Source: a virus
Virus record (IMG/VR): IMGVR_UViG_3300023184_009672
Location: 1-61,200 of that record
Reading direction: 5' to 3' (one strand)
Length of the DNA stretch: 61,200 bases
The notes under the pieces were generated by a model, which was given only the letters and a program-made list of their open reading frames with translations, ran no database searches and had not been told where the DNA came from. This document shows positions 1 through 61,200 of the stretch, in pieces. A program made the position numbers and the translations under genes. Positions within the stretch are counted from its first letter, which is position 1. Each line of letters begins with the position of its first letter.

Positions 1-618
1 ATGAAACCGCTAGAAATAATCAATACAAATTTAACGATAATTAATGGTTCTATTGGTGGTAAGAATGGTAACACAGCATCTCTTATAAAGAAGATCAAAA
101 GAAAAATATTTAAAATAGATCCAAATATAAAAATAAAAATACTTCATCTTCATTCTAATTTTGATTGGCCAAAAGTTAGAAATGTCATAAAAGATAGTAA
201 TGCTTTAATTTTTTGTACTGGAACTTATTGGGATAGCTGGGGAAGTCCAATGCAACAACTTTTTGAAAAAATGACAGAGATAGAAGGCAAACAGCATCTC
301 CTTGGTAAGCCAGCAGGAGTTATTGTGACAATGCATTCTGTAGGAGGAAAAGAGGTTGCCTCAAGGATGCAAGGAGTTCTGTGCTCAATGGGTTGTGTGT
401 TGCCACCATTTTCAGCTTTTGCTTATAGTTATTCGGATCATATCGCTCATCAGTCTAGATTTTTAGGAAAGAAATTGCTAGATGATGTTTGGCATATTGA
501 AGATCTGTCCGCATTTTTATTTAATATAATAACTTATTCAAAAGGCGAAAAGAATTGGAAGGTTTGGGATTATTTAGACACAAACGCTTATAATCCCACT
601 TCCGTTTGGTTAAAATAA
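1..618 (+). CDS. NAD(P)H-dependent FMN reductase-like flavodoxin-fold protein
   Basis: 205 aa. The N-terminal NGS..GKNGNTASLI stretch (about residues 15-29) looks like the phosphate-binding loop of the NADPH-dependent FMN reductase/flavodoxin superfamily. It is followed by a CTGTYWDSWGSPMQ loop (about 72-85) and a GKPAGVIVTMHSVGG strand typical of these folds. Such enzymes reduce flavins or quinones in the cytoplasm; the role in a phage is unclear, perhaps redox supply. The ATG is the first base of the window, so a longer N-terminus cannot be excluded. Confidence 0.7.
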   Translation: MKPLEIINTNLTIINGSIGGKNGNTASLIKKIKRKIFKIDPNIKIKILHLHSNFDWPKVRNVIKDSNALIFCTGTYWDSWGSPMQQLFEKMTEIEGKQHLLGKPAGVIVTMHSVGGKEVASRMQGVLCSMGCVLPPFSAFAYSYSDHIAHQSRFLGKKLLDDVWHIEDLSAFLFNIITYSKGEKNWKVWDYLDTNAYNPTSVWLK

Positions 619-636
619 TTTTGGCTAAAATCATTT

Positions 637-723
637 GGAACGATGGCTGAGTGGTCTAAAGCAGAAGTTTACTAAACTTCCGATGGTTAACTCCATCCGT
701 GGGTTCAAATCCTACTCGTTCCG
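637..723 (+). tRNA. tRNA-Ser (anticodon ACT)
   Basis: Full class II cloverleaf. Acceptor 637-643/716-722 (7 perfect pairs), D stem 646-648/660-662, anticodon stem 664-668/676-680 with loop TTACTAA, long variable arm with GATGG/CCATC (682-697), T arm 699-715, discriminator G723. The body is a normal serine tRNA. The anticodon is ACT (671-673) where GCT is usual. CCA is not encoded. Confidence 0.9.
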
Positions 724-731
724 AGAATATC

Positions 732-760
732 ATATTTGCTAACAGAAAAATGCCAAATAT
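732..760 (+). repeat. TATTTG...CAAATA hairpin repeat, copy 1
   Basis: About 28 bases bounded by TATTTGC and GCCAAATA, which can pair as a short hairpin. Three more copies lie at 1141-1167, 1176-1202 and 1211-1237. This one sits between the tRNA and the promoter of the next gene. Confidence 0.6.
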
Positions 761-774
761 ATAAGAAAATTTTT

Positions 775-803
775 TTGATAAACGCATATGTCATATATAT
801 AAT
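775..803 (+). promoter_or_regulatory. sigma-70-like promoter of the 811 gene
   Basis: -35 TTGATA (775-780), 17-bp spacer, -10 TATAAT (798-803), seven bases before the ATG at 811. Confidence 0.65.
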
Positions 804-810
804 ACATAAT

Positions 811-1107
811 ATGAAAAACATCAAAAACACAATATTAAGTCTCCTTCTAATCTCCGCTTCTTTTGCTTTCGCCGACTCTGGCGTATCTGATCAATCCACA
901 CCAGTAGCAGATGGCTTTTTAGCCGCAGGAGATGTTGCTCTTGTTCGTCCAGTTTCAACCGCAGTAACCATTGGAGCTTTTGGTATTTTTGTTGTTATTG
1001 CTCCATTTACCGAAATGGCAGGATGCACAGAGGAAACATACGAAGGTTTAGTTGAAAGCGTTGGAAAGTTTTCTTTTGATCGTGATCTTGGCGATTTCAA
1101 AAAGTAA
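811..1107 (+). CDS. small secreted or membrane protein
   Basis: 98 aa, no recognised family. The N-terminus is a signal peptide (KN, then ILSLLLISASFAFA, cleavage likely before DSG). A second hydrophobic stretch (AVTIGAFGIFVVIAPF) could span the membrane. The ATG at 811 is chosen over an upstream in-frame codon because a promoter ends seven bases before it and the signal peptide then begins correctly. Confidence 0.6.
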   Translation: MKNIKNTILSLLLISASFAFADSGVSDQSTPVADGFLAAGDVALVRPVSTAVTIGAFGIFVVIAPFTEMAGCTEETYEGLVESVGKFSFDRDLGDFKK

Positions 1108-1140
1108 TATTTACTAACGATATTCTTGCAAATATATCTC

Positions 1141-1237
1141 TATTTGCGAATCAAATTATGCCAAATAATAAACCCTATTTGCTAACAGAAAAATGCCAAA
1201 TAAAAGGTCGTATTTATGAACGAAAAAATGCCAAATA
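1141..1237 (+). repeat. TATTTG...CAAATA hairpin repeat, copies 2-4
   Basis: Three imperfect copies (1141-1167, 1176-1202, 1211-1237) of the repeat first seen at 732-760. All end in ATGCCAAATA. Copy 4 has TATTTATG instead of TATTTGC and supplies the start codon of the next small gene. Confidence 0.6.
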
Positions 1238-1392
1238 AGGGAGCTGGAAAAGGAAGCAAACCAAGAAATTGTTTCTCTGATAGTTTTAAAAATAACTACG
1301 ATAGCATAGATTGGAAAATTAAAAAAGATAAAGTGCTGATTAAAAAGGAATTAAAAAACAAAGATGGTTCAGTTAGATATATTTACGAATAA
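1216..1392 (+). CDS. hypothetical 58-aa basic protein
   Basis: 58 aa, lysine-rich, no recognised family (starts MNEKMPNKGAGKG). The start codon lies inside the fourth copy of the hairpin repeat, so the repeat may influence its translation. It stops 11 bases before the -35 of the next promoter. Confidence 0.5.
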   Translation: MNEKMPNKGAGKGSKPRNCFSDSFKNNYDSIDWKIKKDKVLIKKELKNKDGSVRYIYE

Positions 1393-1403
1393 TATATAGA
1401 CCC

Positions 1404-1432
1404 TTGACAGAGTTAGCAAAGAGTAGTATTCT
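1404..1432 (+). promoter_or_regulatory. leaderless promoter of the UV endonuclease gene
   Basis: -35 TTGACA (1404-1409), 17-bp spacer, -10 TATTCT (1427-1432), six bases to the ATG at 1439. Confidence 0.7.
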
Positions 1433-1438
1433 TATAGT

Positions 1439-2338
1439 ATGAGAAAAGGAGTATGTTGTATCGTTTCAAGTTTAGCTGAACAAGATGAGCCTATCAAGTT
1501 CAATACTATGACTTATTCTAGATTCTCTACTATGGATAGAAAAGAAGCTCTTTCTACTCTATCTTCTAGAATATTAAATAATATGACTACCACATATCAA
1601 TACATAAAGTATTGTGCTGACCATAATCATACTTACAGAATCTCCTCTGATTTATTTCCTCTTATTACTTATGATAAAGCTAATGTATCATTACAAGATT
1701 TACCAGATTATAATAAAATATTAGTATCATTTGATAGTATCAAGAACCTTATTCAATCTAAAAATGTTAGAGTATCTTGTCATCCTAGCGAATTTAATGT
1801 TCTTGCTAGTGATAATGAAAATGCAATCACCAAAACAATCAAAGAATTAAATCATTATGGTTGGTTTATGACTCAGATTGGTTGTCCTCTTAATTACGAT
1901 TCTCCTATGAATATGCACATACATAATTCCAAGGGGAATTTAAATGATATAGTTAAAAAGTTTATGAGTAATTTCAATAAGCTAACTGATGATGTAAGGT
2001 CTAGATTGGTTATAGAAAATGATGATAAAGATACTTGCTGGTCAGTTAAGAAGCTAATGAGGCATTTCCACTCGATTTCTAATATTCCTATTACCTTTGA
2101 TTATCTTCATCATAAATGTCATCCAGATAGCTTAACAGAAGAAGAAGCATTTCATCTCTCACGAATTACTTGGGGCAATCATACTCCACTATTTCATTAC
2201 TCTGAGAGTATAGATGGTCATAAGAATCCACGAAAACACGCAGACTACGCAAAGTTCTTGCCAAATACTTATGGTTATGATAATATAGATGTTGAATTTG
2301 AATTAAAAATGAAAGAAAAATCATTTGCAAATTTATGA
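1439..2338 (+). CDS. uvsE: UV-damage endonuclease (UvdE/UvsE family)
   Basis: 299 aa, the usual length of bacterial UvsE. These TIM-barrel enzymes nick DNA 5' of UV photoproducts using metal ions. Recognisable segments are the YRISSDLFPLITYD strand, VSCHPSEFNVLAS, the HIHNSKGN loop, VIENDDKDTCWS and FDYLHHKCHP. The His/Glu/Asp residues in these loops match the metal-binding set. It is the first gene of an operon reading into the next two by ATGA overlap. Probably a DNA-repair function carried by the phage. Confidence 0.9.
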   Translation: MRKGVCCIVSSLAEQDEPIKFNTMTYSRFSTMDRKEALSTLSSRILNNMTTTYQYIKYCADHNHTYRISSDLFPLITYDKANVSLQDLPDYNKILVSFDSIKNLIQSKNVRVSCHPSEFNVLASDNENAITKTIKELNHYGWFMTQIGCPLNYDSPMNMHIHNSKGNLNDIVKKFMSNFNKLTDDVRSRLVIENDDKDTCWSVKKLMRHFHSISNIPITFDYLHHKCHPDSLTEEEAFHLSRITWGNHTPLFHYSESIDGHKNPRKHADYAKFLPNTYGYDNIDVEFELKMKEKSFANL

Positions 2339-2667
2339 AAATTTCTAAAAAAATCATTAATAAAATCAATAAAAGAATAACAACAGATTTAAAGAAAGAC
2401 CCATTTTTTGCCTTCTGCGAGAAAGAAAATCTTAATAAATACCAAGAAGAATTTGAAAAAAGAGTGTGCAAAGAGATAGAATATATAAAACAATCCAGAA
2501 TAGGAAAAATAATAAATATTAACAATGTTAAATTAAATTCTTATATGGATGAAGTCAACCCGAATATCAAAGATAACTGGACTAGAAAATTCATAGCTAC
2601 TAAAAAAATATTAAAGGATAAAAAAAATGTTAATAAATTTAACCAAACAAGAAGTTACTTTCGCTAA
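2335..2667 (+). CDS. hypothetical protein
   Basis: 110 aa, very lysine-rich, no recognised family. The start overlaps the stop of the UV endonuclease (ATGA), indicating translational coupling. Its 3' end overlaps the next gene by 41 bases. Confidence 0.6.
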   Translation: MKISKKIINKINKRITTDLKKDPFFAFCEKENLNKYQEEFEKRVCKEIEYIKQSRIGKIININNVKLNSYMDEVNPNIKDNWTRKFIATKKILKDKKNVNKFNQTRSYFR

Positions 2668-3130
2668 AAAATTAGCCAAAAAAAGACACGATGCCAAACA
2701 CATTTCTATTAGAAATAGAGGTGTATTGATGGAAAATAACTTAGCTAACGGAGGCTCACAATATGATTTTCATACAATAGGATTAATAGGAGAATTAGCT
2801 TATTCAAAATTTAGTGGAGAAAGTATTGATGAGAATATTTATTCTAAAAATCCAGACCCTAAAGGCCAAGATTTTGAAAATTTAGAAATTAAAACTATAA
2901 CATATTTTGGTAGCGGAGAACCAGAATTAAAAATAACTCAAAAAGAATACGCAACAAAAACTCCTAAATTATATGTTTTAGCCAGAACGAACAAAAATAA
3001 ACTTGACGCAGTAGAGCTTTTAGGAAGAATATCAAGAGAAAATTTTGATAAATTAAAAGTAGCTAAAAAGTATGGTAGGTTTCATCCCTCTAATTGGATA
3101 GTACCATTGAGTTTAATGGAAAAATTATGA
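2627..3130 (+). CDS. PD-(D/E)XK-like nuclease
   Basis: 167 aa. The order of conserved residues fits a small restriction-endonuclease-fold protein: GLIGELA (E56), then DFENLEIKT (D82, E87, K89), followed by a KITQKEY helix. Phages carry many such proteins, usually for DNA processing or degradation. Part of the UV-endonuclease operon; no substrate can be inferred. Confidence 0.6.
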   Translation: MLINLTKQEVTFAKKLAKKRHDAKHISIRNRGVLMENNLANGGSQYDFHTIGLIGELAYSKFSGESIDENIYSKNPDPKGQDFENLEIKTITYFGSGEPELKITQKEYATKTPKLYVLARTNKNKLDAVELLGRISRENFDKLKVAKKYGRFHPSNWIVPLSLMEKL

Positions 3131-3216
3131 CACATAAAGCATATGAATTATTTGTGGTTATTTTAGGCGTGATAGCTAATATCGTTCTTATTATAAATGC
3201 ACTTCATCATTGGTAA
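3127..3216 (+). CDS. 29-aa single-span membrane peptide
   Basis: Starts on the ATGA that ends the nuclease gene. Almost entirely one hydrophobic helix (FVVILGVIANIVLIINAL). Function unknown; one of several such peptides in the window. Confidence 0.5.
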   Translation: MTHKAYELFVVILGVIANIVLIINALHHW

Positions 3217-3219
3217 TAC

Positions 3220-3247
3220 TTGACAAATTTTAAATAAAGAGTAGTAT
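3220..3247 (+). promoter_or_regulatory. leaderless promoter of the 3254 operon
   Basis: -35 TTGACA (3220-3225), 16-bp spacer, -10 TAGTAT (3242-3247), six bases to the ATG at 3254. Confidence 0.7.
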
Positions 3248-3253
3248 AAGTAT

Positions 3254-3898
3254 ATGGGAATGTTTAATTATATCAAAGTAGAACAAGAGCTTCCTCTTAA
3301 TGAGGAACTAAAAGCTCTTAATAATGATTGGCGAAAAGAGCCATTTCAAACAAAAGAACTAGGCGAAAATTTGATGGATACTTACATTATAAGAGACAAT
3401 AATCTTTATAAGGTTGAATCTCACGGACATTGGGAAGATAATCCAGATTATGTAGAAGGCAAAGGATATAGAGAATTTTTTAATAAAAACAAATGGGTAA
3501 AAGACCGAGAAGAAGAGGTGTTTTGCTCTAGTACCACCGCTTCGTTTGAGTTTGGAACTTACATTTTAGGTAAAACAGAGAATGATAATGATATTTTCCC
3601 AGATTGGAAAGCTGTGGTAGTAAAGGGTGCGGTTACGGAATTGACTTTAGTAGAAGATTATTTCAAACAATCAAGCAAAGATAGAATAGAGTTAGATAAA
3701 AAATTTCAAAAGCAGATCGAAACACACCAAAGCAAAATGAAGTGTCCAGTTTATAGTTTTTACTTTAATTATTATGTTAAGCCTATTGAGTCTTTGGGTA
3801 GGAAAATCTCTTATAATTTAAATAAACCTATTAAGGTTTTGAATTGGTTACAATGGAAAGGGATTTCCAAAGCTGTAAATCTATTAACACCAAGATGA
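3254..3898 (+). CDS. conserved phage protein of unknown function
   Basis: 214 aa starting MGMFNYIKVEQELPL, an N-terminus I associate with a family of uncharacterised phage proteins beginning MGMFDYV. The middle is acidic and aromatic-rich with no catalytic motif visible. Leaderless start; overlaps the next gene by ATGA. Confidence 0.6.
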   Translation: MGMFNYIKVEQELPLNEELKALNNDWRKEPFQTKELGENLMDTYIIRDNNLYKVESHGHWEDNPDYVEGKGYREFFNKNKWVKDREEEVFCSSTTASFEFGTYILGKTENDNDIFPDWKAVVVKGAVTELTLVEDYFKQSSKDRIELDKKFQKQIETHQSKMKCPVYSFYFNYYVKPIESLGRKISYNLNKPIKVLNWLQWKGISKAVNLLTPR

Positions 3899-4080
3899 AA
3901 TACAATATACCAGTTCAAAAACATAAAGACGGATATCTTTATATAGAGTTTCCAAAAAAACTAATGAAAAAGATGGGCTGGGAAACTGGTGATACGATAG
4001 ATTGGCACGATAACAAAGATGGAACTTTTTCTTTGCTTAAAGTTGTAAGTCCTTCTAAATCAAAAAAAAACAAAGTTTGA
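3895..4080 (+). CDS. AbrB/SpoVT-like DNA-binding protein
   Basis: 61 aa. The KKLMKKMGWETGDTIDW segment followed by DNKDGTFSLLKV is the swapped-hinge beta-barrel pattern of AbrB/MazE-type proteins, which bind DNA as dimers. ATG 3895 overlaps the previous stop and is preferred over a longer version. Likely a small regulator; the partner is not visible. Confidence 0.65.
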   Translation: MKYNIPVQKHKDGYLYIEFPKKLMKKMGWETGDTIDWHDNKDGTFSLLKVVSPSKSKKNKV

Positions 4081-4105
4081 CCATTTGGTTAGTCCAGTAT
4101 ATACT
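4077..4105 (+). promoter_or_regulatory. leaderless promoter of the ligase gene
   Basis: -35 TTGACC (4077-4082) overlaps the TGA stop of the AbrB-like gene. 17-bp spacer, -10 TATACT (4100-4105), six bases to the ATG at 4112. Confidence 0.7.
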
Positions 4106-4111
4106 GAGACT

Positions 4112-5224
4112 ATGAAGTTAGATACAATTTATAAAAAGACAAAGACTGGCAAAGTTCAAGAATGGACTATTGAAGTCAAAGGTAGTCAATATCGCACAAT
4201 CTCTGGTCAAACCGATGGAGAAAAGATCACGAATAATTGGAGCGATTGCGAAATCAAAAATGCTGGCAAAGCAAACGCCACAACTCCAGAAGAACAATGT
4301 TTAAAAGAAGCAGAAGCTAAACGCAAGAAGAAGTTGGAATCGGGCTACTTTGAATCTATCAAGGATATTAATAAGGTTCAATACTTCGAGCCAATGCTCG
4401 CACAAAAGTACGAAGATCACGAAATCAACTATCCAGTTTATAGTCAACCCAAACTTGATGGTATTCGTTGCATCGTAACCAAAGAAGGAATGTTCACCAG
4501 AAACGGCAAGAAGGTTATTTCTGCTCCTCATATTCGTGAGCATCTAGATTTATTCTTTAAAGATTATCCTAATGCTATTCTTGATGGTGAATTATATTGT
4601 GATAAGTTTGCTAATGATTTTAATAAGATTTGTAGTTTGGTTAAAAGAACAAAACCAGACGATAAAGAATTAGAAGAGAGTGCAGATAGTATTCAGTATT
4701 GGGTTTATGATGCTCCTAGAATTGGTTTATTAAATGAGAAAGATTTATTCTATGAGAGATATGAACTTGTTTCTAATGCTCTTACTAAAAGAAAATACAA
4801 TAGTATTGTTGTTGTGACTACTTTAAAAATAAGCAAAGAAGAAGAACTAACTCAAGCCTATGAAATGTATATGGAACAAGGCTACGAAGGTCAAATGGTA
4901 AGACTCAATAGACCTTATGAAAATAAGCGTAGCAAGTTTCTTCTCAAGCGAAAAGAGTTTATGGATGCTGAATTTATTATCAAAGGAATCCAAGAAGGCG
5001 AAGGTAATCGTAAGGGAACTGCTGGATATATGGAGTTTGTGAACGCTCAAGGAAAATACTTTAAGAGCAATATCAAAGGTGATTTTGGTTATCTTAAAGA
5101 AGTCTATAAAGAAAGAAATACTTTAGTAGGCAAAACAGCAACAATTAAGTTTTTTAATTATACCCCAGATCAAGTGCCAAGATTTCCTTATGTTATAAAT
5201 ATTGATAGAGAGAAGTACGAGTAA
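4112..5224 (+). CDS. ATP-dependent DNA ligase
   Basis: 370 aa. Ligase motif I is QPKLDGIR with the adenylated lysine at K114. Motif III is DGELY, motif IV EGQMVRL and motif V FLLKRKEF, followed by an OB-fold region. The first ~55 residues (EWTIEVKGSQYRTISGQTDG) look like a WGR-type domain. It seals nicks in duplex DNA using ATP. The start at 4112 rather than 27 bases upstream is fixed by the leaderless promoter. It reads directly into the macro-domain gene. Confidence 0.9.
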   Translation: MKLDTIYKKTKTGKVQEWTIEVKGSQYRTISGQTDGEKITNNWSDCEIKNAGKANATTPEEQCLKEAEAKRKKKLESGYFESIKDINKVQYFEPMLAQKYEDHEINYPVYSQPKLDGIRCIVTKEGMFTRNGKKVISAPHIREHLDLFFKDYPNAILDGELYCDKFANDFNKICSLVKRTKPDDKELEESADSIQYWVYDAPRIGLLNEKDLFYERYELVSNALTKRKYNSIVVVTTLKISKEEELTQAYEMYMEQGYEGQMVRLNRPYENKRSKFLLKRKEFMDAEFIIKGIQEGEGNRKGTAGYMEFVNAQGKYFKSNIKGDFGYLKEVYKERNTLVGKTATIKFFNYTPDQVPRFPYVINIDREKYE

Positions 5225-5226
5225 AA

Positions 5227-5616
5227 ATGAAATACACACCAGAAAATATTCAATCTCTTGCTGATTGCCAAGTATTTGTATTTGGCTCAAATCTATTTGG
5301 TATTCACGCTGGAGGCACAGCTAAACTAGCATTAGATAAATTTGGTGCAAAATGGGGTCAAGGAGTTGGACTTCAAGGAAAGAGTTATGCTATTCCCACT
5401 AAAGATGTTAACTTCAATGCTTTGCCATTAAGATATATTAAATTTTATGTGAATGAACTTCTAGATGTAGCAAAGACTTATCCTCTAAGAGATTTCTTAG
5501 TAACCAAGATTGGTTGCGGTTTAGCTGGATATACTATTAAAGATATTGCTCCTATGTTTATTTCTTATCCTTCAAATGTTGTTGTGCCTCAAGAGTTTGC
5601 AGAATTTAACGCTTGA
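5227..5616 (+). CDS. macro-domain-like protein
   Basis: 129 aa. The VFVFGSNLFGIHAGGTAKLA loop and the KWGQGVGLQGKSYAIPTKD strand are characteristic of a phage/bacterial branch of macro domains that bind or hydrolyse ADP-ribose derivatives. VTKIGCGLAGY forms the second binding loop. Starts two bases after the ligase stop, so co-transcribed; ligase and ADP-ribose handling may be linked, but that is inference. Confidence 0.75.
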   Translation: MKYTPENIQSLADCQVFVFGSNLFGIHAGGTAKLALDKFGAKWGQGVGLQGKSYAIPTKDVNFNALPLRYIKFYVNELLDVAKTYPLRDFLVTKIGCGLAGYTIKDIAPMFISYPSNVVVPQEFAEFNA

Positions 5617-5642
5617 CAAAGAAAATATTTTATAAAATCTGT

Positions 5643-5671
5643 TTGACTCTAAATTAAAATTCATTTATATT
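5643..5671 (+). promoter_or_regulatory. leaderless promoter of rIIA
   Basis: -35 TTGACT (5643-5648), 17-bp spacer, -10 TATATT (5666-5671), six bases to the ATG at 5678. Confidence 0.75.
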
Positions 5672-5677
5672 AAGAAT

Positions 5678-7876
5678 ATGAAATTACTAGAAAAACCAAT
5701 CAATGTAGTCGAGTCAGAAAAGTTTGAGTCCGTAAGTTTCGGAATCAAACAAAGTGGCTTGCCTTATATCTTTAACATCCTTCGTAACCAGTTGTACTCC
5801 AACAAGCCTCTCGCAGTTTTGCGTGAAGTTTCTTGTAATGCACAAGACGCTAATATCGAAGCAAAAAGCAAGCGTCCTTTTGAAGTTAAACTTCCCACAA
5901 AGCTAGACCCTACTTTAACTATCAGAGATTTTGGTAATGGTCTTTCTTCTGATGACATTAAGAATCTTTATTGTTTCTATGGTGAATCCACAAAACGAGA
6001 AAGTAATTCTGCTATTGGATATTATGGCATTGGAAAGTTCGCACCATTCAGTTATGGTGACAACTTCGTTCTAGTTTCTTACCACAAAGGATTCAAGACA
6101 ACCTATAATGCTTTTATTGATGAAACAAAAATCGGTAAGATCGTAAAGCTCAAAGAAGAAAAATCTTCTGAGCCTTCTGGCGTATTAATTTCTGTTCCAA
6201 TCAAAGAAGAAGATACAGAAACATTCTTGTCTACTGCTCAAGAATTGTTTAAATACTTTAAGAACAAACCGCTTATCAAAGGTGCAAGAAAAGAAGATTT
6301 ATCAGAAGTCTATGATCGCACACCAGTATTCAAGGGTAATGGTTGGGCATATTATAAAAATTCTGATTATAGCAAAGAGTCTATCGCTATTATGGGAGTT
6401 GGTTATCCTATTGAGACTAGCGATGTGCAATTTAAAGAAGATTGTGATGAGCAAAATATTTGTGGACAAGGATTTGAAGTTGAGTTTGATCTTGGTGAAC
6501 TAGATATTACTGCAAGCAGAGAGAATCTAGAATATACAGAAAAGACTAAGAAAGCTATTAGAGATAAGTTTCGCAAGATTAAGAAAGAGATGGCAGAGTC
6601 TATCTCCCAACAATTTAAAGATTCTACTAGCATCTATGACGCTAAATCTCTTTACAATGAAGTGTTTGGTACTTATGGTAGCTTAGGGTACATTGTTCGT
6701 AATTCTTTAAGCAACAAAGTGACTTGGGATGGTAAAACTATTAATGATAATGTGATTAGTTTTAATGATAAGATTGCGAAGATGATCGAGAATGGTAAAT
6801 TAGTTTCTAAGTTTTACCAAAAATCTCGCAGAAGCACAAAGCTAAATTCTGAAAGTGAAGATAAAAGGATTCTTTGCGAAAAGACTCACAAGATTTTAGT
6901 TAATGATACTGGTTCACCTATGGGAGTAACTCATCGTCTTGCTACTCTTTGGAATGAATTAGGAGATAAAATTGATGGTTCATATGTATTTACATTCGCA
7001 GATAAAGCCACAAAAGATTCTTTTGACAAAGAGCTTGGACTGATTGAATCAAATTATTTAAATCTTTCTGCTTACGAGAAGATTACTATTCAGAAAATTA
7101 ACTCTGGTACTAGCGTTGTAACCAGTAAGAACCCAAAACATTCTTCTCAAATTTTTAAGTTTAATTCTAAAAATGCTAATAATTACGGAACAAAATCTTC
7201 TAATTGGGAAACTATGACTATGGATTTTGCTAATGATACTGCTATCTATGTAGAGATTAGTAACTTCCAAGCTCAAGGCAAAACTCACGAATTTAGAAAT
7301 GGAACTCTGAAAGAGATTCTTGAGAAGTACGAAGGACTTACTGGCGAGAAACTCCCAGATATTTATGGAATCAAATCTAAAACTTTTGAATCCAAGAAAA
7401 AGATTATTACTAAAAATAAAAATCTAACAAGCCTTTGGAAACATCTCGAAGATGGAATCCGCAAGGAGTATTCTAAACTATCACAGCAAATTACGGACAA
7501 GACCCATTGGAATAAGCACACTAAAGAAGATAATAACTTTGCTGATGTTGTTCAAGAGACGCACAAGAAAAGTTTGCACGAACTTATTGAAAATCAAAAT
7601 TCAGAGTTTGCCCAATATTTAAGTGCGATTATGTTCTATGCAAAATCGAACTTCAAGAAGGTTGGCGAAGCTCTTGACTTTTTAAAATTGGCTGAAATCG
7701 AAATTAAATTCGATCAAGTCAATCCAAGTTATGATTTGGATGCTCTTTTGAAGAGTGTCCGAAACAAATATGAAGTGCTAGATGTATTTGTCCCTCATAC
7801 TTATGGGTGGCATTATAATAGCAAACCAGAAATGACAAAGATTTTAAATTACATAAATCTTGTTGACAAAAACTAA
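5678..7876 (+). CDS. rIIA: rIIA-like protein, GHKL ATPase fold
   Basis: 732 aa, close to the T4 rIIA length. The N-terminal 200 residues carry the GHKL/HSP90-type nucleotide pocket: REVSCNAQDAN (E50, N54, D58), RDFGNGLS (83-90) and GYYGIGKFAPFSY. The rest is unassigned. In T4, rIIA and rIIB protect against superinfection and host exclusion at the membrane; the same pair order is present here. Leaderless start. Confidence 0.85.
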   Translation: MKLLEKPINVVESEKFESVSFGIKQSGLPYIFNILRNQLYSNKPLAVLREVSCNAQDANIEAKSKRPFEVKLPTKLDPTLTIRDFGNGLSSDDIKNLYCFYGESTKRESNSAIGYYGIGKFAPFSYGDNFVLVSYHKGFKTTYNAFIDETKIGKIVKLKEEKSSEPSGVLISVPIKEEDTETFLSTAQELFKYFKNKPLIKGARKEDLSEVYDRTPVFKGNGWAYYKNSDYSKESIAIMGVGYPIETSDVQFKEDCDEQNICGQGFEVEFDLGELDITASRENLEYTEKTKKAIRDKFRKIKKEMAESISQQFKDSTSIYDAKSLYNEVFGTYGSLGYIVRNSLSNKVTWDGKTINDNVISFNDKIAKMIENGKLVSKFYQKSRRSTKLNSESEDKRILCEKTHKILVNDTGSPMGVTHRLATLWNELGDKIDGSYVFTFADKATKDSFDKELGLIESNYLNLSAYEKITIQKINSGTSVVTSKNPKHSSQIFKFNSKNANNYGTKSSNWETMTMDFANDTAIYVEISNFQAQGKTHEFRNGTLKEILEKYEGLTGEKLPDIYGIKSKTFESKKKIITKNKNLTSLWKHLEDGIRKEYSKLSQQITDKTHWNKHTKEDNNFADVVQETHKKSLHELIENQNSEFAQYLSAIMFYAKSNFKKVGEALDFLKLAEIEIKFDQVNPSYDLDALLKSVRNKYEVLDVFVPHTYGWHYNSKPEMTKILNYINLVDKN

Positions 7877-7891
7877 AAAGGAGTATAAATT
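7863..7891 (+). promoter_or_regulatory. promoter of rIIB inside the end of rIIA
   Basis: -35 TTGACA (7863-7868) lies in the last codons of rIIA. 17-bp spacer, -10 TAAATT (7886-7891), seven bases to the ATG at 7899. Confidence 0.65.
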
Positions 7892-7898
7892 AGAAGAA

Positions 7899-8804
7899 AT
7901 GAAAATACCATACATATTAACAGATCGGAGTCTTACCATCGTTCTTAACGATGAGCCTAAGACTATCACTAGCGAGAACCCAGTTTGGAACGAAGCTATC
8001 AAAGCTATTCGTGAAGGACGATTCGATGAGATCGGTGATCTCTTAGATAAGTCTAAAACGATTAAGCGTTTCTCTCAAGGCAACATTGAAGTTCTTGATG
8101 GAATCGTAACCTACAAAGGCGAAGAGATTCATAACATAGTTGTAGATAGAATCTTAAACTTTATTAAGAATGATCTTCCTTTTGAGCCTTTGATTAACTT
8201 CCTTGAGAAACTGATGCAAAATCCTTCTCGCAGAGCAGTTAACGAACTTTATAAGTTCTTAGAGCATAAGAAAATGCCTCTCACACCAGACGGAGATTTC
8301 CTTGCGTATAAAAGCGTTAAGTCAGATTTTACCGATTGGTATAGTGGCAAACATAATTTTGCTATCGGTCAAGTTCGTGAAATGACCAGAAACCAAGTTT
8401 GCGATAATGCAGATGTTGGTTGTTCTGCTGGTTATCACGCTGGCTCAGAGGAATATGCAAAGAGCTTCAATGGTGGTGGTAATCTTGTGATAGTTAAGAT
8501 TAACCCTGCTGATGTAGTTTCTGTTCCAAACGATTGTGAATGTCAGAAACTTCGTGCATCTAAGTTGGAAGTTGTTGCTCTATATCGCAAAGCTCTTGAC
8601 AAAGAACTTTATGATTTAGCTTATGGTAACTTCTTGCATCCTTATTCACCAGAAGGTATCGCTCAATACAATGCGATGATGGAGAATTATGATGATGTTG
8701 ACCCAGACGAAGAAGATGATGATGATGAAGATGATGATTACGCAAACAATGGCACAATGCATACTAAGCGTGACCCTTCTACTGGAAGATTCATTAAGGC
8801 TTAA
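7899..8804 (+). CDS. rIIB: rIIB-like protein
   Basis: 301 aa; T4 rIIB is about 312. The LTPDGDFLAYKSVKSDFTDWYSGK and GCSAGYHAGSEEYAKSF segments are the conserved rIIB core. The C-terminal ~45 residues are a run of acidic residues (DPDEEDDDDEDDD) followed by a basic end. The ATG at 7899 follows its own promoter. Partner of the upstream rIIA protein. Confidence 0.85.
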   Translation: MKIPYILTDRSLTIVLNDEPKTITSENPVWNEAIKAIREGRFDEIGDLLDKSKTIKRFSQGNIEVLDGIVTYKGEEIHNIVVDRILNFIKNDLPFEPLINFLEKLMQNPSRRAVNELYKFLEHKKMPLTPDGDFLAYKSVKSDFTDWYSGKHNFAIGQVREMTRNQVCDNADVGCSAGYHAGSEEYAKSFNGGGNLVIVKINPADVVSVPNDCECQKLRASKLEVVALYRKALDKELYDLAYGNFLHPYSPEGIAQYNAMMENYDDVDPDEEDDDDEDDDYANNGTMHTKRDPSTGRFIKA

Positions 8805-8805
8805 T

Positions 8806-9048
8806 ATGAAGTTAGGTTTGCACATTGATTGGTGCATAGGGAGATGGTTCGGTAGGGAGAATAATATTGAAATTAATTTCTACCTACCGACCATCTTTCT
8901 TGGTTATAGAAAAGATGATGATGATAAATGGTTTGGATTTAAATTGAATTTGAAGAGTGATATTTCATTTAACTCATATGAATATGGAAAGATTTTTAGC
9001 TTGATCTTTCTTGGATTCGGAGTTAAACTAAGTAAATTCTCTATATGA
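8806..9048 (+). CDS. hypothetical protein
   Basis: 80 aa, no recognised family (MKLGLHIDWCIGRWFGREN...). Starts one base after the rIIB stop and overlaps the next start. The sequence alternates amphipathic strands, suggesting a small beta-rich protein. Confidence 0.55.
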   Translation: MKLGLHIDWCIGRWFGRENNIEINFYLPTIFLGYRKDDDDKWFGFKLNLKSDISFNSYEYGKIFSLIFLGFGVKLSKFSI

Positions 9049-9230
9049 ACGAAGAAAACAATTTTAATTCTGATGCTGGAAATCAATTACGAGAAACTCT
9101 TTTTAAAGATATCGTAAGATATGCCAAGGAAAGTGATATGACAGCATTTCAAGCTATTGGAGTTTTAGAATCATTAAAATATGATTTATTAAATGCTATG
9201 AGAGAAGCTAATACTGAGGATGAACAATGA
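9045..9230 (+). CDS. hypothetical protein
   Basis: 61 aa, acidic, helical (RETLFKDIVRYAKESDMTAFQ). ATGA overlaps at both ends place it in the rIIB operon. No family recognised. Confidence 0.55.
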   Translation: MNEENNFNSDAGNQLRETLFKDIVRYAKESDMTAFQAIGVLESLKYDLLNAMREANTEDEQ

Positions 9231-9433
9231 AATCTACCAGAGGACGCAAGAAAGGTTCGTTTTGTTTTTCTATGATTCCTCTTGCGGAATTAAATAAAGT
9301 TTTAAAACAAGATGCAATAGTTATCGTATCAAAGAAATTTGCAGACAATTTAAGTATTAGAGGGATTGAAAAAGAAGTTACCACTAAAACCTACGATAGT
9401 ATTCATACTGCTATTGATTTTCAAGTAAGTTAA
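9227..9433 (+). CDS. hypothetical protein
   Basis: 68 aa starting MKSTRGRKKGSF, with a GRKKGS motif often seen at the N-terminus of small phage proteins. No family recognised. Last gene of the rIIB operon. Confidence 0.55.
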   Translation: MKSTRGRKKGSFCFSMIPLAELNKVLKQDAIVIVSKKFADNLSIRGIEKEVTTKTYDSIHTAIDFQVS

Positions 9434-9442
9434 AGAAACTTC

Positions 9443-9470
9443 TTGCTCTAAAAAAAATCCCTTGTATAAA
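9443..9470 (+). promoter_or_regulatory. leaderless promoter of the RuvB-like gene
   Basis: -35 TTGCTC (9443-9448), 16-bp spacer, -10 TATAAA (9465-9470), six bases to the ATG at 9477. Confidence 0.65.
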
Positions 9471-9476
9471 GGAACT

Positions 9477-10409
9477 ATGGGACAAGAAAATTATTCACAG
9501 ATAGTTGGACAAGAAAAAACAAAGAGCAAGCTCAACTTCTTATTAGAAGGATTCAATCAGACTAAGGTTATGCCTCATTTACTTTTTGTTGCTCCAAGAG
9601 GATGCGGAAAGACTCTTATTGCTCAAGAGACTAGCAAGATAATGAAGCGAGAAAGAAATGTAATTGTTAATTGTTCTACAATAAAGAATGTTAAAAGTTT
9701 CTTTAATCAAATTATGCTTCCTTATGTTTATGATAAAGATACCACAATTATATTCGATGAAGCTAGTGAATTGCCAAGAGATGTTACTATGGCACTTCTT
9801 ACCATCTTGAATCCTAATCAAAATAACTCTAATGATTTTACTTTTGAAGATGGCACTTATACTTTTAGATTCAATCAAAACTCTTTTATCTTTTGCACAA
9901 CAGAGGCTCAAAAGATTTTTCACGCACTTGCTGATAGGTTATATAGAATTGATATGGAAGATTATTCCTATGTTCAATTAGGCAAGATCATTCAAAATAA
10001 TTTAAAATCAAAAAGCCAATTTATAGAAGAAGTTATTATTAGCGAGGTTGCTAGTGTTTGCCGTGGAAACGCTAGGCAAGCTCAGTCTATGGCAAATCAA
10101 ATATCCTCTTATTTGAGCAGTAAAAAATGCAATAAACTCACTAGCGGAGGTTGGAGCGAGATTAAGGGCAAGTTGTCTATCTATCCTCTTGGCCTATCAG
10201 AAATCGAACTTAATGTAATTAAAATTCTAAAAGAACACGGAGAGTTAAGACTAACTAATCTTTCTGCTAAAACCAATCTTACCAGAGATATGTTACAAAA
10301 GAATGTTGAGCTTTATCTTATGAGAAATAGTTTAATTGAAATTCGTCCTACTGGTCGAGCTTTAACTAAAAGAGGTTTCGATTATCATAAGGAGCATTTA
10401 ACTAAATGA
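9477..10409 (+). CDS. RuvB-like AAA+ ATPase
   Basis: 310 aa. Walker A is APRGCGKT (39-46), Walker B IIFDEASE (91-98), followed by sensor 1 (FIFCTTE) and an arginine in ALADRLYRID. The C-terminal winged helix ends NSLIEIRPTGRALTKRGF, like the RTPRGR turn of RuvB. RuvB is the hexameric Holliday-junction branch-migration motor; no RuvA or RuvC is visible here, so it may instead act as a clamp-loader-like AAA+ protein. Start set by the leaderless promoter. Confidence 0.75.
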   Translation: MGQENYSQIVGQEKTKSKLNFLLEGFNQTKVMPHLLFVAPRGCGKTLIAQETSKIMKRERNVIVNCSTIKNVKSFFNQIMLPYVYDKDTTIIFDEASELPRDVTMALLTILNPNQNNSNDFTFEDGTYTFRFNQNSFIFCTTEAQKIFHALADRLYRIDMEDYSYVQLGKIIQNNLKSKSQFIEEVIISEVASVCRGNARQAQSMANQISSYLSSKKCNKLTSGGWSEIKGKLSIYPLGLSEIELNVIKILKEHGELRLTNLSAKTNLTRDMLQKNVELYLMRNSLIEIRPTGRALTKRGFDYHKEHLTK

Positions 10410-10609
10410 AAACTTCAAAAGTAAGAACTAAAAAATACGCAACTCCTTTAGAGGTCATAAGCTATGATAGTTATTCAAAAATGTTTTATTGTCTTGTGCC
10501 TCATTTGGATATGATATTAACAATTCATCCTTCTGCACTTGACTTAAATGAAAAAGAGTTAGATACTCTACAAACCGAGAAAGGGCAAAATGAAAAAGAA
10601 AATAATTGA
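10406..10609 (+). CDS. hypothetical protein
   Basis: 67 aa, no family recognised. ATGA overlap with the RuvB-like gene; the C-terminus is charged and overlaps the next gene by 20 bases. Confidence 0.55.
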   Translation: MKTSKVRTKKYATPLEVISYDSYSKMFYCLVPHLDMILTIHPSALDLNEKELDTLQTEKGQNEKENN

Positions 10610-10784
10610 TAAAATTGATTTAGTAATTGAAGATATTATAAATATCCAAGAGCTAATTGATTTTGATACGAGTGATTCTAGCGAATACGATTTAGACTCA
10701 GTAGTTAATCTGTTAGCTGAAATTCGTGGCAGAGTTAATAATGAAGAAGAAGAAACAGAAAAAATTGATTTAAAAGATTTATGA
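10590..10784 (+). CDS. hypothetical acidic protein
   Basis: 64 aa, strongly acidic, predicted all-helical (DKIDLVIEDIINIQELIDFD). No family recognised. Co-transcribed small gene. Confidence 0.5.
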   Translation: MKKKIIDKIDLVIEDIINIQELIDFDTSDSSEYDLDSVVNLLAEIRGRVNNEEEETEKIDLKDL

Positions 10785-11056
10785 AATTACACCCTAAAAT
10801 TCAAACGATCTGCGAAGAATATGCTGAATCATATGAATGGGTTGAAAGCGATGCAAGTTTATTTATTAATACAGATGTTCAATTTGCAGAAATTATAATG
10901 GAGCGATTAGAAAAGTGTCCACTAGAGTTCGTTAATATGCAACATAAACAAATTAAAGATAAAGTCAATATCTGGTTTAGATTAAAAGAAGATCAAGAAA
11001 AATCTTATGATTTTGAAGATGACGAAGATGACGAAAAGGATGATTTTGCATACTGA
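10781..11056 (+). CDS. hypothetical acidic-tailed protein
   Basis: 91 aa, no family recognised; ends in an acidic run (DFEDDEDDEKDD). ATGA overlap with the previous gene. Confidence 0.55.
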   Translation: MKLHPKIQTICEEYAESYEWVESDASLFINTDVQFAEIIMERLEKCPLEFVNMQHKQIKDKVNIWFRLKEDQEKSYDFEDDEDDEKDDFAY

Positions 11057-11057
11057 T

Positions 11058-11387
11058 ATGAACTTTTTTGTAAGTGGACATAATTGGTTTGCTAAAGTAT
11101 CTTTAGATAAAGATGTTAAAAAGTCTGATAGATATACAGAAGCTACCACAAGAGCAATCGAATCTCTTTTAGATCAAGAAGAAAAAGAAGGAGTAGATTT
11201 AAAAGTTTTAAACTATGATGATTATGGGTTGGGCGTAATTACCTTGACATATGATGAAAAGCATAGTAAAAAAGAGGGAGAACATCGAGTAATGCTTACA
11301 AGTAATATTCTAGCCAACGCTGGGCGTTGGGATGATTATAAAATTGTAAAGGATTACGAAGAACAATGTAAGGAGCAAGGATTATGA
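11058..11387 (+). CDS. hypothetical protein
   Basis: 109 aa (MNFFVSGHNWFAKVSLDKD...). The ATG at 11058 directly follows the previous stop and is preferred over a longer version that would overlap by 50 bases. No family recognised. Confidence 0.55.
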   Translation: MNFFVSGHNWFAKVSLDKDVKKSDRYTEATTRAIESLLDQEEKEGVDLKVLNYDDYGLGVITLTYDEKHSKKEGEHRVMLTSNILANAGRWDDYKIVKDYEEQCKEQGL

Positions 11388-11734
11388 AACATAAAGTATT
11401 TTGGGAAAAGAATAGCAGAATCAAAGGTATTGTTCCAAAAGAACAGATCATTGAAAGAACGCAAACTCACAAGTTTCCTTGTGGAGCAGTAACTATTCGT
11501 ATGTCTAATGTTAATGACTCAAACCCAACAGCAGTAGCATACTTTCACGGAAAAGAAGCTAAAGGAACTTCTTGGAATGGAAGCAATTATACTTACGCCG
11601 AAAATAAACTTATGGTTAGTTTAAGGAAAGAAGGCAACGGATATAATTTTAATGGTTCTATTATTGACTTTTTTTCCTTGCAAGACCTTAAAGAAGTGTT
11701 AGACTTAGTAAGAGAGACATTAAACAAATTATGA
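11384..11734 (+). CDS. hypothetical protein
   Basis: 116 aa, beta-rich (CGAVTIRMSNVNDSNPTAVAYF), with a C-terminal helix (LQDLKEVLDLVRETLNKL). ATGA overlaps on both sides. No family recognised. Confidence 0.55.
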   Translation: MKHKVFWEKNSRIKGIVPKEQIIERTQTHKFPCGAVTIRMSNVNDSNPTAVAYFHGKEAKGTSWNGSNYTYAENKLMVSLRKEGNGYNFNGSIIDFFSLQDLKEVLDLVRETLNKL

Positions 11735-12423
11735 GCGAAAGAAAAACATTTGAAGAATTGATGCGATCTTTTAGATTTCACAAAAATCCTATCATAAATT
11801 GGTTTCTAACCGAGGTCAATTATTACTCTCATACTTATCTTAATGTTAAGTGGGGATTAAAGAATAAGTTTCAAAGATTAATTCGTGGATATTCTGATAG
11901 TGATTGTTGGAATCTTCCTCAAGCTATTGCAAGGTTCATACTTCCAAGAATCAAGCATCTTAGAAAAAACTATAATAGTTTAGCTAATAGAAATCATTTA
12001 ATTACTATTGATGGCAAGGTTATACAATATAAAGTAGATCAAAAGAATTTAGAACTTAAAGAAGATTCTACTGGATATGTAGAAGGATACATAGACAAAG
12101 AAATTAATAAACCGATATCTTTGGATTCAGTAGAATATGAATATGTATTAGATGAAATTATATTTGCACTACAAATGGTAATAGATGAGGATAGCACAGA
12201 TATTGGTAATTTAGATAGACTCTATGAAGTTTATCCAGAGGGATTCGACCCTATCGAAGATAGACAAATGTTTCTGACTCCTCAAGGAGACGGAACAAGT
12301 TTGGTTGAGTTTGAAAACAAGGATAATATTCAACCAGATTACTCAAAATTAAATAAAGCCTATGAGCGTCAGAGGAACGGACTGATTCTTCTTGGGCTTT
12401 ACTTTAAGGACTTATGGGATTAA
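11731..12423 (+). CDS. conserved phage protein of unknown function
   Basis: 230 aa. The YSDSDCWNLPQAIARFILPRI segment is one I have seen in uncharacterised proteins of other tailed phages. The middle is charged and the C-terminus helical. No catalytic motif. ATGA overlap with the gene before. Confidence 0.6.
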   Translation: MSERKTFEELMRSFRFHKNPIINWFLTEVNYYSHTYLNVKWGLKNKFQRLIRGYSDSDCWNLPQAIARFILPRIKHLRKNYNSLANRNHLITIDGKVIQYKVDQKNLELKEDSTGYVEGYIDKEINKPISLDSVEYEYVLDEIIFALQMVIDEDSTDIGNLDRLYEVYPEGFDPIEDRQMFLTPQGDGTSLVEFENKDNIQPDYSKLNKAYERQRNGLILLGLYFKDLWD

Positions 12424-12426
12424 ATT

Positions 12427-12579
12427 ATGACAATTCAAGAACAAATATTAGTAGATGTTAACAAAAACTTAACTGGAATAAATCAATCTTTATACCAGTT
12501 AGCAAGCGATATAAATAAATTAATTAAAAAAATATATGAAGAAGATGAACCAACTAAAAAATACAAAAAGAAGTATTAA
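12427..12579 (+). CDS. hypothetical 50-aa protein
   Basis: Starts three bases after the previous stop. 50 aa, helical, with a KKY-rich tail. No family recognised; overlaps the next gene by 44 bases. Confidence 0.45.
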   Translation: MTIQEQILVDVNKNLTGINQSLYQLASDINKLIKKIYEEDEPTKKYKKKY

Positions 12580-12769
12580 ATCTACTCTTGGCGTACCTAT
12601 GCCACCAGTATTCGGATTTAACCTATTCCATAGATTATATGTTGGAATGTGGAAAGCTATTTACTATAAGAGTTATCTACCAAAGTTCGGTGGCATTAAT
12701 CATTATAGCTATTCTAAATTAGGATTTCATATTAAAGGATATTTATTTGAGATAATTTGGACAAAATGA
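12536..12769 (+). CDS. hypothetical protein
   Basis: 77 aa; a start three codons later (12545) is equally possible. Basic N-terminus, aromatic-rich body (RLYVGMWKAIYYKSYLPKFGG). No family recognised. Confidence 0.5.
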   Translation: MKKMNQLKNTKRSIKSTLGVPMPPVFGFNLFHRLYVGMWKAIYYKSYLPKFGGINHYSYSKLGFHIKGYLFEIIWTK

Positions 12770-12948
12770 ATAAAACTCAAGTTAGCCAAACTCAATATAA
12801 GTTTATCTTTTATAAGTTTAGTTTCTTTATTACAAACTCTTTGGTCTTTCGACCTATACCAAGGTTTTATAATTTGAGCAATATTTATTTTAATGAAATG
12901 ATTATTGTTTGGTTAGGTTTAACTTTTATATTTTGTTGGGAAAAATGA
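12766..12948 (+). CDS. small membrane protein
   Basis: 60 aa with two hydrophobic stretches (IFYKFSFFITNSLVF; MIIVWLGLTFIFCW). The ATG at 12766 overlaps the previous stop. Function unknown. Confidence 0.5.
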   Translation: MNKTQVSQTQYKFIFYKFSFFITNSLVFRPIPRFYNLSNIYFNEMIIVWLGLTFIFCWEK

Positions 12949-13295
12949 AACAGAAACTTCAAGATAAAATATTCAAAGACTTTCCAAAACTTTTTGCACA
13001 AAAAGATATGGATATGAAAGAAACTTGTATGTGTTGGGGAATAGAAACTCCAAACGAATGGTATAATATTATATATACAGCTTGTGACTTAATTCAAACT
13101 ATGACAGATAATAATAAACATCTTTCAAAGAAATATCCTCAAGTGGAATTTACTCAAGTAAAAGAAAAATTCGGAGCATTATGTATGTATTACCGACCTA
13201 ATACTGATTATGTAGATGGCATAGTAGATATGGCAGACGCTATGGTGCAAAAGCTGGATAAAAGCAAGAAAATAAATAGAATTTTTAAAATATGA
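12945..13295 (+). CDS. conserved phage protein
   Basis: 116 aa with CMCWGIETPNEWYNIIY and VKEKFGALCMYYRPNTD, a pattern (KFGxLRxYY) I associate with widespread uncharacterised phage proteins. ATGA overlap sets the start. Confidence 0.6.
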   Translation: MKQKLQDKIFKDFPKLFAQKDMDMKETCMCWGIETPNEWYNIIYTACDLIQTMTDNNKHLSKKYPQVEFTQVKEKFGALCMYYRPNTDYVDGIVDMADAMVQKLDKSKKINRIFKI

Positions 13296-13594
13296 AACCA
13301 AGATATGATTTTGATAAAGGAAAAATGATTTCATATGATGGTGAAATTATTCAGTTTGCAGGTTCAAACAAGATAGACAAGTATTCAGATCAAATCGAAG
13401 AAATAATGAGTTTATTCAATTTAAAAAAGGGAGAATACCTAGTCACAGACGAAAGCAAAATCTCAGACTTTGGCAAAGATACAATCAATATACTTAGGTT
13501 AGCTAAGTTTAAAAAGAAATATAAATTTTCAGTTATGAATAAAGATTTTCTTTACAAAATCGCAGAACGAATGTATAGTTATAGACCATTCTAG
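13292..13594 (+). CDS. hypothetical protein
   Basis: 100 aa, no family recognised. ATGA overlap; charged throughout with a basic C-terminus. Confidence 0.55.
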   Translation: MKPRYDFDKGKMISYDGEIIQFAGSNKIDKYSDQIEEIMSLFNLKKGEYLVTDESKISDFGKDTINILRLAKFKKKYKFSVMNKDFLYKIAERMYSYRPF

Positions 13595-13606
13595 GAGATA
13601 TAAAAT

Positions 13607-13897
13607 ATGAAATATGTAATATCGTCACAAGACAAAGAGGCTATGATTGATTTTGATAAACTGAAAGAAGGCGAAGTGTTTTCTTTCTTTGACCCAGAAT
13701 CAGTTCAGCGAGGCAATCACGCAATCTATATGAAGATTAGAGTACCTAATTTTACTGGTGCAAACATTATTGATTTAGAAGATGGCAAAGCGTATAGCTT
13801 CTCTGAGAAGAAAAGAAATACAATCAATGACCCAGACGAAAAGCAAGGCAATAAAGTTTATAAACTTAACGCAAAGATCAATATAATTATCATATGA
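13607..13897 (+). CDS. hypothetical protein
   Basis: 96 aa, beta-rich. Preceded by AGGAG eight bases before the ATG, so it has its own Shine-Dalgarno site, unlike most neighbours. No family recognised. Confidence 0.6.
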   Translation: MKYVISSQDKEAMIDFDKLKEGEVFSFFDPESVQRGNHAIYMKIRVPNFTGANIIDLEDGKAYSFSEKKRNTINDPDEKQGNKVYKLNAKINIIII

Positions 13898-14064
13898 ACA
13901 AAATTAAATATACATACTATGTAGAGCAAGACAAGGACAAAGATGGAAATTATGTTCAATCTTTTTCAATCTATAAAGTTCCAGTAGTTAAAACTATTAG
14001 ACTTAAAACATTTAAAAAATTAAGTGATGCAAATAACTTTTTAGATACTTATGAAGGTGATTAG
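13894..14064 (+). CDS. hypothetical 56-aa protein
   Basis: 56 aa (MNKIKYTYYVEQDKDKDGNY...). ATGA overlap with the previous gene; overlaps the next by 14 bases. No family recognised. Confidence 0.5.
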   Translation: MNKIKYTYYVEQDKDKDGNYVQSFSIYKVPVVKTIRLKTFKKLSDANNFLDTYEGD

Positions 14065-14242
14065 ATATTTAAAAGAATTAGAAGATGAGTTTGGTGAGCC
14101 TCTTAACAAGTGGGCGGTTTATGAAGAACAAATTACTGCTAATGGTAATTGGGCATTTAAAGATGCTAAAATATTAAAGACTTTTACAACTCCGCATCAC
14201 GCAAGAAATTGGATGGAAAATGACAGCAAAAGAGATTATTAA
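14051..14242 (+). CDS. hypothetical protein
   Basis: 63 aa; TFTTPHHARNWMEND near the C-terminus. Tightly packed in the same operon. No family recognised. Confidence 0.55.
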   Translation: MKVIRYLKELEDEFGEPLNKWAVYEEQITANGNWAFKDAKILKTFTTPHHARNWMENDSKRDY

Positions 14243-14435
14243 TCATCTTAAAGATTTACCACCAGAAACTCTTATATGTGTGAGAGGATACGAAGGCGGT
14301 TTAGAAGATGTTAAGCTGTTAAGACAAACAAAAATACTTCAAGACAGAAATAACGAATGGTACTATGGTAGTCACGAAGAAGTATTAGATGCTGATAGCA
14401 AACACTTTGACAAGATTGTGTGGGTTATTCAATAA
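14220..14435 (+). CDS. hypothetical protein
   Basis: 71 aa (MTAKEIINHLKDLPPETLICV), a start typical of many small phage and plasmid proteins of unknown role. Last gene before a new promoter. Confidence 0.55.
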   Translation: MTAKEIINHLKDLPPETLICVRGYEGGLEDVKLLRQTKILQDRNNEWYYGSHEEVLDADSKHFDKIVWVIQ

Positions 14436-14441
14436 TTTTCT

Positions 14442-14469
14442 TTGACTTTAATTAAAATTCAATTATATT
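14442..14469 (+). promoter_or_regulatory. leaderless promoter of the 14476 operon
   Basis: -35 TTGACT (14442-14447), 16-bp spacer, -10 TATATT (14464-14469), six bases to the ATG at 14476. Confidence 0.75.
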
Positions 14470-14475
14470 TGAGAG

Positions 14476-15156
14476 ATGGATACAACTAAACCAGATCAGT
14501 TTTTCGCAACCTTCAATGACCTTCATAGTCACAAGGTAGAAGCCTACAAGCAGTATTGGGAAGGTGTTAAGCCTACCACTCAAGACGATATCTTTCGCCG
14601 TTGGCTATTTGCCTTCTGCTCTGTTCATACCACTTGGGAAGGTAATATCAGAGGCTATATGGCTATTCGTGATTTCGTTTATTGGAGATACAATCGTAAA
14701 GAATTGTTAAAGCGTCTTACTCGTTCTGGCGTTGGTTGTCAGAATGAAAGGACAGATTACATTTGGGATTTCGCAAAAGATTTCTGGCAGAATCCAAAAG
14801 ACTTCGCTTGCTACAATAAAAAACATTATGTAAAGGTTCGTGATAGTCTTGTGGAGCGTATTCGTGGCTTGAGCTACGCAAAGGTAAGTTTCGCACTAGA
14901 GATGATTACTCCTATTTTAACCAGAGTTTTATGCGGTGATGTTCACCATCTTCGCTTTTATGGTATGGAGAATTTAAAGTATAGCAAATCAAAAATCGGC
15001 GTTGCAAAGTACAAAGCTATGGAAAAGCATTGGGTTGATAACTGCGACAAATTAAATGTTCCATCTTATATTATGAGATGTATTATGTGGGACGATATTC
15101 AAAAGCAAGCCGATAGTGATTATTGGGGCTATGTTTTAAAACCATTTGCAAAATGA
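14476..15156 (+). CDS. HhH DNA glycosylase-like protein
   Basis: 226 aa. The arrangement VHTTWEGNIRGY..., then IRGLSYAKVSFALEMI..., then CGDVHHLRFYG resembles the helix-hairpin-helix region and the following conserved Asp of phage 8-oxoguanine glycosylase/AP-lyase-like proteins. If so it would remove damaged bases. The similarity is by pattern only; the usual catalytic lysine cannot be placed with certainty. Leaderless start; heads an operon. Confidence 0.5.
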   Translation: MDTTKPDQFFATFNDLHSHKVEAYKQYWEGVKPTTQDDIFRRWLFAFCSVHTTWEGNIRGYMAIRDFVYWRYNRKELLKRLTRSGVGCQNERTDYIWDFAKDFWQNPKDFACYNKKHYVKVRDSLVERIRGLSYAKVSFALEMITPILTRVLCGDVHHLRFYGMENLKYSKSKIGVAKYKAMEKHWVDNCDKLNVPSYIMRCIMWDDIQKQADSDYWGYVLKPFAK

Positions 15157-15329
15157 AAGCAACATCTTTTTTTACTGATGCTGAAATAGAGTTAGCTTTA
15201 ACTTTAGCCAGCGAACTTCTTGAAGATAAAAAAGCTATGGATGAGCTTTCTATATCTTGGGATGGTGGTGATAAATTATTGGAACTCAAAGATAAGATTG
15301 ATGTATATTACTCTGATTTAAATAAATGA
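15153..15329 (+). CDS. hypothetical 58-aa protein
   Basis: Starts on the ATGA at the end of the previous gene. 58 aa, acidic, helical (DAEIELALTLASELLEDKKA). No family recognised. Confidence 0.5.
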   Translation: MKATSFFTDAEIELALTLASELLEDKKAMDELSISWDGGDKLLELKDKIDVYYSDLNK

Positions 15330-15529
15330 AATTAAAAGATTTAATAGATCGCAAAATTCTTTTTATAAATTTTCCTATAAATAGATACTCACTTCAAGAA
15401 GGTAAGGTATCAGAGATTTCTCCAGCTGAAAAATGCATCAAGATCAATAATGATTGGCATTTGATAAATAACATTCGTATCATAGAATTGTTCAGCAAAG
15501 AAGAAAGACCATCATTAGGTTTTAATTGA
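15326..15529 (+). CDS. hypothetical protein
   Basis: 67 aa, small beta-barrel-like pattern (EGKVSEISPAEKCIKINNDWH). ATGA overlap. No family recognised. Confidence 0.5.
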   Translation: MKLKDLIDRKILFINFPINRYSLQEGKVSEISPAEKCIKINNDWHLINNIRIIELFSKEERPSLGFN

Positions 15530-15553
15530 CTTTAAAATAAAATGAACTATAAT
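15526..15553 (+). promoter_or_regulatory. leaderless promoter of the 15560 operon
   Basis: -35 TTGACT (15526-15531) overlaps the TGA of the gene before. 16-bp spacer, perfect -10 TATAAT (15548-15553), six bases to the ATG at 15560. Confidence 0.8.
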
Positions 15554-15559
15554 AAAGAA

Positions 15560-15700
15560 ATGGATAAAGCAATTAAAATTTTAGAAGAGCTTGTTATTCA
15601 AGCTGACGAAGATTGTCCTCAAGATTGTAGGACAATGCACTTCGTTAATGCCCTTGAGCAAGCTAGTGAATTTATAATGGAGCATAAGAATACAAAATGA
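15560..15700 (+). CDS. hypothetical 46-aa protein
   Basis: 46 aa, acidic helical protein (MDKAIKILEELVIQADEDC). Its existence and start are supported by the promoter ending six bases before the ATG. No family recognised. Confidence 0.6.
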   Translation: MDKAIKILEELVIQADEDCPQDCRTMHFVNALEQASEFIMEHKNTK

Positions 15701-15906
15701 AACTAGGACGAATTTGCGTGGATTTAAATTATATTGTGGATATGGACAATGACGATATGGTAGCACACGCTACGGAAGCTCTTTATGAAGATTTAATGCA
15801 AGGAATTAAATATGGTGATCTAGCGAATTGGATTCGTATTAGTGAAGATAAGGACGCAAAAGAAGATATGATTCCAGAATTTCTATTGGAGGAAAAAAAT
15901 GACTAA
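15697..15906 (+). CDS. hypothetical protein
   Basis: 69 aa (MKLGRICVDLNYIVDMDND...). ATGA overlap with the 46-aa gene. No family recognised. Confidence 0.55.
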   Translation: MKLGRICVDLNYIVDMDNDDMVAHATEALYEDLMQGIKYGDLANWIRISEDKDAKEDMIPEFLLEEKND

Positions 15907-16141
15907 GATAAAAATTGGAAAATTTAAGAAAAAGAGCGTGTATGATGCTGATATAGAAATGGATGCAGATACTCAAAACTATCTTGCTTCCATTGGGCGA
16001 GAAGTTATAACAGAAGAACAATACATCAATATCGGATTTAATCACGCTTTAATTCGTGGCCTTGAGATAGCTGAATCACAAGATAAGTGTAATAAGTTAG
16101 ATGGGAAAAGTAAAGTCAAAAATCGAAAAAGGACTCGATAA
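15899..16141 (+). CDS. hypothetical basic-tailed protein
   Basis: 80 aa, ends KSKVKNRKRTR. A GGAGG lies a few bases upstream of the ATG, inside the previous gene. No family recognised. Confidence 0.5.
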   Translation: MTKIKIGKFKKKSVYDADIEMDADTQNYLASIGREVITEEQYINIGFNHALIRGLEIAESQDKCNKLDGKSKVKNRKRTR

Positions 16142-16301
16142 AGAACAAAAAACATTTGCTCTAATGGCAAAAAAAATCATTGACGCTATCAAAGACGAAA
16201 AAGAACTCAGAGCATTTGCAAAAACTTCACTAGAAATACTTTACAAGGACAACCCAAACTTATTCTCAGATCACGCAAAATTAAAGTTGAAGAAAAAATA
16301 A
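16101..16301 (+). CDS. hypothetical protein
   Basis: 66 aa, lysine-rich helical protein overlapping the previous gene by 41 bases in another frame. No family recognised. Confidence 0.45.
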   Translation: MGKVKSKIEKGLDKEQKTFALMAKKIIDAIKDEKELRAFAKTSLEILYKDNPNLFSDHAKLKLKKK

Positions 16302-16315
16302 ATTCAGTATAATAT
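16287..16315 (+). promoter_or_regulatory. leaderless promoter of the 16322 operon
   Basis: -35 TTGAAG (16287-16292), 17-bp spacer, -10 TAATAT (16310-16315), six bases to the ATG at 16322. Confidence 0.6.
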
Positions 16316-16321
16316 AAGAGT

Positions 16322-16510
16322 ATGGAAGAAGAAGTCAAAGCGGTTCGCACAATGAAAGAGTTTGTAACTTGGTATAAGCAAAAAGAGAGTCTTAACGCTG
16401 AACAAAGTCTACAAGGCGATTTAGAACTTCATAAATTTTACATTAAATTTAAATACATTATTGAGCAAGATGAAGAAGAGAATATAAGGATGGGAAAACT
16501 TTTAGGATAA
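16322..16510 (+). CDS. hypothetical protein
   Basis: 62 aa, charged and helical. Start supported by promoter spacing. No family recognised. Confidence 0.55.
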   Translation: MEEEVKAVRTMKEFVTWYKQKESLNAEQSLQGDLELHKFYIKFKYIIEQDEEENIRMGKLLG

Positions 16511-16511
16511 T

Positions 16512-16697
16512 ATGGAAAATCAAAAGACATTAGTGGCTAAAGTAAATAAAGAGTTGCACGATTTAGAAGATGATGTGTCATCATTGGTAAAATGGCACGA
16601 TGAACACCATAAGAGTATTTCTGGTATAAATTGGAAAGAACTTGAAAAGGTAGAATCTCTAGTAAAAAAGATTAAAAAATATATCAACAAGAAATGA
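16512..16697 (+). CDS. hypothetical coiled-coil protein
   Basis: 61 aa with heptad-like charge pattern (LEDDVSSLVKWHDEHHKS). Begins one base after the previous stop. No family recognised. Confidence 0.5.
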   Translation: MENQKTLVAKVNKELHDLEDDVSSLVKWHDEHHKSISGINWKELEKVESLVKKIKKYINKK

Positions 16698-16804
16698 AAA
16701 ATTTAATTTATTTTGGCCTTGGACTTATTCTAACATTGATTTATTATATTTTCATACCAATCTTTGCTATTGGCAAATTAATTTTAAAACTTTTTAAAAA
16801 ATGA
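16694..16804 (+). CDS. 36-aa membrane peptide
   Basis: One long hydrophobic helix (LIYFGLGLILTLIYYIFIPI) and a basic C-terminus (KLFKK). ATGA overlaps at both ends make it a real operon member. Function unknown. Confidence 0.55.
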   Translation: MKNLIYFGLGLILTLIYYIFIPIFAIGKLILKLFKK

Positions 16805-16953
16805 AGAGAAGGCAAATTTTAGAAGATTTAGAGCAAAGAGTCAAGGAGATGCTCGCAGGGGATAAGCTCTCTGGCGAAAATAAAGGTGCTACTCCATTAG
16901 ATTATATTCGTTGGGCTATTGAAGAGATTGAATTAAATTCACCTAAAGAATAG
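16801..16953 (+). CDS. hypothetical 50-aa protein
   Basis: 50 aa (MKRRQILEDLEQRVKEMLAG...), helical. ATGA overlap with the membrane peptide. No family recognised. Confidence 0.5.
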   Translation: MKRRQILEDLEQRVKEMLAGDKLSGENKGATPLDYIRWAIEEIELNSPKE

Positions 16954-16956
16954 TTC

Positions 16957-16985
16957 TTGCTTTAAAAGTAGAACTCTGGTATAAA
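16957..16985 (+). promoter_or_regulatory. promoter of the 16994 operon
   Basis: -35 TTGCTT (16957-16962), 17-bp spacer, -10 TATAAA (16980-16985), eight bases to the ATG at 16994. Confidence 0.6.
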
Positions 16986-16993
16986 TAATCAAG

Positions 16994-17296
16994 ATGAAAT
17001 TAAAAGCACAACAACATTCTAAAAAAATCGTATCGTTTATTAACGAGCAATATCCAGACCATAAAGATGATATCTTACTTGCTGATGGATTTGATAAGGC
17101 TTTTCTAGGCATTGGGCAAGCATTTAATGGTAATCCAGTTGCAATTTATTGTACTGACAAATGTATTAGAATCCTAATGCAACAATTTTCTGAATCAGAT
17201 GACCCAAAAACAGAGGCTATTGAATATTTTGATTATAATGTAATAGGTTCTTATGTGGGAGAATTTACTCCGATCTTTATGAATAGGTTAGCTTAA
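16994..17296 (+). CDS. conserved phage protein
   Basis: 100 aa. The LLADGFDKAFLGIGQAFNGNPVA and FDYNVIGSYVGEFTPIF segments are typical of a small uncharacterised protein common in tailed phages and plasmids. Shares a TAATG stop/start with the next gene. Confidence 0.6.
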   Translation: MKLKAQQHSKKIVSFINEQYPDHKDDILLADGFDKAFLGIGQAFNGNPVAIYCTDKCIRILMQQFSESDDPKTEAIEYFDYNVIGSYVGEFTPIFMNRLA

Positions 17297-17625
17297 TGAA
17301 ATTGCCAAAATTTGACTTTTTAAATCTTGCTACAACATATATTCTATTTGGTTTAATCTATGGAGTGATTGTAGCTGTTGTTTGGAATTATCTTTTTGAA
17401 CCTATTTCAAATATCCATTTATCTATTCTTCAAGGATTTGGGATTCATTTGATCACCAGAATATTATTTGGTAATACTAACACAAATTATGTTAGTAACT
17501 TTTATACTCCAAAAACTCCAGACCTAGATAAGATTGATAGTTATTTAAAAGAAATGCAAGCAGATTTAGATAATGAAGCAGACGAAGTTGAAAGACAATA
17601 CGAAGATTTAGATAAAAAAGACTAA
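17296..17625 (+). CDS. membrane protein with cytoplasmic coiled coil
   Basis: 109 aa. Two hydrophobic segments (YILFGLIYGVIVAVVWNYLF; ILQGFGIHLITRILF) followed by an acidic coiled-coil tail. Function unknown. Confidence 0.55.
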   Translation: MKLPKFDFLNLATTYILFGLIYGVIVAVVWNYLFEPISNIHLSILQGFGIHLITRILFGNTNTNYVSNFYTPKTPDLDKIDSYLKEMQADLDNEADEVERQYEDLDKKD

Positions 17626-17643
17626 TAATATTATAATAATCTT

Positions 17644-17745
17644 GTGATAGATTATTTAATTGGTATTTTCCTTGGTATAAGCATAAATTTGATTATAGGT
17701 TATATGTGTTATTTGTTTCATAAAGATTTAAAAAATCTTGCTTAA
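17644..17745 (+). CDS. 33-aa membrane peptide, GTG start
   Basis: A TATAAT (17632-17637) ends exactly six bases before a GTG that opens a 33-aa reading frame with one hydrophobic helix (LIGIFLGISINLIIGYMCYL). The -35 is weak. The spacing rule is the main support. Confidence 0.4.
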   Translation: MIDYLIGIFLGISINLIIGYMCYLFHKDLKNLA

Positions 17746-17766
17746 ATTATATATTTAAAATATATT
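17738..17766 (+). promoter_or_regulatory. promoter of the deaminase gene
   Basis: -35 TTGCTT (17738-17743), 17-bp spacer, -10 TATATT (17761-17766), seven bases to the ATG at 17774. Confidence 0.6.
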
Positions 17767-17773
17767 GATTGGA

Positions 17774-18187
17774 ATGAATTTTAATAAAATAATCGAAGTG
17801 ACTTACGCTTTGATTAATAAACATAATGCAGATTTAAGATGCAGACACTTTTCTTTTATAGTTGATCGTAATAGAATAGTTAGCATAGGTATGAATAATT
17901 CTAAGACCCATCCTATGAATTTGAAATACAATTATATTAATAAAGTTAATGAAAAGATTAGTGAAATTGTTGGTACTCATTCAGAATTAAATGCTGTGAT
18001 AAGATTTGGTGAAGAAGATTGTAGCAACTTAACACTTATTAACACTAGAATCAATAGAAATAATGCATTAGATAACTCTGCACCTTGTAATGGATGTATG
18101 GATATGATAACTCAATTAAATTTCAAAAATGTTTATTATAGTAATATAAAAGGACAATTTGATAAATTGCATTTGACAAATAATTAA
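17774..18187 (+). CDS. cytidine/dCMP deaminase-fold protein
   Basis: 137 aa. The zinc site is HSE (H69, E71) plus PCNGC (C105, C108), the signature of the CDA/dCMP deaminase superfamily, here with HSE rather than HAE. Phage dCMP deaminases feed dTTP synthesis, but the short length and the divergent motif also allow a tRNA or nucleoside deaminase. The ATG at 17774 is chosen over an upstream TTG because of promoter spacing. Confidence 0.7.
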   Translation: MNFNKIIEVTYALINKHNADLRCRHFSFIVDRNRIVSIGMNNSKTHPMNLKYNYINKVNEKISEIVGTHSELNAVIRFGEEDCSNLTLINTRINRNNALDNSAPCNGCMDMITQLNFKNVYYSNIKGQFDKLHLTNN

Positions 18188-18201
18188 ATGTCCTATATTA
18201 T
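18173..18201 (+). promoter_or_regulatory. promoter of the 18209 gene
   Basis: -35 TTGACA (18173-18178) in the end of the deaminase gene, 17-bp spacer, -10 TATTAT (18196-18201), seven bases to the ATG at 18209. Confidence 0.65.
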
Positions 18202-18208
18202 ACAATAT

Positions 18209-18385
18209 ATGGCAAATAGACCCAAAACATACTTCGTTAAGATGACAGACAACACTAATGGTACAATTACTATTAGTGAAGCTAAGGTTCTTGATAAAGT
18301 TAACCAACATACTCGTCATTGGCGATCCTTTGATAAGCGTAAGTTAACCAGCAAGCTCCGTAGTTCTGATCTCGTAACGAGTTAA
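18209..18385 (+). CDS. hypothetical 58-aa protein
   Basis: 58 aa (MANRPKTYFVKMTDNTNG...), basic. Start fixed by the promoter. No family recognised. Confidence 0.55.
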   Translation: MANRPKTYFVKMTDNTNGTITISEAKVLDKVNQHTRHWRSFDKRKLTSKLRSSDLVTS

Positions 18386-18395
18386 AGTATAATAC

Positions 18396-18436
18396 GATTA
18401 CATTCTTAGGGATTAATACTCTCTAGGGGTGTAATC
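18396..18436 (+). other. hairpin in the leader before the 3D-domain gene
   Basis: GATTACA (18396-18402) pairs with TGTAATC (18430-18436). A TATAAT at 18388-18393 lies just upstream. This may be a terminator, a leader structure or the start of a short RNA; nothing decides between them. Confidence 0.35.
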
Positions 18437-18499
18437 TATTTTACTATGAAGTCTATTAATCATAAGGAAAATTCAGTCGCTAGAAGAAGTTAATCTAGC

Positions 18500-18528
18500 T
18501 TGACATTTTAATCAATTTAAATTAATCT
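18500..18528 (+). promoter_or_regulatory. promoter of the 3D-domain gene
   Basis: -35 TTGACA (18500-18505), 17-bp spacer, -10 TAATCT (18523-18528). Unlike most promoters here it leaves a ~16-base leader with an AGAGGA Shine-Dalgarno site before the ATG at 18551. Confidence 0.6.
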
Positions 18529-18550
18529 TAAACAAGAAAGAGGACAAGTT

Positions 18551-19024
18551 ATGAAAATACTATGCCGTTTATCCGTGTTGTTGTGTGGTGCTTGGTTACT
18601 ATTCAACAATGAAATTATATCACCATCAAAGAAAGCTATTATACCTAGTAATATTAAAAATCAAATGGTAGATTCTTTTATTAAAAATGCAGTTCCAAAA
18701 AAAGAAATCAAGGTTCGTTTAACTGCTTATTGGGCAAAGGGTAGCGATACTGATTCTGATACAGCAAAGCGTAGAAGTTCTACTGGTGCTACTCTCAAAC
18801 CCAACAAAAGCGTTGCAGTTGACCCAAGAATTATTCCCTTCTTTTCAAAACTTTATATTCCTAATCTTGGGTTTAGGGTTGCTCACGATACTGGCACAGA
18901 TGTTATCAATAAGAAAGCTAGTCACGGCAAATATCCTATTGTTGATATATTCTTTATGACCGAAAAAGAAGCTATGAGATTTGTTAATAACAATCCTAAG
19001 ATAGTTAAAATCGCCGTTTATTAA
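18551..19024 (+). CDS. exported 3D-domain (double-psi beta-barrel) protein
   Basis: 157 aa. An N-terminal hydrophobic segment (LSVLLCGAWLLF) exports or anchors it. From about residue 57 the VRLTAYWAKGSDTDSDT, SVAVDPRIIPFFSKLYIP, AHDTGTDV and VDIFF segments form the 3D domain with its three conserved aspartates, as in MltA/RlpA-type lytic transglycosylases. Probably acts on peptidoglycan in lysis or spread. One of few genes here with a conventional Shine-Dalgarno leader. Confidence 0.75.
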   Translation: MKILCRLSVLLCGAWLLFNNEIISPSKKAIIPSNIKNQMVDSFIKNAVPKKEIKVRLTAYWAKGSDTDSDTAKRRSSTGATLKPNKSVAVDPRIIPFFSKLYIPNLGFRVAHDTGTDVINKKASHGKYPIVDIFFMTEKEAMRFVNNNPKIVKIAVY

Positions 19025-19025
19025 A

Positions 19026-19406
19026 ATGATTATTGATGATAGCATTAGTTTTTTTGGGGTTTATTTTCATAATTGTATTTTAAACTTAGGATTGTCTAAA
19101 TCTTTTGCTGATCTTTATTCCTCTAATAAATATAAAAGTGTTGTATTGTGCCAAAAAGATAATAAAAATGGATATTTATTAACTCAAAGTATTTTAACAG
19201 AAAATCAAAAAGACTTACCTAATATGAGAAGCTATTATTTTGCTGATAAGAAAGCATTAAAAGAAGGTTATAAAAATATCTCTGACAGAATAGATTCCAG
19301 CGATAAAATTTTTTATCTTTTAAGAAGTAATTTTAATTCTGATTTTAATGATTCAGAAGCTATTGTGGCAAAATGGAAGGAAGAAATATCAGATGAAATC
19401 AAATAA
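19026..19406 (+). CDS. hypothetical protein
   Basis: 126 aa, no family recognised; starts one base after the previous stop. Mixed alpha/beta with a C-terminal helix. Confidence 0.5.
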   Translation: MIIDDSISFFGVYFHNCILNLGLSKSFADLYSSNKYKSVVLCQKDNKNGYLLTQSILTENQKDLPNMRSYYFADKKALKEGYKNISDRIDSSDKIFYLLRSNFNSDFNDSEAIVAKWKEEISDEIK

Positions 19407-19590
19407 AATTAAATTATTATCAGAGCATTTGACAACATTAAATTATTGGAGAGATCAATTATTAGCTCTTGAAAGAACACATTATAATAGAGATTACGAA
19501 AAAGAACGAACTTGCCGTAATATGATTAACAAATATTTAGATGATGTTTTAGACTACAATAAAAATATTAAGAAAAACACTAAAAACTAG
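19393..19590 (+). CDS. hypothetical helical protein
   Basis: 65 aa, strongly charged, helical (LLSEHLTTLNYWRDQLLALE). The ATG at 19393 is preferred because it overlaps the previous gene by only 14 bases. Confidence 0.5.
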   Translation: MKSNKIKLLSEHLTTLNYWRDQLLALERTHYNRDYEKERTCRNMINKYLDDVLDYNKNIKKNTKN

Positions 19591-19596
19591 GTGTAA
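19591..19596 (+). promoter_or_regulatory. GTGTAA motif upstream of the 19616 peptide
   Basis: Same hexamer found 14-23 bases before several late-region genes, here 25 bases before the ATG at 19616. Isolated in the early region, so it may be chance. Confidence 0.3.
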
Positions 19597-19615
19597 TAAG
19601 AAATAAGCATATATT

Positions 19616-19678
19616 ATGGAAATTATAATCTTATCAGTTTGTTTTATTTTAGGTGGAGTTTTCGGAGTTCGTCTATGA
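19616..19678 (+). CDS. 20-aa membrane peptide
   Basis: One hydrophobic helix (IIILSVCFILGGVFGV) ending in an ATGA overlap with the next gene, which suggests coupling. Too short for family assignment. Confidence 0.4.
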   Translation: MEIIILSVCFILGGVFGVRL

Positions 19679-19863
19679 ACTGGCTAACAAACCTATTTTG
19701 GGATATCAGATTCAAGATAGAAGATGCTATCTATGATTGGAAAAATAAAGCTGATTTAACTGAATGGGATAGAGAAAATTCAATGGACTTTGATAACGAA
19801 GAAGTAGAAGTAAAGCCAAAGAAAAAAAAGAAAAGTGTTAAAAAAACTAAAAAAAGCCTTTAA
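19675..19863 (+). CDS. hypothetical protein with lysine-rich tail
   Basis: 62 aa. Tryptophan-rich N-terminus (MNWLTNLFWDIRFKIEDAIYDW) and a lysine-rich tail (KPKKKKKSVKKTKKSL) that could bind nucleic acid. Start set by the ATGA overlap. Confidence 0.5.
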   Translation: MNWLTNLFWDIRFKIEDAIYDWKNKADLTEWDRENSMDFDNEEVEVKPKKKKKSVKKTKKSL

Positions 19864-19876
19864 GTGGTTGTTTAAT

Positions 19877-19921
19877 ATGAAATTGGGTTGTGGTTGTTCT
19901 AGTTGCGGTTGTAAAAAATAA
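19877..19921 (+). CDS. 14-aa cysteine-rich micropeptide (candidate)
   Basis: MKLGCGCSSCGCKK: four cysteines arranged CxC..CxC in 14 residues. If translated it could bind a metal. No clear ribosome site; it stops four bases before the next -35. Confidence 0.3.
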   Translation: MKLGCGCSSCGCKK

Positions 19922-19924
19922 TTC

Positions 19925-19953
19925 TTGATTTACTTCGCAAGTCGTTGTATAAT
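19925..19953 (+). promoter_or_regulatory. leaderless promoter of a 22-aa peptide
   Basis: -35 TTGATT (19925-19930), 17-bp spacer, perfect -10 TATAAT (19948-19953), six bases to an ATG at 19960. Confidence 0.7.
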
Positions 19954-19959
19954 ACAAAA

Positions 19960-20028
19960 ATGGATGGACTTATTTGTTTTGGATTTATTTTTTTTATTTT
20001 CCTTGTCTTTTTTAAAAAATTATACTAA
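19960..20028 (+). CDS. 22-aa membrane micropeptide
   Basis: A single hydrophobic helix (LICFGFIFFIFLVFF) with a basic end. Supported by a strong promoter at exactly the window-wide spacing. Function unknown. Confidence 0.5.
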   Translation: MDGLICFGFIFFIFLVFFKKLY

Positions 20029-20031
20029 TAT
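20003..20031 (+). promoter_or_regulatory. leaderless promoter of the 20038 gene
   Basis: -35 TTGTCT (20003-20008), 17-bp spacer, -10 TAATAT (20026-20031), six bases to the ATG at 20038. It lies inside the micropeptide gene. Confidence 0.55.
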
Positions 20032-20037
20032 AGTCTT

Positions 20038-20244
20038 ATGGCATTAACAAATAAAGAAATCAAAGCGATCAAACACTTCGCATATAGTATTAAAAATTCT
20101 GGTATGAACCCTTGGGGTAATCAAAGGCGGGGCAAAGCCGTCAGAGAGCTTCATATGGGTAAGAGTAAAAAAAGCGTTTTCAATAAAGAGGATGTTCTTG
20201 GAACTCCAAAGATAGAAAAGATTCAAAAAAATAATCGTAGATAA
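20038..20244 (+). CDS. hypothetical basic protein
   Basis: 68 aa, strongly basic (NPWGNQRRGKAVRELHMGKSKKS). No family recognised; possibly nucleic-acid binding. Confidence 0.55.
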   Translation: MALTNKEIKAIKHFAYSIKNSGMNPWGNQRRGKAVRELHMGKSKKSVFNKEDVLGTPKIEKIQKNNRR

Positions 20245-20247
20245 TAT

Positions 20248-20276
20248 TTGACTATATTCTAAATTTAGATTAATAT
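20248..20276 (+). promoter_or_regulatory. leaderless promoter of the 20283 gene
   Basis: -35 TTGACT (20248-20253), 17-bp spacer, -10 TAATAT (20271-20276), six bases to the ATG at 20283. Confidence 0.75.
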
Positions 20277-20282
20277 AACAAT

Positions 20283-20441
20283 ATGCAAGAAACACAAACA
20301 TACACTTGGTCGGTAAAGGCAACAAGCGGTCAGCTAGTATTAGCCCCGAAGGTATATCCTACTCTTCGTGGTGCGAAAATCGCCAGCAAGCGTTTCGCAA
20401 ATAAGACTGGTGGATCGGTTGTTTCAGTTTCAGCCAAGTAA
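20283..20441 (+). CDS. hypothetical 52-aa protein
   Basis: 52 aa (MQETQTYTWSVKATSGQLVL...). GC content and codon use are visibly higher than in its neighbours, suggesting high expression or recent acquisition. No family recognised. Confidence 0.6.
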   Translation: MQETQTYTWSVKATSGQLVLAPKVYPTLRGAKIASKRFANKTGGSVVSVSAK

Positions 20442-20494
20442 TCAAATAGTAGGATATATGGTTCAATCCCAGTATCCTATTATAAATTAAAATT

Positions 20495-20641
20495 ATGTGG
20501 ACTCCAATAGAAATCTTCGCTTTAACTTTCCTTTTGAATCATTCGCCAATGGCATCCGAAAGACTTTCAGTAAAAGAAGTAATGCAAAATCGTGAAGCTC
20601 TATCTCTTATAGAAAGTGTTGGTTTAAGAAATGACTTTTAA
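20495..20641 (+). CDS. hypothetical 48-aa protein
   Basis: 48 aa (MWTPIEIFALTFLLNHSPMA...). A TAAATT at 20483-20488 is six bases before the ATG, but the -35 is poor. Overlaps the lipoprotein gene by 11 bases. No family recognised. Confidence 0.45.
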   Translation: MWTPIEIFALTFLLNHSPMASERLSVKEVMQNREALSLIESVGLRNDF

Positions 20642-20870
20642 TCCTATTAAAATTATCGTAACCTTTCTTGTTTTTTTAGCTTGGGTATTCTTAGCTTTTC
20701 TTCTGATGGGTTGTTCAACAACTTCTCAAGTAGGCAAAGATCAAGGATGGTTTCCTTCTGGTATGGCAGAGGATTCTCAAGATTATCCTACTAAATACAA
20801 TATGATGGATAGTCAAGATGGTAGCAAGAATCCTAACGCTCAAGTAAGAATTTTTGGTGCAACATATTAA
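20631..20870 (+). CDS. small lipoprotein
   Basis: 79 aa with a lipoprotein signal: basic start, hydrophobic core (IIVTFLVFLAWVFLAFLLM), then the lipobox LLMGC with the lipidated cysteine at about residue 28. The mature part is polar. Possible spanin or surface role; nothing in the sequence decides. Confidence 0.65.
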   Translation: MTFNPIKIIVTFLVFLAWVFLAFLLMGCSTTSQVGKDQGWFPSGMAEDSQDYPTKYNMMDSQDGSKNPNAQVRIFGATY

Positions 20871-20873
20871 TTC

Positions 20874-20902
20874 TTGACTTAATTTAAAATAAAGGATATA
20901 AA
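20874..20902 (+). promoter_or_regulatory. leaderless promoter of the 20909 gene
   Basis: -35 TTGACT (20874-20879), 17-bp spacer, -10 TATAAA (20897-20902), six bases to the ATG at 20909. Confidence 0.75.
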
Positions 20903-20908
20903 TAACAA

Positions 20909-21133
20909 ATGAAATTTACATTAAAAGCAGAAGGTATTGGCTACAATGAGGCCACTAAATCAACTAATACAATGGAGTTTGAAGGAGAATGTTTAGGTGA
21001 TATCACAAGAGATATAGCTACATTCTTGAGAGGTGCAGGATTTTTCTTAGATAGTCTTGAAGTTATCAATGAAGATTCTTGCGAGGATACTTTAATTGAG
21101 GAAGAAAATGAAGAACAAAACGAAGAAATCTAA
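20909..21133 (+). CDS. hypothetical protein
   Basis: 74 aa, acidic C-terminus (EEENEEQNEE). No family recognised; start supported by promoter spacing. Confidence 0.6.
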   Translation: MKFTLKAEGIGYNEATKSTNTMEFEGECLGDITRDIATFLRGAGFFLDSLEVINEDSCEDTLIEEENEEQNEEI

Positions 21134-21365
21134 AAATATCTTAGGTGTTCGTAAGGCTAAAAAGAATGAGAAGATTGATAATCTTCCAAAAATCTCTATC
21201 TTAAAAACACTACAAGTTAAAGTAACTCAAATGGAACTTGATGTGGATGATGGACTATTTGAGAAGTTTGCTAAAATTGGTTTGGCTATGGTTAAGTATG
21301 ATAAGAAAGCATTATTTAACTACGCTATGAACAAAGCTCTCGATAATCGTATTGACTCAATATAA
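21108..21365 (+). CDS. hypothetical protein
   Basis: 85 aa with a basic N-terminus (MKNKTKKSKN). Overlaps the previous gene by 26 bases; the ATG at 21108 is chosen over an upstream TTG. No family recognised. Confidence 0.5.
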   Translation: MKNKTKKSKNILGVRKAKKNEKIDNLPKISILKTLQVKVTQMELDVDDGLFEKFAKIGLAMVKYDKKALFNYAMNKALDNRIDSI

Positions 21366-21379
21366 ATTCAAGGTATATT
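21352..21379 (+). promoter_or_regulatory. leaderless promoter of the 21386 operon
   Basis: -35 TTGACT (21352-21357) in the end of the previous gene, 16-bp spacer, -10 TATATT (21374-21379), six bases to the ATG at 21386. Confidence 0.75.
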
Positions 21380-21385
21380 GAATAT

Positions 21386-21547
21386 ATGAGCAAAACTAAA
21401 ACGAAGAAAACTAATATAGTAAGAATTGAAATCAACAGAGGTATGGCAGAAGTTGTGTCTAAACCAGCAGGGGTAGTTGTTGAGATTGCTGACTTTGACA
21501 ATGAAGATCATATTGAAACATACGGAGTTAGGCAAGTTATCAAATGA
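21386..21547 (+). CDS. conserved small phage protein
   Basis: 53 aa. VRIEINRGMAEVVSKPAGVVVEI is a pattern I have seen in many short uncharacterised phage and environmental proteins. Heads an operon of at least nine genes. Confidence 0.6.
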   Translation: MSKTKTKKTNIVRIEINRGMAEVVSKPAGVVVEIADFDNEDHIETYGVRQVIK

Positions 21548-22086
21548 AAAAGAAATTCAAGAACGCATTAAAGTTTTTTAAAAGCCTTAACCAAGACGAG
21601 CAAGAAGTTGTTTCTCGTAATTATGTTGAGATGAGTAAGATGGATTTGATTGAACTTGTATTCCAGAATAGACCTTACTATGATGATCTTGATAAGATCG
21701 TTAGCTCTTACAGAAAAGATTTAGTTCTTCTTGAGAAAGAACAGAATAAAAGCAAAAAGGAATATCAGAAAAAATTAGCTGAACATAAGAGTGGCAAGAG
21801 GCACAAGGTTACAATCTATACTATCACAGATGACATTAGCAACAAACACGGCTCAACTTGCGAGCATATTCTCGAATCGTATGCTGATGAAGCAGAAAGC
21901 GATTGTTACGGATGCGTTACAAGAGAAGAAGATGAAAATTTTATGACAGATAAGGAATTAGATGTTTGGGCTAAGGACAATGGAGCAGAAAAAGAATTAG
22001 CCGAGTGGAGAGAAGAAAAGGGTTTAGAAGAGTTTGATATGGATAGCAAAGAAGTTGTGATTAGAAAAGTTAGAAAGTGTTCATAA
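21544..22086 (+). CDS. hypothetical protein (N-terminal paralogue of the next gene)
   Basis: 180 aa. The first ~45 residues (KKFKNALKFFKSLNQDEQEVV...DLIELVFQ) match the start of the next gene, indicating duplication. A CEH...CYGC pair may bind metal. Function unknown. Confidence 0.55.
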   Translation: MKKKFKNALKFFKSLNQDEQEVVSRNYVEMSKMDLIELVFQNRPYYDDLDKIVSSYRKDLVLLEKEQNKSKKEYQKKLAEHKSGKRHKVTIYTITDDISNKHGSTCEHILESYADEAESDCYGCVTREEDENFMTDKELDVWAKDNGAEKELAEWREEKGLEEFDMDSKEVVIRKVRKCS

Positions 22087-22087
22087 G

Positions 22088-22357
22088 ATGAAGAAAAAGA
22101 ACTTTAAAAATGTCAAAGACTTCCTCAAGACTTGTTCCGAGGATGAACAAGAGTATATCTATGGTTTGTTTAACAATGCTCCAGCAGAAGATTTAATTGA
22201 GTTGCTTTTTGAACATCTGCCAGCAAAGAATACTATAAAAGAAATTAAAGGATATAGAGAAGAGATGAAAGAAGAAATGGAATGGGACGATGCAGAGGCT
22301 AAGAAATTAAATAAGAGAAAGTGCGATTGTGATTTTGTTGGATGCCAAGGATGCTAA
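22088..22357 (+). CDS. hypothetical protein with cysteine-rich tail
   Basis: 89 aa. The N-terminus is related to the upstream gene; the C-terminus ends CDCDFVGCQGC, a candidate metal-binding tail. Function unknown. Confidence 0.55.
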   Translation: MKKKNFKNVKDFLKTCSEDEQEYIYGLFNNAPAEDLIELLFEHLPAKNTIKEIKGYREEMKEEMEWDDAEAKKLNKRKCDCDFVGCQGC

Positions 22358-22358
22358 T

Positions 22359-22541
22359 ATGATTCTATTAAAAGAAATTTTAAGTAGGATTTTATATCAT
22401 ATTGGAGATATTATTAGTTTAACTACTATGAGATTTGGAGATGGATATGGTTGGAGAATCTATAATAAGATTATGCTTTGGAGTGTTGACTTAGACAAGA
22501 ATGGCAAGATTTGGAAATATGTCAAACCTAAAAAGAAATGA
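22359..22541 (+). CDS. hypothetical protein
   Basis: 60 aa, hydrophobic N-terminal half and basic end. The ATG at 22359 follows the previous stop by one base. No family recognised. Confidence 0.5.
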   Translation: MILLKEILSRILYHIGDIISLTTMRFGDGYGWRIYNKIMLWSVDLDKNGKIWKYVKPKKK

Positions 22542-22873
22542 CATTTAATAACTATCAAGCCAATGCTGGCAGAACTGCTTTTTATCCAAGAGATTTTAAG
22601 AATGAAGGATTATACTATACTACTTTAGGACTCGTTGGTGAAGCTGGCGAGATTGCTAACAAAGTTAAGAAGATAATGAGAGATAGCGATGGAAAACTTA
22701 CCAAAATAAACAAAGCAGATATATTTGATGAACTTGGTGATGTTCTTTGGTATTGTGCCAGTTTAGCAGATGAACTTGGGGTAAATCTTGAAGATGTTGC
22801 AAAATGTAATTTAAATAAACTTGCGGATAGATTAAATAGATGTACAATAAAAGGAAGCGGAGATAAAAGATGA
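22538..22873 (+). CDS. MazG-like nucleotide pyrophosphohydrolase
   Basis: 111 aa. LVGEAGEIANKVKK (about 32-45) and FDELGDVLWY (63-72) are the two metal-binding helices of the MazG/dUTPase all-alpha family, which hydrolyse (d)NTPs or alarmones. Phage MazG proteins are thought to tune host nucleotide pools. ATGA overlaps on both sides. Confidence 0.85.
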   Translation: MTFNNYQANAGRTAFYPRDFKNEGLYYTTLGLVGEAGEIANKVKKIMRDSDGKLTKINKADIFDELGDVLWYCASLADELGVNLEDVAKCNLNKLADRLNRCTIKGSGDKR

Positions 22874-23034
22874 TAATTTCTAATAAAGAACTAACTTGCG
22901 TTGATTGTGGCGAAGTTGTCACACCAGAGCAAATGAAGCAAGATAAGATTCGTATGCACAGATATAAAGATGACTTTTATTGTGAAGTATGCTATGAAGA
23001 TGTAACGGAGCAAATCTATGACTCACTTAATTAA
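22870..23034 (+). CDS. 54-aa zinc-finger-like protein
   Basis: CVDCG near residue 11 and CEVC near residue 41 form two CxxC pairs, a probable zinc ribbon. Overlaps MazG by ATGA. Function unknown. Confidence 0.55.
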   Translation: MIISNKELTCVDCGEVVTPEQMKQDKIRMHRYKDDFYCEVCYEDVTEQIYDSLN

Positions 23035-23365
23035 CGCTAACCCATTAAACTATGATGCGGTTTATCCCCAAAGCGTTGACCTTGGCGTTAATGAAGAGGC
23101 TAAGATGGAAGTAATGGAAAAGAACATAGGCAAAGAGGTTTTCTTTCAAATAGAGGATGGTTCTCAATACTATGCTACCATTTCAAGCGTTTCTAATTCT
23201 GAACACTATTGCGTTTTAATCAATACTAAAAAGCTATATAATGGTTTAGATTTCGTTTGGGAGTGGTATGTAAGGGAAGATAGGGTTAATTTTGTTGAAG
23301 ATATTTCTACTCATATATGGGATGCAGAGGGTGGAAAAAACCTTTGGCAAAACTCAGAGGTATAA
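23018..23365 (+). CDS. hypothetical protein
   Basis: 115 aa, beta-rich, aromatic (FQIEDGSQYYATISSVSNSEH), reminiscent of a small SH3-like barrel. Overlaps the zinc-finger gene by 17 bases. No family recognised. Confidence 0.55.
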   Translation: MTHLINANPLNYDAVYPQSVDLGVNEEAKMEVMEKNIGKEVFFQIEDGSQYYATISSVSNSEHYCVLINTKKLYNGLDFVWEWYVREDRVNFVEDISTHIWDAEGGKNLWQNSEV

Positions 23366-23370
23366 TTTAT

Positions 23371-23442
23371 ATGTGTACTCTATTAGGATTAGGTTTTATA
23401 GGATTGTTGATCCACTTTTTAACTAAAGTCAAGGAAGATTAA
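23371..23442 (+). CDS. 23-aa membrane peptide
   Basis: One hydrophobic helix (LLGLGFIGLLIHFL) with a charged C-terminus. First of four consecutive small membrane genes. Confidence 0.4.
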   Translation: MCTLLGLGFIGLLIHFLTKVKED

Positions 23443-23443
23443 A

Positions 23444-23518
23444 ATGAATGTTGTGCTTATATTTGTGGCTATTTTTAGTATTTTCTTTGTTATTTCAACA
23501 TATATAGAGTATAAGTAA
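23444..23518 (+). CDS. 24-aa membrane peptide
   Basis: MNVVLIFVAIFSIFFVI: one hydrophobic helix. Begins one base after the previous stop. Confidence 0.4.
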   Translation: MNVVLIFVAIFSIFFVISTYIEYK

Positions 23519-23520
23519 TT

Positions 23521-23679
23521 ATGTTCCTTGTGGTAGATGAAAATAGTGAAATGCTGATTGATTTATTGAGTTCATTAGCTGGAGTATCATTATTAGTAGG
23601 AATTTTCGCTGTAAATGCTTATATATTATATACTTTAAATAGAATCAAGACCTATATTAAAAAGAGGGGCGAAAAGTAA
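23521..23679 (+). CDS. 52-aa membrane protein
   Basis: Short acidic N-terminus, one hydrophobic helix (LAGVSLLVGIFAVNAYILY) and a basic C-terminus (KKRGEK). The charge layout resembles small holins or holin regulators, but that is inference. Confidence 0.45.
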   Translation: MFLVVDENSEMLIDLLSSLAGVSLLVGIFAVNAYILYTLNRIKTYIKKRGEK

Positions 23680-23683
23680 CTTT

Positions 23684-23881
23684 ATGTCCTTGTTAGGTAT
23701 AGCTTTTGATGTAAAAGGGTGGATATTTAGACCATTTTACCTATTATTGGGATTATTGTACTTCTTACTGCTACTGAGTTTATTAGGCTCATTATATATT
23801 GTATCATTATCAAGAACTACTCTAGAGAATGTAATAAAAGACATAGAGAAGGAAAGAAATAAGTATAAAAGAAAGAAATAA
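23684..23881 (+). CDS. 65-aa membrane protein
   Basis: Long hydrophobic segment (PFYLLLGLLYFLLLLSLLGS) and a basic coiled-coil-like tail (KDIEKERNKYKRKK). Fourth of the small membrane cluster. Confidence 0.5.
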   Translation: MSLLGIAFDVKGWIFRPFYLLLGLLYFLLLLSLLGSLYIVSLSRTTLENVIKDIEKERNKYKRKK

Positions 23882-23936
23882 ATAGGTTATCTCTGAAATT
23901 TATATATACAAATAATTAATTTATAATATCATACTT

Positions 23937-24389
23937 ATGTATAAGCTACAACACGAAGATATAGCACTATTACTAAAAAGTTACAATAATCCAATTATAT
24001 TAAAAGATGATTGGGTACTGGTAGGCCAACAAGAATACAATAAATATAAAAATAAAATAACTTTAAATTCTGCTGATTATATACTAAATAAGCAATCAAT
24101 AGTAGGAGAGAATGAATCAATAATAACTAATTCACAAGTAATAATTAACGCTGAAACTAGAAATAAGTATGTTTTAATTAAATATAATAGTAATTTTGTT
24201 GCAATTAATATAGCTGATACAGAATATAGTATGACTATTAACCATATGAAACTTATATGTGCTAGAAATATAACTAATTTAGAAGAATATAAAGAGTTGC
24301 CATCTTTTGAATACTTATTATATATATTGGGTTGGAAGATAACTAATAAGGCACTAAATAAGATAAAGAAACAAGATGATTACTTTTAA
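23937..24389 (+). CDS. hypothetical protein
   Basis: 150 aa, no family recognised. A TAATAT (23924-23929) lies seven bases before the ATG but the -35 is weak. Codon use is very AT-rich (many ATA, AAT), more than in neighbours. Confidence 0.55.
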   Translation: MYKLQHEDIALLLKSYNNPIILKDDWVLVGQQEYNKYKNKITLNSADYILNKQSIVGENESIITNSQVIINAETRNKYVLIKYNSNFVAINIADTEYSMTINHMKLICARNITNLEEYKELPSFEYLLYILGWKITNKALNKIKKQDDYF

Positions 24390-24427
24390 ACTATTAGAAT
24401 CTTTTTTAACCTATTTGTGATTTTATA

Positions 24428-24456
24428 TTGACAAAATAAAGTATTTAGTTTATTCT
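24428..24456 (+). promoter_or_regulatory. promoter of the pseudoknot leader RNA
   Basis: -35 TTGACA (24428-24433), 17-bp spacer, -10 TATTCT (24451-24456). The predicted start, about 24463, is the first base of a structured leader, not a start codon. Confidence 0.65.
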
Positions 24457-24462
24457 AAGATA

Positions 24463-24526
24463 CTTGGAAGCCGTGACCCAAGGAAGCAAATAGGTTTGTG
24501 GTTAGCCTATCTCATAAAAAACCACA
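24463..24526 (+). ncRNA. structured 5' leader with H-type pseudoknot (candidate riboswitch)
   Basis: Hairpin CTTGG/CCAAG (24463-24467/24478-24482) is followed by a textbook H-type pseudoknot. Stem 1 is ATAGG (24490-24494) with CCTAT (24506-24510). Stem 2 is TGTGGTT (24497-24503) with AACCACA (24520-24526). Loops are 2, 2 and 9 bases, the last one A-rich. It opens a ~96-base leader to the 24559 gene. It recalls small pseudoknot riboswitches in geometry, but I cannot match it to a known class. Confidence 0.55.
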
Positions 24527-24558
24527 TATACTAATACCAAATAAATAAATAATAAATA

Positions 24559-24795
24559 ATGATAACAGACAATCAAATAAAAGCAATGAGCGAAAATGAA
24601 TTATCTTATCTTTACTATGCTTTAAATACTGAATGGAACTCTCTAAATATGGGCTATGACTTTGACTGGTATATACTAAAAGCATTTAAAAATAATACGA
24701 TACAAAAGATTTTAAATAAACATAGTGCGAACTTGACAGATGAAAATAAAGGTATTACAATAGAGATACTAAAGAAATTAGAAGCAAATATATGA
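24559..24795 (+). CDS. hypothetical protein behind the pseudoknot leader
   Basis: 78 aa (MITDNQIKAMSENELSYLYY...), helical. The only gene in this area with a long structured leader, so its expression is probably controlled post-transcriptionally. No family recognised. Confidence 0.55.
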   Translation: MITDNQIKAMSENELSYLYYALNTEWNSLNMGYDFDWYILKAFKNNTIQKILNKHSANLTDENKGITIEILKKLEANI

Positions 24796-25085
24796 ATCAT
24801 ATAACAGCATTAGCAATTACTATCACAGCTTTCAGTTCGGGGCTATATGTTATTTATAAATTTATTAGAGCTAAATATGTATCATATGATACTAAACCCA
24901 TTCACTATTGGCTAGACAAACCAACTAAAATAAAGAAAAGATATAAAACTTTTAAAAAGCATAAGCTAAATAAGCGAAATAAACTAACCAAAATAACTAA
25001 AATAAGTGTTCTAAATAATAGAAGTAAAAGCCAACTATCTTATGCTAAATATGGTAAGTTAAATAGACATAGTATAAAATATTAA
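24792..25085 (+). CDS. membrane-anchored basic protein
   Basis: 97 aa. N-terminal helix (ITALAITITAFSSGLYVIYKF), then a strongly lysine-rich cytoplasmic part (KKHKLNKRNKLTKITK). ATGA overlap with the previous gene. It could tether DNA or RNA at the membrane; inference only. Confidence 0.5.
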   Translation: MNHITALAITITAFSSGLYVIYKFIRAKYVSYDTKPIHYWLDKPTKIKKRYKTFKKHKLNKRNKLTKITKISVLNNRSKSQLSYAKYGKLNRHSIKY

Positions 25086-25113
25086 TTGACTTCTTATAAA
25101 TAAAGGTTATACT
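25086..25113 (+). promoter_or_regulatory. leaderless promoter of the 25120 gene
   Basis: -35 TTGACT (25086-25091), 16-bp spacer, -10 TATACT (25108-25113), six bases to the ATG at 25120. Confidence 0.75.
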
Positions 25114-25119
25114 AGATAT

Positions 25120-25299
25120 ATGAGTGAATATACTGATAAGAATTTCTCCTTAGAAGATTGGAGATTGATTCAAGATTCTATATTAGAAAATATATCATAT
25201 CTTAAGTCAGCTCAAAAGTGGGGCTATGAACAAGAGGTTGAGCGTCTAGAGGTTATGTTAAAAAGAGTTCGTCCTCATACATTAACAGAAAAGGTTTAA
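25120..25299 (+). CDS. hypothetical 59-aa protein
   Basis: 59 aa, helical (NFSLEDWRLIQDSILENISYL). Start fixed by promoter spacing. No family recognised. Confidence 0.6.
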   Translation: MSEYTDKNFSLEDWRLIQDSILENISYLKSAQKWGYEQEVERLEVMLKRVRPHTLTEKV

Positions 25300-25304
25300 A
25301 TAAT

Positions 25305-25490
25305 ATGTTTTTAATTGTAACTGAAAATTTAATTGGAACTCGCGAAATAAGGATGATTGGATTAGGAATTGTTATTGGCATTATGTATTATAGTGTTAAT
25401 TATGTTTGTTCTATGTTGTATGATAATGGATGTGATATCTTTGGTAAGTTTAATAAAAAGAAAAAGAATAGTAAAAAGAAGTTGCGTTAA
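25305..25490 (+). CDS. small membrane protein with basic tail
   Basis: 61 aa. A hydrophobic helix (MIGLGIVIGIMYYSVNYVC) and a lysine-rich end (KFNKKKKNSKKKLR). Function unknown. Confidence 0.5.
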   Translation: MFLIVTENLIGTREIRMIGLGIVIGIMYYSVNYVCSMLYDNGCDIFGKFNKKKKNSKKKLR

Positions 25491-25509
25491 TTAGAATATC
25501 GGTTATGCT
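25482..25509 (+). promoter_or_regulatory. leaderless promoter of the DUF6878-like gene
   Basis: -35 TTGCGT (25482-25487), 16-bp spacer, -10 TATGCT (25504-25509), six bases to the ATG at 25516. Confidence 0.65.
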
Positions 25510-25515
25510 CTTTAT

Positions 25516-26034
25516 ATGAGCAAAACATCTAAATCAAAAAAAATCAAGATGCCAAAGATGGATGACATCATGGCACAAATTAAAGCAGACCAACTAAAGA
25601 AAAAAGATAAAGTAAAGTATCATTCTAATCTGTTATTCGATACTCTAGCACAAACAAAAGTCTCTTCTATTGAAGTATCTTTTGAAGGTTGCGGAGACTC
25701 TGGACAAATCGAAGCAGTAGATTATACAGACGCTAATAGCAAGCGCATAGACGAAGCATATCTTAATAAGATTATTGTTAAGGGTTCAGAGAAAACATCC
25801 TATCACCAATGGGACGAAAAGAAAAAAATGCTGGTCAAGACAGAGCCAAGAGAAGGAAATATTAGAGAGATCGTTGAAGAGATATGCTATGATAAGTTAG
25901 GTGCAAGCCACGGCGGTTGGGAAATCAACGAAGGTAGCTACGGAACATTCCTCTTTGATGTTGCGGCTCGCAAGGTGAGTCTGGAATACAATCAGAGGAT
26001 AGAGGAGGTTCGGACTAGTGAGGAGAGTTTCTAA
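25516..26034 (+). CDS. DUF6878-like protein
   Basis: 172 aa. VSFEGCGDSGQIEAVDY in the middle and the C-terminal HGGWEINEGSYGTFLFDV match my recollection of DUF6878, an uncharacterised family found with DUF6915 in mobile elements and phages. The next gene is indeed DUF6915-like. Function unknown. Confidence 0.6.
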   Translation: MSKTSKSKKIKMPKMDDIMAQIKADQLKKKDKVKYHSNLLFDTLAQTKVSSIEVSFEGCGDSGQIEAVDYTDANSKRIDEAYLNKIIVKGSEKTSYHQWDEKKKMLVKTEPREGNIREIVEEICYDKLGASHGGWEINEGSYGTFLFDVAARKVSLEYNQRIEEVRTSEESF

Positions 26035-26384
26035 TGGCTAATCCATATCACCATTCATTATCGTCAGCAAAGAAGTGGGGTGGTTCAGCAGAAGATTACC
26101 AGAAGATTCACGATTGGTTTGATGAGAGTAAGATGATGATGGCAGACTTTCGCCATCGTGCCTTACGACATCACGCCGAAGGTATCTTTATGTGTGAGAG
26201 GATATTTGGTAACACCATCACACTATCTAATGGTAAAAAGATTCCTACTAGATGGGTTGGCGAACAGCACATAGCAGAGGACTTGGGATTCATTCCATCT
26301 ATGCAAGATTGGCTTAAACATATTATGCCAGAACCTTGGATGGGCAAGACCAAGAAACTTGACATTGAGAAACAATTAGCGTAA
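26034..26384 (+). CDS. DUF6915-like protein
   Basis: 116 aa. HHSLSSAKKWGG, DYQKIHDWFDESK, RHRALRHHAEGIF and WVGEQHIAEDLG are the conserved blocks of this family. Many histidines suggest metal binding. Begins on the last base of the DUF6878-like stop, so the two are translated together. Confidence 0.65.
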   Translation: MANPYHHSLSSAKKWGGSAEDYQKIHDWFDESKMMMADFRHRALRHHAEGIFMCERIFGNTITLSNGKKIPTRWVGEQHIAEDLGFIPSMQDWLKHIMPEPWMGKTKKLDIEKQLA

Positions 26385-26387
26385 GGT
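26359..26387 (+). promoter_or_regulatory. promoter of the secreted 44-aa protein
   Basis: -35 TTGACA (26359-26364) in the end of the DUF6915-like gene, 17-bp spacer, -10 TAAGGT (26382-26387), six bases to the ATG at 26394. Confidence 0.5.
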
Positions 26388-26393
26388 AACACT

Positions 26394-26528
26394 ATGAAAA
26401 AAATCCTTATCTTAATATTAAGTTTATTTATTATAACCCCAGTGTATGCTCATAAAAAAACATATACTAATAAACAAAACAAGTTCTTTCATGGTGGTGG
26501 CTTAAAAAAGAAGAAGCATAAAAATTAG
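26394..26528 (+). CDS. 44-aa secreted basic peptide
   Basis: Signal peptide (KKILILILSLFIITPVYA) then a very basic mature part (HKKTYTNKQNKFFHGGGLKKKK). It could bind membranes or nucleic acid outside the cell. No family. Confidence 0.5.
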   Translation: MKKILILILSLFIITPVYAHKKTYTNKQNKFFHGGGLKKKKHKN

Positions 26529-26644
26529 TTTGGTCATCGGTTGTTGCTTCCGTTAATAGCAAATCGTTTGGAAGTACCGAATAACTTCCACTATTTTTAT
26601 TTTTTTGTTCTACAATCTGTTGTATTTGATGTATAATAGAGCAT

Positions 26645-26770
26645 ATGAGCAAGAAACAAATGGAGAAAGAACTAAACTATGGTGATTGTAATAATCTTTT
26701 CTGTTTTTGTAGTAGTATTCTTAAAGAAGTTATGGGAATAAAAGTTGACAAGAAAGAGAATTCAAAGTAA
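26645..26770 (+). CDS. hypothetical 41-aa cysteine-containing protein
   Basis: 41 aa with CNNLFCFC. TATAAT lies seven bases before the ATG, with a weak -35. Its 3' end carries the promoter of the next RNA gene. Confidence 0.45.
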   Translation: MSKKQMEKELNYGDCNNLFCFCSSILKEVMGIKVDKKENSK

Positions 26771-26773
26771 TAT
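26745..26773 (+). promoter_or_regulatory. promoter of candidate ncRNA 1
   Basis: -35 TTGACA (26745-26750), 17-bp spacer, -10 TAATAT (26768-26773). Predicted start about 26780, at the first base of the outer stem; no start codon follows. Confidence 0.7.
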
Positions 26774-26779
26774 AGTAAT

Positions 26780-26975
26780 AGTAGAAGGCACACTCTTATT
26801 GCTAGAGAGTGCAAAGAAAGTTCGGTAGGGTTGATCTCCTAAAGAACTTTAGTTCCTTCTACGAAACTTTCGCACCTCGATCAAGGGTTGGCTGTAGTAG
26901 ATATTGCGAAATAATTCTACTACCATAAACCTCTTGAGCGTTTGTTGGTATCGCTGAAACCAATATTCTTTTCTT
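26780..26975 (+). ncRNA. candidate ncRNA 1, multi-pseudoknot structure
   Basis: Gene-free, promoter-driven and densely paired. P1 GTAGAAGG/CCTTCTAC (26781-26788/26855-26862). P2 CACTCT/AGAGTG (26791-26796/26806-26811). P3 AAAGTTC/GAACTTT (26817-26823/26844-26850) with inner TAGG/CCTA. P4 GTAGTAGA/TCTACTAC (26894-26901/26916-26923). The P3 loop TTGATC (26831-26836) matches GATCAA (26879-26884), and the P4 loop GCGAAA (26906-26911) matches TTTCGC (26868-26873), giving two pseudoknots. A TTGGT/ACCAA hairpin (26945-26963) followed by T-rich sequence may terminate it. No known class recognised. Confidence 0.6.
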
Positions 26976-26995
26976 TACTTATTTTTAATTTAGGT

Positions 26996-27001
26996 TATAT
27001 T
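26996..27001 (+). promoter_or_regulatory. -10 element of the 27008 gene
   Basis: TATATT six bases before the ATG; a weak TTTACT (26974-26979) could serve as -35. Confidence 0.5.
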
Positions 27002-27007
27002 TAATAA

Positions 27008-27262
27008 ATGAACAGCACATATAAATACATCTCAGATTATGTAAGTAAACCCACACAGTTTTGTTATTTATTAGATTATGTTACTAATGAAAATTCTTAT
27101 TTGTTTGATGTCGATGGAAATAACAAAGATGTAAAGAAGAAGGTGTGGATTGCTAAACAAATCTATCCACATGTCAGTCCTCCTCAAACTACTTATTTCA
27201 GAACACTCAAAGAAGCAAAAGCCGCATTAAAGAGATGGGATGCGAAGTGGGAAAGAGTTTGA
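27008..27262 (+). CDS. hypothetical protein
   Basis: 84 aa; the C-terminus KEAKAALKRWDAKWERV is a basic helix. No family recognised. Confidence 0.55.
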   Translation: MNSTYKYISDYVSKPTQFCYLLDYVTNENSYLFDVDGNNKDVKKKVWIAKQIYPHVSPPQTTYFRTLKEAKAALKRWDAKWERV

Positions 27263-27286
27263 CTAAATAATAATCTAAGTTATATT
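27259..27286 (+). promoter_or_regulatory. leaderless promoter of the 27293 gene
   Basis: -35 TTGACT (27259-27264) overlapping the previous stop, 16-bp spacer, -10 TATATT (27281-27286), six bases to the ATG at 27293. Confidence 0.75.
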
Positions 27287-27292
27287 TAACTT

Positions 27293-27595
27293 ATGACTAA
27301 AACATTCAAGATAGGTGAGTATGCAGTAGGAGGAACGATCAGAGTATCTATTCCTAAAACATTAACTACTATTAAGATAGATGTTATTGATAGTAATTTC
27401 AAGACTAAGAAGTTACTTAATCAGTATATTTATTATAGCTTTGATAGAAATAGAATAGACCGAGACTTATTTCAAATAACAAGTAGCTATTGGACTGATA
27501 AGATATTAGAGTATATATCTAAAACTATGAAGCAATCAGGTGAGTGGATAGGAAACTATCACAATCCTCGTCTCTTCTTAGATAGAGCAATTTAG
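27293..27595 (+). CDS. hypothetical protein
   Basis: 100 aa, beta-rich N-terminus (GGTIRVSIPKTLTTIKIDVID). No family recognised. Followed at once by another promoter. Confidence 0.6.
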   Translation: MTKTFKIGEYAVGGTIRVSIPKTLTTIKIDVIDSNFKTKKLLNQYIYYSFDRNRIDRDLFQITSSYWTDKILEYISKTMKQSGEWIGNYHNPRLFLDRAI

Positions 27596-27596
27596 T

Positions 27597-27624
27597 TTGA
27601 CAATAAATAAAAAAGGAGTATATT
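27597..27624 (+). promoter_or_regulatory. leaderless promoter of the 27631 operon
   Basis: -35 TTGACA (27597-27602), 16-bp spacer, -10 TATATT (27619-27624), six bases to the ATG at 27631. Confidence 0.75.
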
Positions 27625-27630
27625 AAAAGT

Positions 27631-27870
27631 ATGAACCCAACAGAACCAATCACAAAAAAATTCACAATCAAGATGCAACGCAACCAAATCGCCGAGGTGG
27701 ACATCGAGGTGGAGGCCACATCAGAGGAAGAAGCCTCGGATAAAGCCTTGGAACTCGCAGAGAATTGCTCCGATGGTAATGGCTTTATGCTCGACTGGGA
27801 TGAGGTTGATTACAACTTTGAAGTTGTAGAGATCGAACCCGAAGAGGAAGATGAAGATGAAGCAAGCTGA
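27631..27870 (+). CDS. hypothetical acidic protein
   Basis: 79 aa. The middle (EVDIEVEATSEEEASDKALELA) resembles small acidic beta-alpha proteins common in phages. Higher GC than its neighbours. No function assigned. Confidence 0.6.
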   Translation: MNPTEPITKKFTIKMQRNQIAEVDIEVEATSEEEASDKALELAENCSDGNGFMLDWDEVDYNFEVVEIEPEEEDEDEAS

Positions 27871-28012
27871 AGCTATTTGCAAAGAAATCCATGATAGGAT
27901 TGTAGAATATAAAGGTCTGCAAGTGGAACACAACAATGATCAAAAAGCTATGGATGAATTAGAGAGTGCAATTATTGAACTTCAATCTGTATTAGAGTGG
28001 GCAAATGAATAG
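27851..28012 (+). CDS. hypothetical helical protein
   Basis: 53 aa (or 51 from 27857), helical, overlapping the previous gene by 20 bases. No family recognised. Confidence 0.5.
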   Translation: MKMKQAEAICKEIHDRIVEYKGLQVEHNNDQKAMDELESAIIELQSVLEWANE

Positions 28013-28208
28013 CTTTGAACTTTGGAAGAATGAGGATATGGGAATGCCAGAAGCAGTAATAAATACAGACTCATATACCGACGCATTAGAGAAGGTATTA
28101 CATAACTTAGGTTATTATATTATAGCTCAAAAGAAACCTGTGATATCATTTGATGAATTATTATTTGTTAGAAGTGAAATAGCTGCTCGCCTTGGGCGGG
28201 GTAGATAA
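28005..28208 (+). CDS. hypothetical protein
   Basis: 67 aa (MNSFELWKNEDMGMPEAVIN...), ending LGRGR. Overlaps the previous gene. No family recognised. Confidence 0.5.
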   Translation: MNSFELWKNEDMGMPEAVINTDSYTDALEKVLHNLGYYIIAQKKPVISFDELLFVRSEIAARLGRGR

Positions 28209-28827
28209 AGACCACGAAACTCTTCCATATTCAGCCAGACTTACATATGGATACGAAACTCTTCCATATATCCTCCAGCCTTACATATGGACTGTTTAGA
28301 TATCCCAATCGGGAAATATTAGCTTAAATAATCTAATTATAGTTAAATAAATACTGATCGGGAATGAACTGTCAAGGATCTCTTGATAGTTGTGCGGCGA
28401 ATAAATATGCTATTCACCGCATTTGTCCATGAAATAAGGTCTAATCCCATATAATTCGATGGTATTAAAAGACTCCACAAAACATTGCGCTTTATGATAT
28501 GATATGATCTGTCATAATATGCCAGTTGAGTACTTAAGGATTTCTTAATAGCTAAATAAGAAAAGATTAAATAACAAATAGTACCAGAATAAATACCCAT
28601 ATATGCCAGATTAAACCTTTAATAAGAAAAGCCGTTATTAAAGTTTAGTTATCATTTTCGTGAGGTCACGAATATGATCGGTTGACTTATGCTTGACTAA
28701 CCCCTCATGATTCTGGAAACGGATTCCAAAAACGGCAGGGGTCAAACATGTATATAAAACCAGTAAATAGTAACATGAACTATAAGACATGTATACAAAA
28801 CAAAGAAATTGAGACATGAGTTATATA
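28209..28827. other. gene-free, hairpin-rich region
   Basis: No credible gene in ~620 bases. It holds a tandem direct repeat (28214-28251 and 28253-28292, each starting ACGAAACTCTTCCATAT and containing a CCATAT/ATATGG pair). Hairpins include GCGGCGAATA/TATTCACCGC (28394-28420), CTTTAATAA/TTATTAAAG (28617-28643), TTCGTG/CACGAA (28657-28672) and ACCCCT/AGGGGT (28700-28742) with an inner TGGAA/TTCCA. A replication origin, a cluster of small RNAs or protein-binding sites are all possible. Confidence 0.5.
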
Positions 28828-28855
28828 TTGACATAATTTTAATTTATTGTATTAT
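28828..28855 (+). promoter_or_regulatory. leaderless promoter of the zincin-like gene
   Basis: -35 TTGACA (28828-28833), 16-bp spacer, -10 TATTAT (28850-28855), six bases to the ATG at 28862. Confidence 0.75.
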
Positions 28856-28861
28856 CAGATT

Positions 28862-29314
28862 ATGAAGTTAATTAATAGAACATTCCTATGCTCTGAGAAA
28901 CTAAAAGAAATTATTAAATGGTGCATGCCAGAAGGAGTATTCCTTAAAGATATCCGAAAGATAGATTTTGGCAATACTAAAAGGGGTTGGCATGGCAGAG
29001 CATGGGGAAGTATGAGAGTGCATGTGGGAGTTCCAGAATATAAAAAGTATGTTAGAGTATACAAGAGTGGTGGATTCAGAGGCTATTTAAGTATACATAC
29101 ATATAGCTGGGAAGAATCATTAATTGAATTAATATCACATGAATTAAGACACCTATATCAATTTAAAAAAGGTAAGTTTTATCATGGTATTAAAAAGATA
29201 AGAAAATATAATATTGGCACTAAAGCTAAATTATGTGAAGTAGATGCTAGTTTATATGCTAAGAGGAAAGTAAGAGAGTATAGAAAGAGTAAGTTGAATT
29301 ATATTATTAATTGA
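28862..29314 (+). CDS. zincin-like metalloprotein (HExxH)
   Basis: 150 aa. ELISHELRHLYQF holds the HExxH zinc motif (HELRH), and a downstream CEVDASLYAKRK supplies a likely third ligand glutamate. This is the layout of small SprT-like or phage zincin domains. A protease role is plausible but the substrate is unknown. Start set by the promoter. Confidence 0.65.
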   Translation: MKLINRTFLCSEKLKEIIKWCMPEGVFLKDIRKIDFGNTKRGWHGRAWGSMRVHVGVPEYKKYVRVYKSGGFRGYLSIHTYSWEESLIELISHELRHLYQFKKGKFYHGIKKIRKYNIGTKAKLCEVDASLYAKRKVREYRKSKLNYIIN

Positions 29315-29318
29315 TGGT

Positions 29319-29395
29319 TGTAAATTATTGAGTATTAAGGAGTTACATACGCGGCCTCCCTCGCGCCGCAAGTCGTTGATGGTCAAGGTGTTATA
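29319..29395. repeat. hairpin-centre-hairpin repeat, copy A
   Basis: Left hairpin TGTAA...TTACA, centre GCGGC-CTCCCTC-GCCGC, right hairpin AAGTCGTTGATGGTCAA... Lies between the zincin-like gene and the DUF932 gene, about 70 bp upstream of the latter's -35. Confidence 0.75.
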
Positions 29396-29465
29396 GATGA
29401 GAATATATTTTTACGATTTCCTATAAAGCATTAGCAGGTAGTATCTTATGATAGTAAAAAAGTTC

Positions 29466-29493
29466 TTGTCACAGATTAAAAGTGTGGTATGAT
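29466..29493 (+). promoter_or_regulatory. leaderless promoter of the DUF932 gene
   Basis: -35 TTGTCA (29466-29471), 16-bp spacer, -10 TATGAT (29488-29493), six bases to the ATG at 29500. Confidence 0.7.
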
Positions 29494-29499
29494 TACTAT

Positions 29500-30354
29500 A
29501 TGGCAAGAACAACTAAACCAAGCTCAAGTGAATATGATTTTGATATTCATCAAGAGCCACTCCTCACAACAGACGGCAAGAGGACAGGATACTTCGGAAT
29601 GGTGCGCCGTGACACCGCCGAACCCATAACACTCGGAGTTTGCACCGAGCAGTATGGTGTGGTGAAGAATGCAGACATGATCAGCATGGTGGAAGAATCG
29701 CTCACTAATCAAGGGCTTGGCGAGTATACTCGCAAGGCTATTGTGGTGCGTGATGGTGCTCGCTTTTATGCGAGCTATGACTTCCCTGAGTTCAAGACTG
29801 AGCTCAAGCCAGTTGGTAAGCGAGCAAAGGGTGATATCCTTGGTCTGCGCCTCACAGCTAACAACAGCTATGATCGCAGTTGCAGGGTATCGTTCTCGCT
29901 TGGGTTCATTCGTTTGGTTTGCACAAACGGAATGACCTCACTATCGAAGGAGTTCGGATTCACTAAGCGTCACACGCTTGCGGTGAATCTTGACTTCGTT
30001 GGTGACGCATTGAAGAATGCTCTCGCCAATGTCGATAAGAGCGCAAATGTGTTCAATCGTCTTGCTGAAAAGGCGATCACTGATGAGCAGGGTTTGACCT
30101 TGCTCACCAAGCTCGAAGAGAAGGATTACATCTCTGGCAAGGTGCGTGAAGGCATCGAAGCAGTTTGGCGTAATCCGTCCTACGAGTTGGACACTGATCG
30201 CAACTTGTACAACCTCTACAATGCCACTACGCAGTTCCTAACTCGTAATGTCGCTGAAGAGCGTTATGAGTATAGCGAGAGGGTTAGCCGTGACTTGCTG
30301 AAGGTATTCAGCGGAGCCACTCGTGACGAAGACTTGCTCAAGCTAGTCTCCTAA
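29500..30354 (+). CDS. DUF932-family phage protein
   Basis: 284 aa. The N-terminal LGVCTEQYGVVKNADM and GARFYASYDFPE segments, and the central LTANNSYDRSCRVSFSLGFIRLVCTNGM block, are characteristic of the DUF932 (phage/plasmid-like) family, whose function is unknown. GC content is clearly above the surrounding genes, suggesting separate acquisition or selection for expression. It has its own promoter and a strong terminator, so it is a stand-alone unit. Confidence 0.8.
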   Translation: MARTTKPSSSEYDFDIHQEPLLTTDGKRTGYFGMVRRDTAEPITLGVCTEQYGVVKNADMISMVEESLTNQGLGEYTRKAIVVRDGARFYASYDFPEFKTELKPVGKRAKGDILGLRLTANNSYDRSCRVSFSLGFIRLVCTNGMTSLSKEFGFTKRHTLAVNLDFVGDALKNALANVDKSANVFNRLAEKAITDEQGLTLLTKLEEKDYISGKVREGIEAVWRNPSYELDTDRNLYNLYNATTQFLTRNVAEERYEYSERVSRDLLKVFSGATRDEDLLKLVS

Positions 30355-30374
30355 ACTAAAACGAAACTTTAACA

Positions 30375-30407
30375 GAGTGCGAGGGTTAATCCCCTCGCAT
30401 TCTTTTT
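30375..30407 (+). terminator. rho-independent terminator after the DUF932 gene
   Basis: Eleven-pair GC-rich stem (30375-30385/30392-30402) followed by TTTTTG. Confidence 0.85.
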
Positions 30408-30423
30408 GTCTAAATCTAATGAA

Positions 30424-30503
30424 TTATAAGTCCTTAACTATCAACGAGTTGCGTCGGCAGGGAGGTTGCGTTTGCAAGTCCTTGATATACAATGAGATAT
30501 ATC
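30424..30503. repeat. hairpin-centre-hairpin repeat, copy B
   Basis: Left TAAGTCCTTAAC...ACGAGTTG, centre GGCAGGGAGGTTG (inverted relative to copies A, C and D), right GCAAGTCCTTGATAT... Ends three bases before the -35 of the next gene. Confidence 0.75.
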
Positions 30504-30505
30504 GC

Positions 30506-30533
30506 TTGACTTTTTATTCTATTATGTTATAGT
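30506..30533 (+). promoter_or_regulatory. leaderless promoter of the 30540 gene
   Basis: -35 TTGACT (30506-30511), 16-bp spacer, -10 TATAGT (30528-30533), six bases to the ATG at 30540. Confidence 0.75.
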
Positions 30534-30539
30534 TATGAG

Positions 30540-30881
30540 ATGAAAGCAAAACATAAAGTATATTATAATCTACATAAAAAATGTTTGTCTATTATGCTTC
30601 GTGGAAAAGTATTAGAGCATAGCACAGAATTCTTTTTGAAAGATGTAGAATTTAGAGTGAGTCAAGCAGGGCGTTCCAGGGTTTTAAAAGAGCAAAGAAA
30701 GAATGTTCACGCTTTTGTATGTGGTACTCCAGATGATGGTTGGCCAGTAGATCAAGTAGAAAGAAAAGTTACCTATAATCCTTATAAGTATAATAGCTTT
30801 GTTTATGCTGATAACCTTGAGCCAGTATACAAAGCAAAGTGGGTTGGAGTAATTAATCGTGATATATTTGTCTTGAATTAA
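30540..30881 (+). CDS. conserved phage protein
   Basis: 113 aa. FRVSQAGRSRVLKEQRKNVHAFVCG is a block I recognise from uncharacterised phage proteins. No catalytic motif. Start set by the promoter. Confidence 0.6.
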   Translation: MKAKHKVYYNLHKKCLSIMLRGKVLEHSTEFFLKDVEFRVSQAGRSRVLKEQRKNVHAFVCGTPDDGWPVDQVERKVTYNPYKYNSFVYADNLEPVYKAKWVGVINRDIFVLN

Positions 30882-30900
30882 AAAGAAAGTATAGTATAAT
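30873..30900 (+). promoter_or_regulatory. leaderless promoter of the 30907 operon
   Basis: -35 TTGAAT (30873-30878), 16-bp spacer, perfect -10 TATAAT (30895-30900), six bases to the ATG at 30907. Confidence 0.75.
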
Positions 30901-30906
30901 CTTTAA

Positions 30907-31065
30907 ATGGAAAAGATAACTAAAATCAAAAAACTCGCTGAAGGTGGCTATGCTATTTATAGCGTAGACCCCAAAACTAAAAGTGAAATGCAAGTTGGTT
31001 ATATTGGAGACAAACTCGACATCAAGGGTTGGCTTCCAGAAGGAGTAAAAATTGAAAATTCTTGA
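30907..31065 (+). CDS. hypothetical 52-aa protein
   Basis: 52 aa (MEKITKIKKLAEGGYAIYSVD...), beta-rich. Contains the ribosome site of the next gene. No family recognised. Confidence 0.6.
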   Translation: MEKITKIKKLAEGGYAIYSVDPKTKSEMQVGYIGDKLDIKGWLPEGVKIENS

Positions 31066-31468
31066 AGATAATTTTAACAGCAAAGGATTTAATCTTTCCT
31101 TGCTCAAGCGAGAAGGAGATGTTGCAATCTATAAAAAGACATTAGAAGATTCTGAGTCAGGCGAAAGCAACTTTGAAGTAATCGCAATTAAGCGTCACAA
31201 TGGTTATGAGATTGCAGGAATCAAAATGCCTCCAGCAGAGATGTATCCTTCCAACACTCAATGGGGAGATTGGGCTTATACTTGTACTAGCAGAGAAGAT
31301 GCAGACAAGCGTTTCATTCAACTCACAGACAAACTAACAAACTACACCGCAACTTCTGTTCTAGCTAGTGGCGAGAAGCGTAAGCGTGGTCGTCCTCGGA
31401 AGAGCAATATTCTTCCAGCACCTCCAGCAGAAATTCACTTGACAGAAAATCAAATGGAGGTAGTATAA
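31052..31468 (+). CDS. AT-hook-containing phage protein, TTG start
   Basis: 138 aa. An AAGGAG lies seven bases before a TTG codon, the best start; it overlaps the previous gene by 14 bases. Near residue 110 KRKRGRPRKS is a clear AT-hook, which binds the minor groove of AT-rich DNA. The N-terminal ~100 residues (GYEIAGIKMPPAEMYPSNTQWG) match a conserved phage domain of unknown role. Confidence 0.65.
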   Translation: MKILEDNFNSKGFNLSLLKREGDVAIYKKTLEDSESGESNFEVIAIKRHNGYEIAGIKMPPAEMYPSNTQWGDWAYTCTSREDADKRFIQLTDKLTNYTATSVLASGEKRKRGRPRKSNILPAPPAEIHLTENQMEVV

Positions 31469-31472
31469 GGTT

Positions 31473-31703
31473 ATGACATACAAATGTTCAGTAAGCGGTG
31501 AAGCAATTTCACCAGAGAGAGTCGAGGCTCTGAAAGTCCTTGGCGTTCCAGAAAGTAAATGGACAAACATCAAACATAGTCAAGTAAAGAAACTTAGGGG
31601 AGTATATGCTGGTGACGATGGCAGTAATGATATTGTTATCTGTGACGCAGTAGATGGTGGCTCATTATTTGACAATTCAGTTGTAGTCGAGGAGGTAGAA
31701 TGA
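31473..31703 (+). CDS. conserved small phage protein
   Basis: 76 aa starting MTYKCSVSGEAISPERVEALKVLGVPE, a start I know from uncharacterised phage proteins. A single CxxS rather than a full zinc finger. Co-transcribed with the AT-hook gene. Confidence 0.6.
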   Translation: MTYKCSVSGEAISPERVEALKVLGVPESKWTNIKHSQVKKLRGVYAGDDGSNDIVICDAVDGGSLFDNSVVVEEVE

Positions 31704-31873
31704 AAGATAAATTTTATTCAGTTTATAGAGTAGATCATCGTGGAGACACAAATCCTTATGTTCGTGTGAGTGAATTCACTTACAAGAATGAAAATGATAG
31801 CTCAAAGGAAATTGCTTATTGGCAAGAAATCCTAAAGCGTTTCCCAGATGGTACAAAAGTTATCGTTAAGTAA
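31700..31873 (+). CDS. hypothetical 57-aa protein
   Basis: 57 aa; a GGAGG precedes the ATG, which overlaps the previous stop. No family recognised. Confidence 0.55.
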   Translation: MKDKFYSVYRVDHRGDTNPYVRVSEFTYKNENDSSKEIAYWQEILKRFPDGTKVIVK

Positions 31874-31893
31874 CTTCGGAGGCTGACACTAAT

Positions 31894-31984
31894 GCTAGAG
31901 TCGTCTAACTGGTTAAGACCCACGACTTATATTCGTGAAGCTCTAGATTTGAGCGCAATGTAGGTTCGAATCCTACCTCTAGTA
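31894..31984 (+). tRNA. tRNA with anticodon TAT (Ile codon) and long variable arm
   Basis: Acceptor 31894-31900/31977-31983 (first pair G-T), D stem GTC/GAC, anticodon stem CACGA/TCGTG with loop CTTATAT, T arm GTAGG TTCGAAT CCTAC, discriminator A984. The anticodon TAT reads ATA (Ile). The variable region is 22 bases with a GCTC/GAGC stem, a class II feature normally limited to Leu, Ser and Tyr. No encoded CCA. Confidence 0.8.
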
Positions 31985-32013
31985 AGTTACTGATAGTCAA
32001 CGAGATTCTTTTA

Positions 32014-32041
32014 TTGACAAAAACTCAAGTTGTGGTATTCT
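32014..32041 (+). promoter_or_regulatory. leaderless promoter of the 32048 gene
   Basis: -35 TTGACA (32014-32019), 16-bp spacer, -10 TATTCT (32036-32041), six bases to the ATG at 32048. Confidence 0.75.
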
Positions 32042-32047
32042 TACATT

Positions 32048-32254
32048 ATGACAAAACAAAAAGCACCATTCTATGTGATGAATGTGTTCGGCCAAGACCG
32101 AGCCGTTATCCTAAACTCAGCAATCCGTATGTGTACGCCCAAGGAAACCTGCTCACTCAAAGACTTGGAGAATTATTCCAAGGCTTTTGCAGTAGAGTTT
32201 TTCCAAGTGCCGAAACCTTCTAGCTTTCCTTCTAAAGTGGGGCAAGTAGTTTAA
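32048..32254 (+). CDS. hypothetical protein overlapping a tRNA
   Basis: 68 aa (MTKQKAPFYVMNVFGQDRAV...). The last five codons, including the stop, lie inside the acceptor and D regions of tRNA-Met. Start set by the promoter, so the same transcript may carry both. No family recognised. Confidence 0.55.
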   Translation: MTKQKAPFYVMNVFGQDRAVILNSAIRMCTPKETCSLKDLENYSKAFAVEFFQVPKPSSFPSKVGQVV

Positions 32255-32311
32255 AGGTGAAACAGAGAACTCATAATTCTCCTAGTGCTGGTTCGAGTCC
32301 AGCCTTGCCCA
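32240..32311 (+). tRNA. tRNA-Met (CAT)
   Basis: 72 bases. Acceptor GGGCAAG/CTTGCCC, anticodon stem GAGAA/TTCTC with loop CTCATAA, T arm GCTGG TTCGAGT CCAGC, discriminator A. The G1-C72 pair argues against an initiator; it may be elongator Met or a lysidine-modified Ile tRNA. CCA not encoded. Confidence 0.9.
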
Positions 32312-32340
32312 CTCTGCTTACTTCTCCGTGTGCTGAATGG

Positions 32341-32454
32341 ATGCTTAACTCTTATAGCAAACACGCAGAATTAACAGAACAAGACATCAAAGACTACTTT
32401 ACCAACAAAGAAAGGCTTGCACTAAAAAGGGTCGTTAACTCAATGGTAGAGTAG
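32341..32454 (+). CDS. 37-aa protein overlapping tRNA-Lys
   Basis: 37 aa (MLNSYSKHAELTEQDIKDYF...). The composition looks protein-like, but the frame runs 26 bases into tRNA-Lys and no ribosome site is evident. Confidence 0.35.
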   Translation: MLNSYSKHAELTEQDIKDYFTNKERLALKRVVNSMVE

Positions 32455-32500
32455 TTCCCTTTTAAGGAATTTGTTATAGGTTCAAGTCCTATACGACCCA
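32429..32500 (+). tRNA. tRNA-Lys (TTT)
   Basis: 72 bases. Acceptor GGGTCGT/ACGACCC, D arm ACTC/GAGT, anticodon stem GTTCC/GGAAT with loop CTTTTAA, T arm ATAGG TTCAAGT CCTAT, discriminator A. CCA not encoded. Confidence 0.92.
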
Positions 32501-32509
32501 AAACAACTC

Positions 32510-32537
32510 TTGACAAACAACAAAGAAAGTATAATAT
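32510..32537 (+). promoter_or_regulatory. leaderless promoter of the 32544 gene
   Basis: -35 TTGACA (32510-32515), 16-bp spacer, -10 TAATAT (32532-32537), six bases to the ATG at 32544. Confidence 0.75.
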
Positions 32538-32543
32538 AAAACT

Positions 32544-32930
32544 ATGACATTAATCAAACAAAATCTTGGAGCACAATGGGTTATTGGTATCAAAGGCAAA
32601 CCAGATAAAATTAAACAATATCACAACCGCATATATAATTGGGGTGGAACAAATGGTAATCTTAAATGGATGAGTAATAACTTTGCTTATTTTTGGATTA
32701 CAATGGAGAAACTAGAACGAGTTATGTTTAAGTATATGTCCAGCGGAATGACAAACAAACTTGGTAAAAGGTTTAGAGGTTCAAAGAGTGGATTCAAGAA
32801 TGTTATTCTTAACAGAGTTAAAAATACTATTAACAACATTAAAGTAGAAAACTTTTTAAGAACAGCACAAGAGCAAGACTTCTATTCTCTTGGCACAATC
32901 TCTGCTGAAAAATTAGATACGGATAGTTAA
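32544..32930 (+). CDS. hypothetical protein, paralogue of the 41734 gene
   Basis: 128 aa. The IYNWGGTNGNLKWM block and the C-terminal FLRTAQEQDFYSLGTISAEK match the leftward gene at 41734-42153 (LYNWGATNGQLHDM; FLRTSVSNDTYGFGTITAEK). So the phage carries two divergent copies 9 kb apart on opposite strands. Function unknown. Confidence 0.65.
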   Translation: MTLIKQNLGAQWVIGIKGKPDKIKQYHNRIYNWGGTNGNLKWMSNNFAYFWITMEKLERVMFKYMSSGMTNKLGKRFRGSKSGFKNVILNRVKNTINNIKVENFLRTAQEQDFYSLGTISAEKLDTDS

Positions 32931-32936
32931 TCTATT

Positions 32937-33010
32937 CGCCTAGTAGCCCAATGGCAGAGGCAAACGACTTAAAATCGTTCAAGTGTCAGTTCGAGTCTGA
33001 CTTAGGCGAA
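32937..33010 (+). tRNA. tRNA with anticodon TAA (Leu codon) and short variable loop
   Basis: Acceptor CGCCTAG/TTAGGCG (C1-G72), D stem GCC/GGC, anticodon stem AACGA/TCGTT with loop CTTAAAA, variable loop only CAAGT, T arm GTCAG TTCGAGT CTGAC, discriminator A. The anticodon reads TTA (Leu), but bacterial leucine tRNAs have a long variable arm; this is a class I body. CCA not encoded. Confidence 0.85.
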
Positions 33011-33018
33011 GTTTTATT

Positions 33019-33092
33019 GTTCCTATAACTCAATTGGATAGAGTAACAGATTTCTAATCTGTAAGTTGCAGGTTCGATCCCTGCTAGGAGCA
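33019..33092 (+). tRNA. tRNA-Arg (TCT)
   Basis: 74 bases. Acceptor GTTCCTA/TAGGAGC (one G-T pair), anticodon stem ACAGA/TCTGT with loop TTTCTAA, T arm GCAGG TTCGATC CCTGC, discriminator A. Reads AGA, a frequent Arg codon in these genes. Confidence 0.92.
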
Positions 33093-33142
33093 AGTTTTAC
33101 GAATTATTTTCTCTAAATAATAATTAAGATGTAAGCCAGTAT

Positions 33143-33259
33143 GTGAATAAGTTTTTTGTTAAATACTTTCCAGAATTTTTAATTTTAAGTATCATATTAG
33201 TAATTAGCTCAAGCGCAATAGAATCATTAATCAAAATAGTGATTGCACACATTAAATAA
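33143..33259 (+). CDS. 38-aa membrane peptide, GTG start (candidate)
   Basis: Single hydrophobic helix (FPEFLILSIILVISSSAI). No clear promoter or ribosome site. Confidence 0.3.
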   Translation: MNKFFVKYFPEFLILSIILVISSSAIESLIKIVIAHIK

Positions 33260-33294
33260 TTTAGATAAACGCCAGTTATACATTATCATATATA

Positions 33295-33699
33295 ATGCAA
33301 GAACCAACTTCTGTAGAAGAACTAATAAAAAAGCATAGAGAAATTCCCGCTTATTCTGAAATAGATAATAAAATTTATATACAAGATTTTCATGGACTCA
33401 ATACCTTAAATAAGAAATATAACTTATTAAGCCACAATTATGAATTGCATAATTATTTTAGATCTTATGAATTGATAATGGAAAGCAGAAGTAATCCTGA
33501 AAAGATGAATGAACTATTAGGGTCTATAGATATGAGTTCTATGGAAAGTGTTTTGAAATTTCAAGAAAGCCTAACCTCTTATGATAAATACATTAGTTTA
33601 ATTAAAGTACATATCAAGAAAGAAAATTTACCAGAAGAGTTTAAAAATAAAAGTATTATACTTGTGCATGCTGGTAAAATGCATCATATTTGTAATTAA
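33295..33699 (+). CDS. hypothetical protein
   Basis: 134 aa, helical, no family recognised. TATCAT (33284-33289) lies five bases before the ATG with a weak TTAGAT -35. Confidence 0.5.
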   Translation: MQEPTSVEELIKKHREIPAYSEIDNKIYIQDFHGLNTLNKKYNLLSHNYELHNYFRSYELIMESRSNPEKMNELLGSIDMSSMESVLKFQESLTSYDKYISLIKVHIKKENLPEEFKNKSIILVHAGKMHHICN

Positions 33700-33761
33700 G
33701 TAAGATACATTACACATATAAAAAAATTTTACTCAAATATCTAATAGGATTACATAAATAC

Positions 33762-33790
33762 TTGAATTATAATATAATATATTGTAATAT
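33762..33790 (+). promoter_or_regulatory. promoter of the 33800 gene
   Basis: -35 TTGAAT (33762-33767), 17-bp spacer, -10 TAATAT (33785-33790), nine bases to the ATG, longer than the usual six. Confidence 0.5.
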
Positions 33791-33799
33791 ATAGTAGAT

Positions 33800-33961
33800 A
33801 TGAAACACGAAAACAGAATAAGCAAAATATTAGAAAAGAAAATTTTAAAGGACGAAGATCCTAAACTTATATCTGAAATAGAAAGATACTTAGCTGGTTT
33901 AGAAATACATTATAGCAAATGGGCAAAAGCTCATCCTAATTGGAAAGAATCAGAAGAATAA
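33800..33961 (+). CDS. hypothetical 53-aa protein
   Basis: 53 aa, charged and helical (KHENRISKILEKKILKDED). No family recognised. Confidence 0.5.
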   Translation: MKHENRISKILEKKILKDEDPKLISEIERYLAGLEIHYSKWAKAHPNWKESEE

Positions 33962-33970
33962 ACAACCCTC

Positions 33971-34047
33971 GTAAGTCCTTACCTATCAAGGATTTACAAA
34001 AGCAACCTCCCTCGCGCTGTAAGTCGTTGACCATCAACGAGATTTAA
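33971..34047. repeat. hairpin-centre-hairpin repeat, copy C
   Basis: Left hairpin GTAAGTCCTT/AAGGATTTAC, centre AACCTCCCTCGCGC, right hairpin AAGTCGTTGACCATCAACGA followed by GATTTAA. Ends 13 bp upstream of the -35 of the next gene. Confidence 0.8.
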
Positions 34048-34060
34048 CTAAAGATTTTTC

Positions 34061-34088
34061 TTGTGGAAAAACAAAGGTATGGTATATT
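34061..34088 (+). promoter_or_regulatory. leaderless promoter of the 34094 gene
   Basis: -35 TTGTGG (34061-34066), 16-bp spacer, -10 TATATT (34083-34088), five bases to the ATG at 34094. Confidence 0.6.
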
Positions 34089-34093
34089 TAAGT

Positions 34094-34360
34094 ATGAACA
34101 AAATCAAAATCGCAATCATATACGCAACCTCATATCTGAAACACTTCGTCCTTTTCCTCTTGGGGCAAAGGTATTTAATCGAATACAAACCTTATGGCGG
34201 TGAAGAAGCCTTCACTTACATTATCAGCAAGCCTAGCTCTTTTAAGGTGAGCAAAGCTGGCAACAAGCTCTTCACGAGTTTCTGCTTCTCTGGTCGTATG
34301 GATTCTGGCGTGAAGCAATTCCGCTATGATCGTATCGCTGGTGGTCTCTCGCCAGTCTAA
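34094..34360 (+). CDS. hypothetical protein
   Basis: 88 aa. Hydrophobic, positively charged N-terminus (KIAIIYATSYLKHFVLFLLG), then a beta-rich part ending VKQFRYDRIAGG. No family recognised. Stand-alone unit with its own repeat, promoter and terminator. Confidence 0.6.
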   Translation: MNKIKIAIIYATSYLKHFVLFLLGQRYLIEYKPYGGEEAFTYIISKPSSFKVSKAGNKLFTSFCFSGRMDSGVKQFRYDRIAGGLSPV

Positions 34361-34413
34361 CAACAGAGAGATTAGGGGGTTATTATTAGCCTCCTAGTTT
34401 AACATATAGAAAG

Positions 34414-34439
34414 GGCGAGGAGAAATCCTCGCCTTTTTT
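34414..34439 (+). terminator. rho-independent terminator
   Basis: GGCGAGGA/TCCTCGCC (eight pairs) closed by a GAAA tetraloop and followed by six Ts. Confidence 0.9.
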
Positions 34440-34441
34440 AT

Positions 34442-34469
34442 TTGACTTATAGTTTAGTTATGGTACTAT
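34442..34469 (+). promoter_or_regulatory. promoter of candidate ncRNA 2
   Basis: -35 TTGACT (34442-34447) directly after the terminator, 16-bp spacer, -10 TACTAT (34464-34469). Predicted start about 34475; no start codon follows. Confidence 0.7.
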
Positions 34470-34472
34470 ACA

Positions 34473-34650
34473 GATAGTTCTTTTCTATTATTCGATGGAT
34501 CGGCGTGGTAGCTGTGAGTTTGCAATAACAACTCAGTAGAAACTGGAGACACGCAACAGAAACAACTTTAGGAGACTATCATCCAAAGATTTCTGTCTGA
34601 GCCGAAAGGCGTAGACGAGTTGGGGTAGCGTCCAACACCATCGAGTATAG
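34473..34650 (+). ncRNA. candidate ncRNA 2, branched RNA with pseudoknot
   Basis: Gene-free and bounded by a terminator plus promoter. P1 CGATGG/CCATCG (34493-34498/34638-34643). P2 GCGTG/CACGC (34503-34507/34550-34554), capped by TGAGTT/AACTCA (34515-34520/34530-34535). P3 CAGAAA/TTTCTG (34557-34562/34590-34595) with inner CTTT/AAAG and GGA/TCC. P4 GTCT-GA-GCC-GAAA-GGC-GT-AGAC (34595-34616). P5 GTTGG/CCAAC (34619-34623/34632-34636). The P3 loop ACTATC (34575-34580) complements the 5' end GATAGT (34473-34478), a pseudoknot. No known class recognised. Confidence 0.65.
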
Positions 34651-34651
34651 T

Positions 34652-34849
34652 TTATATTTTATTGCGCCACTTGTCTCTGTGGAAACAAACCCAACTTAAT
34701 AAAGCTTTTTCAAAACCAATATCATGTCCTGCTTTTTCACTTTCAATCCATTTGTGCTTTAAGATTTCTTCTCTTTCGCTCAAGAAGTTTTTATATAATA
34801 ATGAATGACTTAATATACGATCCATATCTTGTTTAATATTATCACTCAT
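34652..34849 (-). CDS. conserved protein with HKWxxSE motif
   Basis: 65 aa. EILKHKWIESEKAGHDIGFEKALLSWV..HRDKWR is a pattern I recognise from short conserved bacterial and phage proteins of unknown function. Convergent with candidate ncRNA 2. A GTGTAATATA on this strand (34866-34875) lies 17 bases before the start. Confidence 0.6.
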   Translation of the reverse strand: MSDNIKQDMDRILSHSLLYKNFLSEREEILKHKWIESEKAGHDIGFEKALLSWVCFHRDKWRNKI

Positions 34850-34869
34850 ATAATAAACTGCAAACTATA

Positions 34870-34875
34870 TTACAC
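34870..34875 (-). promoter_or_regulatory. GTGTAA motif upstream of the 34849 start
   Basis: Same hexamer as before the late genes, here on the minus strand about 26 bases from the ATG counted from its first base. Confidence 0.35.
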
Positions 34876-34891
34876 AAAGTTTTTTATAGTA

Positions 34892-34970
34892 TGTAAGTTA
34901 TTCATCATTAACGAGTTACGCAAGCAACCTCCCTGCAGTTGCAAGTCCTTGATGGTCAATGAGATTTAAA
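34892..34970. repeat. hairpin-centre-hairpin repeat, copy D
   Basis: Left TGTAAGTTATTC...AACGAGTTACG, centre AACCTCCCTGCAGTTG, right GCAAGTCCTTGATGGTCAATGAG followed by ATTTAAAT. Ends 12 bp upstream of the -35 of the ArdC-like gene. Confidence 0.8.
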
Positions 34971-34982
34971 TTGAATATTATT

Positions 34983-35010
34983 TTGACATAAAGTAAATTT
35001 CTGATATATT
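34983..35010 (+). promoter_or_regulatory. leaderless promoter of the ArdC-like gene
   Basis: -35 TTGACA (34983-34988), 16-bp spacer, -10 TATATT (35005-35010), six bases to the ATG at 35017. Confidence 0.75.
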
Positions 35011-35016
35011 TAAGCT

Positions 35017-35847
35017 ATGAAAGTAAACGAAATTATCACAGAAAAGTTTATCGAAGCCCTCAACAAAGGCGTATGCCCTTGGCAGAAACCTTGGAAAGTA
35101 TTTGAGATTTGTAATGGCGTTTCAAAGAAGAATTATAGAGGCATCAATCAATTTTTGCTTCGGATGGTTTCCTCTGACGATTTCTTTTTTACATTTAATC
35201 AAATCAAGGAACTAGGTGGCAGGATTAAAACTGGCGCTAAGGCTCACATGGTAGTCTATTACAAACTATTAAAGACAGAAGCTAAGAATGAATTGACCAG
35301 AACTTTCCCGATGATGAGATATTATAAAGTTTTCGGGTTGAGCGATGTCGAGGGAATCAAATGGAAGCAACCAGAGACTCCTAAGTTAGAATTTTCGCCA
35401 ATAGAAGAAGCAGAGAAGTTGATTAACAAGTGTGTGATTCAGATTAAGTATGGTGGTAGTCGTGCCTGTTACTATCCACAAGATCACAAGATTGATTTGC
35501 CTCTCAAAGAAAACTTCAACAGCGTTGAGGAGTACTACTCCACAGCATTTCACGAGATTGGTCACGCTATGCATAAAAGCACAAGTGACGATATCAAAAA
35601 TGGTTTCGGTTCTCAGAATTATAGCAAAGAAGAATTGACCGCAGAGATTTTTGCTAGCCTCTGTCTTAACTTCTGCGGAATTGATTCTGAAAAATGTTTC
35701 AACAATTCTGCCAGCTATCTCTCCAACTGGCTGGGAGTATTAAAGAAAGACATGAACTTTATTATCTCAGCTTCTAGCAAAGCACAAAAAAGATTTGATG
35801 CTTTCCTCGATAAAAAAGATAACGAAGAATTACATATGAATTATTAA
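35017..35847 (+). CDS. ArdC-like antirestriction protein
   Basis: 276 aa. The N-terminal ALNKGVCPWQKPWK plus NYRGINQFLL and ELGGRIKTGAKAHMVVYYK form the ssDNA-binding ArdC/TraC N-domain. The C-terminal AFHEIGHAM (H179, E180, H183) and a downstream ELTAE glutamate form a zincin site. ArdC proteins protect incoming DNA from restriction in the recipient. A likely counter-defence gene, carried as a single-gene unit behind repeat D. Confidence 0.85.
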   Translation: MKVNEIITEKFIEALNKGVCPWQKPWKVFEICNGVSKKNYRGINQFLLRMVSSDDFFFTFNQIKELGGRIKTGAKAHMVVYYKLLKTEAKNELTRTFPMMRYYKVFGLSDVEGIKWKQPETPKLEFSPIEEAEKLINKCVIQIKYGGSRACYYPQDHKIDLPLKENFNSVEEYYSTAFHEIGHAMHKSTSDDIKNGFGSQNYSKEELTAEIFASLCLNFCGIDSEKCFNNSASYLSNWLGVLKKDMNFIISASSKAQKRFDAFLDKKDNEELHMNY

Positions 35848-35849
35848 GA

Positions 35850-35930
35850 GTTGCAAGTGCTTAAGTATTAAAGACTTACGCAAGCTGGGTCCCTGTGGTT
35901 GCAAGTCGTTGACTATCAGCGAGATTTAAA
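35850..35930. repeat. hairpin-centre-hairpin repeat, copy E
   Basis: Left TTGCAAGTGCTTAAG...GACTTACGCAA, centre GGGTCCCTGTGG, right GCAAGTCGTTGACTATCAGCGAG followed by ATTTAAAT. The -35 of the gp88 gene starts 12 bp beyond the end. Confidence 0.8.
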
Positions 35931-35942
35931 TGGTAAAAAAAC

Positions 35943-35970
35943 TTGTATCAAACTTAATTTATGTTAAACT
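35943..35970 (+). promoter_or_regulatory. leaderless promoter of the gp88 gene
   Basis: -35 TTGTAT (35943-35948), 16-bp spacer, -10 TAAACT (35965-35970), five bases to the ATG at 35976. Confidence 0.65.
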
Positions 35971-35975
35971 TTCTT

Positions 35976-36611
35976 ATGTTCAAAAACAAAAAACAAGCAG
36001 AAGAGATTGTCGGAACACTCTCAAAACCTTCGAAGATGCCAGGATTTGCGTATTCAACACCAGCAAAGCGTTGTCAGATTGGTATGAAAATGCGTGGAGT
36101 TGTTGGCAGTATGTGTGCGTTTTGCTATGCGTTGAAAGGGCGTTATGTTTTCCCTAATGTTGTGAAAGCTATGGAACGGCGTTTTGCTTCACTTACTCAC
36201 GATCTTTGGGTGGAAGCTATGACATATCTTATCGGAAAGGTTAAGAATCCTTATTTTCGCTGGCACGATTCAGGAGACATCCAAGGCGTTTGGCATCTTC
36301 AAAAGATTGTGCAAGTCGCTAAAAACTTACCTAATGTTAATTTTTGGCTACCCACGAGAGAATACTCCTATGTTTCATCTTATATATCAGAGGGTGGAGA
36401 AGTGCCTAGCAATCTTACCATTCGCCTCTCTGCTCTGATGATGGATGGAGTTGCACCCGTTGGAATTGCTCAACGCCTTAACTTATGCGTAAGTGGTGCG
36501 AGCAAGTTAGGTAATTTTAATTGTCCTAGCTCTAAGCAAGGGAACAAGTGTGGAGATTGTCGCAAGTGTTGGGATAAAAATGAGTTTGCAATTAACTACA
36601 AAAAGCATTAA
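35976..36611 (+). CDS. gp88-family phage protein
   Basis: 211 aa. SKMPGFAYSTPAKRCQIG, MCAFCYALKGRY, FRWHDSGDIQ, FWLPTREY and the CxxC-rich NKCGDCRKCWD segment are the conserved blocks of the GP88 family of phages and plasmids, which may carry a metal or iron-sulfur site. Function unproven. The ATG at 35976 is chosen over one 15 bases upstream because of promoter spacing. Confidence 0.8.
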   Translation: MFKNKKQAEEIVGTLSKPSKMPGFAYSTPAKRCQIGMKMRGVVGSMCAFCYALKGRYVFPNVVKAMERRFASLTHDLWVEAMTYLIGKVKNPYFRWHDSGDIQGVWHLQKIVQVAKNLPNVNFWLPTREYSYVSSYISEGGEVPSNLTIRLSALMMDGVAPVGIAQRLNLCVSGASKLGNFNCPSSKQGNKCGDCRKCWDKNEFAINYKKH

Positions 36612-36620
36612 GATGTACCA

Positions 36621-36689
36621 ATGGACATTATTCTTCCGATTGTTTTATTCTTAATTATTATTATATTTATTAAAGGATTACAAAAATGA
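36621..36689 (+). CDS. 22-aa membrane micropeptide
   Basis: One hydrophobic helix (IILPIVLFLIIIIFI). Ends in an ATGA overlap with the next gene, which supports translation. Confidence 0.45.
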   Translation: MDIILPIVLFLIIIIFIKGLQK

Positions 36690-36838
36690 AAATTGAAAAC
36701 ATATTAAAAGAAAACTTAGAATCTTTTTATCCTTGGAGCGATAACGACACTCCTCCACTCGATACCAATAAGAAAACTTTTGTAGAAAAAGAAAAAGAAA
36801 CTTTAGAAGATTTCGAGGGTTGGCGAGCTTGTATGTAA
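36686..36838 (+). CDS. hypothetical 50-aa protein
   Basis: 50 aa, acidic, proline-containing (YPWSDNDTPPLDTNKKTF). Overlaps the micropeptide by ATGA. Last rightward gene before the leftward block. Confidence 0.5.
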   Translation: MKIENILKENLESFYPWSDNDTPPLDTNKKTFVEKEKETLEDFEGWRACM

Positions 36839-36849
36839 AAAACTTGTTG

Positions 36850-36926
36850 TTGTAAGTCGTTGACCATTAACGATTTACAGCCGCAGGGAGGTTGGATCTG
36901 TAAGTCGTTGATACTCAGCAACTTAG
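36850..36926. repeat. hairpin-centre-hairpin repeat, copy F
   Basis: TGTAAGTCGTTGACC...AACGATTTACA, centre CCGCAGGGAGGTTG, then TAAGTCGTTGATACTCAGCAACTTA. Lies between convergent gene ends, not at a promoter. Confidence 0.75.
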
Positions 36927-37018
36927 CGACGCTCTATCATTGACCTAATCAAAGCATAAATTAATTGCACAAAAACCAAACCAAGATAAGCGTATAGGCA
37001 CATTAAAAATGTTTGCAT
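36923..37018 (-). CDS. 31-aa membrane peptide
   Basis: MQTFLMCLYAYLGLVFVQLI...: one hydrophobic helix with a basic end. A GTGGAG sits upstream of the ATG. Stop codon inside the edge of repeat F. Confidence 0.4.
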   Translation of the reverse strand: MQTFLMCLYAYLGLVFVQLIYALIRSMIERR

Positions 37019-37021
37019 ATT

Positions 37022-37306
37022 TTATTCTCCACAAATTGCTGAATCGCCAAAGTAACCATAGTCTTCATCTGTGCCCCAGCCAGCAGAAGCCATAGCTGAA
37101 TCGTGGTCGCCATCCATCGACTCATCAGGCCTATCATCAGGTTCAGAAGAACCAATGATAAGAGGATCACTTTGCTCAGAGTCAGAACGATGCACGATAT
37201 TGTTGGCCATATTCTCCTCACGAATACCTTTCAAGATATCACGCACATCTAGCACACCCAGACCATTCTGGCTCATCCATTCCTTGAGAGAAGCTTTGTA
37301 GTCCAT
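37022..37306 (-). CDS. hypothetical acidic protein
   Basis: 94 aa. The first ~25 residues look like a helical domain; the rest is acidic, Ser/Asp-rich and probably disordered. The ATG at 37306 is chosen because a GGAGG from the end of the upstream gene precedes it. No family recognised. Confidence 0.55.
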   Translation of the reverse strand: MDYKASLKEWMSQNGLGVLDVRDILKGIREENMANNIVHRSDSEQSDPLIIGSSEPDDRPDESMDGDHDSAMASAGWGTDEDYGYFGDSAICGE

Positions 37307-37307
37307 A

Positions 37308-37472
37308 TTAGACAACCTCCACAAGAGTTTCGGAATTAGAATAAGTTCCATTCAACGCATCCAGCATAGCGTTGATTTCAGTATTGGAGTTGAGGTAGTC
37401 GAAGAACGCATTTGCGTCAGCATAAACTTCCTCGCAGGTTTCCGTCGCTAGGGATGTAATTTCGTTTCTCAT
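37308..37472 (-). CDS. hypothetical 54-aa acidic protein
   Basis: 54 aa (MRNEITSLATETCEEVYADA...), helical and acidic. Supported by a promoter at the usual spacing. First gene of a leftward operon of three. Confidence 0.6.
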   Translation of the reverse strand: MRNEITSLATETCEEVYADANAFFDYLNSNTEINAMLDALNGTYSNSETLVEVV

Positions 37473-37478
37473 ACTTAG

Positions 37479-37506
37479 AATATATCACAGATTAGATTTA
37501 GAACAA
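37479..37506 (-). promoter_or_regulatory. leaderless promoter of the 37472 operon (leftward)
   Basis: On the minus strand: -35 TTGTTC (37506-37501), 16-bp spacer, -10 TATATT (37484-37479), six bases to the ATG at 37472. Confidence 0.7.
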
Positions 37507-37580
37507 GGTTTATTTTCATAAAAAGCAGATAGAAGAATCTCTAATAGTAAATAGGAAATAGTCTAATAACAAATAGCCCC

Positions 37581-37616
37581 GATCTTTCTGCTTCATTCAG
37601 TTTTTGCTCTAAAATC
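37581..37616. repeat. GATCTT hairpin repeat, unit 1
   Basis: About 36 bases from GATCTT to AAAATC, with CTTCATTCAGTTTTTG in the middle; the end pairs imperfectly. Next to repeat G. Confidence 0.6.
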
Positions 37617-37621
37617 AGTTC

Positions 37622-37700
37622 GTGTAAGTCGTTGATGGTCAAGCACTTGCGCGCCCACCCTCCCTGCGCTTGTAAGTCGTTGATACTCAGGCTCTTACAA
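37622..37700. repeat. hairpin-centre-hairpin repeat, copy G
   Basis: GTGTAAGTCGTTGATGGTCAA..., centre CACCCTCCCTGCGC, then TGTAAGTCGTTGATACTCAG... In a 360-base gene-free stretch; no rightward promoter follows it. Confidence 0.75.
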
Positions 37701-37832
37701 GAGGTCTCTGAGATTCAAACAACTCGCAGAAAGATAGTAGAAAAATCTTTCACGCAAAAAGTTTTTCCTCTCACCATTTTTCACGGCAAGTCTATAAGTT
37801 TTTTTGTTTAATTTAAAAAGTATATTTTTCAT

Positions 37833-37973
37833 TTAACTCTCGCCCATATCGCGCATATGGTCAGAATCAAGTTCTGCTTGAGTTTCTAAAGCTCGCTCCA
37901 TAGCTTGATCATCCAACATTTTTTTTGCCCATATGTTTAATGTTTTTTGGTCATCGAATATATCATACATCAT
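37833..37973 (-). CDS. hypothetical 46-aa protein
   Basis: 46 aa (MMYDIFDDQKTLNIWAKKML...), acidic. Co-directional with and five bases after the next leftward gene. No family recognised. Confidence 0.5.
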   Translation of the reverse strand: MMYDIFDDQKTLNIWAKKMLDDQAMERALETQAELDSDHMRDMGES

Positions 37974-37978
37974 TTTAT

Positions 37979-38257
37979 TTAGTCTCCTTTGTAGTCTGAA
38001 GTTGCGTTGAAGTCTCCGATGAAACTCATCGTGCCGTTTTTGCGTTCTTCACATTCTTTAAGAAGAGCAGGAGTCATTTCGACTTCGGTCACTTCATCGT
38101 AAAAAGCTATTACGCTTCCAACTCCAGAGATTCTGGAAAGGCATTTTTTGTTAGAGGTTGAATTGAGCATTTCGCAGATTGCGATATGGTTTTTGATTTG
38201 GTAGTATTTTCCTACTACGAGGGATTCGATTGTGTTTTTCATTTCTTTATCTTTCAT
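37979..38257 (-). CDS. hypothetical protein
   Basis: 92 aa (MKDKEMKNTIESLVVGKYYQ...), mixed alpha/beta. The ATG at 38257 is set by its own promoter. No family recognised. Confidence 0.55.
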   Translation of the reverse strand: MKDKEMKNTIESLVVGKYYQIKNHIAICEMLNSTSNKKCLSRISGVGSVIAFYDEVTEVEMTPALLKECEERKNGTMSFIGDFNATSDYKGD

Positions 38258-38264
38258 ACTATTT

Positions 38265-38292
38265 AGTTTATCACAGATTGAGTTTTTTGCAA
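38265..38292 (-). promoter_or_regulatory. promoter of the 38257 gene (leftward)
   Basis: Minus strand: -35 TTGCAA (38292-38287), 16-bp spacer, -10 TAAACT (38270-38265), seven bases to the ATG. Confidence 0.65.
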
Positions 38293-38313
38293 GGTATTTC
38301 TTTGAGTTAAATC

Positions 38314-38517
38314 TCATTGAGCATCAACGGGATACAAACCCTTACGCATATAAATGGTTGTCCATTTACCTTTATCCTCGCCTTCGAGGATTTCAGCAGT
38401 TGCAGTTTTTGTTTTCCAACCAATAGTGGAAGGGAAAAGTTTCACGAGTAATTTCTCGTGGCCATATCTGTATATGTTTTTATTTTCGTATAGTTCAGGA
38501 TTTATTTGTATATTCAT
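38314..38517 (-). CDS. hypothetical protein, related to the 39289 gene
   Basis: 67 aa. TATAEILEGEDKGKWTTIYM resembles TAVVTFLEGIDKDKVGTINL of the gene at 39289-39561. The two genes also share promoter and leader sequence, which is why the ATG at 38517 is preferred over one nine codons upstream. Confidence 0.55.
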   Translation of the reverse strand: MNIQINPELYENKNIYRYGHEKLLVKLFPSTIGWKTKTATAEILEGEDKGKWTTIYMRKGLYPVDAQ

Positions 38518-38565
38518 TTTATTTATTCTTTCTTTCGTTTTCATTTCTTATCTTGTTATAAGTAT

Positions 38566-38593
38566 AGTTTAGCATATTCCAGAGAAAACGCAA
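38566..38593 (-). promoter_or_regulatory. promoter of the 38517 gene (leftward)
   Basis: Minus strand: -35 TTGCGT (38593-38588), 16-bp spacer, -10 TAAACT (38571-38566). Followed by a ~45-base leader beginning near ATAACAAGATAAGAAAT, shared with the 39561 gene, so this one is not leaderless. Confidence 0.65.
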
Positions 38594-38605
38594 CAAAAAT
38601 CTTCA

Positions 38606-38683
38606 TTTAAATTTCATTGATGGACAACGAGTTACAGCCGCAGGGAGGTTGGTGCCGTAAGTCGTTGACTTATAACAATTTAG
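38606..38683. repeat. hairpin-centre-hairpin repeat, copy H (minus orientation)
   Basis: Read on the minus strand it ends in ATTTAAAT 12 bp upstream of the 38593 -35. Centre on the plus strand is GCCGCAGGGAGGTTG. Confidence 0.8.
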
Positions 38684-38686
38684 AGT

Positions 38687-38760
38687 TTATGCGTTCATTC
38701 AGTTTTTGTCTCAAGATCAGTTCTGATCTTTCGCTTTCAGTCATGTTTTGTCATAAGATC
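38687..38760. repeat. GATCTT hairpin repeats, units 2 and 3
   Basis: Unit 2 38687-38718, unit 3 38725-38760 (GATCTT...AAGATC). They lie between inverted repeats H and I. Confidence 0.65.
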
Positions 38761-38767
38761 GAACATC

Positions 38768-38845
38768 TATAAGTCTTTGACTATTAAGAACTTACACAAG
38801 AGCCCTCCCTGCGCTTGTAAGTTGTTGATGGGTAAGCACTTATAA
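38768..38845. repeat. hairpin-centre-hairpin repeat, copy I (plus orientation)
   Basis: TATAAGTCTTTGAC..., centre AGCCCTCCCTGCGC, then TTGTAAGTTGTTGATGGG... Inverted relative to H, with which it brackets two GATCTT hairpins. Confidence 0.75.
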
Positions 38846-38860
38846 TTGGTCAAAAAAGAC

Positions 38861-38892
38861 AAAAAAAATCTGTGAAGTTTTTTTCACAGATT
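38861..38892 (-). terminator. rho-independent terminator of the leftward 39561 operon
   Basis: AATCTGTGAA/TTCACAGATT (10 pairs, 38867-38892). On the minus strand it is followed by a run of Ts (38866-38861). Lies just after the stop at 38946. Confidence 0.8.
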
Positions 38893-38945
38893 CTTGCACC
38901 GAATCTTTATGCAAAAGGTTTTAGCTTTCGCGGTTTTTCTACATT

Positions 38946-39152
38946 TTATTTAGCCTTTGGACCCCAACGCTTTTTAGCAAGTGCTAACTGTTTATCAAGT
39001 TTCGCTAAGGCTTTAGCCTTAACATAGTCTGGATTTTGAAGTTTCCAATCAGCCCAACTCTTTTTGAGTCTAGACCACTTTTGGTTATTATTTTCCCAAC
39101 GCTGTAATTCCCATTCTTGGGAAGTTTGTTTTTTATTCATTTCATTATTCAT
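38946..39152 (-). CDS. hypothetical basic protein
   Basis: 68 aa, tryptophan- and lysine-rich (QEWELQRWENNNQKWSRLKK), helical. No family recognised. Last gene of the leftward operon before the terminator. Confidence 0.55.
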   Translation of the reverse strand: MNNEMNKKQTSQEWELQRWENNNQKWSRLKKSWADWKLQNPDYVKAKALAKLDKQLALAKKRWGPKAK

Positions 39153-39153
39153 T

Positions 39154-39288
39154 TTATTTACTTTCTGGATACAAGGTCAACCGCAATGCGATTAATTCAA
39201 TTAGAATCCGTTTTTCGTTTTGAAGGTTAAGAATCAAGATTTCATTTTTGATTCGTTTAATTTCTTTTTTTAGTTGATGTTGATTCAT
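39154..39288 (-). CDS. 44-aa coiled-coil peptide
   Basis: Amphipathic leucine/isoleucine heptads (QLKKEIKRIKNEILILNLQN). Begins directly after the stop of the upstream gene. No family recognised. Confidence 0.5.
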   Translation of the reverse strand: MNQHQLKKEIKRIKNEILILNLQNEKRILIELIALRLTLYPESK

Positions 39289-39561
39289 TTATTTATTTTC
39301 CTTTACTAGTTTAGCATTGTTAAGGTTGATAGTTCCAACCTTATCTTTATCTATACCTTCAAGGAAGGTTACAACCGCAGTATTTGCAGAAGTTTTATAA
39401 GAAACTTTTACTAAAGTTCCTTCGTAAAGGTATATTTCACCAAAGTATGTTGGTGTATTGTTAGAGTTAGTTATGATGGATTCAGTACTATCCATATTTT
39501 TTCGCATATTTTCACGCATTTGTCTGCGGTGAAAATTCCAATTTATCATTCTATGAGTCAT
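39289..39561 (-). CDS. hypothetical protein, related to the 38314 gene
   Basis: 90 aa. Basic N-terminus (MTHRMINWNFHRRQMRENM) and a C-terminal beta domain with TFLEGIDKDKVGTINL, related to the 38314 gene. First gene of a leftward operon, behind a long leader. Confidence 0.55.
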   Translation of the reverse strand: MTHRMINWNFHRRQMRENMRKNMDSTESIITNSNNTPTYFGEIYLYEGTLVKVSYKTSANTAVVTFLEGIDKDKVGTINLNNAKLVKENK

Positions 39562-39607
39562 TTTATTTATTTTCTTTCTTTGTTATTTCTTATCTTGTTA
39601 TAGTTAT

Positions 39608-39635
39608 AGTTTAGCATATTTCAGCCGAATTGCAA
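39608..39635 (-). promoter_or_regulatory. promoter of the 39561 operon (leftward)
   Basis: Minus strand: -35 TTGCAA (39635-39630), 16-bp spacer, -10 TAAACT (39613-39608). The -10 includes the TAA stop of the gene at 39611-39823. Confidence 0.7.
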
Positions 39636-39823
39636 GCGATTTCTTCAATTTGTTTTTCGTTGACCATCATACAGTTATGATGAGCGAGTGAAACTTTTTG
39701 TTGATATTTCTCAAAAATTTGGTCAATTCTTTTTGCAGTTTCTTCATTTGCTTTTTTCATATCAGCGGAGACTTTTTCAAGGTTTGCGATTAGGATTTCA
39801 TACTTGGTTAATTTCTTATTCAT
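39611..39823 (-). CDS. coiled-coil protein, paralogue of the 42205 gene
   Basis: 70 aa. MNKKLTKYEILIANLEKVSA matches MKNKLSKFETLLANLEKASA of the leftward gene at 42205-42378. Helical throughout. Supported by a promoter with six-base spacing. Confidence 0.6.
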   Translation of the reverse strand: MNKKLTKYEILIANLEKVSADMKKANEETAKRIDQIFEKYQQKVSLAHHNCMMVNEKQIEEIACNSAEIC

Positions 39824-39829
39824 AGATAC

Positions 39830-39857
39830 AGTTTAGCATATTTCAGAAGAAATGCAA
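39830..39857 (-). promoter_or_regulatory. leaderless promoter of the 39823 gene (leftward)
   Basis: Minus strand: -35 TTGCAT (39857-39852), 16-bp spacer, -10 TAAACT (39835-39830), six bases to the ATG. Confidence 0.75.
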
Positions 39858-39869
39858 CATATTTCTTCA

Positions 39870-39947
39870 TTTAAATCTCGTTCACCATCAACGAGTTACA
39901 GCTGCAGGGAGGTCGCTTTTGTAAGTCGTTAATGATTAAGGATTTAG
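39870..39947. repeat. hairpin-centre-hairpin repeat, copy J (minus orientation)
   Basis: Starts 12 bp upstream of the 39857 -35. Contains CTCGTTCACCATCAACGAG and GCAGGGAGGTCGC. Nearly identical to copy K over its first ~70 bases. Confidence 0.8.
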
Positions 39948-39982
39948 GTTTTTTGCTTTTATTCAGTTTGTGCCGTAAGATC
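39948..39982. repeat. GATCTT hairpin repeat, unit 4
   Basis: TTTTGCTTTTATTCAGTTTG...GTAAGATC. Ends one base before tRNA-Thr. Confidence 0.6.
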
Positions 39983-40054
39983 AGCCAGAAATCGGATTCG
40001 AACCGATGACCTACGGTTTACAAAACCGTTGCACTACCGCTGTGCTATTCTGGC
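39983..40054 (-). tRNA. tRNA-Thr (TGT)
   Basis: Minus strand, 72 bases. Acceptor GCCAGAA/TTCTGGC, D arm GCAC/GTGC, anticodon stem ACGGT/ACCGT with loop TTTGTAA, T arm ATCGG TTCGAAT CCGAT, discriminator T. Directly abuts a GATCTT repeat. CCA not encoded. Confidence 0.92.
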
Positions 40055-40065
40055 AAAATTATATT

Positions 40066-40305
40066 TTAATTATTGGTGTGATAATCGTAACCACCAGCCT
40101 TGTAAAGCCACCAAACGAAAGTATTTTCTTCGTAAGGATTGTTGAACTTTTCCCATCCTTCATCATTGAATCCATCATTGTAAGCTTTGAATTCAGAAAG
40201 ATCCCATTTCTTTGATTCTCCAAATTGCATCCATTCTTTTTGGTTCATTATTTTATTTATTTCATTTTCCAAGGTTTCAACATCTGAATTGATTTCTAAT
40301 TTCAT
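40066..40305 (-). CDS. hypothetical protein
   Basis: 79 aa. WDLSEFKAYNDGFNDEGWEKFNNPYEENTF is a tryptophan/aspartate-rich segment, perhaps of a small conserved family (GxxDG...NPY), but I cannot name it. Promoter with six-base spacing. Confidence 0.6.
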   Translation of the reverse strand: MKLEINSDVETLENEINKIMNQKEWMQFGESKKWDLSEFKAYNDGFNDEGWEKFNNPYEENTFVWWLYKAGGYDYHTNN

Positions 40306-40311
40306 GTTTTT

Positions 40312-40339
40312 ATTCTATCATATTTTTAACTTATCGCAA
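40312..40339 (-). promoter_or_regulatory. leaderless promoter of the 40305 gene (leftward)
   Basis: Minus strand: -35 TTGCGA (40339-40334), 16-bp spacer, -10 TAGAAT (40317-40312), six bases to the ATG. Confidence 0.75.
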
Positions 40340-40351
40340 GATATTTCTTCA

Positions 40352-40430
40352 TTTAAATCTCGTTCACCATCAACGAGTTACAGCCGCAGGGAGGTCGCTT
40401 TTGTAAGTCGTTGTGTTAGAACAACTTACA
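40352..40430. repeat. hairpin-centre-hairpin repeat, copy K (minus orientation)
   Basis: Starts 12 bp upstream of the 40339 -35. Near-identical to copy J for ~70 bases, then diverges with TTGTGTTAGAACAA. Confidence 0.8.
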
Positions 40431-40441
40431 TCAGCTTATTT

Positions 40442-40819
40442 TTAGAACGCTGTAAAAGTCATTTGCGTAGATTCATCTAAAGTATTTTGAGAAGGCTTAA
40501 AGAAGATAACTTGGTTATTTATTTTATCTATTGAAACTCCTTTTGGCAAAGATGAGAAGTTTCCTTCGTCATCCGTTCCGATGACCAAAGCTTTTCCAGC
40601 AAAAGGTTGAGAGTGAAGCCCAAACTTAAAGTAAGCTTGAGATTCTTTGTCTTTCAACAAACCTTCGTCATCTAAAACCATATCAATTCCATCTTGTAGA
40701 TTTGTTATGGTAATTATATTACAACCTAGCAAAGAATAGATTGTTTGAAGTTTAGTATCTACTAAAGTGACATTTAGTATAGTTTCGGTGAATGGGTCAA
40801 TGAGGATTGCTTTGATCAT
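40442..40819 (-). CDS. DUF3846-like protein
   Basis: 125 aa. MIKAILIDPFTETI, IYSLLGCNIITI, MVLDDEGLLKD and AGKALVIGTDDEGNF are the expected blocks of this small uncharacterised family found in phages and plasmids. Second gene of the operon starting at 41046. Confidence 0.7.
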   Translation of the reverse strand: MIKAILIDPFTETILNVTLVDTKLQTIYSLLGCNIITITNLQDGIDMVLDDEGLLKDKESQAYFKFGLHSQPFAGKALVIGTDDEGNFSSLPKGVSIDKINNQVIFFKPSQNTLDESTQMTFTAF

Positions 40820-40836
40820 ATTTTTATTTTCTTTCT

Positions 40837-41046
40837 TTATTTGTAGGTTACGAAGTTTTGATTTTCTTTTCTCAGTTCGATTGTTGGAGGCATATCTGCC
40901 ATAGGTGCACCATTTACAACACCATTCAGAATCTCAAGAGTTTGGTGAGTTTGTTTTCCCATTGTATAGATGAGAAAAAACCCATAGGCAAAAAGCCCAA
41001 GGATAAAGATTCCGTGCATTGTTTTTTCAGTTATTGTTTTATTCAT
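40837..41046 (-). CDS. small membrane protein
   Basis: 69 aa. One hydrophobic helix (GIFILGLFAYGFFLIYTM) and a polar C-terminus. Start set by promoter spacing. Function unknown. Confidence 0.55.
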   Translation of the reverse strand: MNKTITEKTMHGIFILGLFAYGFFLIYTMGKQTHQTLEILNGVVNGAPMADMPPTIELRKENQNFVTYK

Positions 41047-41052
41047 AGATTT

Positions 41053-41080
41053 ATTCTATCACATTTTAGGATTATCACAA
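41053..41080 (-). promoter_or_regulatory. leaderless promoter of the 41046 operon (leftward)
   Basis: Minus strand: -35 TTGTGA (41080-41075), 16-bp spacer, -10 TAGAAT (41058-41053), six bases to the ATG. Confidence 0.75.
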
Positions 41081-41091
41081 GATATTTTTAC

Positions 41092-41171
41092 ATTTAAATT
41101 TCATTGACCATCAACAAGTTGCAGCTGCAGGGAGGAGGCTTATATAAGTAGTTGATATATAGAGACTTAGA
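41092..41171. repeat. hairpin-centre-hairpin repeat, copy M (minus orientation)
   Basis: Starts 11-12 bp upstream of the 41080 -35 with ATTTAAATTTCATTGACCATCAAC; centre GCTGCAGGGAGGAGG. Confidence 0.8.
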
Positions 41172-41173
41172 TT

Positions 41174-41247
41174 ATATGCGTTCATTCATGTTTTGTCCTA
41201 AGATCGTTTTCGATCTTTTGCCTTTCATCAGTTTTGTCGCTAAGATC
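41174..41247. repeat. GATCTT hairpin repeats, units 5 and 6
   Basis: Unit 5 41174-41205, unit 6 41212-41247 (GATCTT...TAAGATC), joined by CGTTTTCG, bracketed by inverted repeats M and L. Confidence 0.7.
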
Positions 41248-41254
41248 GAGCATG

Positions 41255-41331
41255 CCTAAGTCGTTAGCTATTAGGCACTTACGGAAGCGCCCTCCCTGCA
41301 TGCGTAAGTCCTTGATAGGCAGGCACTTACA
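41255..41331. repeat. hairpin-centre-hairpin repeat, copy L (plus orientation)
   Basis: CCTAAGTCGTTAGC..., centre GCGCCCTCCCTGCATGCG, then TAAGTCCTTGATAGG... Lies 20 bases past the stop of the leftward SleB-like gene. Confidence 0.75.
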
Positions 41332-41351
41332 TGCAGTAGGCTAGCTTATCG

Positions 41352-41729
41352 CTACAGCTTGTAGAACTTATGGTGCTGTATGACTGCTACCAGCTTAGTG
41401 TCCTTAGCCCACTTAGGCGAGACGCTCACAGCGTGGTAGTGATTAGCACCCTTGACGATGTCGGGCATCTGCTTGTGCAGTACAAGGTCAGCAAGATACA
41501 GAGCATCCTTGCCTTGTCTAGTAGCTAGTAGCTTACGCTTGGATGACTCACTCACCTTACCATTCCAGAAGCTGAACTGCTTAGGTGATAGGCACACCTG
41601 CATAGGTGTCTGCTTGCGCTGTATGGTGCGTGTCTGTATGACACTAGCAACACCAGCCATACCCTCGAAGCCCTCGCCTCTCGCCTCGCCTAGTAAGGTC
41701 AACGCTATGATGAGTAGTTCAGCGGTCAT
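41352..41729 (-). CDS. SleB-like cell-wall hydrolase
   Basis: 125 aa. ALTLLGEARGEGFEGMAGVASVIQTR, VCLSPKQFSFWN, GANHYHAVSVSPKW and the terminal HHKFYKL are the conserved blocks of the SleB/Hydrolase_2 family of peptidoglycan lytic enzymes; the first glutamate is the likely catalyst. No signal peptide, so it may serve as an endolysin. ATG 41729 follows GGGAG. Higher GC than most of the window. Confidence 0.8.
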   Translation of the reverse strand: MTAELLIIALTLLGEARGEGFEGMAGVASVIQTRTIQRKQTPMQVCLSPKQFSFWNGKVSESSKRKLLATRQGKDALYLADLVLHKQMPDIVKGANHYHAVSVSPKWAKDTKLVAVIQHHKFYKL

Positions 41730-41733
41730 ACTA

Positions 41734-42153
41734 TTACTCTCTCCCACTACTTACTGCACCGCAGTAATCAGAAGGTTTCTCTGCTGTGATCGTGCCGAAT
41801 CCGTAGGTATCGTTAGAGACAGAGGTACGAAGGAATCGCCCATCAATGATGTTGTCGAATTGACCTTGTGCCTTGATCTTCGCAAGGCTCATCAATCCAC
41901 CCTTCATTCCCTTTGCGTTTATCTTGTTGCATAGGGAGTGTAGAGCAATCTTGACGAGAGCGTGTAAGACTGCATCGGGTTGAGCGTAGAAGTAAAACGC
42001 TTTGCCGTTGCCCATATCGTGCAACTGCCCATTAGTCGCACCCCAGTTGTATAGGGCATTGTGGAATGAGGTAATGCGACCCTTGCCACCTTCCAAGAGG
42101 AAAGCAGTCGTTTCGCCGAATGATTGTTTGGTGATGTTTAGTTGGTTTTTCAT
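41734..42153 (-). CDS. hypothetical protein, paralogue of the 32544 gene
   Basis: 139 aa. LYNWGATNGQLHDMG and FLRTSVSNDTYGFGTITAEK align with the rightward gene at 32544. The ATG at 42153 is set by the promoter; it reads into the hydrolase gene. Function unknown. Confidence 0.65.
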   Translation of the reverse strand: MKNQLNITKQSFGETTAFLLEGGKGRITSFHNALYNWGATNGQLHDMGNGKAFYFYAQPDAVLHALVKIALHSLCNKINAKGMKGGLMSLAKIKAQGQFDNIIDGRFLRTSVSNDTYGFGTITAEKPSDYCGAVSSGRE

Positions 42154-42160
42154 AGTGTGT

Positions 42161-42189
42161 ATATTATCCTTTTCGATTGGTTTCGTCAA
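42161..42189 (-). promoter_or_regulatory. promoter of the 42153 operon (leftward)
   Basis: Minus strand: -35 TTGACG (42189-42184), 17-bp spacer, -10 TAATAT (42166-42161), seven bases to the ATG. Confidence 0.7.
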
Positions 42190-42204
42190 TGGTTATTTTC
42201 TGAG

Positions 42205-42378
42205 TTACTCGCAAGCGTGGCTGAGATCGCTAGGCTCATAGATTTTCAGCATCTCCTCACGCTTCGAAGAATACGCTTCAGAGACTTTTAGGAAAGACTC
42301 ACAAGCCTTAGCGTGATTCGCAGAGGCTTTTTCGAGGTTAGCGAGGAGGGTTTCGAACTTACTTAATTTATTTTTCAT
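42205..42378 (-). CDS. coiled-coil protein, paralogue of the 39611 gene
   Basis: 57 aa. MKNKLSKFETLLANLEKASA parallels the start of the 39611 gene. Both genes sit behind a promoter and a hairpin-centre-hairpin repeat, so the whole unit may have been duplicated. Confidence 0.6.
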   Translation of the reverse strand: MKNKLSKFETLLANLEKASANHAKACESFLKVSEAYSSKREEMLKIYEPSDLSHACE

Positions 42379-42384
42379 ACAAGT

Positions 42385-42412
42385 AGTCTATCATATTAGA
42401 GAAAAAAAACAA
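42385..42412 (-). promoter_or_regulatory. leaderless promoter of the 42378 gene (leftward)
   Basis: Minus strand: -35 TTGTTT (42412-42407), 16-bp spacer, -10 TAGACT (42390-42385), six bases to the ATG. Confidence 0.7.
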
Positions 42413-42422
42413 CATATTTCTT

Positions 42423-42499
42423 CATTTAAATTTCACTGACCATCAACGAGTTACGACGCAAGGGAGGGCTCTCTCCTAAGTCTTTGATAGTCAAGCGTG
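42423..42499. repeat. hairpin-centre-hairpin repeat, copy O (minus orientation)
   Basis: Starts 11 bp upstream of the 42412 -35 with ATTTAAATTTCACTGACCATCAACG; centre GACGCAAGGGAGGGC. Confidence 0.8.
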
Positions 42500-42500
42500 T

Positions 42501-42578
42501 GATCTTTTGCTTTCATTCAGGTTTTGTCGCAAGATCGATTACGATCTTTAGCCTTCCTTCATGTTTTGTCCTAAGATC
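42501..42578. repeat. GATCTT hairpin repeats, units 7 and 8
   Basis: Unit 7 42501-42536, unit 8 42543-42578, each GATCTT...AAGATC with a CATTCAGGTTTTGTC-like middle. Between repeats O and N. Confidence 0.7.
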
Positions 42579-42584
42579 GACACA

Positions 42585-42632
42585 GAATAGCTTATTGATT
42601 ATCAATGACTTGCGTAACAACCCCCCTATTTT
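42585..42632. repeat. hairpin-centre-hairpin repeat, copy N (truncated)
   Basis: AGCTTATTGATTATCAATGACTTGCG followed by AACCCCCCTA: left half plus a degenerate centre; the right hairpin is missing. Last copy before the late region. Confidence 0.55.
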
Positions 42633-42850
42633 TGAAAAAAACTGACTGAAGCTAATGCTAAATGGTGCGAGGGGGTATCAACATCATTCTCCCCATAACA
42701 ATAAAAGTATTATTATATATAGGTTATACTCTACCTTTATTTTAAAATCATTTTAAAACAACTATAAGCTAGAATCTTTTCAAATTAAAAAAATCCACGG
42801 GGCTATTTATTTATATAACCCTTTTTATATATATTAAAAAACATACTATA
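42633..42850. other. boundary between accessory and late regions
   Basis: No gene seen. Very AT-rich, with a short GGG.TAT/ATA.CCC stem followed by five Ts near 42797-42830 that might act as a weak terminator. Gene direction changes here from leftward to rightward. Confidence 0.4.
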
Positions 42851-42856
42851 GTGTAA
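42851..42856 (+). promoter_or_regulatory. candidate late promoter motif GTGTAA
   Basis: CTATAGTGTAATAA, 17 bases before the ATG at 42868 counted from its first base. Confidence 0.5.
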
Positions 42857-42867
42857 TAACAATTACT

Positions 42868-43089
42868 ATGAAAATGAATTTAAAAGCAATAACACTAACA
42901 GTTATACTAGGTAGTTTACTCTACTTATTATCTCACTATAAAAACAATAAAACAGAAATTATAACTAACCAAAAGGATCAAACAAAAATCATTGATAAAA
43001 AGCCCTCAGAATTAGCCGCGCCCAAGGTTTATATTTCTACTTTGCCCCAAAATGGATTAGAGGTAGGAGGGAATTGGAAAAGTAGATGA
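42868..43089 (+). CDS. small membrane-anchored protein
   Basis: 73 aa. N-terminal helix (AITLTVILGSLLYLLSHY) then a polar, periplasm-like part. Could be a spanin-type or virion-associated protein; undecided. First gene of the late block. Confidence 0.5.
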   Translation: MKMNLKAITLTVILGSLLYLLSHYKNNKTEIITNQKDQTKIIDKKPSELAAPKVYISTLPQNGLEVGGNWKSR

Positions 43090-43424
43090 TAAAACATATA
43101 AAAGATATAGTTCAAGGCAAAGCTAAAATTGGAGATGGTAGATCTTCTCAATGGCCCACTATAAGAAAAAAACATTTAAAAAATCAACCAAAATGCGCAG
43201 TTTGTGGTGGTGATAAAACTTTAGAAGTTCATCATATAAAACCATTTAATGAACATCCAGAATTAGAATTAGATTTAAATAATCTTATAACTCTATGTGA
43301 AAGCAAAAATAATGGTGTTACTTGTCATCTTTTATTTGGTCATTTAGGTAACTATAAAACTATTAATCCAAATGTATTAGAAGATGTAGCTATTTGGTTT
43401 AAAAAAATAACAGAAAGATCATAA
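43086..43424 (+). CDS. HNH endonuclease
   Basis: 112 aa. CAVCGGDKTLEVHHIKPF, then LDLNNLITLCE, then CHLLFGH is the zinc-bound beta-beta-alpha HNH motif. HNH proteins next to terminases often assist packaging cleavage in siphophages; here it lies 7 kb from TerL, so a homing or free-standing nuclease is also possible. ATGA overlap with the previous gene. Confidence 0.85.
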   Translation: MIKHIKDIVQGKAKIGDGRSSQWPTIRKKHLKNQPKCAVCGGDKTLEVHHIKPFNEHPELELDLNNLITLCESKNNGVTCHLLFGHLGNYKTINPNVLEDVAIWFKKITERS

Positions 43425-43425
43425 T

Positions 43426-43899
43426 ATGATTATCCCCGCCCAAAACCTTTTAGTTCCATTCTCAAATCAACCAAGACTACCTAAAAATTTCGTTATATCA
43501 GACTTAAACTACTTATGCCCAACAATAGAAACAGTAACAAATATAATATATCCAGCTTATGTTTGGTGGCTTAGATCTTTAAAGTTAACCAAATGGACTC
43601 ATAAATGGGATTGTGACAATTTTGCTGACGCTTTTAAGCTCTACTCATGTGGATATCATTATCAAAATTTGCAAGACGAAGCAGAGGGCATAGGTATTGG
43701 AGTTATTAACTATATGGCTAATAGCAAAGCAGAAGATGGCTTAAAAGGTGGCCATGCTATCAATATTATTTATGCTCAAAACAATAAAAACGATGATAAT
43801 ATAAGCGATTTTGATGTATATTTCCTTGAGCCTCAAAATGGCAAGCTATACTCTCTAACACCAGAAGAATTTAATAGCATTTGGACAGTTTATATATAA
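43426..43899 (+). CDS. papain/transglutaminase-like fold protein
   Basis: 157 aa. KWDCDNFADAF carries a candidate nucleophilic cysteine, GGHAINIIY a histidine, and FLEPQNGKLYSL an acidic residue, in the order seen in transglutaminase-like cysteine proteases. Seen in several phage late regions; substrate unknown. Confidence 0.5.
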   Translation: MIIPAQNLLVPFSNQPRLPKNFVISDLNYLCPTIETVTNIIYPAYVWWLRSLKLTKWTHKWDCDNFADAFKLYSCGYHYQNLQDEAEGIGIGVINYMANSKAEDGLKGGHAINIIYAQNNKNDDNISDFDVYFLEPQNGKLYSLTPEEFNSIWTVYI

Positions 43900-43905
43900 A
43901 ATATC

Positions 43906-43934
43906 TTGACTTTAAGTTAAATAAGTCATATAGT
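43906..43934 (+). promoter_or_regulatory. leaderless promoter within the late region
   Basis: -35 TTGACT (43906-43911), 17-bp spacer, -10 TATAGT (43929-43934), six bases to the ATG at 43941: an early-type promoter among late genes. Confidence 0.7.
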
Positions 43935-43940
43935 ACTTAT

Positions 43941-44267
43941 ATGAAACAAAAAATTCTAATAATCCTATCAAGTTTGTTTATTTTAACTAATATTACCCAT
44001 GCCCAAATGAAGTGCTCTATTTGGTCAGAAGATTTTGGTAATGAACAAAATGCAAGAATAAGATCCCTTAAAGAAGAGGAAAGATATTACAAGATTCAAT
44101 ATGATATCTTAAATAAACCATCCGTCTCTCATAGAGATGTTGTTCTCTTAAGACAAGCTACCCATCAACTTGGTTTGACAAAAATAGGTGAGCTTCAAAT
44201 CACAAGAAATAAATGCTTCACTAGGACAGAAAGACAACCAATGGTCTTTACAAGAATATGTCAATAA
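43941..44267 (+). CDS. secreted protein of unknown function
   Basis: 108 aa with a signal peptide (KILIILSSLFILTNITHA, cleavage before QMKC). The mature part is charged and helical. Because it has an early-type promoter it may be made throughout infection. No family recognised. Confidence 0.6.
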   Translation: MKQKILIILSSLFILTNITHAQMKCSIWSEDFGNEQNARIRSLKEEERYYKIQYDILNKPSVSHRDVVLLRQATHQLGLTKIGELQITRNKCFTRTERQPMVFTRICQ

Positions 44268-44662
44268 GATTTTTAACTTTATTTCTTTTATTATTTTTAA
44301 ATTTTAAAAGCTATAGCCAAAGCCTGCCTTCTTGTAGAATATTAAATCTCCCAGAGTCTTGTTTTATAAATAGCGTCATAGCTTATGAAAAAGTAAATAA
44401 AGAATTAAAAGATTACAATATTTGGTCTAATATTCTTGCTGTTGCTTTTCTTGAAAAAAGGGGCAATTCAGTTTTTCAGGGTGCTCATGCAGTTTGCGTA
44501 ATAGAATGGCAGAATAGACTTTATGTTTATGACGTAAATAAAGGTACCCTGCCAATGGATAGTGGAGTATATAAAATAAACTATAAAAGTGACGCCAAGG
44601 CTCTAGCAACAATACTTTTTCCAGATAAACGTATTATAGATTGTGATTTTTTAAAAGATTAG
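44258..44662 (+). CDS. secreted papain-like fold protein
   Basis: 134 aa with a signal peptide (LTLFLLLFLNFKSYS). ESCFINSVIAYEKVN carries a candidate cysteine, GAHAVCVIEW a histidine and YVYDVNKGTLPM an aspartate: a possible cysteine-protease or transglutaminase-like triad, exported this time. Overlaps the previous gene by 10 bases. Confidence 0.5.
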   Translation: MSIRFLTLFLLLFLNFKSYSQSLPSCRILNLPESCFINSVIAYEKVNKELKDYNIWSNILAVAFLEKRGNSVFQGAHAVCVIEWQNRLYVYDVNKGTLPMDSGVYKINYKSDAKALATILFPDKRIIDCDFLKD

Positions 44663-44677
44663 GCTTGTAATATATAG

Positions 44678-44683
44678 GTGTAA
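44678..44683 (+). promoter_or_regulatory. candidate late promoter motif GTGTAA
   Basis: ATATAGGTGTAAATAT, 14 bases before the ATG at 44692. Confidence 0.5.
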
Positions 44684-44691
44684 ATATATAC

Positions 44692-45651
44692 ATGTTTAAA
44701 TGTATATTAGGCCTTTCGGCTTTTTTATTAGCAGGTTGTGCCGCATTTTTTTCTGTCAAAGGGATAGCTCTACTCTTTGCTGCAAGTTTTTGGAGCGTTG
44801 CAGTTATGGCTGGATCTCTAGAAGTAGCAAAATTAGTATCTGCGTCTTATCTTTACAGACATTGGAAAGATACAATAGCTATTTTAAGAAATTATATGTT
44901 GTGTTCCACAGTTTTATTAATGATTATAACAAGTCTAGGAATTTTTGGTTTTCTTTCTGATGCTTTTCAACGCAACTTTTCTCAATATAGTTTAAATTTA
45001 AATAAGATCCAATCCCTAAAGTCTCAAGAAGGTTTTATTTCGTCTCAAACAGATTTCAATAGAAGTAAACTTAAAGATCTAATAGATTTACAAAAAACTT
45101 ATCAAACATCTTTCGATTCAGTCGTAAAGCAAGAGGTAAGTACGACTAAAACTACGCAAGGAGGATTTTTTAGCTCAGATAAAACAGAAAAAGTTATAGA
45201 TTCTAAACTATTAGACAGTAAAAATAAAATAATAGAAGGCTCTCAAAAAAATATAAATTCTCTTTTCGCTCAAATACAAACTGTCACAATTAACCTTGAA
45301 AATTTAGAGAAACAATCAACTAAAATATCTCAAGACATTATGGTTCTTGAAAGCGATAATTCAAAAGGCGAAATTGGTACATTTAAATTTGTCGCCGAAG
45401 CTTTTAACTTAAAAATAGAAAATGCAGTTAGGATTTTTATCATTTTAATTATTATAGTCTTTGATCCATTAGCAGTAGCTTTAGTTATTGCTTACAATAG
45501 TCTTTCTTCCGACAAAAAACAAACAGTAATACAAATAGAAAAAATTATAGAAAAACCAATAGAAAAAATAAAAGAAGTATTTCACGAATATAAACGCGGC
45601 ACTAAAAGATCTCACAACCCAGACCTCGCAGATCCAAATTTAATAGATTAA
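44692..45651 (+). CDS. multi-span membrane protein with coiled coil
   Basis: 319 aa. Three N-terminal helices in the first ~90 residues (including SLEVAKLVSASYLYRHW), a long periplasmic or cytoplasmic coiled coil (about 100-230), then a fourth helix (VRIFIILIIIVFDPLAVALVIAY) and a basic tail. I have seen this layout with the FDPLAVALVIA segment in phage proteins of unknown function, loosely like DUF4407. Confidence 0.6.
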   Translation: MFKCILGLSAFLLAGCAAFFSVKGIALLFAASFWSVAVMAGSLEVAKLVSASYLYRHWKDTIAILRNYMLCSTVLLMIITSLGIFGFLSDAFQRNFSQYSLNLNKIQSLKSQEGFISSQTDFNRSKLKDLIDLQKTYQTSFDSVVKQEVSTTKTTQGGFFSSDKTEKVIDSKLLDSKNKIIEGSQKNINSLFAQIQTVTINLENLEKQSTKISQDIMVLESDNSKGEIGTFKFVAEAFNLKIENAVRIFIILIIIVFDPLAVALVIAYNSLSSDKKQTVIQIEKIIEKPIEKIKEVFHEYKRGTKRSHNPDLADPNLID

Positions 45652-45692
45652 ACTTTTAATATATAAATATTTTACATTAAAGATAAAATATA

Positions 45693-45698
45693 GTGTAA
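45693..45698 (+). promoter_or_regulatory. candidate late promoter motif GTGTAA
   Basis: ATATAGTGTAAATTA, 23 bases before the ATG at 45716. Confidence 0.5.
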
Positions 45699-45715
45699 AT
45701 TATTGGTAATAACTC

Positions 45716-46441
45716 ATGTCTAAAAAACATCGAAAAGAACAAAAAGAGGATAAGTCACCAGTAGTTCCTCAAAGAGATAAGATTCAACAACCCTTGAATA
45801 TTAGGGATCTCAATTGGACAGAAAATCAAAAAAAGTTCATTCAAACCCTACAAGATAAATCCACTAAGATGGTTTTTTGTAAAGGCCCAGCAGGAACAGC
45901 TAAAAGTTTGTTAAGCGTTTATTGTGCTCTTCATGCTATTAATAATAAGAAGGTAGGAGAGATATTTTATATTCGTAATCCTGTGGAAAGTAGCACTCAT
46001 AATCTAGGATTTCTTAAAGGCGATCTTCATGAAAAATTAGATCCATATTTACAGCCTTTAATGGACAAACTTCATGAGCTTTTACCAAAAGGTCAAGCAG
46101 AATTGCTATTAAAACAAGAAAGAGTCAAAGGATTACCATTAGGATTTTTAAGAGGACTTAGCATCAATGCTAGTTATATTATCTGCGACGAAGCCCAGAA
46201 CTTAAGTATTCATGATCTTTTATTAGTTAGTACTAGAATGGGCAAGTTCAGTAAGTTAATATTTATTGGAGATATTCGTCAATCAGATATCAAGAATAGT
46301 GGTTTTGAAAGAATATATCAGCTCTTTGATGACGAAAAAAGCGCAAGCAAAGGTATTGTAACTTTTAAATTCGGCACAAGCGATATTATGAGAAATGATA
46401 TATTAGCTTATATTATTGAAAAGTTTGAAGAATTGAAATAA
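45716..46441 (+). CDS. phoH: PhoH-like ATPase
   Basis: 241 aa. Walker A GPAGTAKS (57-64), Walker B YIICDEAQN (about 155-163), and the FYIRNPVESSTHNLGFLKGD and FIGDIRQSD segments are typical of the PhoH core. PhoH proteins are RNA-helicase/nuclease-related ATPases common in large phages; the role in infection is unproven. Confidence 0.9.
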   Translation: MSKKHRKEQKEDKSPVVPQRDKIQQPLNIRDLNWTENQKKFIQTLQDKSTKMVFCKGPAGTAKSLLSVYCALHAINNKKVGEIFYIRNPVESSTHNLGFLKGDLHEKLDPYLQPLMDKLHELLPKGQAELLLKQERVKGLPLGFLRGLSINASYIICDEAQNLSIHDLLLVSTRMGKFSKLIFIGDIRQSDIKNSGFERIYQLFDDEKSASKGIVTFKFGTSDIMRNDILAYIIEKFEELK

Positions 46442-46445
46442 TTTT

Positions 46446-46451
46446 GTGTAA
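46446..46451 (+). promoter_or_regulatory. candidate late promoter motif GTGTAA
   Basis: TTTTGTGTAATATTA, 15 bases before the ATG at 46461. Confidence 0.5.
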
Positions 46452-46460
46452 TATTACCAT

Positions 46461-47357
46461 ATGGAAGAGAATATAAAAGAAAATAGTTTCAATAAAAACG
46501 TAATTGAAGTTTATACTCAAGAGCCAGGATTTACTGGATATAAAGGTTTAGATTGGAATAGACTAGACGATATTGAAGATCTAGTAAATAAAAATGGTAA
46601 TTGGATTTCTAATGATGTTGTTGGTACTAGCAGTAATCTTGTTATGTGGGCTAATTCTGATAGAAAAGAACTTTTTGTTCAAAATTTAGGAATAACTCCA
46701 CTTTATGTTAAATATAGCGATGATGTAGCTGCTAGTGCTACTAATTTTAATTTTATTTTAACTAGTGGATCAGCATTATCAGCTGGAGACGGCGGAAGTT
46801 TAAGTGATTTAAATTATACTGGCGAAGTTTACGTTTATTCAACTGATGCTAATTTTATTGCTTGGGAAAGAGGCACAAGTGCTCCAACTGGATTCTGGAA
46901 AGATTGTAGAAATGAAACTTGGTATACAAATTATGATAGTTTTAACTGGGTAACTAGCGGCTCATTAGATGGAGGATCTCATGGATCATATGATGGCAAT
47001 GAAACTATAGGCGTAAATGTTCCAGCATCTGGAAATGCCCAAGCTATTGAATATAAAACTTGTTTTAAAAATGTAGTTGGATATCATATATGGCCTATGC
47101 TATCTTGGGACACTCAGCCAATTTATGTAGCAACAGCAGGTCAAGAAAATGATTGTTATGCTAGAATATCTTGGAACGATGTTATTATTTTTGAAATGGT
47201 TAATAATAATGTAACAGTTCCTGTAAATGGAAGCATATACTCGGAAAATTTGAATAATGATAGAAGATTTTTAAATGGACAATATGGCGAATTTAGAATT
47301 AAATTTGAAACAAAAAATAGTTCTTTAGAATCACAATTGTATTTCCAGAACGATTAA
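46461..47357 (+). CDS. probable virion structural protein
   Basis: 298 aa, beta-rich, Gly/Ser/Asn-rich and almost cysteine-free, as in phage decoration or fibre-associated proteins. No motif identifies it. Own GTGTAA motif upstream. Confidence 0.5.
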   Translation: MEENIKENSFNKNVIEVYTQEPGFTGYKGLDWNRLDDIEDLVNKNGNWISNDVVGTSSNLVMWANSDRKELFVQNLGITPLYVKYSDDVAASATNFNFILTSGSALSAGDGGSLSDLNYTGEVYVYSTDANFIAWERGTSAPTGFWKDCRNETWYTNYDSFNWVTSGSLDGGSHGSYDGNETIGVNVPASGNAQAIEYKTCFKNVVGYHIWPMLSWDTQPIYVATAGQENDCYARISWNDVIIFEMVNNNVTVPVNGSIYSENLNNDRRFLNGQYGEFRIKFETKNSSLESQLYFQND

Positions 47358-47406
47358 AATTTAAATAAAAACTAGATATTTTGAATAAAAATGCATAATA
47401 TATATT

Positions 47407-47823
47407 ATGCTAAAAACATACTGTTCAGAATGTGGCGGACCAACAGAATATTCCCTTAATAAGCCTAAATTTTGCAGTAATTGTGGCAATTCTTTCGACA
47501 AAAAAATAGCATTACAAGTTTTAAAGCCGAAGAGAACAATATCTAGAGTACAAGAACCGACAGAAGATATAGAGGATATTGACGGAGGTGAAGATATCAA
47601 TTATGTGCCTGATATTAAAAAAATAGATTATGAATTATCTTTACCTCTGAAAAATAAAGAAACAATTGGCAATTTAGCAGGAACTTCCACAGATTCATCT
47701 GACCAAAATTGGCCGAAAATAAAAACTCCTAAAGTCAGCAAAAAAGAGTTTTTAGATAATTTTGCAAAAGAGGCTGGATCCATTAGAGGAAAACTCAATA
47801 GGAAACATGGCCCTAAAAATTAA
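47407..47823 (+). CDS. zinc-ribbon protein, possible late transcription cofactor
   Basis: 138 aa. CSECGG...CSNCGN (about 6-26) is a zinc ribbon, followed by a disordered acidic linker and a basic end. It overlaps the sigma-factor gene by 14 bases. In T4-like phages a small cofactor (gp33) partners the late sigma (gp55); the adjacency makes that an attractive guess, with no sequence similarity visible. Confidence 0.5.
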   Translation: MLKTYCSECGGPTEYSLNKPKFCSNCGNSFDKKIALQVLKPKRTISRVQEPTEDIEDIDGGEDINYVPDIKKIDYELSLPLKNKETIGNLAGTSTDSSDQNWPKIKTPKVSKKEFLDNFAKEAGSIRGKLNRKHGPKN

Positions 47824-48487
47824 ATTTGAAGCTTGTATAGACCAAATCAATACAGAGATTATAAAAAGAAAGCACAAGTGGAATCTTACCGCTATAGCTT
47901 GGATGGATTTTAATGATGTGTCACAAATTTTAAGGTTTCATATTTACAAAAAATGGCATTTATATAATCAAGAAAAACCCCTAGCCCCATGGGTTAACAC
48001 AATAATCAGTAATCAAATTAAAAATTTAATAAGAAATAATTATAGTAATTTTACTAGACCTTGTTTAAAGTGTTCTGCGGCTGATATGGATCATGGTTGC
48101 GCTATTTATGGGACGCAATGTAATACTTGTCCTTTATACGCAAATTGGGAAAAAAATAAGAAAAGTGCACATGACACAAAATTGACAGTAAGCATGGAAA
48201 ACCATTCTCAAGAAATAAATAGTATTCCTAATGAAAATTTAAACATGGAACAAAGCGCAAAAAATATTCATAATAAAATGTCAAAAGTTTTAAAGCCTAT
48301 AGAATGGAAAATATATAGACATCTTTATATAGAAGGCAAAAATGAAGAGCAAACAGCTAAATTAATGGGTTATAGAACTAGCGAAAAAAATAGAATAGCA
48401 GGATATAAGCAAATTAAAAATATAAAAAAATCTATTATAATTAAAGTCAAAAAACATCTATATAATGGGGAGATAGACATAGTATGA
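47810..48487 (+). CDS. phage late sigma factor (gp55-like) with zinc-finger insert
   Basis: 225 aa. DFNDVSQILRFHIYKKWHLY followed by PLAPWVNTIISNQIKNLIRNNY is sigma region 2. Residues 86-108 hold five cysteines (CLKC...C...CNTC) forming a zinc knuckle. LKPIEWKIYRHLYIEGKNEEQ and the basic helix after it look like region 4. It probably recruits host RNA polymerase to late promoters, perhaps the GTGTAA motif. The ATG at 47810 is preferred; an upstream frame exists. Confidence 0.75.
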   Translation, partial: ALKIKFEACIDQINTEIIKRKHKWNLTAIAWMDFNDVSQILRFHIYKKWHLYNQEKPLAPWVNTIISNQIKNLIRNNYSNFTRPCLKCSAADMDHGCAIYGTQCNTCPLYANWEKNKKSAHDTKLTVSMENHSQEINSIPNENLNMEQSAKNIHNKMSKVLKPIEWKIYRHLYIEGKNEEQTAKLMGYRTSEKNRIAGYKQIKNIKKSIIIKVKKHLYNGEIDIV

Positions 48488-49578
48488 GCGAAGACTTTTT
48501 TATCCTGTCTGAAGAGCAAAAATTAAAACTATTAAATGAATGGAATAACCGTCCAGATAATCCTCCTTCATTGGCTGAACTAGTTAAAATAGCTTTTGAT
48601 AGAGAAGATTTAGACGGAAGAAGCAAAGAAGGAAAATCTGTCAAACAATTTTTAGCTTCAAGACAGATTAAACCTAGAAAAAGCCATGAATACGAAGCCA
48701 AAGGTCTTATAGAATTAAATAATGAACAAAAAGAATATATAAGTAATAATTGTCATGTTATGACTGGATTAGAAATTGCCAAAATTTTATTTAAAGATGA
48801 AACTCTAACAAATCTTTGCCAAGAAAGCAGAAGCGTTTTAGACTACATGAAAAGTATACCTACAAACATAAAATATAATAATAGCGAAAATGAAGAAGCT
48901 TCTACTGGAGATTATAAACCGCCTCGTAGTGAAGAAAGAATGATAGCAAAAATTAATAAATATGTTTTAGATGGAATAGACAAAAGCAAGATCACTCATG
49001 GTCAAAAAAGAGAAGTCATTGCCATAATAAGCTATATGAATACTCATAGATTTATACATCAAATTAATCTTTATGATAATGAAAGTGATCGCGAACTTTT
49101 TGAGAGTAGTTTTGTAAGATATACTTATAATAAAAGTGATTTGACTCAAGAAGAGGTAGACCAATATATCGTACTCTGCACAGAGGTACTTATTTCTTCT
49201 AGTATACAACAAACTATTAGCGTATTACAAAATCAAATAGATTTATCACTACAAGATGACGGTAAAATCCCTATGGCATTAGTTGAAGCAAGTAATACGG
49301 CTAGAAAAGAGTACAATGATTGTGTAAACAGGCAGCAAAAACTAAATAATGATTTGAAAGTCAAAAGAAGCGAAAAATTAAGTAAACAAGTTAAGGATAC
49401 GGCTTCTATTATAAATCTTGTGCAGATGTGGAAAGAAGAAGAGAGTAGGGTTAAATTAATTAAAATGGCAGACCTTAAGAAAAAAAGTTTAGAGAAAGAA
49501 ATAGACAGACTCTCTTCTATGGACGAGATAAAATGCAAAATTTTAGGAATATCAAGAGACGAAATATTAAATGGTTAA
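48484..49578 (+). CDS. unknown protein upstream of the terminase
   Basis: 364 aa, largely helical with a long C-terminal coiled coil (about 250-350). A repeated PPSLAELVKIAF / LEIAKILFKDE pattern in the N-terminal third suggests small helix-turn-helix modules. Position two genes before TerL fits a terminase small subunit or packaging adaptor, but that is inference. ATGA overlap with the sigma gene. Confidence 0.45.
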   Translation: MSEDFFILSEEQKLKLLNEWNNRPDNPPSLAELVKIAFDREDLDGRSKEGKSVKQFLASRQIKPRKSHEYEAKGLIELNNEQKEYISNNCHVMTGLEIAKILFKDETLTNLCQESRSVLDYMKSIPTNIKYNNSENEEASTGDYKPPRSEERMIAKINKYVLDGIDKSKITHGQKREVIAIISYMNTHRFIHQINLYDNESDRELFESSFVRYTYNKSDLTQEEVDQYIVLCTEVLISSSIQQTISVLQNQIDLSLQDDGKIPMALVEASNTARKEYNDCVNRQQKLNNDLKVKRSEKLSKQVKDTASIINLVQMWKEEESRVKLIKMADLKKKSLEKEIDRLSSMDEIKCKILGISRDEILNG

Positions 49579-49581
49579 TTT

Positions 49582-50517
49582 ATGTCAATTATTTGCAAAG
49601 TAGATGGAAAAGAATTTAAAGATGAAAAAAGTCTTCATCTTGCGCTCAGGGGTTATGGGTTAAATAAAGAAAAATATTATCATGAATATTATCCTAAAAA
49701 AGATTTATTGACTGGTGAAACAATAAATTTTAAAACCAAAGAGCAGTATTTAAATAGTGATTTTAATGATAAAAATAATATGAAAAAATGGCTTAAAAAC
49801 CAGTCCATAGAAAAAGCTCAAAAATATTGTAAGTCATTATTAGTCAAGCGTAAAGAAGAAAAGAAAATTATATACTCACCAAACCAAGTAGAGTTAAGGA
49901 CTATTATGAGCCCCTCAGTTATATTCTATAATAAGATTTTTGATGATTATTATGATGTCTGCTCTGAAGTAGGTTTAGAAAATAAGTTCATACATCCTAA
50001 AAATATAGCTCACCAATTTCAAAATAAATTGACAATAAGAGACACAATATATGTTGATACCAGAGAACAAAGTTGGCTTAAATTCAATATACCTTTTGAG
50101 ATTCAGACCCTACCATATGGAGATTATACTTGCTCAAATGATAATTGTAATTGTTATATTGAACGTAAAAGCTTAAGTGATTTCATTAGCACTTTAAGTA
50201 GCGGCAATTTAAATAGGTTTAAAAATGAAATAGAAAAAGCTAAAATTAATAATGCGTATATTGTTGTGGTGATAGAAGAAAAACTACAAAATGCTTTGAG
50301 CTTTCAATATTTACCTCATATTAGTAAAAAAATTAAAGCTACCCCAGAATTTATATTTCATAACGTTAGATCATTAATACAAGATTATAGTAATTTACAA
50401 TTTTTATTCGTAGACGGTAGAGAAGAAATGAAAAGAGTTATAGAATCTATATTGGCTTCAAACTGTTTTTACAAAAAGGTAGATCTTCAATTAGCTTATG
50501 ATCTAAAATTACTATGA
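49582..50517 (+). CDS. ERCC4/XPF-family nuclease
   Basis: 311 aa. YVDTREQ (157-163), PYGDYTC (178-184) and YIERKSLSDF (192-201) form the GDxnERKx3D active site of XPF/Mus81-type nucleases, which cut branched DNA. The N-terminal ~100 residues are unassigned. It overlaps the TerL start, so a role in resolving branches before packaging is likely. Confidence 0.8.
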   Translation: MSIICKVDGKEFKDEKSLHLALRGYGLNKEKYYHEYYPKKDLLTGETINFKTKEQYLNSDFNDKNNMKKWLKNQSIEKAQKYCKSLLVKRKEEKKIIYSPNQVELRTIMSPSVIFYNKIFDDYYDVCSEVGLENKFIHPKNIAHQFQNKLTIRDTIYVDTREQSWLKFNIPFEIQTLPYGDYTCSNDNCNCYIERKSLSDFISTLSSGNLNRFKNEIEKAKINNAYIVVVIEEKLQNALSFQYLPHISKKIKATPEFIFHNVRSLIQDYSNLQFLFVDGREEMKRVIESILASNCFYKKVDLQLAYDLKLL

Positions 50518-52358
50518 TATATTGTCCAGATAAATATATAAAAAAAATAAAAGACGTTAATGCCGAACTTATGGAAATGAAAGGTTTTCTTAACGATAAA
50601 GAAGCAAAAATATCATTGGCAAAATTTTTAAGAGCAAATATTGGGTTTACTACAGAATTGATAAGTGGTGTTAAGTTGGCTCCATATCAAGAATTACATC
50701 TTAAAGCTTTTTTTAATCGTAATTTTAATATGTCTGTTTTTGGTCGTGGTTGTGGCAAGACTTTTACAGCTGCGGTTTTTTGTTTTCTTCAATGTGTATT
50801 TGAACCTAATACAAAAATTTTAATTGCTGGCCCTACGTTTAGAACTGCACGATTTATATTTAATAATTTAGAAAAAATAGTTAGTAGTCCAGGAGCAGAA
50901 TTATTAGCCCAATGCTTTGGCGCAAAATCTAAAAGAAATGATCAATTTGAATGGGAAATAAATGGAGGAAGTATTGTAGCAATTCCTTTAAACGGGGAAA
51001 AAATAAGAGGCTTTCGCGCAAATGTATTAGTTTTAGATGAATTTCTTTTACTTCCAGAAGAAATTATTAAAAACGTTCTTATGCCATTCTTAGTCGCACC
51101 ACAAAATATTAAAGAGCGCATGCAAATTAGAGAATTGGAAGATAAATTAATTGAAGAAGGATCCATGAAAGAGGAAGATAGAATGGTTTTTGCAAACGAC
51201 AGTAAAATGTTAGCTTTTTCTTCTGCGAGCTATACTTTTGAAAATTTATACAAAGTATATACTGAATGGTCTGAAAAAATAATAAATGATGAAAAAGGAG
51301 AAGCATCTTATTTTGTCAGTCAAATAAGTTACGATGCTTTACCAGAGGAAATGATTGACAAGACAATTATAGAAGAAGCCCAATCTGGAGGGGCAAGTCA
51401 TAGTAGTTTTTTGAGAGAATATTGCGCTAGATTTACTGATGGAAGTGATAGTTATTTTAATGCGAAAAAAATGGAAGAATGTACATTAAAGTATAATGAA
51501 AAACCTCATACTCTATTAAAAGGCGAGCCTGGAAAAAAGTATATTCTTGGCATTGATCCAAATATGAGTGATAGTCCTAATGCCGATTATTTTGCTATGG
51601 CAATCTTAGAAATAGACGAAGAAAAAAAACATGGTATATTAGTACATACTTATGCAGGACTTGGTAATTTGAAAAATCATGTGGCTTATCTTTCTTACAT
51701 TATGGATAATTTTAATATAGTTTTAATCATATTAGATAATGCTGGAGCAGATGTATTCACAGCTTCTTGCAATGAATCAGAATTATTCAAAAAACAAAAA
51801 TTAGAAATTAAAACTTTTGATCTTGATTCTGATTTAGAAGGATTAGATTACGAAATGATGATTAAAAATGCTAGAAAAAAATATAATTTAGAAGATAAAA
51901 GAATAGCTTTTAATCAAGTCTTTACAAGTACATTTATTCGTAAAGCTAACGAACATTTACAAGCATGTATTGATTATAAAAAAATATGGTTTGCTAGCAA
52001 AACAGCATCAAATGAAGAATTTTTTAACAACGCAGTTAATCGTGGAGCACCAATAGAATTAATAAAGAGCGAAAACAAGAAAGACTGGACAATATTAGAT
52101 TTTATAGAAGATCAAGACGATTTCATAAATCAAACGAAAAAACAATGTACTCTTGTGGAACATTCTTCTACTAGCAGAGGAAATCAAACTTTTGATTTAC
52201 CTCAACATTTAAAAAGAAGCACTTCTGCGAATAAAGCCAGAAAAGACAATTATTCAGCTTTAATGCTAGCTAATTGGGGGCTTAAGTGTTATTTAGATAT
52301 GATGAATATTCCTCAAGTAGAAGAGCAGTGCACTTTTTCCCCTATAATGATCAAATAA
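50514..52358 (+). CDS. terL: terminase large subunit
   Basis: 614 aa. ATPase: Walker A GRGCGKT (77-83) and Walker B VLVLDEF (171-177). RNase H-like nuclease domain: YILGIDPN (D348) and IILDNAGAD (D408), with a C-terminal Asp region. It drives DNA into the prohead and cuts it. ATGA overlap with the ERCC4 gene. Confidence 0.9.
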   Translation: MIYCPDKYIKKIKDVNAELMEMKGFLNDKEAKISLAKFLRANIGFTTELISGVKLAPYQELHLKAFFNRNFNMSVFGRGCGKTFTAAVFCFLQCVFEPNTKILIAGPTFRTARFIFNNLEKIVSSPGAELLAQCFGAKSKRNDQFEWEINGGSIVAIPLNGEKIRGFRANVLVLDEFLLLPEEIIKNVLMPFLVAPQNIKERMQIRELEDKLIEEGSMKEEDRMVFANDSKMLAFSSASYTFENLYKVYTEWSEKIINDEKGEASYFVSQISYDALPEEMIDKTIIEEAQSGGASHSSFLREYCARFTDGSDSYFNAKKMEECTLKYNEKPHTLLKGEPGKKYILGIDPNMSDSPNADYFAMAILEIDEEKKHGILVHTYAGLGNLKNHVAYLSYIMDNFNIVLIILDNAGADVFTASCNESELFKKQKLEIKTFDLDSDLEGLDYEMMIKNARKKYNLEDKRIAFNQVFTSTFIRKANEHLQACIDYKKIWFASKTASNEEFFNNAVNRGAPIELIKSENKKDWTILDFIEDQDDFINQTKKQCTLVEHSSTSRGNQTFDLPQHLKRSTSANKARKDNYSALMLANWGLKCYLDMMNIPQVEEQCTFSPIMIK

Positions 52359-52400
52359 ATTGGTTATTTTCCTTTATTTTAGTATTATACTTAATATAAG

Positions 52401-52406
52401 GTGTAA
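52401..52406 (+). promoter_or_regulatory. candidate late promoter motif GTGTAA
   Basis: ATAAGGTGTAATATTT, 20 bases before the ATG at 52421. Confidence 0.55.
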
Positions 52407-52420
52407 TATTTTATATAAAA

Positions 52421-54322
52421 ATGGCTAAAAATTTAAAAAAATACCAAAAACAAGCTAAAAATAACCACAGCGAACCTATTATGGTTTCTTCAGCTTCTGT
52501 GTCAGAGGTAAGAGCTTCTACAGAAGGGTCTCCCACCAGAAGAAATCTTTCTTCTAACATCCAAAGAACAGACAAATACAAGAATATTGATGAAGGTTTG
52601 ATACCTTTTAGGTACTCTACTGGCATAAAGAATGCATCTAATATGAATATTAGAGATGCAGTTATTCTTTGCCAAAAAGCATATTATAATTTCTCTATTT
52701 TTAGAAACACAATAGATTTAATGACTGAATTTTCAAATAGTCATATTTATTTTACTGGAGGAAGTCAAAAGTCAAAAGATTTTTTTGAAGCGTTATTTAA
52801 AAAAATAAATTTAGCAGATTTTCAAGATCAATTTTTCAGAGAGTACTATAGAAGTGGAAATGTTTTTATATATAGATTTGATACTAAAGTAAAAGACGCT
52901 GATATAAATAAAATCACACAAACTTTTGGTTTAAAAACTTCAAAAGCTTCTGTGAGTCTCCCTTCCAGATATATCATATTAAATCCATCAGATATACAAA
53001 TGGCAGGAAGTATTAATTTTTCGCTAGGAAGATATTATAAAATTATTAGTGATTACGAGTTAGAAAGATTAAAAGCTCCAAAAACAGACGAGGATATTGA
53101 AGTTCTTAAAAGCCTACCACGAGAAACGCAAGATTTAATTAAAAATAAAACAGTTGGGATTTTAACTTTGCCTTTAGATCGAGAAAGACTCTGTGCAGTT
53201 TTCTACAAGAAACAAGACTACGAACCATTTGCTGTGCCTATGGGATTTCCAGTGCTAGATGATATTAATTGGAAAGCTGAAATGAAAAAAATGGATATGT
53301 CTATTACAAGAACAATGCAACAAGCTATTCTTTTGGTAACAATGGGCACAGAACCAGAAAAAGGCGGAGTTAATCAAAAAAACTTAGAAGCGATGCAAAA
53401 ACTTTTTGAAAATCAAAGCGTAGGAAGAGTACTTATTGCAGATTATACGACCAAAGCACAATTTGTTATCCCTGATATTGGAAATCTTATTGGGCCACAA
53501 AAATATGAAGTTGTAGATCGAGATATTCAAATTGGTTTAAATAATATTTTAATTGGAAATGAAAAATTTGCTAACACAAGCATTAAAGTACAAGTTTTCA
53601 TAGAAAGACTAAAACAAGCTAGAGAATCTTTTATTAATGAATTCTTAGTCCCAGAAATTAGAAGAATTAGTAAGGATCTTGGTTTTAAAAACTATCCAAA
53701 TCCTCATTTTGAAGATATTGATTTGAAAGACGATTCCCAATATACAAAAGTATACAACAGATTAATGGAATTAGGCATTTTAACTCCAGAAGAAGGTATT
53801 AGAGCGATAGAAACTGGAAGGTTGCCGACTCAAGAAGAGTCTGAAGTAGCTCAACAAAAATATAAAGAATTAAAAGATAAAGGCTATTATCAACCATTGA
53901 TTGGTGGAATGAAACAAGCAGAAGCTGGTAGACCAGATGGATCTAAAGCTCCACAAACCACGAAAAATGTTAAACCAATTGGACAAGGAGAGCAATCAAA
54001 AGCCGAAGAGAAGTATAGCTTTAATAAAGTCAAAGAAAATTTAATTCTTGCTCAAAAATTAGAAGAAGAAGTTTTAGCTTTTCTAAGAAAAAAACACAAT
54101 TTAAGAAAATTAAGCTCTAAACAAAAAGAAATAGGCGAACAAATTACTAAAATTATTATAGCCAACGAAATACCAGAAAATTGGAATTCAAAAATTCAAG
54201 ATTATATAAATTCTCCAATTGACAAAAACCACGAAATAGTTTCAAGTATTAATTCTGTATCTTATGAGCATCAAATAGATTCTTATTTAGCAAGTATTTT
54301 ATTTCATAGTAAGGTAAACTAA
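52421..54322 (+). CDS. portal protein
   Basis: 633 aa, following TerL as usual. AVILCQKAYYNFSIFRNTIDLM, FREYYRSGNVFIYRFD and IILNPSDIQM match the portal core. The LNNILIGNEKFANTSIKVQVFIERL helix and VYNRLMELGILTPEEGIRAIETGRLPT are typical of the stem and C-terminal part. Twelve copies would form the DNA entry pore. Confidence 0.8.
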   Translation: MAKNLKKYQKQAKNNHSEPIMVSSASVSEVRASTEGSPTRRNLSSNIQRTDKYKNIDEGLIPFRYSTGIKNASNMNIRDAVILCQKAYYNFSIFRNTIDLMTEFSNSHIYFTGGSQKSKDFFEALFKKINLADFQDQFFREYYRSGNVFIYRFDTKVKDADINKITQTFGLKTSKASVSLPSRYIILNPSDIQMAGSINFSLGRYYKIISDYELERLKAPKTDEDIEVLKSLPRETQDLIKNKTVGILTLPLDRERLCAVFYKKQDYEPFAVPMGFPVLDDINWKAEMKKMDMSITRTMQQAILLVTMGTEPEKGGVNQKNLEAMQKLFENQSVGRVLIADYTTKAQFVIPDIGNLIGPQKYEVVDRDIQIGLNNILIGNEKFANTSIKVQVFIERLKQARESFINEFLVPEIRRISKDLGFKNYPNPHFEDIDLKDDSQYTKVYNRLMELGILTPEEGIRAIETGRLPTQEESEVAQQKYKELKDKGYYQPLIGGMKQAEAGRPDGSKAPQTTKNVKPIGQGEQSKAEEKYSFNKVKENLILAQKLEEEVLAFLRKKHNLRKLSSKQKEIGEQITKIIIANEIPENWNSKIQDYINSPIDKNHEIVSSINSVSYEHQIDSYLASILFHSKVN

Positions 54323-54323
54323 T

Positions 54324-55538
54324 ATGCCAAGCTACATTAGAGTTAAGCAGCTAAATCAAGACGAATTAACACAATTTTTTACTGGAGCAATAAGTCAACA
54401 AGAAAGCTTGCTAAATACTATAGTTTTGTCTCAAGCTATGGGACTTACTGGGGACCAAGAAATTAGTGGAGTTAAAACTTTTTCTAATGATTTGGTAGTT
54501 GGAAACATTTATTCAACTGGAATTGCGTCGTTTGATATTGATGAAGATAGTAGTTTAGATATTTCTGGTAATTCGATTACATTTGATTCAATGGAAATTA
54601 CTGGCACACTTCAGTTTCATCCGACAAGTGGAATTAGAATTTATCATAATAATAAATCAAATCCTGCACCAATTTCAATAACAACAGGCAATAAAGTTTT
54701 TATCAACGGAAATAGCACTTTTGGAGTTTACAATGCTTATATAGGAGATTCGTACAACGTTATGAATCCCAATAATTTAAGAAATTCTTTTAGCGCACCT
54801 GGTTCCTATAACCTTTTGCCTAGTGGTTTACAAAATGATAATATATTAAATCTTTTTCTTGGGACGATAGGTGCAGATGCTGCTCTTTTTGACAAACATG
54901 CTACAAAAGTCCATTCTTATGTTATGGTTGATGAAAGGAAGATATTAGGCGAAACTTTTACTTCAAAAAATTATATACCAATAACTGGTGGAATTTACAA
55001 TGGAAAAGCTCTTAAAAAAATAAAATATGGAACAACAATAGGAAATGGATACACAAGAATTATTTTAAAAGGTTCTGGATTTTGGAGTGATATAAGTCAT
55101 TTTCCTCATGGTGATGGACACTACTCTCCAGCTATTATCAAGCCAAAAAGTCATCATTTAGAAACATTTTATGATATAACTGTTCCTAGTGGAGGAGGAA
55201 AACTAAGACCTTTAAAATTTGAATTGCCATCAAACAAATCAATTCAAGGTCAAGTTTTAAATCTAGCTTTTCATTTTGAAGCAGACAATAATCCTCAAGT
55301 TGTTAGTGGATTTTATGTTGGGTATAATGGGGGGAATCTGTCGATGCCTATATATACTGGAGAAATTTTCACTTTAACTGGGGCTAATTATTCATTTTCT
55401 CAAAAAGAAAGAATTGTTTGCATCAAACAAGGCAATCGCAAAGAATCTCTATCTAATAACCCTTATGATTCTACCAATCCAAGTTATATTTATAACGCAG
55501 GAGAGACTTCGCAAATTCTTTATTATGAAAGATGGTAA
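54324..55538 (+). CDS. fibre-like structural protein
   Basis: 404 aa. Near residue 45 it has TGDQEISGVKTFSNDLVVGN, a module shared with four other proteins downstream. The rest is beta-rich and Asn/Ser/Gly-rich. Starts one base after the portal stop. Likely a neck, fibre or whisker component. Confidence 0.6.
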   Translation: MPSYIRVKQLNQDELTQFFTGAISQQESLLNTIVLSQAMGLTGDQEISGVKTFSNDLVVGNIYSTGIASFDIDEDSSLDISGNSITFDSMEITGTLQFHPTSGIRIYHNNKSNPAPISITTGNKVFINGNSTFGVYNAYIGDSYNVMNPNNLRNSFSAPGSYNLLPSGLQNDNILNLFLGTIGADAALFDKHATKVHSYVMVDERKILGETFTSKNYIPITGGIYNGKALKKIKYGTTIGNGYTRIILKGSGFWSDISHFPHGDGHYSPAIIKPKSHHLETFYDITVPSGGGKLRPLKFELPSNKSIQGQVLNLAFHFEADNNPQVVSGFYVGYNGGNLSMPIYTGEIFTLTGANYSFSQKERIVCIKQGNRKESLSNNPYDSTNPSYIYNAGETSQILYYERW

Positions 55539-55544
55539 AAATAA

Positions 55545-55646
55545 GTGCTATAACGAGACTCTGCATCACATGCAGGGGCATGAGGACATGTGGCACACAC
55601 ATATTCATGAGGCCTTCTTATCACATGAGGGGTCTCGTTATCGCAT
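55545..55646 (+). ncRNA. structured junction-like element between fibre genes
   Basis: ATAACGAGAC (55550-55559) pairs with GTCTCGTTAT (55632-55641), extended past one mismatch by four more pairs. Inside lie CTGCAT-CAC-ATGCAG (55561-55575), a second arm CATGA...TCATG (55579-55583/55605-55609) capped by ATGTG/CACAT, and a weak third arm CCT/AGG. It is GC-richer than its surroundings and sits directly before the AAGGAG of the next gene. Confidence 0.5.
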
Positions 55647-55661
55647 TTAAGGAGAACAAAA

Positions 55662-55859
55662 ATGAAAAATGAAAGAATAGAAGCAGATTATATAAAAGCT
55701 AAAAATTTAATATCAGAAATTGTAAGTTTGCCAGTAGTATATAATACTGGAGATCAGATAGTAAGTGGAGTTAAAGATTTTGCATCTCGTCCAACCATAA
55801 GTGGATCAGAAATCGCTCTTAATGGAGACGCAATTGCATACGCAATTGCTTTAGGATAA
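55662..55859 (+). CDS. 65-aa protein with the TGDQxxSGxKxF module
   Basis: 65 aa. NTGDQIVSGVKDFASRP is the shared fibre module, here making up most of the protein. An AAGGAG precedes the ATG and a structured element precedes that. Perhaps a small fibre adaptor or a remnant. Confidence 0.6.
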   Translation: MKNERIEADYIKAKNLISEIVSLPVVYNTGDQIVSGVKDFASRPTISGSEIALNGDAIAYAIALG

Positions 55860-55864
55860 AAATG

Positions 55865-55870
55865 GTGTAA
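55865..55870 (+). promoter_or_regulatory. candidate late promoter motif GTGTAA
   Basis: AAATGGTGTAATTTAA, 20 bases before the ATG at 55885. Confidence 0.5.
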
Positions 55871-55884
55871 TTTAATACAAAATT

Positions 55885-56418
55885 ATGAAACAACCAGTAA
55901 ATAGCTACACATTCAATCCAACCTTAAAAACTCTTACTTTTAATAACTTAAATGTAAATTTAGATCAAATTCTTTTAATTGTAAATGTTAAATCAGGCAC
56001 AATTTATTATAATTTTGCTTCAGGACCAAGAATAAAAAGCCTTGCGTATAATGCTCCTTCAACAGTTTTAGTTTTAGCCGACTCAATAAGTACTACTACT
56101 GCTTCTTCTTCTGACCCAATGATCATATATTATGATGATCATGCAGATGGTGGAAGCATTGGTTCTTCTACAACTACTATATTTAATAATACATTTTCTG
56201 ATACTTTAGCTGATACAAATGCAAGTAGAAAACTTCTAACAATTTATAATGATGGTCCTGGAAATTTATATGTTCTCTATGGAGATGGTGCAGAAATCAA
56301 TAATTTCAGTATAAAACTTAGAATAGGAGATTATTTTGAAATAGAGAAGTATAAAGGACTAGTCACAGCTGTATTTGAAAATGTTGGTGGCGAAGCTTAT
56401 GTAACGGAGATTTCATAA
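55885..56418 (+). CDS. structural protein
   Basis: 177 aa, beta-rich, Ser/Thr/Asn-rich, no motif recognised. Its stop shares a base with the next start (TAATG), so the three following genes are coupled. Probably virion-associated. Confidence 0.5.
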   Translation: MKQPVNSYTFNPTLKTLTFNNLNVNLDQILLIVNVKSGTIYYNFASGPRIKSLAYNAPSTVLVLADSISTTTASSSDPMIIYYDDHADGGSIGSSTTTIFNNTFSDTLADTNASRKLLTIYNDGPGNLYVLYGDGAEINNFSIKLRIGDYFEIEKYKGLVTAVFENVGGEAYVTEIS

Positions 56419-57536
56419 TGGGCTTGTTTCGTTCTGATTTTATATTTACTGGAGATTTAAACGTTTCACTTAGAAACAATAAAACATTTGGAAGATATTC
56501 AAATGGAGACACTATTCCAGCAAGTGGAAAAACTACTCCAGAAGTTTTAAAATTAGCTTTGAGCGAGCCTATTCCCCCAACAGTTTCTTTAACATCTAAT
56601 TCTATTGTAGCATTTAATCAAACTTCTATCAATAATATATTATCAGCTTCAAATACGATAAATAGTTTAAATGCATCTGTCAAGTCTGGTTATATAGAAT
56701 ACAGAAGAGGTTCAAATGTAGATTGGAGCAAAATATTTCAAAATACAAATACAACTTTTGGTGAATCTCATACTTTTACTGATAGCCCTTTCAATGCAAA
56801 TCCATTTAATTATAGATATATAGTAGAAGATACAGCTGGAGGAATTGGTACTGGAATATTAACAATAACCCCAACTGCTTATGCTAGTCCTACACTTTCA
56901 AATGTTTCTATTGGTTCAGACACAGAGTTAGGAAATATCTCTACAACTTTAGGTTGTACAATAAACAGAAATTCTTCTAATGTAAATTTAACTAGTTATC
57001 AATTGCAATATCAGTCTGTTATAAATGGAGTCACTTCTGCTTGGACAAACATTGGTACATCTACTTCAATTTCTGGTCCATCCTCTGTTGTTAGTAGAGC
57101 TCATAATGATACAAGCTTAATAAATGCTTCAAGTATATCTTATAGAATTCAAATTGTGGACGCATATTCTCAAACTACAATAATAAATTTAGGCACAAGA
57201 TCATTATCTTATAAAAATTATTTTGGATATAGCGCTAATACAACTTTAACTTTGGCTCAAATTCAAGCTTTAACAAATTCTACTCTATCTAATTCAAAAA
57301 CTAGAACAATTTCTTCTGTGACGGCCCCTGATGGAAATTATACATATTATTGTTATCCAGCTTCAGAAGGAAATCTAACTTCTGTTCTATTAGATGGAGC
57401 TTCTCCAGTTCTAACATCTTTCACAAAGCTAACAAATGTTGCAGGTACCAACACTAATGGAGCGAGTGTAACTTACATAGTATATAAGTCAAATTCTACA
57501 AAAGCATTTACTAATATGACTTTGGCATTTAATTAA
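56418..57536 (+). CDS. fibre/baseplate-like protein
   Basis: 372 aa. Ig-like beta repeats in the middle. The C-terminal ~100 residues (YTYYCYPASEGNLTSV...YIVYKSNSTKAFTNMTLAF) correspond to the end of the next gene (FMYALFPSSWGNATSI...YDVWKSNNTSSVSNFSLTF), so the two share a terminal domain. Confidence 0.55.
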   Translation: MGLFRSDFIFTGDLNVSLRNNKTFGRYSNGDTIPASGKTTPEVLKLALSEPIPPTVSLTSNSIVAFNQTSINNILSASNTINSLNASVKSGYIEYRRGSNVDWSKIFQNTNTTFGESHTFTDSPFNANPFNYRYIVEDTAGGIGTGILTITPTAYASPTLSNVSIGSDTELGNISTTLGCTINRNSSNVNLTSYQLQYQSVINGVTSAWTNIGTSTSISGPSSVVSRAHNDTSLINASSISYRIQIVDAYSQTTIINLGTRSLSYKNYFGYSANTTLTLAQIQALTNSTLSNSKTRTISSVTAPDGNYTYYCYPASEGNLTSVLLDGASPVLTSFTKLTNVAGTNTNGASVTYIVYKSNSTKAFTNMTLAFN

Positions 57537-57538
57537 TT

Positions 57539-58744
57539 ATGGCAATTTATAGACCAGATATTTACGAACACAACAATCCTAATAATGCGATTGCAGATGC
57601 AAGCTTTGTAAAAGGAGGATCAAGATCTGTTTCTACATTATCCGATTTATACGCCTTAGTTTCAACAAAATCTGATCAACTCAAAGAAAACGTAACAAGA
57701 GTTTATGTATCTACTGAAGATAAATTTTATTTATTAAAAAGTCTTGCAACTGCTTCTAGTTCTAACGGGTGGAAATTAGAAAATTATGTTTCTACAACTG
57801 GAGCTCAAACAGTAAGTGGAGCAAAAACTTTTACTAATTTGATTACAACAAATCAATTCAAAATGTATGATATAGATGCTTTTGATGTGTCTGGAGTTAA
57901 TATTAATATTAATGATGGTCAAGTAAATTTTAAAAATCGTCCTTATGTTAATGGAAGTGGGGTGCGCTTACTTGGAGAAGGAACAGATGGAACGGTCAAT
58001 AACGCAGGAACAACTGCTTTTGATGGAAATAGAAGTATTAAAAGATCAACTTTTCCTTACAATTTAAATGTTGGTGGAACAAATGTTGTAGACTTTTTAG
58101 AAAATGCATTTTTTCCTCCTGTGCCAGCTGAAATTTCTTTAAATAGTTATACTCTTAAAGATTCTAATTATGGTTATACAGTCCAAATTGTTGGAAATAT
58201 AATACAAAATAATGAAACATTTACACTAGGAGCATTAACAGCAAAAAAAGCTGGCACAAATGAAGAAGTATTATTTATATCTAGTCCAAATTATGGTGAT
58301 TTCAATTATACATCAACAACGACTATAAGCTCTGATACTACTATAGATGTTAGTGCGATTTTTAATAATGGGGTCACAACAAAAACTATTTCTATTAGCA
58401 AAGATATAAATTTTGAATATCCATTTTATTATGCTACAGGAGATAGCAATTCATCTTTCAATAATATTCTTTATGTAGACGCAAATCCAGCTTCAAGTTT
58501 AAGACCTGGAGTAATTAAAAAATTAGAAGAAAAATCAGATAAAACAATAACTTTTACTCCAACTGGTAATTTTATGTATGCTTTATTTCCTAGTAGTTGG
58601 GGAAACGCAACAAGTATTAAAGACCAAAATGGATTAGAAAATATAGGAGGATGGACAAGAGCGCAATCATATCCATACGATGTATGGAAATCTAATAATA
58701 CTTCAAGTGTATCTAATTTTAGTTTAACCTTTAAATTTATATGA
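57539..58744 (+). CDS. fibre protein with TGAQTVSGAKTF module
   Basis: 401 aa. N-terminal part includes FVKGGSRSVSTLSDLYALV, then TGAQTVSGAKTFTNLI near residue 91, then a C-terminal domain shared with the previous gene. Overlaps the next gene by ATGA. Confidence 0.6.
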   Translation: MAIYRPDIYEHNNPNNAIADASFVKGGSRSVSTLSDLYALVSTKSDQLKENVTRVYVSTEDKFYLLKSLATASSSNGWKLENYVSTTGAQTVSGAKTFTNLITTNQFKMYDIDAFDVSGVNININDGQVNFKNRPYVNGSGVRLLGEGTDGTVNNAGTTAFDGNRSIKRSTFPYNLNVGGTNVVDFLENAFFPPVPAEISLNSYTLKDSNYGYTVQIVGNIIQNNETFTLGALTAKKAGTNEEVLFISSPNYGDFNYTSTTTISSDTTIDVSAIFNNGVTTKTISISKDINFEYPFYYATGDSNSSFNNILYVDANPASSLRPGVIKKLEEKSDKTITFTPTGNFMYALFPSSWGNATSIKDQNGLENIGGWTRAQSYPYDVWKSNNTSSVSNFSLTFKFI

Positions 58745-61200
58745 ACACAGGAATACAATTAACATTAAATTTTGATCTAAAAGCTCCGCTTCCATTAGAT
58801 CAAAGATTATCAGTAAATACAACATCAGAATTAAATTCTATTCCTAATCCATATTCTGGGATGCCCGTTTATTCTGCAGATACTCAAACAATATATTATT
58901 TAAAAAATATTATAAATGATCAAAAAACTTGGTCTCCTTTTCCATCAGCAGATCAGTTTGTTGGAATTACTGGGGATCAAAGCATTTCTGGAATTAAAAA
59001 TTTTGATACTTATCCGATGGTAAATGTACTAGGACAGATGAAAAGAGTAATAACTCAAGGAGATCAATCTTTGGGTGCACTTAGCGGTATTCCAAATTTT
59101 CCACAAAACGCAGTATATAATGATAATATATTAATGAATTGTAATCCTAGCGGATATTTAACTGGAGATGGATATAGTGGAAATTATGATGGAGGATATT
59201 TTTTTGGAAGGACGAAGATAACTCAAAATACAAACAGAATTGTAGAAACTGGGATTGGTAGTAATTTTATTCCAGTAACAGGAACATCAGTAGTAAATGG
59301 TACCCCATTTTCAGGAGGATGGAGATGGTTATCATGCAGCAGCGATGCAAAATATATAACAGCTTCTATGGAATATAGCAATCTTTATTCTTCAAATGAT
59401 TTTGGAAAAACTTGGTATGCAACAGCTAAAAATGTTGAAAATAGAAGCTGGAGAGGAATATCTCTGAGCGCTGATGGTAAATATCAAACCGCTGTCGCCA
59501 CCCCTCAACAAGGTTTAACTGGGATAGCTGTTGTTTCAAAAGATTATGGTACTTCATGGTCTGTTAAAGTATTAGGAAATTCAGATGCAACAACTGATTT
59601 CACTGCAGTCGCTGTTAGCTCTGATGGTAAATATCAGACTATCATTTATAATAATGGTACCTTTGCCCCAGTCTATATTTATAGGTCTAGTGATTATGGA
59701 AACAATTTTAGTCAAGTTGGTCCAATCGCCAATTCTGCAGTTAATACAATGCAAAATTTGAGATTTTTAGCAATGAGTAGCGATGGAAGATATCAAACTA
59801 TTGTTGGGCCTAAATATATTTTAACTTCTTCTGATTATGGTTTGACTTGGAGAGAAGCTCTTAGATCTCCAAATGATTCTTCCACAGGCAATACGCCATT
59901 CTTTTCGGTTACAATGAGTACAGATGGAAGATTCCAGGTAGTCGTAACTTCTGGTAATAATAGTAATGATGGAGAAGTTTACATTTCTAATGATTATGGA
60001 TATACTTGGAAACTTACAAAAAGTTTTGGTAGATTTATGCCATTTACTTCAGTTTCTAATAGTGACCATGGTAGATTATTAGTAATGAGCGCAAAAAATG
60101 GGTTTATCTATGTTTCAAATGATTATGGAAATAATTGGAAATTAAAAACTACAAAACAAAATTATACCACTAATCTAACTCAAGCGATTGACGGAACTTC
60201 CTTAACTATTAATGTAGCTTCAGTAGTAGGTATTGTGGCAAGAACAACAAATACCATGCCTTCTAGTGGAGCAAGCTTTTTATTAATCGATAACGAAATA
60301 GTTCATATAACTTTTGTGAATGGCAATACTCTTACTGTTTCTAGAGGATGGGGAGGAACGACTGCAACCGACCATCCTAATGGAGCACAAGTTATACTTT
60401 CAAATCATTGGCATAGATTAGTGATGAGTAATGATGGGAAATATATAATAGCAGCAGATAATAATTATGGAGATCCATCTAATGGAAATACAAAAGGTGG
60501 ATATCTTTATATTTCTACGGCAGACGAAAAAATTGATGGAAATTTTTATGCAGATAATTTAGTTTATAATGTTGGAGATCAAATTATCAGTGGAACTAAA
60601 AACTTTATAAGCCGTCCACAGTTTAATGGGTCGAATCTTGCAACAACTGCTGAAGCAGCGGCAGGAGGAGGAGCAGCTATTACTGATTACGTTAAACTTA
60701 CGACAGATCAAACTATCGCTGGAACTAAAACGTTTTCTAGCACTATAGCTGGGTCAATTAATGGTAACGCTGCTACGGTGACTAACGGAGTTTATACTGC
60801 TGGAACTCAAACTATCGCTGGAACGAAAACATTTTCTGATGGAGTCATTTCAAGCGTAGGTGTTACTGGTACGAATTTAGTTTACAATACTGGAACTCAA
60901 ACTATCGCTGGAACGAAAACATTTTCTACCACTATAGCTGGGTCAATTAATGGTAACGCTGCTACGGTGACTAACGGAGTTTATACTGCTGGAGATCAAA
61001 CTATCGCTGGGACGAAAACATTTTCTACCACTATAGCTGGGTCAATTAATGGTAACGCTGCTACTGTGACTAACGGAGTTTATACTGCTGGAGATCAAAC
61101 TATCGCTGGGACGAAAACATTTTCTACCACTATAGCTGGGTCAATTAATGGTAACGCTGCTACTGTGACTAACGGAGTTTATACTGCTGGAGATCAAACT
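58741..61200 (+). CDS. long tail-fibre protein with Asp-box propeller (3' end outside)
   Basis: Open from ATG 58741 to the window edge (820 codons). After a TGDQSISGIKNF module come at least six Asp-boxes (SNDFGKTW, SKDYGTSW, SSDYGLTW, SNDYGYTW, SNDYGNNW and similar), the beta-propeller pattern of sialidase-like or photosystem-stability-like repeats. Then an IDNEIVHITFVNGNTLTVSRG insert common in fibre proteins, a VGDQIISGTKNF module, and a run of 33-residue repeats. A receptor-binding fibre is likely. Confidence 0.75.
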   Translation, partial: MNTGIQLTLNFDLKAPLPLDQRLSVNTTSELNSIPNPYSGMPVYSADTQTIYYLKNIINDQKTWSPFPSADQFVGITGDQSISGIKNFDTYPMVNVLGQMKRVITQGDQSLGALSGIPNFPQNAVYNDNILMNCNPSGYLTGDGYSGNYDGGYFFGRTKITQNTNRIVETGIGSNFIPVTGTSVVNGTPFSGGWRWLSCSSDAKYITASMEYSNLYSSNDFGKTWYATAKNVENRSWRGISLSADGKYQTAVATPQQGLTGIAVVSKDYGTSWSVKVLGNSDATTDFTAVAVSSDGKYQTIIYNNGTFAPVYIYRSSDYGNNFSQVGPIANSAVNTMQNLRFLAMSSDGRYQTIVGPKYILTSSDYGLTWREALRSPNDSSTGNTPFFSVTMSTDGRFQVVVTSGNNSNDGEVYISNDYGYTWKLTKSFGRFMPFTSVSNSDHGRLLVMSAKNGFIYVSNDYGNNWKLKTTKQNYTTNLTQAIDGTSLTINVASVVGIVARTTNTMPSSGASFLLIDNEIVHITFVNGNTLTVSRGWGGTTATDHPNGAQVILSNHWHRLVMSNDGKYIIAADNNYGDPSNGNTKGGYLYISTADEKIDGNFYADNLVYNVGDQIISGTKNFISRPQFNGSNLATTAEAAAGGGAAITDYVKLTTDQTIAGTKTFSSTIAGSINGNAATVTNGVYTAGTQTIAGTKTFSDGVISSVGVTGTNLVYNTGTQTIAGTKTFSTTIAGSINGNAATVTNGVYTAGDQTIAGTKTFSTTIAGSINGNAATVTNGVYTAGDQTIAGTKTFSTTIAGSINGNAATVTNGVYTAGDQT
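60706..61200 (+). repeat. 99-base tandem repeats in the fibre gene
   Basis: Units encoding QTIAGTKTFSTTIAGSINGN plus NAATVTNGVYTAGD, 33 residues each. Repeat starts at about 60706, 60805, 60895, 60994, 61093 and 61192; spacing is 99 bases except one of 90. The last complete units are identical at DNA level. The array continues past the window. Confidence 0.9.

Follow-up and report, generated by a model that had tools for sequence, protein, structure and literature searches.

A pseudoknotted RNA, probably of a new family, in a lineage of uncultured tailed phages

Introduction

T4-like phages make small stable RNAs, called C and D or species 1 and 2, which are encoded near tRNA genes and whose function is unclear. 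Trans-acting small RNAs are also found in phages and prophages, with their own promoter and a 3′ hairpin followed by a T-rich tail. GOLLD and ROOL are large phage RNAs that form cages and are often located near tRNA islands (PMC12286853).

We analyzed a stretch of viral DNA of 61,200 nucleotides (IMG/VR record IMGVR_UViG_3300023184_009672, positions 1–61,200), hereafter the window, in which a locus at 26780–26975 seems to make a folded RNA and no protein. This RNA resembles GOLLD and ROOL in being phage-borne, pseudoknotted, without a protein product, often beside tRNA genes, and more conserved in one part, but it is far shorter (about 190–385 nt, compared with ~570 to >800 nt) and has different helices. 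It shares with RNAs C and D of T4-like phages that it is a short, discrete, structured phage RNA near tRNA genes, whereas no sequence similarity to them was found in the phage collection; the phage itself is not T4-like by its terminase, yet its RIIA and RIIB match families that include those of T4. Its promoter and its 3′ hairpin with a T-rich tail are like those of the phage trans-acting small RNAs, but here the structure rather than a seed region is conserved, and no target was found within the window.

Comparison with known RNA families

Above the Rfam gathering scores, the window matched only tRNAs, and ten loci yielded, besides tRNAs, just a single group I intron, carried by a related viral contig (L019:4762–4937). 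The long form of the RNA described below had no Rfam match. The lowest Rfam E-value at the locus came from Bacilli-1 (RF02931; 18.0 bits, E 0.14, against a gathering score of 55.6), which has several non-pairs in both stems; we rejected it, like the other weak hits there, as a chance match. The covariance models of GOLLD (RF02032) and ROOL (RF03087) each matched 0 of 17 records, in searches where no positive control responded either, and neither reached its gathering score in the window. Among the titles and abstract openings listed by literature searches, none describes this RNA, and no family of Rfam 15 matches it. Since it matches no known RNA family, the RNA is probably new among viral RNAs; it probably forms a new family of a known kind, the orphan structured phage RNAs, outside every named family.

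The locus and its predicted transcript

The RNA locus sits among small genes of a phage that encodes RIIA, RIIB, a DNA ligase, and a terminase whose identity to the nearest named ones is only ~24%. The features, all on the plus strand, are as follows.

26034..26384, plus strand: upstream gene of the phrog_8143 family (family match), the synteny anchor, outside the RNA
26745..26773, plus strand: promoter, −35 TTGACA, 17-nt spacer, −10 TAATAT (sequence and homologues)
26780, plus strand: predicted transcription start at the foot of P1, the base before P1 (from promoter–ATG spacing)
26781..26788 with 26855..26862, plus strand: P1, 8 bp; 5 of 8 pairs covary
26789..26811, plus strand: P2 hairpin, 26789–26796 with 26804–26811; 2 of 9 pairs covary
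26817..26850, plus strand: P3 hairpin, lower stem 26817–26823 with 26844–26850; 6 of 7 lower pairs covary
26831..26836, plus strand: loop TTGATC above the P3 upper stem
26863..26867, plus strand: insertion site of an extra domain of ~170 nt in L010, L013, L014, and L015
26868..26874 with 26905..26911, plus strand: P4-loop pseudoknot, TTTCGCA with TGCGAAA; kept in 12 of 12 sequences
26881..26888 with 26929..26937, plus strand: P5, one bulged base in the 3′ strand; 3 of 8 pairs covary
26894..26923, plus strand: P4 hairpin, stem 26894–26901 with 26916–26923, 8 bp; 6 of 8 pairs covary
26936..26962, plus strand: nearly invariant 3′ motif GAGCGTTTNTTGGTRTCGCNGAAACCA (homologue alignment)
26945..26949 with 26959..26963, plus strand: 3′ hairpin TTGGT/ACCAA within the 3′ motif, conserved in sequence
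26964..26976, plus strand: T-rich tail, probable transcript end; T-rich in homologues too

An earlier note on this DNA had proposed a promoter without a start codon after it, and no ATG indeed follows the boxes at 26745–26773. All 11 complete homologues carry TTGAC, a spacer of 17 nt, and a TAxxxT −10 box, which is exactly TAATAT in 10 of the 11. Throughout the plus strand of the window, we counted 33 promoter-like sites, defined as TTGAC and a box that agrees with TATAAT at 4 or more of its 6 positions. At 21 of the 33, the A of an ATG is the seventh or eighth base after the −10 box (the second ATG was taken for the site at 30506), and examples include 20248, 27259, 27597, 32510, and 34983. 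This spacing implies that the phage genes are largely leaderless, and the host may be one that translates leaderless mRNAs well. Because the other promoters of the phage put the ATG at this same distance, the RNA is predicted to start at 26780, a position deduced from spacing and not mapped. ATG frames of at least 15 codons are absent in 5 of the 11 members and unshared among the rest, and we rejected protein coding at the locus, as no frame is common to the homologues.

The window holds other elements of interest. A second promoter without a nearby start codon, followed by a foldable stretch, lies at 34442–34670, has copies (92–96%) only in L265, L266, and L267, and is probably a second phage non-coding RNA. 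Between 29319 and 40000, about ten imperfect palindromic repeats of 64–96 nt are dispersed in both orientations, with GTAAGTCGTTGA...TCAACGAGTTAC around GCAGGGAGGTTG (for example, at 30424–30487, 34891–34954, and 39871–39934).

The stretch 26780–26975 folds better than its dinucleotide shuffles (z −3.58), only 1 of 200 being as good. Its complement folds just as well (z −3.62), and of 610 plus-strand windows scanned, 25 had z −3.18 or lower, none of them at the RNA locus. Among the homologues, z was −3.47 for L003, −2.45 for L009, −2.16 for L013, −1.65 for L010, and −1.46 for L004. Given the complement and the 25 other windows, fold energy is not distinctive, and the case is carried by covariation and the conserved ends. 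The scan also brought out very low values at 20301–20500 (−6.9) and 34200–34420 (−8.4), both conserved in relatives; they may be small genes that contain hairpins or terminators.

Homologues and genomic context

When viral contigs were scanned with the anchor gene (phrog_8143), 58 loci were obtained, and the RNA was present within 1.5 kb downstream of the gene in 13 of them (L002–L006 and L008–L015). A motif scan of viral contigs added the partial member L146, and a second motif scan gave the same 14 contigs. With identical copies counted once (L003 = L005; L010 = L011 = L012), the comparison set comprised 11 distinct complete sequences including the window, plus L146. The clade contigs L007 and L032 stop short of the RNA site, and no RNA accompanies the relatives of the anchor gene outside the clade. 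A covariance model of the RNA, R1, matched 11 records at E <1e-26 among 48 searched of 59, the 11 omitted being duplicates or short contigs; eight weaker places (E 0.03–0.85) were not accepted as members. In 50 further records, made up of 39 of the 80 terminase relatives and 11 of the 19 RIIB relatives, R1 gave no strong match and two weak ones (E 0.016 and 0.037). The model R2 of the 5′ domain matched 11 of 46 records, all of them the window or known members; one further, weak match lay on the other strand of a known member. Blastn detected no match to the RNA in 80 further genome loci. One short and one long homologue found no match in the phage collection, nor did the long homologue in the plasmid collection, and the window's own hits were low-score pieces of 30–50 nt. 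The RNA belongs to a lineage of uncultured tailed phages, and its conservation partly reflects descent, since all members come from that one lineage.

A tRNA gene lies within ~330 nt of the RNA in 6 of the 11 distinct members, upstream in L010, L013, and L014 and downstream in L008, L009, L014, and L015; the nearest one in the window is ~5 kb away. In L009, the stretch matched by the RNA model is followed one base later by the start of a tRNA-Asp gene (L009:6814–6887), and both may therefore lie on a single transcript. Upstream of the RNA, the block 26529–26640 is 78–95% conserved in relatives, and its equivalent contains a tRNA-Asn gene in L010, L013, and L014. The sequence that follows the RNA varies: the window has an ORF at 27008, L009 has a directly adjoining tRNA gene, and other members have other sequence.

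Covariation in five helices

The earlier note had drawn P1 and P4 of 8 bp each together with P2 and P3. All four are found and covary in the homologues, and a fifth helix, P5, which the note had missed, pairs in 98.9% of the cells of the homologue alignment. Pairs with changes on both sides were counted on MAFFT alignments, and shuffles and slid partners, used as controls, gave far fewer covarying pairs than P1–P5. We also simulated independent columns on a FastTree tree with a hand-corrected alignment, a simple custom null that takes phylogeny into account and is not R-scape. The 22 covarying pairs compare with a mean of 8.4 under this null, and the 56 doubly changed cells with 13.5; neither count was reached in any of 500 simulations. 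P1, P3, P4, and P5 each gave P ≤0.022 on every measure, and P2 was weaker (P 0.010, 0.016, and 0.086). Helices P1–P5 hence covary beyond the phylogenetic null in the 11 sequences. Many of the kept pairs in P3, P4, and P5 are G-U on the plus strand; they would be C-A mismatches on the other strand, which identifies the plus strand as that of the RNA. We regard the RNA structure as well supported by this comparison and the RNA as real, its fold apparently kept by evolution while the letters changed.

Pseudoknots and alternative pairing

Two loop-mediated pseudoknots had been proposed, and one of them stands. The pairing of the P4 loop with an upstream strand, TTTCGC in the window, is kept in 12 of 12 sequences, including the partial L146; its sequence shows 6 pairs, of which the strand excised by our script caught 5. 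The pairing becomes TTCCGCA with TGCGGAA or TGCGGGA in four other short forms, and in the long forms GCGGAA is matched by TTCCGC or TTCCGT; in the window, L002, and L003, one C is missing from one strand and the matching G from the other. Covariation by substitution was not found for it (P = 0.47 for percent paired), the coupled change being a single indel event, and we therefore consider the P4-loop pseudoknot well supported but not proven.

The other pseudoknot, between the P3 loop and a downstream arm (TTGATC/GATCAA), is not general: it could form with 5–6 bp in 5 of the 11 sequences and with no more than 3 bp in the remaining 6, and the arm GATCAA lies mostly within the 5′ strand of P5, which covaries, so the two pairings compete. 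That strand has further potential partners. In the lowest-energy folds of L004 and L009, it pairs with an upstream TTGAT to give a local hairpin, which L006 and L008 could also form by their sequence; L002 and L003 have no upstream TTGAT partner. These alternative partners make a co-transcriptional switch at the P5 5′ strand possible but unproved. In addition, GCG at 26938–26940 could pair with CGC in the loop of the 3′ hairpin; both are invariant, so no covariation can be read from them.

On the whole, the homologues preserve the pairings and support the central proposal of a promoter-driven, compact, pseudoknotted non-coding RNA.

Exchangeable parts and the 3′ end

RNA length falls into two classes, about 190 nt in the window and about 375 nt in sister phages, with an overall range of 190–385 nt. 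The difference is an extra ~170 nt between P1 and the pseudoknot strand in four complete homologues; this domain has predicted hairpins of its own, and 5 of its 29 pairs covary in the four sequences. The P3 loop is of the TTGATC type in 5 of the 11 sequences and of the GGCGCC type in 6, and it reads GTTGATC identically in the window and the long forms, though their P3 stems differ. Between the window and the ~86%-identical L002/L003, P3 has been exchanged as a block, and this is the main difference.

The motif GAGCGTTTNTTGGTRTCGCNGAAACCA occurs once in the window, where 0 occurrences are expected. It hardly varies, although most pairs of P4 do change, which points to sequence recognition at this end. 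As for the terminator hairpin suggested earlier, there is a conserved hairpin with a T-rich tail, but it has few G-C pairs, was not flagged by a terminator scan, and looks weak as a terminator.

Discussion

From the conservation, the helices, the promoter, and the lack of an ORF, we infer a stand-alone structured phage RNA that would act in trans as a scaffold or decoy and grip a partner through its 3′ domain, a reading to which we assign a probability of about 0.5. Host RNA polymerase would transcribe the RNA from 26780. P1 would close a three-way junction with P2 and P3, and the P4 loop would fold back on the J1/5 strand, locking the P5–P4 arm against the 5′ domain. The RNA would then work by its shape as a folded scaffold or decoy, the domain made of P5, P4, the pseudoknot, and the 3′ motif gripping a protein or ribonucleoprotein, which might be a host factor or a phage protein. 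P3 and the optional ~170-nt domain might be exchangeable modules that fit the RNA to each phage and host. A bolder version, which we think improbable, would make it a new class of phage RNA machine, built from a pseudoknotted core, a 3′ recognition domain that hardly varies, a P3 loop that can be swapped, and the optional domain of ~170 nt; such a machine captures a host ribonucleoprotein or assembles with itself during infection and refolds while it is made. Refolding during synthesis is proposed because an upstream TTGAT, located in the P3 loop in the window and the long forms and in a local hairpin in L004, L006, L008, and L009, can pair with the 5′ strand of P5 before P5 closes.

Other explanations have to be weighed against the scaffold or decoy, and we would rank them, in falling order, as antisense pairing, RNA-only assembly, control in cis, a ribozyme or guide RNA, and an artefact. 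Most phage small RNAs discussed in print are regulators, and the RNA might likewise be a base-pairing small RNA whose P3 loop or another single-stranded stretch targets host or phage mRNA for control of translation or decay. The constancy of GTTGATC above differing stems would suit such a loop, but the loop is of another type in 6 of the 11 sequences, and conservation is highest in the structured 3′ domain. Within the window, no sense-strand complement of at least 11 bases exists, and the one match of 14 bases, on the other strand, is within the range of shuffled RNAs. Antisense pairing is the foremost of the alternatives and still rather unlikely.

Less likely again is assembly of the RNA with itself through self-complementary P3 loops and other loops, which would make it a compact counterpart of the cages that GOLLD and ROOL form. 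The P3 loops hold GGCGCC in 6 of the 11 sequences, TGATCA in 1, and GATC in 4; short palindromes are cheap by chance, however, and these are inherited. The tRNA genes close by in 6 of the 11 members recall the tRNA islands near which GOLLD and ROOL lie (PMC12286853), and the pattern of one conserved half and an optional middle domain could also fit, but the RNA is far smaller and has no similarity to them by Rfam, with the caveat already given on the control for the record searches.

We doubt even more that the RNA is a leader, attenuator, or riboswitch acting in cis on the next gene. It does precede small genes, and ATCAA could switch between the upstream TTGAT and P5, whereas the following sequence differs among members (the ORF at 27008, a tRNA gene, or other), and the 3′ end, which is conserved, belongs to the RNA itself.

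A self-cleaving ribozyme or a guide RNA of the IscB/TnpB/Cas type would agree with the compact pseudoknotted fold and a size within the range of such RNAs, and the earlier note had called the element ribozyme-like. No Rfam ribozyme family or HEARO matched, nothing else points to cleavage, and no repeat or anti-repeat was seen. PF07282 (TnpB/Cas12f) was detected in 0 of 10 records, some of them fragmentary, with a control that responded in 6 of 14 genomes, and IscB was tested only through the RNA families of Rfam. Both roles are accordingly quite improbable. Lastly, a fold due to chance or an element acting as DNA, for instance an origin, which the unexceptional fold energy within the window and the similar folding of both strands would allow, is very improbable against the covariation in five helices, the kept G-U pairs, and the conserved promoter; an origin of replication was rejected, as the GC skew does not change at the locus.

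Conclusions

Phages keep very little non-coding DNA, and an RNA whose helices have been maintained by compensatory change therefore likely matters in infection. The short list of known structured phage RNAs gains with it a family so far unlisted, described here by covariance models, a predicted start site, and two size classes.

Follow-up and report, generated by a model that had tools for sequence, protein, structure and literature searches.

Genes and signals around the RNA slot

The window, that is, the whole 61.2 kb stretch of the virus record analysed here (33% GC), carries genes for rIIA, DNA ligase, a clamp-loader and terminase (50514-52358), together with seven tRNA genes. The terminase has distant cultured relatives only. 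The RNA studied here lies 1.4 kb downstream of a tRNA cluster, in a slot between two small genes. The upstream gene (34094-34360, + strand; 88 aa counted from the ATG) is kept in relatives that have the slot, and 20 loci are related to it at 81-92% identity. The downstream gene (34652-34849, - strand) runs convergently and encodes 65 aa. This small phage protein, also found at loci L065-L144, resembles the C-terminal tail of DUF4032, namely its last ~28 residues, and scores 23.5 bits against that family, just below the Pfam cut-off of 23.8; its relatives in viral contigs number at least 99. Next to the slot lies a gene (35017-35847) for an anti-restriction protein of the ArdC type, which contains a zincin-like metallopeptidase domain.

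An earlier note on this DNA had described positions 34473-34650 as a gene-free stretch preceded by a terminator and a promoter and followed by a convergent gene, and our analysis bears this description out. The only open reading frames of at least 20 aa inside the stretch are two of 28 and 20 aa, both on the opposite strand. The intrinsic terminator of the upstream gene (34414-34439, + strand), as read from the sequence, is a GC-rich hairpin with an 8-bp stem, a GAAA loop and a run of T6. It is kept in relatives with changed stem bases, and an automatic scan gave this hairpin for the - strand only. An extended -10 promoter follows (34442-34469, + strand; TTGACT-16-TACTAT, with TG ahead of the -10), and its position is the same and its sequence similar across the carriers of the three RNA classes, A, B and C, that are described below. 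Because the A of AGUUCUU follows the -10 at about the same distance in the carriers compared, we infer that transcription starts near 34476, at the leader AGUUCUUUU (34476-34484, + strand), which was delimited by comparing slots. A U-rich tail (34651-34663, + strand) after the closing stem P1 is the probable transcript end, and the transcript of the window RNA, hereafter class A, likely spans ~34476-34665. By its sequence signals, class A in the lineage of the window has its own predicted promoter and is insulated by the terminator.

The window also contains an ~80-nt dispersed intergenic repeat built around (G/C)C(A/G)ACCTCCCT, with copies at 30459, 34002, 34924, 36885, 38642, 39906 and 40388. 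Two hairpins, TAAGTTGTTG..CAACGACTTA and CTCGTTGATGGTCAACGAG, border the core, and several copies are located directly upstream of a gene promoter. The core has eight matches against 0.34 expected, including one at 10041 that lacks the hairpins.

The class A fold and its homologues

The earlier note had folded the stretch by eye into a stem P1 closing several arms, one with a GAAA tetraloop. The minimum-free-energy fold agrees with this reading, with P1 enclosing four arms at -54.3 kcal/mol (z = -3.5; 1 of 200 shuffles equally good), and covariation among homologues supports it. The core of class A, from the 5' to the 3' strand of P1, was delimited at 34485-34650 (+ strand, as all elements that follow) by a covariance model, R2, and by covariation. 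P1 pairs 34485-34498 with 34638-34650, its 3' strand being placed by the covariation alignment, and 6 of its 13 pairs show two-sided changes. Arm D1 (34503-34554; GCGUG/CACGC) has an inner helix (34516-34520/34530-34534) with one two-sided change. In arm D2 (34558-34594) the inner helix has three such changes, and the loop (34574-34581), which contains ACTATC, is not conserved. Arm D3 (34595-34616) carries the GNRA tetraloop (34604-34607), GAAA in the window and GCAA in distant homologues, on invariant pairs, and arm D4 (34619-34636; GUUGG/CCAAC) is invariant as well.

The homologues behind these counts were found in viral contigs. A 15-mer scan returned 63 matches, most of them by chance and three real, which correspond to close homologues at 90-96% identity (L034, L039 and L042). 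A gapped pattern on arm D2 returned two distant ones, L207 and L208, from phages of ~50% GC. Two-sided changes occur in 10 of the 47 class A pairs (six in P1, one in D1 and three in D2), in an alignment of five distinct sequences of which three are close, so that most of these changes reflect one split. The covariation score is 0.283, compared with 0.134 in shuffled and at most 0.051 in slid alignments, and 99.1% of the cells are paired, compared with 91.6% and at most 40.7%, respectively. The fold of L208 reaches z = -7.2, or z = -9.4 when the full outer stem is included. R2 matches the window at 196.1 bits (E 4.7e-54, the window being in the model and the E-values of R2, like those of the model R1 used below, being rough), and it matches six class A records, five of whose sequences it was built from, at 187-196 bits with P1 and D1-D4. 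Judged from these sequences, the branched class A fold is real, with covariation supporting P1 and the inner helices of D1 and D2; the model of D3, D4 and the outer helices of D1 and D2, which are invariant across homologues, is plausible. That a spacer folds in this way by chance is hardly credible: the z-score of -3.5 is modest when taken alone, but covariation, distant homologues and the exact conservation of the slot all speak against it.

We compared the stretch with 4,227 Rfam 15 families and obtained no match at either strict (gathering) or permissive thresholds; the distant homologue L208 gave no Rfam match either. Class A was not found in cultured phages and plasmids, and pattern scans of prokaryotic genomes returned nothing for the RNAs. 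Four matches in Prochlorococcus phages were discarded as 44-base matches within annotated protein genes, and those at L199-L203, L205, L206 and L209 as chance matches in other sequence. The checks that the earlier note had proposed, a search of RNA families and phage metagenomes and a test for covariation, thus favour its view of a non-coding RNA outside the known classes. The window RNA is very probably a real folded RNA, previously uncatalogued, of an uncultured bacterial virus.

A different outcome was obtained for the pseudoknot that the same note had proposed between ACTATC in the D2 loop (34575-34580) and GATAGT at the 5' end of the stretch (34473-34478). As sequence, this match is present only in the window and in L039/L034. 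The loop reads GACTTTTA in L042, with one mismatch and a wobble against GATAGT, and GACCCCCA and GACCACCA in L207 and L208, with no complementarity; the pairing is lost in homologues with no compensating change. GATAGT, in turn, belongs to the promoter region common to unrelated RNAs. In relatives carrying a different RNA, the promoter is followed by an AGTTCTT leader, often with GAT before it; there the leader forms the 5' strand of P1, AGUUCUU pairing with a 3' AAGAACU, while it is unpaired in class A. If transcription starts near 34476, a large part of GATAGT would not reach the transcript, and from the sequence most of it probably lies upstream of the start. On these grounds we rejected the pseudoknot. 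Nor is the match as improbable as had been supposed, since the probability of a chance match to a given 6-mer in ~170 bases is roughly 4%.

Exchange with a second RNA family

In relatives of the upstream and convergent genes, the order is upstream gene, terminator, promoter, leader, RNA and convergent gene, and the RNA in the slot is mostly a different one. By sequence, these other RNAs are one family with the core GCCCAGAGUCUGAGGC: class B measures ~130 nt, and class C, which adds an arm of ~95 nt to the class B structure, is found by R1, the covariance model of B/C, at a rough E of 1e-10 to 1e-16. The alignment of 27 distinct B/C sequences has two-sided changes in 26 of 34 pairs and a covariation score of 0.403, compared with 0.199 after shuffling and no more than 0.114 after sliding; many of the records are closely related and some near-identical, so the independent events are fewer than the 27 records. 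A loop-loop contact, GACU/AGUC, is likely and is nearly invariant. No Rfam family matched B/C, permissive thresholds included, and cultured phages yielded only one 21-base chance match.

Several class B members adjoin tRNA genes. At L079, L086 and L088 the class B RNA is followed within a few bases by a tRNA gene that has no obvious promoter of its own, and RNA and tRNA may therefore share a transcript. The apical loop of P5 in L069, L073, L074, L157 and others is palindromic, mostly UCUAGA, with UCAUGA in several class C members. The change from one to the other keeps self-complementarity, as would be expected for a kissing-loop homodimer.

Classes A and B/C share the slot, the promoter, the leader, the single copy and the long closing P1. 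They differ in architecture, B/C having three arms (and one more in C) against the four of class A, and the likely GACU/AGUC contact and the palindromic P5 loop are features of B/C and not of A. Local alignment of A with B was no better than that of shuffles (p 0.3-0.9), and R1 gave nothing covering 34473-34650 with E up to 10 and filters off. R1 does not find class A, and R2 does not find B/C. A GUCUGAG motif and a GAC-containing hairpin loop common to both had raised the possibility of distant homology, which we rejected on the basis of the shuffles and the negative results of both models. By these sequence comparisons, A and B/C are unrelated RNAs.

The borders of the exchange can be read from the comparison of the window with the class B carrier L068. 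The two sequences are 82% identical up to 34485 and 88% identical from 34658, with no alignment between, which defines an exchanged cassette at 34486-34657 (+ strand). R1 has exactly one match in 27 of 27 B/C records and none in three close class A records or in the distant records G031 and G032. Conversely, R2 has one match in each of the six class A records and none in the 27 B/C records. Each of the 33 phage records therefore holds either one A or one B/C RNA and none holds both, as counted on contigs that are possibly incomplete. The loci of the upstream gene that escape truncation at a contig end number 19, and all 19 contain an A or a B/C RNA; some of these loci are near-identical, and the events are fewer than the records. 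In three of the 19, L192, L193 and L195, one or more small ORFs have been inserted after the upstream terminator, and the RNA is kept downstream of them. We found no description of such an RNA exchange in the literature, as covered by open-licence papers.

One reading of these data is that the slot is a hotspot for accessory genes, where recombination occurs at one place because the flanks are conserved, and that A and B/C do different jobs, for example as anti-defence decoys against different host systems. The sharp borders of the cassette, the extra ORFs inside the slot of L192, L193 and L195 and the adjoining ArdC-type gene (35017-35847) would all fit. A hotspot would, however, be expected to produce empty slots, doubles and other contents, whereas there is always one RNA per record and only two RNA types occur, the same pair being found in a distant second lineage. 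We regard this reading as unlikely, if the most serious of the alternatives.

The second lineage comprises L163, which carries class B (record G016), and L207 and L208, which carry class A (records G031 and G032). The phages of L163 and L207/L208 have many proteins in common, the best at ~35-65% identity. Two genes upstream of the RNA are common to both types. One is homologous at 35% identity (E 1e-22); the other, a small one, shows the pattern VV..G....FK..E.A......GWR, which none of 2,000 shuffles reproduced as well. In both, moreover, the RNA is enclosed by the same outer stem, GGUGAA.GGUGAACA / UGUUCACC.UUCA, around a core that is either A or B. Common upstream genes and a common outer stem around different cores indicate that the same exchange took place in this lineage. 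Here the RNA sits in an operon, and neither a promoter-like site nor a tRNA was found near it. Given its stem of 23-30 bp, it is probably cut from the message by RNase III.

Two further readings bear on this arrangement. A riboswitch or leader acting on the next gene would be consistent with the co-directional next gene in L207/L208 and L163; in the window, however, that gene is convergent, and the downstream genes vary by context, also when carriers of A and of B within the second lineage are compared. No conserved co-directional downstream gene was found. Control of an adjacent gene is accordingly disfavoured because the downstream genes differ or are convergent, and we consider the riboswitch very improbable. 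A self-cleaving or self-processing ribozyme is slightly less so. Replacement of one ribozyme class by another is known, and non-homologous exchange, an elaborate invariant core and the operon position in the second lineage would suit such an element. Against it, no Rfam ribozyme matched, one long P1 closes both ends and is followed by a U-rich tail in the first lineage, and no gene is placed so as to need cleavage. The ribozyme thus remains improbable.

Possible roles and known phage RNAs

Selected folds, one copy per record, mutual exclusivity, exact borders and recurrence in two lineages are the observations that an explanation has to accommodate. From position and exclusivity we infer that A and B/C share a function. 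The explanation that we favour, and hold to be somewhat better than an even prospect, is that class A is a stably folded RNA acting in trans, and that A and B/C are interchangeable, filling one and the same role through their folds, most likely by binding a macromolecule. Class A would be made from its own promoter in the lineage of the window, and in the second lineage RNase III would free the RNA from the operon message. The partner during infection would be a macromolecule of host or phage origin, either a protein or the ribosome, for which both RNAs would serve as a scaffold or decoy. Antisense action seems less attractive, since no invariant single-stranded seed was noted outside the structured core. 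More tentatively, and with somewhat less than even confidence, we propose that a single phage task, essential or nearly so, is solved by either of two unrelated RNAs, which have been cleanly swapped in at least two lineages, and that this task lies outside the known roles of phage RNAs.

The phi29 pRNA, a branched packaging RNA of 174 nt, is similar to class A in size and in its branched fold. A pRNA-like role in replication or packaging, which different folds can fill, would suit an RNA of ~170 nt that is branched, in single copy and apparently restricted to phages, as class A is. Unlike pRNA, however, class A belongs to another phage group and is away from the packaging genes, far from the terminase gene at 50514-52358. 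It also has no match in Rfam, a library that includes the phage pRNA, and no cultured phage carrier was found. We judge this role improbable, though marginally less so than the ribozyme.

Other known phage RNAs resemble class A by location. RNA C (rnaC, species 1, 139 nt) and RNA D (rnaD, 119 nt) of T4 are structured RNAs near tRNA genes that are expressed in infection and have no assigned function (PMC9697503). They are like the window RNA in being small, structured and tRNA-adjacent. T4 carries rnaC and rnaD together, side by side, unlike A and B/C, which occur one per record, and rnaC has a hairpin like the T-arm of a tRNA that class A does not have. As candidate relatives they were rejected, since R1 and R2 give only weak fragments on them. 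ROOL and GOLLD, two ornate RNAs of phages and prophages with distinct sequences and structures, likewise have no assigned function and are often found near tRNA islands (PMC12286853). They are >600-800 nt long, compared with ~170-190 nt for the window RNA, which has neither an Rfam match nor a length above 500 nt by which it could be counted among them.

Taken together, the branched non-coding RNA of no known class that had been read from the single sequence stands, the pseudoknot does not, and the exchangeable cassette was invisible from one sequence. Two RNA families, A and B/C, each with covariation support and neither represented in Rfam, are thereby added to those of phages. The RNAs of phage tRNA islands, such as T4 RNA C and RNA D, ROOL and GOLLD, have long resisted functional assignment, and a test by swapping A and B would make the question directly testable. 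Two unrelated small folds in one slot provide a natural comparison, in which the trait that they have in common would be the function.
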